DNA of 15,823 nucleotides from assembly GCA_949287345.1 (NCBI GenBank), contig CASEGD010000020.1:1-15823 (forward strand). The letters run 5' to 3'. Positions 1 to 15,823 of the stretch are shown piece after piece (position 1 is the first letter of the stretch; each line of letters opens with the position of its first letter). The stretch comes from an uncultured Phascolarctobacterium sp. (GTDB lineage Bacteria > Bacillota > Negativicutes > Acidaminococcales > Acidaminococcaceae). The notes under the pieces were generated by a model. It was given only the letters and a program-made list of their open reading frames with translations, searched no databases and had not been told where the DNA came from. The position numbers and the translations under genes were made by a program.

Positions 1-1167
1 ATTCTTTGCAGGATTACGTTATCGCCGCTTTTTACCACCAGTTTCACCTTGCGCTCGGGGTTAGCCACACGCATGAACAGGCGCACCTGTTCGCCTGCTT
101 CCGGCAGGTTCAGGCACTGCGGCACGCAGGTACGCACGCCTTTTTCGGCGGTTACGGTAACAAATTTGGTGTTGCCGTCCAGCTTGCCCTGTGCTTCCAG
201 TGCGGCAAATTTACCGGCAATTTCCGCTTCCTCGGATACAAAGTCAACCAGGTCATGCACATGCACAACATTGCCTGCGGCATAAAAACCGGGCAGGCTG
301 GTCTGACGGTGCTGGTCCACAACCGGGCCGTTGGTCAGCGGGTACATTTTCAAATCCAGCCCGCGGCTGAGTTCGTTTTCCGGAATCAGTCCGACGGAAA
401 GCAAAACGGTATCGCAGTCGATGTCAAATTCCGTACCCGGAATCGGGCGCATTTTTTCATCAACCTTGGCAACGGTAATGCCGTTAACGCGGTCCTTACC
501 GTGGATTTTTACAATTGTATGGGAAAGATACAAAGGAATATTATAATCGTTCAAGCACTGTACAATATTACGGGTCAAACCGTTGGAGAACGGGCAGATT
601 TCCAGCACTGCCTGCACCTTGCAGCCTTCAAGGCTCATGCGGCGCGCCATGATAAGGCCGATATCGCCGCTGCCTAAAATAACGATTTTATGCCCGGGGA
701 TGTAACCTTCCATGTTAACCATGCGCTGTGCCGCACCGGCGGTAAATACGCCTGCGGGGCGTTCGCCCGGAATGCGGATAGCGCCGCGGGTACGTTCGCG
801 GCAGCCCATTGTTAAAATAACGGTTTTGCCCTTAACTTTAATCAAACCGTGGTCGGGGCTTACGGCAACGACGGTTTTGTCTTTTTCAACGCTCAAAACC
901 ATCGTATCAGTCAGGCACTCAATTTCCGGTTTATCTTTTACAAGTTCAATGCAGCGGTGAGCATAGCCCGGTCCGGTCAGTTCCTCCTTAAAATGGTGCA
1001 GGCCGAAACCGTTGTGGATGCACTGCTGCAAAATGCCGCCCAGCTCGCGGTCACGCTCAATTACCAAAACGCTTTTCGCGCCGTTCTGCCATGCGCTGTA
1101 AGCAGCCGAAAGCCCGGCAGGACCGCCGCCGACAATTACTATATCATAAAGGTCTTTAAGCTTTCAT
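1..1167 (-). CDS. NAD(P)/FAD-dependent oxidoreductase, C-terminus cut by window edge, start disrupted
   Basis: The minus strand is open without a stop from 1163 to base 1 (about 387 codons). The N-terminus has an FAD-binding Rossmann motif (IVIVGGGPAGLSAAYSA). Family-typical stretches follow: GGILQQCIHNGFG, TMGCRERTRGA, a second dinucleotide fold GSGDIGLIMARR (probably NAD(P)), SVGLIPENEL, and GNVVHVHDLVDF near the C-terminal third. This is the pyridine-nucleotide-disulfide-type oxidoreductase that commonly follows a GlpA-like gene in anaerobic Firmicutes; the substrate is unknown. The gene begins at the end of the GlpA-like gene through a TAATG overlap (ATG at 1167-1165, AGGA just upstream), but that ATG frame stops after three codons (ATG AAA GCT TAA). 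The coding frame has no ATG, GTG or TTG before the FAD motif. One base fewer near 1158-1161 would give an in-frame MKAKDLYDIVIVGGG start. Probably 20-40 C-terminal residues lie beyond the window. Confidence 0.85.
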
Positions 1168-2627
1168 TATTCCTGCCCGCCTTTCACGTCAGTTTTTTCA
1201 TAATATAAATGCGAATCCTTGCGTTCCTTCAGCACATCTGCTACGGAAACGCCAAGCTCGCGCGCCAGAATCTGCGTTACGCGCGGGCCGCAGAAACCGC
1301 CCTGGCAGCGTCCCATACCGGCGCGGGTACGGCGTTTAACGGCGTCCACCGTCGTTGCTCCGCACGGCGCTTTAATGGCAGCCACAATCTCGCCTTCGGT
1401 AACAGTTTCGCAGCGGCAGATAACACGGCCGAACAGCGGCTCTTTCGCAATCAAATCAGCTTTTTCGCTGTCGGTAAGCCTTGTAAAATGAATTTGTTTC
1501 GGCAAAGCAGCCTTAAAATCTGCCTTTTTATTCATCGGCAGGTATTTGGCAACTGCTTCGGCAATTTCTTCTGCAACGGCGGGAGCAGCGGTCAAGCCCG
1601 GGGACTGCATGCCGGCAGCGTTAAACAGCCCTTCAACGCAGGAAGCGCCCAGAACAAAATCACCGTTGTCCGATACAGCGCGCAGACCGGCAAATTCGGT
1701 AATGGCAGCACCCATCGGCAGGTTCGGAATCAGCTTGCGTGCCGAAGCAATAATTTGGTCCATGCCCGGCGCAGTAACACTGGTGTCTTCCTTATCGTCC
1801 ATATCGTTGGCGTTAGGCCCGATAAAGGTGTTGCCGTGCGTAGTGGTGCAAACCAGAATGCCCTTGGAATTTTTGGCAGGCGTCGGGAAAACAACGCCGT
1901 ACACCAAATCATTGCAGGCAGTTTTATCAAACAAAATGTATTCGCCCTTACGGGGATGGATTTTAAAGCTGTCGTCACCGGCAAGATGCGCGATTTCATC
2001 GGCATAAACGCCGGCAGCGTTAACGACGCATTTAGTTTTAATAGCGCCGAGATTTGTTTCAACGACGGTAATTTTGCCGTCTTCCTTAACAAAACCGGTT
2101 ACGCGGCAGTTGCGGATAACTTCCGCACCGTTCTGCATAGCGCACTGGGCAAAACGCAGCGCAGCCTCAAACGGCCAGCAAACACCGGCAGTCGGCGCCC
2201 ACAGTGCGGCAACGGCAGTGGTAAGGTTCGGCTCTTTGGCCAGCACTTCTTCACGGCTTAAAATTGCCAGATCGGGCACGCCGTTGTTTTTACCGCGTTC
2301 CAACAGCTCTTTTAAGGTTTCAACTTCTTCATCGTTAGTTGCAACAACCAGCGAACCGGTCCATTTAATGTCAAGGTCCAGCTCGTCCTCCAGCTGATGG
2401 TACAAACGGTTGCCCAACACATTCATAATAGCCTTGTTGCTGCCGGTCGGTGCGTCAAAACCTGCATGCAGGATAGCGCTGTTAGCCTTGGTCGTGCCGC
2501 AGGCAACATCCGGTTCTTTTTCCAGCAAAACGCATTTTACATCATACTTGCTCAGCTCGCGCAAAATAGCGCAGCCGACAACGCCGCCGCCAACAACAAC
2601 GACATCCGCCTCTTTGATAAAATCCAT
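1167..2627 (-). CDS. GlpA-like FAD-dependent oxidoreductase with C-terminal BFD-like [2Fe-2S] domain
   Basis: The 486-residue protein starts with an FAD-binding motif (VVVVGGGVVGCAILREL, about residues 8-24) and continues as a DAO-type oxidoreductase with the typical NSAILHAGFDA segment at 49-59, VVNAAGVYAD at 201-210 and a GMQSPGLTAAPA segment near the end of the fold (339-350). Residues about 400-465 form a BFD-like [2Fe-2S] module with CxC (Cys404, Cys406) and CX4C (Cys441, Cys446) in the context RTRAGMGRCQGGFCGPR. This architecture is that of anaerobic glycerol-3-phosphate dehydrogenase subunit A and relatives that oxidise small hydroxyacids. The true substrate cannot be read from the sequence, so I give no symbol. 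The ATG has an AGGA ribosome site nine bases upstream. It is probably co-transcribed with the downstream FAD/NAD oxidoreductase, with which such proteins are often paired. It diverges from the exported-protein gene at 2821. Confidence 0.88.
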   Translation of the reverse strand: MDFIKEADVVVVGGGVVGCAILRELSKYDVKCVLLEKEPDVACGTTKANSAILHAGFDAPTGSNKAIMNVLGNRLYHQLEDELDLDIKWTGSLVVATNDEEVETLKELLERGKNNGVPDLAILSREEVLAKEPNLTTAVAALWAPTAGVCWPFEAALRFAQCAMQNGAEVIRNCRVTGFVKEDGKITVVETNLGAIKTKCVVNAAGVYADEIAHLAGDDSFKIHPRKGEYILFDKTACNDLVYGVVFPTPAKNSKGILVCTTTHGNTFIGPNANDMDDKEDTSVTAPGMDQIIASARKLIPNLPMGAAITEFAGLRAVSDNGDFVLGASCVEGLFNAAGMQSPGLTAAPAVAEEIAEAVAKYLPMNKKADFKAALPKQIHFTRLTDSEKADLIAKEPLFGRVICRCETVTEGEIVAAIKAPCGATTVDAVKRRTRAGMGRCQGGFCGPRVTQILARELGVSVADVLKERKDSHLYYEKTDVKGGQE

Positions 2628-2820
2628 TTCGTCACATCCTAAACTTAATCAGTATTTAAAGTAATTTTAACACATTTGTTACAGAAATTGAATATTTTCC
2701 ACGCTAAGTTATCAGAAAAATTTAAGTAAAACCGCAGCGGGATGAAACTTGTCCCGATTTTTATTATTTGACAGGCCAAAACCATTATTTTAAAATTAAA
2801 TTAAGAAAGAAGGTGCGCCT
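2628..2820. other. Divergent intergenic region between GlpA-like gene and exported-protein gene
   Basis: This AT-rich 193-bp spacer separates two divergently transcribed genes. It contains the strong plus-strand promoter listed separately and a short inverted repeat (CGGGA at 2738-2742, TCCCG at 2752-2756) just upstream of it, which could be an operator. For the leftward gene only a weak candidate promoter is visible on the minus strand (TTCAAT, 17 bases, TAAAAT, the latter reading 2672-2667 approximately). I see no other gene or RNA here. Confidence 0.5.
2768..2796 (+). promoter_or_regulatory. Sigma-A-type promoter of the exported-protein gene
   Basis: A perfect -35 hexamer TTGACA (2768-2773) is followed by a 17-base spacer and TAAAAT (2791-2796). 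Transcription would begin near 2803, giving a leader of about 18 bases. An AAGGTG ribosome site (2810-2815) sits five bases before the ATG at 2821. The short inverted repeat at 2738-2756 lies directly upstream of the -35. Confidence 0.75.
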
Positions 2821-3396
2821 ATGAAAAAAATCTTTTTAATTTTCTGCTTAATACTGTGCCTTTTTAATACCGCCTGGGCGGAAGAAGGAAAAGAAACTGC
2901 TGAGACCAAAGCTCCCGCTGCTGCGGAAGAACAGCAAACCGAAAAACAAAACGACATCAAAGTGCTGCTTGACGCCGAAGATGTAGAACAGGCTTTGCTG
3001 GCTGGCATTAACGATAACTGCTATCTGGAAATTGAAGAAGGCAAGTACATTGCTTATAAAATTGACGTGAAAGACGACGATACGCGCCGCGATTTGTTTA
3101 AAAAAGCACCGGCCGAACGCGTTAACCACCTTACCACCAACAACGAAGAAATTTACAACTACCTGACCAAATTTATCCAGAGCCGCGAAAAATCCGGCCG
3201 CAAATATTACGGCTACCGCATTACCGGCGGCATTGAAGAAAACGCCACCTTGCCTGACGGCAGCACCGCTTACAAATTCTGGTTCATGAAGCTGGACGAA
3301 GATGACGGCAGCGGCGGCTGGCGCATCCCGATCGGCATCGGTATAGGCATTGGCGGCGGCCATCACCACGGCCCGTGGGTCGGCGTCGGCTGGTAA
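2821..3396 (+). CDS. Small exported protein with Gly/His-rich C-terminus, function unknown
   Basis: I do not recognise this 191-residue protein. It has a clear Sec signal peptide: MKK, then a hydrophobic core to about residue 17 and a probable cleavage after AWA at residue 20. The mature N-terminus is acidic and Ala/Glu-rich (21-45) and looks disordered. Residues about 46-160 are hydrophilic, with one motif-like stretch KYYGYRITGG around 128-137, and probably form one compact domain. The tail (about 163-191) alternates Gly and Ile and ends with three histidines and GPWVGVGW, which suggests membrane association, self-assembly or metal binding; this is inference. No lipobox cysteine follows the signal core, so it is probably not a lipoprotein. 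It has its own promoter and terminator, a monocistronic layout, and is the only gene left of the origin that opposes the leftward replication fork. Confidence 0.8.
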   Translation: MKKIFLIFCLILCLFNTAWAEEGKETAETKAPAAAEEQQTEKQNDIKVLLDAEDVEQALLAGINDNCYLEIEEGKYIAYKIDVKDDDTRRDLFKKAPAERVNHLTTNNEEIYNYLTKFIQSREKSGRKYYGYRITGGIEENATLPDGSTAYKFWFMKLDEDDGSGGWRIPIGIGIGIGGGHHHGPWVGVGW

Positions 3397-3414
3397 AATT
3401 TAAAAACTGCAAAC

Positions 3415-3452
3415 AAAAATCCGCATTGAAAACCAATGCGGATTTTTTATTT
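3415..3452. terminator. Bidirectional intrinsic terminator between the exported-protein gene and gyrA
   Basis: A perfect 10-bp stem (ATCCGCATTG at 3419-3428 and its complement at 3434-3443) encloses a 5-base loop. It is followed on the plus strand by TTTTT (3444-3448) and preceded by AAAAA-type sequence (3415-3419), which gives a U-tract when read on the minus strand. It therefore ends transcription from both convergent genes, whose stop codons lie within about 20 bases on either side. Confidence 0.9.
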
Positions 3453-3457
3453 AACTT

Positions 3458-5905
3458 TTATTCTTCTTCGTCTTCGTGCTGTACGGCCGCCAGCGAAACA
3501 ACCTTATCTCCTTCGCTCAAAGTCATCAGCTTAACGCCCTGCGCGTTGCGCCCAAACTGGCTGATGCCTTCACCGTCGATGCGTATGATGATGCCCGCTG
3601 CGGTAATTAGCAAAATTTCCTGTTCGGGGTTGATAACCTTCATACCTACAACAGCGCCGGTTTTTTCAGTTACCTTAATGTTGATAACACCTTTGCCGCC
3701 GCGGGTCTGCTTGCGGTATTCGCTTACTGCCGTGCGTTTGCCAAGGCCTTCTTCGGTAGCCGTCAAAACTTCTTCGTTTTCGCCGGTTACGCTGTCCATG
3801 GCAACAACCTCATCGTCAAAGCCCAGCTGGATGCCGCGTACGCCGTGCGCAGTACGTCCCATCGGGCGCACATCCTGCTCGTCAAAGCGGATTGCAAGTC
3901 CGCGTCGCGTTGCCAGAATAATCTCGCTGTTGCCGTCAGTCAGCTCAACGCCGATAAGTTCTTCATTGTCGTCCAGCGTCATGGCAATCAGCCCGGCTTT
4001 ACGCGCACTGTTAAAATCGTTCAGATTGGTCTTTTTAACCGTGCCCTTATTGGTTGCCATAAACATAAACTGGTCTTCTTTAAATTCCTTAACCGGAATG
4101 ACCGCCGTTATCTTTTCGCCCTGCTCAATCGGCAGCAGGTTGATAATTGCCGTGCCTTTGGCAGTGCGGCCTGCTTCGGGGATTTCGTAGCCCTTCTGGC
4201 GGTAAACCCTGCCCTTATTGGTAAAGAACAGAATATTATGATGCGTGGTGGAAAGGAACAAATGCTCGGCGCAGTCGTCGTTCTTTTTGCCGCTGCCGCC
4301 GGTTTTTCCCATGCCGCCGCGCTTCTGGCTGCGGAAGTTATCCAAAGTCTGGCGTTTGATATAACCCTGATGGCTAATAGTGATAACAATATCTTCCTCG
4401 GCAATCAGGTCTTCGATATCCATATCGGAAGTATCTACCGAAAGTTCAGTGCGGCGCGCGTCGCCGAACTTCTTCTTCATTTCCAGCAGGTCTTCCTTGA
4501 TAATGCCCAAAACTTTGTGTTCGTCTGCCAAAACGCTCTCCAGCCAGTCAATCGTTTCCAAAACGTCGATGTATTCGTCGTCAATCTTCTTGCGTTCCAA
4601 ACTGGTCAGGCGCTGCAGGCGCATATCTAAAATAGCCTGTGCCTGGCGCTGGCTCAGCGCAAATTTTTCCATCAAAGCGGCTCTTGCCGTATCGGCGTTG
4701 GCGCTGTTGCGGATAGTGCTGATTACCTCGTCCAGATGGTCAAGCGCAATCTTCAAGCCCTCCAAAATGTGGGCGCGCTCTTTCGCCTTGCCCAGCTCGT
4801 AACGGGTACGGCGGGTAATAACACCCTTCTGGTGGTCAAGGTAATAATTTAAAATCTGTTTTAAATTCAGCACGCGCGGATGCCCGTTAACCAGTGCCAG
4901 CATAATAATGCCGAAGCTGGTCTGCAGTTGCGTATGCTTGTAAAGCTGGTTCAAAACAACGTCCGGTACGGCGTCGCTCTTAAGCTCGATAACAACGCGC
5001 ATACCACGGCGGTCCGATTCGTCGCGCAAATCGGTAATGCCTTCAATAACGCCGTCTTTAACTAACTGCGCAATGCTTTCAATCAGGCGTGCCTTGTTGA
5101 CCTGATACGGAATTTCGCTGACCACAATGCGGTGCTTGCCCTTCTGCATCGGTTCAATTTCGGCGCGCGCGCGGATTTTAACAATGCCGCGGCCGGTATT
5201 GTAAGCGTTTTTAATGCCTTCCGTGCCAAGAATAATGGCACCGGTCGGGAAGTCCGGTCCTTTAATGGCAGTCATCAGCTGAGGGATTTCCACATCGGGA
5301 TTATCAATCAGCATTACCAGGCCGTCCACAACCTCGCCCAGATTATGCGGCGGAATATTGGTTGCCATGCCGACGGCGATACCGGCACTGCCATTGATTA
5401 AAAGCGCCGGTACTTTGGAAGGCAGTACACTCGGCTCTTTTAACGATTCATCGTAGTTCGGTACAAAATCGACGGTTTCTTTTTCAATGTCTTCCAGCAT
5501 AACCTCGGCAATTTTGGTCATGCGCACTTCGGTGTAACGCATTGCTGCCGCGCTGTCACCGTCCACGCTGCCGAAGTTACCATGGCCGTCAACCATCAGG
5601 TAACGGGTAGAAAAATCCTGCGCCAGACGTACAATGGCGTCGTAAACGGCAGTATCACCGTGAGGATGATATTTACCTAAAACTTCGCCGACGATACGGG
5701 CAGATTTTTTATACGGCTTGTTGGAAGCCATGCCTGCTTCCTGCATAGCGTAAAGAATACGCCTGTGTACAGGTTTTAAACCGTCGCGCACATCGGGCAG
5801 CGCCCTTTGCACAATAACGCTCATCGCATAGTCAATATACGATTTCTGCATTTCTTCTTCGATATAGACCGGTAAGACCTTGCCTGCTCCTGTCTCTAAA
5901 TCCAC
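3458..5905 (-). CDS. gyrA: DNA gyrase subunit A
   Basis: The 815-residue protein is a full-length GyrA, which cuts and rejoins DNA in the A2B2 gyrase that introduces negative supercoils. The winged-helix/tower part is typical: [11 protein letters not shown] at 44-54, and the catalytic tyrosine Tyr124 in [10 protein letters not shown]. The quinolone-determining segment reads [12 protein letters not shown] (78-89), with Thr85 at the E. coli Ser83 position and Asp89 at the Asp87 position. The C-terminal beta-pinwheel starts near residue 500. Its GyrA-box position reads QKRGGMG (527-533), with Met where a basic residue is usual, followed by a Gly/Lys-rich loop; a related QTRGGKG occurs at 733-739. 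The start is GTG (5905-5903), supported by GAGGTGA about seven bases upstream; initial residues [19 protein letters not shown] fit the family. It lies 16 bases after the TauE/SafE-type gene and ends at a bidirectional terminator. Confidence 0.98.
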
Positions 5906-5921
5906 AATATCACCTCAACCC

Positions 5922-6689
5922 TTAATTAAAGAAAATATCATATATCTGTTTGCCTATTAAAAGCGTTGTAACCGTTAAAAACAGCGGCCTTACATAAGCA
6001 GCGCCGTGCTTTATGGCCATGCGCGTGCCAAAATAAGCGCCAACCATCATGCTTATGCCCATGATGATGCCATACAGCCACACTACCGACCCGTTATAAA
6101 TAAAGGTCGCCAGTGCGCTTAAATTACTGGCTGTGTTCAGCGCTTTGCCGTTACCGGCCGCCGTAACAAAATCACAGCCCAGAAATAAAAAACCGAAAAT
6201 TAAAAATGTGCCTGTGCCCGGCCCGAAAAAGCCGTCGTAAAAACCCATCACAAGCGCCAGTAAAAAAGCGCCTGCCAGCGATAATTTGCTGAATTCGGTT
6301 TTTCCCTTAACACTGCCCCAATCCTTATGTTGGTAAGTATAAAAGGCAATCAGCACCAGCATGGCGACTACCAGCTTGCGCATAAAATCCTGCGGCAGCA
6401 GATGCACCGTATAAGCACCGCACACAGAACCAATAACTGACAGCGGTACCAGCGAAATAACCAGCTTTTTGTTGATATGACCGGAACGCCAGAAGGAAAT
6501 TACGCTTGTAACCGCGCCCATGCTTGCCGCAAGTTTGTTGGTGCCAAGCACCATGCTTACCGGCAGCCCCGAACTTAACAGCGCCGGTACGGAAATCAGC
6601 CCGCCGCCGCCGACCGTGGAATCAATAAACGCGGCGACAAAACCGGTAATAACAAACAAAACGATATTAAATAAATCAAGACTTTCCAT
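5922..6689 (-). CDS. TSUP-family (TauE/SafE) membrane permease
   Basis: The 255-residue protein is very hydrophobic, with about eight predicted membrane segments. It shows the two half-repeats of the TSUP family: the first carries AAFIDSTVGGGGLISVPALL (19-38) and GTNKLA (49-54), the second GFYDGFFGPGTGTFL (149-163) and GNGKALN (179-185). Members move sulfite, sulfonates or other small organic anions across the inner membrane; the substrate here cannot be assigned. The ATG start has AGAGGT upstream, partly inside the 16-base gap after the thiamine diphosphokinase gene. Its position between thiN-like and gyrA, each 16 bases away, suggests co-transcription with both, and gyrA may depend on a promoter upstream of this gene. 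No defect is visible. Confidence 0.9.
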   Translation of the reverse strand: MESLDLFNIVLFVITGFVAAFIDSTVGGGGLISVPALLSSGLPVSMVLGTNKLAASMGAVTSVISFWRSGHINKKLVISLVPLSVIGSVCGAYTVHLLPQDFMRKLVVAMLVLIAFYTYQHKDWGSVKGKTEFSKLSLAGAFLLALVMGFYDGFFGPGTGTFLIFGFLFLGCDFVTAAGNGKALNTASNLSALATFIYNGSVVWLYGIIMGISMMVGAYFGTRMAIKHGAAYVRPLFLTVTTLLIGKQIYDIFFN

Positions 6690-6705
6690 TTTTTATAAAT
6701 ACCTC

Positions 6706-7419
6706 TTACGGCAATTCGCAGCCGGCTGTTTTTAAATAAAGACCGGTGCAGCCGCCGTGGCATTTTACTTTTATAACATCTGCCGTAATTTCATTGCTGA
6801 CGGCATAGGGGTTATTCTGTAAAAGCGGTGCATTTTCCAAAGGCCATCTTGCGCCGCTGATGCTGACATTGCTGTCGGTAAGCGGCAAAAGTGAAAGCGC
6901 CGTAAAATCCTGCTGCGGTGTAAATTCAAGGCTTTCGCCAGATGTAAGCAAAACCATAACTTCTGTTTCGTCAGCCATTATTACGGGTACGCTGCTTTTT
7001 TGTTTATACGCCAGCAGCGAAAACACATTGCTGTAAAGATGGTCGAACCTGCCGCCCCAGATACCGGTTATTAAAAGCGGCGCTTTCTGCGGCAGCATGG
7101 TCAGCAAAAGCTGCAAATCCGTATCATCCTTGGCAGGATTGAATTTAACAGTTTTTATATTTTGCTGCTGCGCCAGCTGTAAATAATCTTTACCGGCACT
7201 GTCGGCGTCACCGCATAACAGTTCAGGCTTCATGCCTGCATCAAAGCAGATTTCAATGCCCTTATCGGCGCAGTAAACTTTTTTACCGGCAGCGGCATCT
7301 TTAAACCATTCTAAATCAGGCTTGCGCCCGCCGGCAGCGGCAACAACAAAATCATTGCCGCATTCTTCATAATTTTTTATAACAAACCTTCCCTGCGGCA
7401 GGCTTAATGCAATTTCCAT
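6706..7419 (-). CDS. thiN: Thiamine diphosphokinase (thiamine pyrophosphokinase)
   Basis: The enzyme transfers pyrophosphate from ATP to thiamine to make thiamine diphosphate in the cytoplasm. The 237-residue protein shows the family's motifs in order: a substrate-binding ADKGI (51-55, usually ADGGA), GDADS (70-74), KDDTDLQLLL (97-106), and GIWGGRFDHLYSN (119-131). The C-terminal beta domain contains ISGARWPL (187-194), YAVSNE (205-210) and a final HGG-like turn (221-223). The length is slightly above the usual 210-220 residues because of about 20 extra N-terminal residues. The ATG shares one base with the upstream gene's stop (TGATG), and no strong ribosome site is visible, so translation is probably coupled. 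Location between gyrB and gyrA is unusual for this gene. Confidence 0.9.
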   Translation of the reverse strand: MEIALSLPQGRFVIKNYEECGNDFVVAAAGGRKPDLEWFKDAAAGKKVYCADKGIEICFDAGMKPELLCGDADSAGKDYLQLAQQQNIKTVKFNPAKDDTDLQLLLTMLPQKAPLLITGIWGGRFDHLYSNVFSLLAYKQKSSVPVIMADETEVMVLLTSGESLEFTPQQDFTALSLLPLTDSNVSISGARWPLENAPLLQNNPYAVSNEITADVIKVKCHGGCTGLYLKTAGCELP

Positions 7420-7718
7420 CAGGATTTCTTTTTAGCGGCGGCAGGTTTAATAATAATCTGCCCGTCCTCTTTATAAACTTTCCAGTCGGCTTCGCCCTTG
7501 GTATTTTTAAACCAGTCCATGCTTATTTCCAGCAGATAACGGTTTAATTTTGCCAAAGCTTCGTCCGGCAGTAAAATTTCTTTGCTGTCCGCTTTTTTAG
7601 CGGTTTTTAATTTTTTATTTTTTACGGGCTCGTTGCCATAAATGGCGTTTTCGAAGCTTACTTCTTCTTCGTAGCCCTTTAACATATCCTCATCGGATAG
7701 ATTTTTTCTGATTTTCAT
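7419..7718 (-). CDS. Small basic protein of unknown function between gyrB and thiN
   Basis: I do not recognise this protein of 99 residues (from the ATG at 7718-7716). It is lysine-rich at both ends and contains an amphipathic middle segment around LLPDEALAKLNRYLLEISMDWFKNT, then a short beta-like stretch (DWKVYKEDGQIIIKPA) and a KKKS tail. A TTG at 7730 in the same frame would add four residues. I prefer the ATG because GGGTGA lies four bases before it, and the gap to the gyrB stop is then 12 bases. It overlaps the thiN start by one base, so it is probably translated as part of the operon. Coding is supported by tight packing with both neighbours and the absence of another candidate gene here. 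Confidence 0.75.
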   Translation of the reverse strand: MKIRKNLSDEDMLKGYEEEVSFENAIYGNEPVKNKKLKTAKKADSKEILLPDEALAKLNRYLLEISMDWFKNTKGEADWKVYKEDGQIIIKPAAAKKKS

Positions 7719-7730
7719 GTTTTCACCCAA

Positions 7731-9946
<2,216 letters not shown>

Positions 9947-9947
9947 C

Positions 9948-10760
9948 TTACTTCCTCCGCAAATTGGCCAGAACATTCTGATAGGTTTTATCGTCAATCA
10001 ACGCAGGCGTTTTGCCTGTTTTTAACATTACTGCCAGCAACTCATCAGCCGTTGTCGCCGTATTATTGGCAACTTTAGCATAATAATGCTGTTTTAAGTT
10101 GTTTTTAACGCTATCGTATAATATTTTATCACAATTCAGCGTTTTTTTACAGTTTTCGTAATCTGACCACGGCTCCGTCAGTAAAAATTTAACTACAGCG
10201 TCATGCTGCTTTTCTTTTTCATAACGCGCACAGACATTACATAATTTGCCGCTGCCGTTAATAACAGCGCCGCATTTACTGCATTTTTCAGCACCGTGCT
10301 GCGTTAAAAACTTTTCCCTTTTGGCAGAAGCAGCTTTAAAAGAAATTAAACTTTGCTGTAAACCTTCATTTTTTACAATACTGGTCAGATTTTTTATTTC
10401 AGCCAACTCATTTTTATCCAAAATAACCTTTGCAGGCTTTTCATTAGCGCCGGCATTTTTTAAAAATAAATTATCAACACTGCCGTTAAAAAATTTTAAA
10501 TCACTTACTGCACGTTTTTTTAACGCGCCGTTGATATTTTTTAAAAACTGCTTTTTCATTAATAGCAAATGATTTGACCACACCGAACTGTCGGTATTGA
10601 TATAAAGAATTTTATTTTCCAGCTGCACAGGTTTGGAATGTTTGGCGACATTTTCTCCGCAGATACTGCTCCAGCGGCTTTGCAGATAAAAAACAAGGTA
10701 AGATTCTTTTTCTTCCTTACCCGGCAGCATATTAAGTAAAATCTGCTCAACATTTTCCAT
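9948..10760 (-). CDS. dciA: DciA-family (DUF721) helicase-loader-like protein with a zinc-ribbon extension
   Basis: Residues 1 to about 80 match the DciA/DUF721 fold: RWSSICGENVAKHSKPVQLE (29-48), LYINTDSSVWSNHLLLMKKQ (52-71) and FLKNING, with the conserved Trp and 'A-HS-P' pattern. DciA interacts with the replicative helicase DnaB and serves as loader in bacteria lacking DnaC/DnaI. After a linker of about 75 residues comes a zinc-ribbon-like module with CSKCG (Cys160, Cys163) and CNVC (Cys174, Cys177), then about 90 mostly helical residues that I do not recognise. At 270 residues it is clearly longer than typical DciA proteins (about 100-170). The ATG overlaps the recF stop by one base (TGATG), so translation is probably coupled. 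Zinc binding and helicase loading are inferences from motifs and context. Confidence 0.85.
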   Translation of the reverse strand: MENVEQILLNMLPGKEEKESYLVFYLQSRWSSICGENVAKHSKPVQLENKILYINTDSSVWSNHLLLMKKQFLKNINGALKKRAVSDLKFFNGSVDNLFLKNAGANEKPAKVILDKNELAEIKNLTSIVKNEGLQQSLISFKAASAKREKFLTQHGAEKCSKCGAVINGSGKLCNVCARYEKEKQHDAVVKFLLTEPWSDYENCKKTLNCDKILYDSVKNNLKQHYYAKVANNTATTADELLAVMLKTGKTPALIDDKTYQNVLANLRRK

Positions 10761-11890
10761 CAGCCCTGCGTTACCTTTCCGTTCTCAATATAAAAATAAG
10801 CGTTATTATTCAAATCAGGAATCAAATGCTTATCGTTAACCGTAATAAAAGTCTGCACCCTGCCGTCGATAAATTTTAGCAAATGCGTACGTCGGTCGGC
10901 GTCAAGCTCGCTCATAACGTCATCAAGCAGCAAAACGGGATATTCGCCCACGGCGTTTTTCACATATTCCAGCTGCGCCAATTTCAAGGCAAGTGCCGCG
11001 CTGCGCTGCTGCCCCTGCGAACCAAAGGCCTTTAACAGCCTGCCGTTAACATAAAAAAATAAGTCATCGCGGTGCGGGCCTATACTGGTATTGCCGCGCA
11101 GAATATCCAAAGCCTGGCGCGCTTTAAGTTCCTGTAAATAAAAATCTTTCCAATCAGCTTCGCTTTTATCTTCCTGCTCTAAAATAAAATCGCCGCTGGT
11201 TTTTAAGCAGTATTTTATTTCAAGTTCTTCGCCGCTGCCGGCAATGGAAGCATAAATATCACTGGCAATAGCCCTTAATTTATCTAATGCTGCCAACCTT
11301 TTACGCACAATTAACGCCGCCGAAGTACAAAGCTCATTATCCCATAAGCCAAGCTGCTCCTTGCCACTGCCTTCATCACGGATAGCTTTTAACAGCTTGT
11401 TGCGCTGCAAAAGCAGGCGGTTATATTTAACCAACAGTTCATAATAAGCTTTATCTGTCTGTGCTATCTGCATATCAAAAAAGCGGCGGCGCAGCTGAGG
11501 TTCACCCTTAATCAGCTGCAAATCTTCCGGTGAAAACATCACCATATTCAATGTACCGTAATGTTCCTTGGCTTTAATGCTGACATTATCAAGCAGCAGC
11601 TCTTTTTTTATCCGCCCGTGCTGCTCATAACGCTTGATTTTTATATCATAATCAGCGTCAAAACTGATAAAATCTACTTTTACCGCCAGCTCACGCCTGC
11701 CTTCGCCAAACAGGTCATCCTCCTGCGAAGTTCTGTGCGACATGCCAAAAGCAGCATAAAACAGAGCCTCCAGCAAATTGGTTTTTCCCTGCGCATTTTT
11801 GCCGTAAAAAATATTCACCATCGCCGGAAACTGCAAAGCGCATTGGCTATAATTTCTGAAATTATGCAGATAAAGGCCGTTAATTTTCAT
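10760..11890 (-). CDS. recF: DNA replication and repair protein RecF
   Basis: RecF is an SMC/ABC-type ATPase that helps load RecA at gaps through RecOR. The 376-residue protein shows MKINGLYLHNFRNY at the N-terminus, Walker A GKNAQGKT (30-37), the ABC signature SQGQQRSAALALKLAQLE (291-308, with QGQQR) and Walker B PVLLLDD followed by VMSELD (318-330). GPHRDDLFFYVNG (271-283) is also typical. The ATG at 11890 lies inside the last codons of the S4-domain gene (an 11-base overlap), and the stop shares a base with the dciA ATG. Both junctions point to translational coupling in the operon. Length and motifs look normal and intact. Confidence 0.97.
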   Translation of the reverse strand: MKINGLYLHNFRNYSQCALQFPAMVNIFYGKNAQGKTNLLEALFYAAFGMSHRTSQEDDLFGEGRRELAVKVDFISFDADYDIKIKRYEQHGRIKKELLLDNVSIKAKEHYGTLNMVMFSPEDLQLIKGEPQLRRRFFDMQIAQTDKAYYELLVKYNRLLLQRNKLLKAIRDEGSGKEQLGLWDNELCTSAALIVRKRLAALDKLRAIASDIYASIAGSGEELEIKYCLKTSGDFILEQEDKSEADWKDFYLQELKARQALDILRGNTSIGPHRDDLFFYVNGRLLKAFGSQGQQRSAALALKLAQLEYVKNAVGEYPVLLLDDVMSELDADRRTHLLKFIDGRVQTFITVNDKHLIPDLNNNAYFYIENGKVTQG

Positions 11891-12104
11891 TTTCTACGGT
11901 AATTTCAGCCAAATCCTTAACTTTAACCACATCGCCGGCGCGGATTTTTTTACGCTTTTCGCTGACAGGCTGCCCGTTCAGGCTCACAAGCCCTTCTTCA
12001 ATCAGCTCATGCGCCTGCCCGCCGCTCATTACCACACCAGCAAATTTTAAAAGATTGGTTAAAGTAATAAATTCGGTTTCAATCTGTACTTGTAATTTTT
12101 GCAT
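11880..12104 (-). CDS. rlbA: S4-domain RNA-binding protein (YaaA/RlbA type)
   Basis: The 74-residue protein is a single S4 RNA-binding domain with the classic sequence GGQAHELIEEGLVSLNG (28-44), then KRKKIRAGDVVKVKD. The gene between dnaN and recF in Bacillus (yaaA, renamed rlbA) has this size and fold and has been linked to ribosome assembly. The frame is open to a TTG at 12116, but I choose the ATG at 12104 because the family begins close to it. Moreover, when the 11-bp duplication in dnaN is removed, the restored dnaN stop (12108-12106) lies just one base before this ATG, the usual operon spacing. The AAGGG that could serve as ribosome site is about 12 bases upstream. Confidence 0.9.
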   Translation of the reverse strand: MQKLQVQIETEFITLTNLLKFAGVVMSGGQAHELIEEGLVSLNGQPVSEKRKKIRAGDVVKVKDLAEITVENEN

Positions 12105-12128
12105 TTTAGAACACAACCCTTACCGGAG

Positions 12129-13226
12129 TTACAATGTAAATATAATTTTCTTCGCCGACAGGCTTAATGCAAACTTAATGCAAACTGGGCTCAGCGAATT
12201 ATTAAGTTCCATAACAGCTTCCTCGTCGGAAAGGTTCTTCAAAATATCAAGAATATATTTCGAATTAAAGGCTACGTTCAATGTTTCGCCTTCCGTGCGG
12301 CACTGAATATCTTCACGGCCTTTGCCTACATCCGGGCTGCTGGAAGTAACAACAATTTCCGTATCGCCAACGCTTACTTTGATAATGCTGTAATCACCAT
12401 CGCTGGAAAACAGCGCCACCCTTTCAACGGCACCTGCCAGCTCTTTAACATTGAATCTGGTTTTGGTGTTGAAAGAAGGAGGAATAACGCGGCGGTAATC
12501 CGGGAACTTGCCTTCAATAAGTCTGGAAACAATAATTACCTGATCAATAACCACCATAATCTGGTTATTTAAAAGCGAAATTTTAATCTCCTGCGGCAGG
12601 TCGCTGTTCAAATTGCGGGCAATTTCTGCCAGTACGCGCGCCGGAATGATAATCGACATTTCTTCGCCTGCTTCATAAGGCATGCTTTTAATGGCCAGCC
12701 TGTGCGTGTTGGTGCCGACAAAAGTAATTTTTCCTTCGCCGATTTCTACAAGGATACCGGTAAATAGCGGCCTTGCTTCATCTGTAGAGCAGGAGAAAAT
12801 AGTCTTTTTGATAAGTTCCTTAATTTTTTCGTCTTCCAGTACAATCTGTTTTTCAGGATTAAATTCCGGGAATTTCGGATAATCATCTTCGTTCATCAAC
12901 AGCAGTTGAAAATCAGATTTAGCCGACTGAACGGTAATGGTTCTTTCTTCCTTGTTTTTGGTAATGGTAACGGTTTCTCCCGGCAGTTTGCGCATCAGTT
13001 CGGCAAAATGTTTGGCAGATACTACGATTTCACCATTGGCTTCCGTATTGCTTTCCACCGTGCAGGAAATAGCCATATTTAAGTCCATGGCCTGTACGTA
13101 CAGAATGTTTTCGGCGGCAATGATGTGGATACCGGAAAAAATCGGCGCCGTCGGTTTGGAAGAAATAGCACGCTGTACAGTTTGGATAGCTTTGTTAAGG
13201 CTTGTGGTTGAGCAGGTAAATTTCAT
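12129..13226 (-). CDS. dnaN: DNA polymerase III beta sliding clamp, C-terminus frameshifted
   Basis: Residues 1-351 are a normal beta clamp: MKFTCSTTSLNKAIQTVQRA, SKPTAPIFSGI (23-33), TNTHRLAIK (172-180), SRLIEGKFPDYRRVIP (234-249) and the third domain ending VMELNNSLSPVCIK. The clamp encircles DNA and tethers polymerase III and other partners. After Lys351 the reading frame as given continues with 14 unrelated residues and stops at 12129. The cause is an exact 11-bp tandem duplication at 12163-12184. With one copy removed, the same DNA reads PVGEENYIYIVTPVRVVF and stops at 12106, giving a 369-residue protein with the conserved TPVRV-type end (compare E. coli MPMRL), part of the partner-binding cleft. 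The start is firm: GGAGGT lies nine bases before the ATG at 13226. The origin spacer precedes it. Confidence 0.95.
   Translation of the reverse strand: MKFTCSTTSLNKAIQTVQRAISSKPTAPIFSGIHIIAAENILYVQAMDLNMAISCTVESNTEANGEIVVSAKHFAELMRKLPGETVTITKNKEERTITVQSAKSDFQLLLMNEDDYPKFPEFNPEKQIVLEDEKIKELIKKTIFSCSTDEARPLFTGILVEIGEGKITFVGTNTHRLAIKSMPYEAGEEMSIIIPARVLAEIARNLNSDLPQEIKISLLNNQIMVVIDQVIIVSRLIEGKFPDYRRVIPPSFNTKTRFNVKELAGAVERVALFSSDGDYSIIKVSVGDTEIVVTSSSPDVGKGREDIQCRTEGETLNVAFNSKYILDILKNLSDEEAVMELNNSLSPVCIKFALSLSAKKIIFTL
12163..12184. repeat. Exact 11-bp tandem duplication inside dnaN
   Basis: The 11-mer CTTAATGCAAA occurs twice head to tail (12163-12173 and 12174-12184), with the first two bases repeated again (CT at 12185-12186). 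Eleven is not a multiple of three, so the duplication shifts the dnaN frame near its 3' end. Clean restoration of the family-typical C-terminus on deletion of one copy shows which state is ancestral. Confidence 0.95.
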
Positions 13227-13243
13227 GTTATGCAGACCTCCGT

Positions 13244-13276
13244 TAATTTATAATAACTATATTAATTTTAAATTAT
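13244..13276. other. AT-rich candidate DNA unwinding element
   Basis: The tract between the dnaN ribosome site and the TAG-triplet run consists almost entirely of A and T. It borders the DnaA-trio run on the side expected for strand opening in the Bacillus-type basal unwinding system. It may also contain the -10 region of a dnaN promoter, but no good -35/-10 pair stands out. Confidence 0.6.
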
Positions 13277-13294
13277 TAGTAGTTGTAGTAGTAG
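13277..13294 (+). other. DnaA-trio run (TAG triplets)
   Basis: Six consecutive triplets read TAG TAG TTG TAG TAG TAG on the plus strand, which is 3'-GAT-type trios on the strand bound by the DnaA filament; five of six are perfect. Four bases separate them from the first DnaA-box-like 9-mer (13299-13307), and AT-rich DNA follows on the other side. Such trios promote single-strand binding by DnaA in B. subtilis. Confidence 0.8.
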
Positions 13295-13298
13295 TAAG

Positions 13299-13473
13299 TG
13301 TGGAAATGTTGAAAACAGATAAAGACGCTGTAAAATCAATTTTGATGACATGTTGATAATGTGTGGAAAACTGTTAATAACTTTAAACATTTTCAACTGA
13401 TGAAGTTTCTTTAAATTATTTTAACATGTTATCAACAACTTTAAACACATTTTCCACAGAAAATTGTTGATAA
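13299..13473. promoter_or_regulatory. Cluster of eight DnaA-box-like 9-mers
   Basis: Compared with TTATCCACA, minus-strand matches are at 13299-13307 (ATTTCCACA, 7/9), 13307-13315 (TTTTCAACA, 7/9), 13351-13359 (TTATCAACA, 8/9), 13362-13370 (TTTTCCACA, 8/9), 13372-13380 (TTATTAACA, 7/9) and 13465-13473 (TTATCAACA, 8/9). Plus-strand matches are at 13429-13437 (TTATCAACA, 8/9) and 13450-13458 (TTTTCCACA, 8/9). None is perfect. The three boxes at 13351, 13362 and 13372 are spaced 11 and 10 bases apart, about one helical turn, and the plus-strand pair is 21 apart, about two turns. Confidence 0.85.
13379..13447 (+). repeat. Direct repeat linking box pairs in oriC
   Basis: The 11-mer AACTTTAAACA occurs at 13379-13389 and again at 13437-13447. 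Each copy is preceded by a DnaA-box-like 9-mer and followed by a TTTTC(A/C)AC element (13390-13397 degenerate, 13450-13457 good). The repeat unit, box-spacer-box, suggests an old local duplication in the origin. Confidence 0.65.
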
Positions 13474-13474
13474 G

Positions 13475-14905
13475 TTACTGATTAAGCTGTTCCGTCAGGA
13501 AAACAATGGCTTTTTCAATAGAAGGGTCTTTTTTCCTCTGGGCGTTGATTTTATCGTAAGCGTGGATAACGGTGCTGTGGTCACGTCCGCCGTAAATTTC
13601 ACCGATGCGCGGATAAGAAAGGTCAATCAACTCACGGCAGAGATACATGGCAATATGCCTTGCCGTGGCAATATTTTGCGTACGTTTTTTGGTAAGCAGT
13701 TCTTCCGGCTTAATTTTAAAATAATTTGCCGTTACTTCATTGATATCTTCAAAGGTAATCTGCCTGCTTTGGACTGTGGCTCCCATTTCGTCAAGAATGT
13801 TTTTGGCAAGCTCGACAGTAATGGGCATGTTCATCAGCCCTGCGTAAGCAACTATTTTGGTATAGGCTCCTTCAATTTCCCTGATATTGTTGGTAATGCT
13901 GGAAGCAACCAGTGCAATAACATCGTGGGGGATTTCGATGCCTTCCAGTTCTGCCTTTTTACGCAAGATGGCAATTCTTGTTTCCAGGTCCGGCGATTGA
14001 ATATCAGCCATTAATCCGCATTCAAAGCGGGAACGCAGGCGGTCTTCGATATTTTTTATATGTTTAGGAAGCCTGTCGCTGGAAATGATAATCTGCTTAT
14101 TTTCTTCATAAAGAGCGTTGAAAGTATGGAAAAATTCTTCCAGCGTGCGCTCCCTTTTTTCCAAAAACTGAATATCATCAATAATAAGGCAGTCAATTTT
14201 GCGGTATTTGTTTTTAAAGTTTTCCATGGTTCTTTTTTCAATGGAAGTAACAATTTCATTCAGAAATTTTTCACTGGAAATATAAAGAACCTTGGCGTTG
14301 GGCTGATTTTTTTTGATTTGGTTGCCGATGGCATGCATTAAATGCGTTTTGCCGAGGCCGACGCCGCCGTAAATAAAAAGAGGATTATAGGCGATACCAG
14401 GCTTGGCTGCAACTGCCTGCGCCGCTGCATAGGCAAAACGGTTGGAATTGCCGATAACAAAGGTATCAAAAGTATATTTGACGTTGAGGTTGCTGGGCAT
14501 CTGTTCTTCAAAAAGTGCCGGCTGTTCGTAAGTATTGATGTTTTCAGTAACGGATACAGGTTTTATTTCATGTATAATTTCCTGTCTGGCCGGTTTTTCA
14601 AAGGATGTTTTTTCTTTTACTGTAAAATTTTTAACCGGAGGTGCCGCATTAAAATCCAGGTTTTCTATCCGCAAGCTGAATTCCTGCCCGGTAATTTCGG
14701 CCAGCAGATTTTCAATAATGCTTTTGTAATTTTCTTCCAGCCATTTTTTTAAAAAATTATTGTTGACGCCGATTGTAAAAACCGTGCCTGCCGCCGATAA
14801 AGGTACTGCCGGGCTAATAATCGTGTTATAAACCGTTTCGCTGACGGAATTTTGCAGCCGCTGAAGCAGTTGTTCCCATATTTCCGAAACATTATAGGAA
14901 TTCAT
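13475..14905 (-). CDS. dnaA: Chromosomal replication initiator protein DnaA
   Basis: DnaA binds origin boxes and opens DNA with ATP. The 476-residue protein (from the ATG at 14905) has domain I at 1-85, an acidic/proline-containing linker (about 85-140), and the AAA+ core with NPLFIYGGVGLGKTHLMHA (Walker A 180-187), LIIDDIQFL (Walker B 240-248), ISSDR (sensor I, 274-278) and DRLRSRF (box VII, 288-294). Domain IV ends with the DnaA signature GGRDHSTVIHAYDKI (439-453) and ARHIAMYLCREL (415-426). An ATG two codons earlier (14911) is possible, but AAGGA is only two bases from it and eight from the ATG at 14905, so I use the latter. Promoter TTGATA-17-TAAAAT lies upstream. The stop is one base from a DnaA-box-like site of the origin spacer. 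Confidence 0.97.
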   Translation of the reverse strand: MNSYNVSEIWEQLLQRLQNSVSETVYNTIISPAVPLSAAGTVFTIGVNNNFLKKWLEENYKSIIENLLAEITGQEFSLRIENLDFNAAPPVKNFTVKEKTSFEKPARQEIIHEIKPVSVTENINTYEQPALFEEQMPSNLNVKYTFDTFVIGNSNRFAYAAAQAVAAKPGIAYNPLFIYGGVGLGKTHLMHAIGNQIKKNQPNAKVLYISSEKFLNEIVTSIEKRTMENFKNKYRKIDCLIIDDIQFLEKRERTLEEFFHTFNALYEENKQIIISSDRLPKHIKNIEDRLRSRFECGLMADIQSPDLETRIAILRKKAELEGIEIPHDVIALVASSITNNIREIEGAYTKIVAYAGLMNMPITVELAKNILDEMGATVQSRQITFEDINEVTANYFKIKPEELLTKKRTQNIATARHIAMYLCRELIDLSYPRIGEIYGGRDHSTVIHAYDKINAQRKKDPSIEKAIVFLTEQLNQ

Positions 14906-14972
14906 TAGCATAGTCCTTTCCGCTTGAATTTATTTTAAACGCTGCTGATTTTTATAATTTGTCTATCAATAT

Positions 14973-15001
14973 ATTTTAACAAAATTGCCATTTATTATCA
15001 A
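14973..15001 (-). promoter_or_regulatory. Probable dnaA promoter
   Basis: On the minus strand TTGATA (15001-14996), a 17-base spacer and TAAAAT (14978-14973) form a good sigma-A-type promoter pointing at dnaA, about 60 bases from the start codon. No DnaA box overlaps it, so classical autorepression is not evident here. Confidence 0.65.
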
Positions 15002-15036
15002 TCGCTTTGTTTTTTTGAAGAATTTTTAAGCTAAAA

Positions 15037-15051
15037 TCCGTTTTAAACGGA
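15037..15051. promoter_or_regulatory. 15-bp palindrome midway between the dnaA and rpmH promoters
   Basis: TCCGTTT and AAACGGA flank a single T, giving a perfect odd-centred palindrome. There is no T-tract, so it is unlikely to be a terminator; a protein-binding site is the simplest idea, but none is known to me. Confidence 0.35.
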
Positions 15052-15091
15052 AATTTATTGAAAAAACCTGCATTTAAAGTATTCTTAATCC

Positions 15092-15120
15092 TTGACACTT
15101 AACGGAGTATCTAATATAAT
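15092..15120 (+). promoter_or_regulatory. Consensus promoter of rpmH
   Basis: TTGACA (15092-15097), a 17-base spacer and TATAAT (15115-15120) match the sigma-A consensus at all twelve positions. Transcription would start near 15127, giving a leader of about 65 bases with a possible weak hairpin, before a strong AAGGAGGT ribosome site (15175-15182). This fits a highly expressed ribosomal protein gene. Confidence 0.85.
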
Positions 15121-15190
15121 TTTATCAGCTATCAATTCAATTAAAATAGAGAATTTGATAAAACTGTCAAGAGTAAGGAGGTAGCAGTTC

Positions 15191-15325
15191 ATGAAGCGTA
15201 CTTTTCAACCGAATAACCTTAGAAGGAAAAGAACCCATGGTTTCAGAGAAAGAATGAAAACTTTGGGCGGGCGTCAGGTTTTAAAAAGAAGACGTGCAAG
15301 AGGCAGAAAGAAATTGTCTGCATAA
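15191..15325 (+). CDS. rpmH: 50S ribosomal protein L34
   Basis: The gene encodes 44 residues, [20 protein letters not shown] and so on, ending [10 protein letters not shown], the standard length and sequence of bacterial L34, a very basic protein of the large ribosomal subunit. It is too short for a normal ORF cut-off but unmistakable. The ribosome site AAGGAGGT lies eight bases before the ATG and a full-consensus promoter is upstream. It diverges from dnaA and is followed by an intrinsic terminator before rnpA, the usual neighbour. Confidence 0.98.
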
Positions 15326-15331
15326 TATTAT

Positions 15332-15360
15332 AAATAGGCCGCTCAAACGGCCTATTTTTT
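15332..15360 (+). terminator. Intrinsic terminator/attenuator between rpmH and rnpA
   Basis: A 10-bp stem (AAATAGGCCG at 15332-15341 with CGGCCTATTT at 15348-15357), a 6-base loop and a run of T to 15360 form a clear Rho-independent terminator. Because the rnpA start follows within about 20 bases and no promoter fits in between, rnpA expression must rely on read-through. This would set the high L34 to low RnpA ratio. Confidence 0.88.
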
Positions 15361-15378
15361 CAATGCGGGCAGGTGTGT

Positions 15379-15747
15379 ATGCATAATTTGAAAACAGACA
15401 GGGACTTTTCTTTCCGAAAAGAAAACAGAATTAAATCGAAAAATGCTTTTCAGATTGTTTACAAAACAGGCCGGTCGGTAGTCGATTCGATGTCTGTGAT
15501 GTATGTATTGCCTAATGAAGAAAAAAATATAAAAATCGGTTTTGCCGTCGGTAAAAAAATGGGCAGCGCCGTAACGCGCAACAGGGTTAAACGTTTGATG
15601 CGCGAAGTTTTCCGCCACAGAAAGGCGGAGCTTAAGGATTCGGTGCAGATTATATGGGTGGCCCGCAAAAAACTGGTGGAAGCCGATATTTATACTTATG
15701 ACAGGATTTTTATGCGTTTAGCCAAAAGGGCTGGTTTATTAAAGTAA
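15379..15747 (+). CDS. rnpA: Ribonuclease P protein component
   Basis: RnpA is the protein subunit that helps the RNase P RNA process tRNA 5' ends. The protein has FRKENRIKSKNAFQIVYKTG near its N-terminus, then IGFAVGKKMGSAVTRNRVKRLMREVFR (53-79), which contains the RNR signature helix, and IIWVARKK (91-98). From the ATG at 15379 it has 122 residues, normal for the family. A GTG at 15373 would add two residues; the start is uncertain because the AGGTG ribosome-like site lies only three bases from the ATG. It sits directly after the rpmH terminator and ten bases before yidD. Confidence 0.93.
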   Translation: MHNLKTDRDFSFRKENRIKSKNAFQIVYKTGRSVVDSMSVMYVLPNEEKNIKIGFAVGKKMGSAVTRNRVKRLMREVFRHRKAELKDSVQIIWVARKKLVEADIYTYDRIFMRLAKRAGLLK

Positions 15748-15757
15748 AGGTGAGAAT

Positions 15758-15823
15758 ATGAAAACGGTTATTATTTTATTAATCCGTTTTTATCAGATAT
15801 GTATTTCGCCGATGTTTCCTCCG
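15758..15823 (+). CDS. yidD: YidD membrane-insertion factor, N-terminal fragment
   Basis: Only the first 22 codons are in the window (MKTVIILLIRFYQICISPMF...). The RFYQ-x-ISP pattern is the conserved N-terminus of YidD, a small membrane-associated protein thought to assist YidC-dependent insertion, and rnpA-yidD-yidC is its standard order. AAAGGTGAG before the ATG supplies the ribosome site. The gene runs off the right edge, so nothing can be said about the rest. Confidence 0.85.
   Translation, partial: MKTVIILLIRFYQICISPMFPP

Follow-up and report, generated by a model that had tools for sequence, protein, structure and literature searches.

Among the closest described counterparts of this locus is the sliding clamp of Escherichia coli. 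Its cleft includes Val360 and Met362 to Arg365, according to passages of PMC11139829, and when residues 362-366 are missing the clamp loses all activity in loading and in replication by Pol III, as stated in part of PMC3022782. On the side of sequence quality, sections of PMC11017572 document spurious frameshifts in low-coverage assemblies.

Here, we consider a dnaN gene whose C-terminus is, as written, replaced by an out-of-frame tail through an exact tandem duplication of 11 bases. The window, that is, the whole stretch of DNA analyzed, is contig C20 (15,823 bases) of draft genome G000, which comprises 1.456 Mb in 207 contigs and is 89.72% complete with 3.21% contamination. Its genes are ordered dnaA-dnaN-S4-recF-gyrB-gyrA, the usual neighbourhood of a replication origin (Table 1); the S4-domain gene scores 63.5 bits against TIGR02988, under the cut-off of 84.75. 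RNA families (gathering scores) and tRNAs were searched for within the window, and none were found. Our main conclusion is that the duplication is best read as an artefact of building the draft genome, a contig-joining error, to which we give a probability of roughly three in four.

Table 1. Features of the window, numbered from its first base, and exact tandem repeats (unit of at least 10) in the sampled part of the draft
Feature	Position	Strand	Remarks
dnaA	13475..14911	-	TIGR00362
dnaN, sliding clamp (beta), 365 aa as written	12129..13226	-	TIGR00663, three Pfam clamp domains; canonical up to residue 351, frameshifted from 352 to 365
Second copy of the 11-bp unit	12174..12184	+	relatives carry one copy only
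First copy of the 11-bp unit	12163..12173	+	one of two exact copies
Rest of clamp C-terminus as in relatives	12106..12162	-	here out of frame, undecayed
S4-domain gene by recF (YaaA-like)	11880..12116	-	Pfam S4_2, 78.4 bits; likely ATG 12104-12102
recF	10760..11890	-	TIGR00611
2-bp loss relative to G003 and G004	1160..1161	-	start of second flavoprotein gene (gene 3-1167)
Repeat in dnaN, 11 bp	12163..12184		single-copy in relatives
Repeat in rpoD, 55 bp	L062:19046-19155 (G000 C1)		single-copy in relatives
Repeat in tRNA-Lys(CTT), 14 bp	L135:5464-5491 (G000 C50)		single-copy in relatives
Repeat beside tRNA-Gly, 28 bp			single-copy in relatives
Noncoding repeat, 29 bp			single-copy in relatives
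Repeat at a start codon, 10 bp			single-copy in relatives
Repeat of 12 bp	L068		common to relatives
Repeat of 11 bp	L113		common to relatives
Repeat of 12 bp	L143		no spanning relative

The clamp gene and its duplicated segment

The product of dnaN passes TIGR00663 with 289.1 bits (cut-off 137.65) and holds the three clamp domains PF00712, PF02767 and PF02768. Over residues 1-351 it shares 94-100% identity with the clamps of five genomes from the same genus, whereas its last 18 residues are swapped for FALSLSAKKIIFTL, a 14-residue tail produced by the frameshift of the 11 extra bases. The protein as written thus ends VCIKFALSLSAKKIIFTL, while the related clamp proteins P0002 and P0003 end ...VCIKPVGEENYIYIVTPVRVVF; the latter record, 97% identical to the window's protein in the alignment and with an ordinary tail, is missing about 20 internal residues.

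The unit CTTAATGCAAA is present twice, exactly and head to tail, and the match extends over 2 further bases, giving a run of 13. TRF reports 2.2 copies with a 100% match for the 11-bp unit, and the 22-mer covering both copies occurs once in the draft. Such a repeat is beyond chance, since 400 windows simulated with a first-order Markov model contained 4 exact tandem repeats in total (unit 11-60), against 1 in the real window. Both copies could be located exactly as a sequence-only reading of this DNA had described them, and its claim that the stop would lie one base before the S4-domain gene also holds: in the relatives' frame the stop falls at 12108-12106, next to the ATG at 12104-12102.

The comparison with the dnaN of closest relatives, which that reading had proposed as a check, gave a uniform answer. 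All five genomes of the same genus, Phascolarctobacterium (G001-G005), carry a single copy of the unit in the alignment; an exact-pattern search confirmed this in four of the five, G001 differing by a base within the unit. Against the three nearest relatives (L032, L033, L036), 11 gap positions were found in 7661 aligned columns, with the gap at the 11-bp repeat. The 59 bases at 12104-12162 differ from these relatives by 0, 1 and 1 bases and display no sign of decay, few changes being expected there anyway at about 95.5% identity. Identity to G002, G003 and G004, followed in 500-base steps, had no clear switch at the repeat, and a two-strain chimera at this point was thus discarded.

Homologues were then considered more broadly. 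A protein search of 61 genomes returned a DnaN match in 58, the draft included, and all 58 match rows from the 57 other genomes stop at query residue 348-354, so that the new tail is aligned in none of them. Of 682 protein clusters found, 120 were listed; these 120 cover at most 97% of the DnaN query, and no FALSLSAKK-type tail was present among them, with the reservation that the collection is clustered at 90% identity and that an identical allele could hide inside a cluster. Relatives naturally bearing such a tail, the case that the sequence-only reading had named against itself, are therefore absent from the 57 genomes and the 120 listed clusters. Instead, a canonical TPVRVVF-type end, absent in the window's DnaN, was found in 116 of the 120 listed homologues (113 by pattern, and P0014, P0092 and P0102, near-canonical by eye). 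The four others, P0005, P0011, P0066 and P0076, have aberrant or cut-short ends and are each on a single contig; the aberrant C-termini of P0005, P0066 and P0076 perhaps reflect broken contigs or similar faults. One clamp relative was found in viral contigs, with 29% identity to query residues 17-90.

As written, DnaN lacks the conserved C-terminal segment that helps to form the partner-binding cleft. Residues 1-366 of P0001 align to residues 1-365 of E. coli beta, and the cleft residues therefore fall in the lost segment. The E. coli beta-C protein (described in part of PMC3022782) likewise loses C-terminal cleft residues, but by removal of 5, whereas 18 are replaced in the window's clamp. 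Since removal of just the last five residues already prevents loading of the E. coli protein on DNA, according to the same section, the window's allele should be unable to sustain life by itself. The expectation that losing these residues, part of the cleft, would be harmful holds up. That the duplication destroys the clamp is accurate for the sequence as written, but probably not for the organism.

Similar lesions elsewhere in the draft

Stretches of 81 of the 207 contigs (890 kb, window included) were sampled, and nine exact tandem repeats with a unit of at least 10 were recorded; six are single-copy in relatives, two are shared with them, and one has no spanning relative (Table 1). The repeat in rpoD is an exact 55-bp tandem duplication at a site that is single-copy in G002, G003 and G004. 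It splits the gene into two overlapping frames, both of which score to RpoD models. The search for a second rpoD in the draft yielded only weak sigma-factor matches (E about 1e-5). Words of 55 bases are, besides, in common use in assemblers. In tRNA-Lys(CTT), the 14-bp duplication lies inside the anticodon arm, at a site that is single-copy in G001, G003 and G004; ARAGORN calls the broken gene Arg(CCT), and finds Lys(CTT) at this place in G003 and G004. The sampled part also contains one run of 10 N, which we count in favour of an artefact because scaffolding can leave such runs.

The idea that tandem repeats are commoner in this draft was rejected: counting units of at least 10, the sampled stretches of G000 (890 kb), G004 (643 kb) and G003 (444 kb) contain 9, 3 and 11, respectively, and several of those in G003 are private to it. 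Three side observations concern the sampled drafts. An open reading frame of G003 (C12, L203:11937) is interrupted by a tandem copy of 20 bp, either a fault of the same kind in another draft or a real mutation; we count it among the points against the artefact reading. Deletions of 47 and 50 bp lie in open reading frames of G004 (C4, about 127730 and 147330), as similar faults in other drafts of the genus. Finally, the stretch L109:11800-12400 (G000 C24) is divided between two contigs in each of the three relatives searched, its first 85-94 bases matching one and the remainder the other; either the contig may have been wrongly joined or the genomes may have been rearranged.

Bases are lost as well as gained. 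Compared with G003 or G004, six segments of 19-40 bp are missing, in nrdD, PEP synthase, csm5 and three other open reading frames, with microhomologies of 0, 0, 0, 0, 2 and 0 bp; natural deletions often have more. That in nrdD, encoding the anaerobic ribonucleotide reductase, removes 19 bp with no microhomology (L077, about 1500, G000 C16), and the remaining five remove 32-40 bp. On the dnaN contig itself, the 2-bp loss at the start of the flavoprotein gene makes it read MKA then stop, and constitutes a second frame break.

A frame test was applied to ATG-started open reading frames (ORFs) of at least 150 aa from the sampled stretches of G004 and G003, which were aligned to the G000 sample and to one another; alignments counted from 90% coverage and 85% identity. 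Of the G004 ORFs, 12 of 227 were out of frame in G000, two of these seemingly through faults of G004, the G000 frame being longer there; of the G003 ORFs, 7 of 144 were. Most breaks were polarised by the open frame alone rather than by a third genome. The controls gave 1 of 115 broken in G003 and 0 of 114 broken in G004. The reverse test flagged 11 of 238 G000 ORFs against G004 and 2 of 148 against G003, but events already counted in the forward direction reappear in these figures, together with the two G004 faults and a few further frame differences. With G004 ORFs alone, Fisher's test gave p = 0.07 (12/227 versus 1/115), or p = 0.11 without the two G004 faults (10/227); taken by itself this comparison is weak, which we count among the points against an artefact. 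The G003 ORFs gave p = 0.019 (7/144). Pooling without the G004 faults gave p = 0.0025 (17/371 versus 1/229), and p = 0.007 when dnaN and the flavoprotein gene were counted once (15/369), values to be taken as a guide only, as many ORFs enter the pooling more than once.

Besides dnaN, 14 distinct ORFs are broken, of which 13 were scanned for families, the excluded one spanning two tiles. Those that could be named are rpoD, nrdD, PEP synthase, a PotC-like permease, an AbgT-like transporter, a PhnU2-like permease, PhnW, csm5, a MATE-family transporter and the flavoprotein, which reached no family cut-off; three have no family match at all. Several are of dispensable kinds (transporters, csm5), and for these a real loss is possible.

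Origin of the duplication

Four options had been put forward: an assembly or amplification artefact, a fresh slippage mutation, a mixed population with an easily reverting duplication, and a tolerated altered clamp. The first is the best supported, because this draft breaks other vital genes by exact duplications and by deletions of roughly similar size with almost no microhomology. Two pieces with a common 11-base end would have been joined, or a gap closed, with the common end left unmerged and therefore written twice; the living bacterium would carry an ordinary dnaN. Faulty joins that either leave the common end twice or lose bases would provide one cause for the lesions in dnaN, rpoD and the tRNA and for the deletions. 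We infer both this single common cause and the exact assembler step.

An exact head-to-tail copy absent from relatives is what such an error would leave, and a real slippage mutation would look alike. Similar faults were moreover found in genes that can hardly be dispensed with, namely rpoD, tRNA-Lys(CTT) and nrdD. These are needed for life, except that another tRNA-Lys might cover for Lys(CTT). It is hardly plausible that one cell would be without both rpoD and the clamp cleft, and without a tRNA-Lys in addition. The undecayed state of the out-of-frame part of dnaN and the second break in the flavoprotein gene are also counted for an artefact. In common with the spurious pseudogenes treated in sections of PMC11017572, the lesions are single frame-breaking indels in conserved genes, raised in one draft; those sections cover stops and frameshifts in assemblies generally, and exact tandem duplication of joined ends does not appear in them. 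The titles and abstracts listed by literature searches likewise contained nothing specific on an artefact of this kind. Further points go against a draft-building error. Any read is longer than an 11-base repeat, which should therefore pose no problem to a plain k-mer assembler, and the error requires us to assume a step of joining or gap filling. Tandem repeats are also more numerous per kb in G003 than in G000, and several of them are private to G003, so that the genus may have genuine ones.

The private G003 repeats also speak for the second-ranked and rather unlikely reading, a real and recent 11-bp slippage duplication in part of the sampled population. Its carriers could not replicate alone for long, the assembler would have taken a minority allele, and the repeat would revert easily. 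An exact tandem unit with a 2-base overlap is what slippage could leave, and the flanking sequence is undamaged and almost the same as in relatives. However, a minority allele should not win the assembly, and slippage leaves unexplained the deletions without microhomology and the breaks in rpoD and the tRNA.

Real cases other than a minority allele are, taken together, improbable. In one, the mutation would be fixed in the strain and compensated, for example by a second dnaN or by ribosomes shifting the frame back. The roughly 10% of the genome missing from the draft leaves room for a second dnaN, but G000 has one dnaN match, as have 56 of the 57 other matching genomes (G050 has two), and from the repeat to the new stop no recoding signal was seen by eye, nor any obvious slippery run at which programmed or transcriptional slippage might restore the frame; we consider this case very improbable. 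Slimmer still is the chance of a tolerated altered clamp, in which the new tail, hydrophobic and 4 residues shorter than the old end, would replace the C-terminus of a working clamp with changed partner binding, since the TPVRVVF-type end is kept in nearly all listed homologues and the E. coli clamp without residues 362-366 is inactive, as part of PMC3022782 reports.

Consequences for the organism and its draft genome

That a gut Phascolarctobacterium lineage lives with a frameshifted clamp tail, its polymerase and repair proteins binding the clamp in a new way, is what we hold to be least credible of all. A real duplication would be at odds with present knowledge of the clamp C-terminus; most likely, the change in the clamp tail is not a real biological feature. 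If it is an artefact, gene losses or pseudogenes called from this draft are untrustworthy, as frames are broken in several vital genes. Exact tandem copies and microhomology-free deletions in indispensable genes may then offer a rapid check on the quality of drafts assembled from mixed samples.
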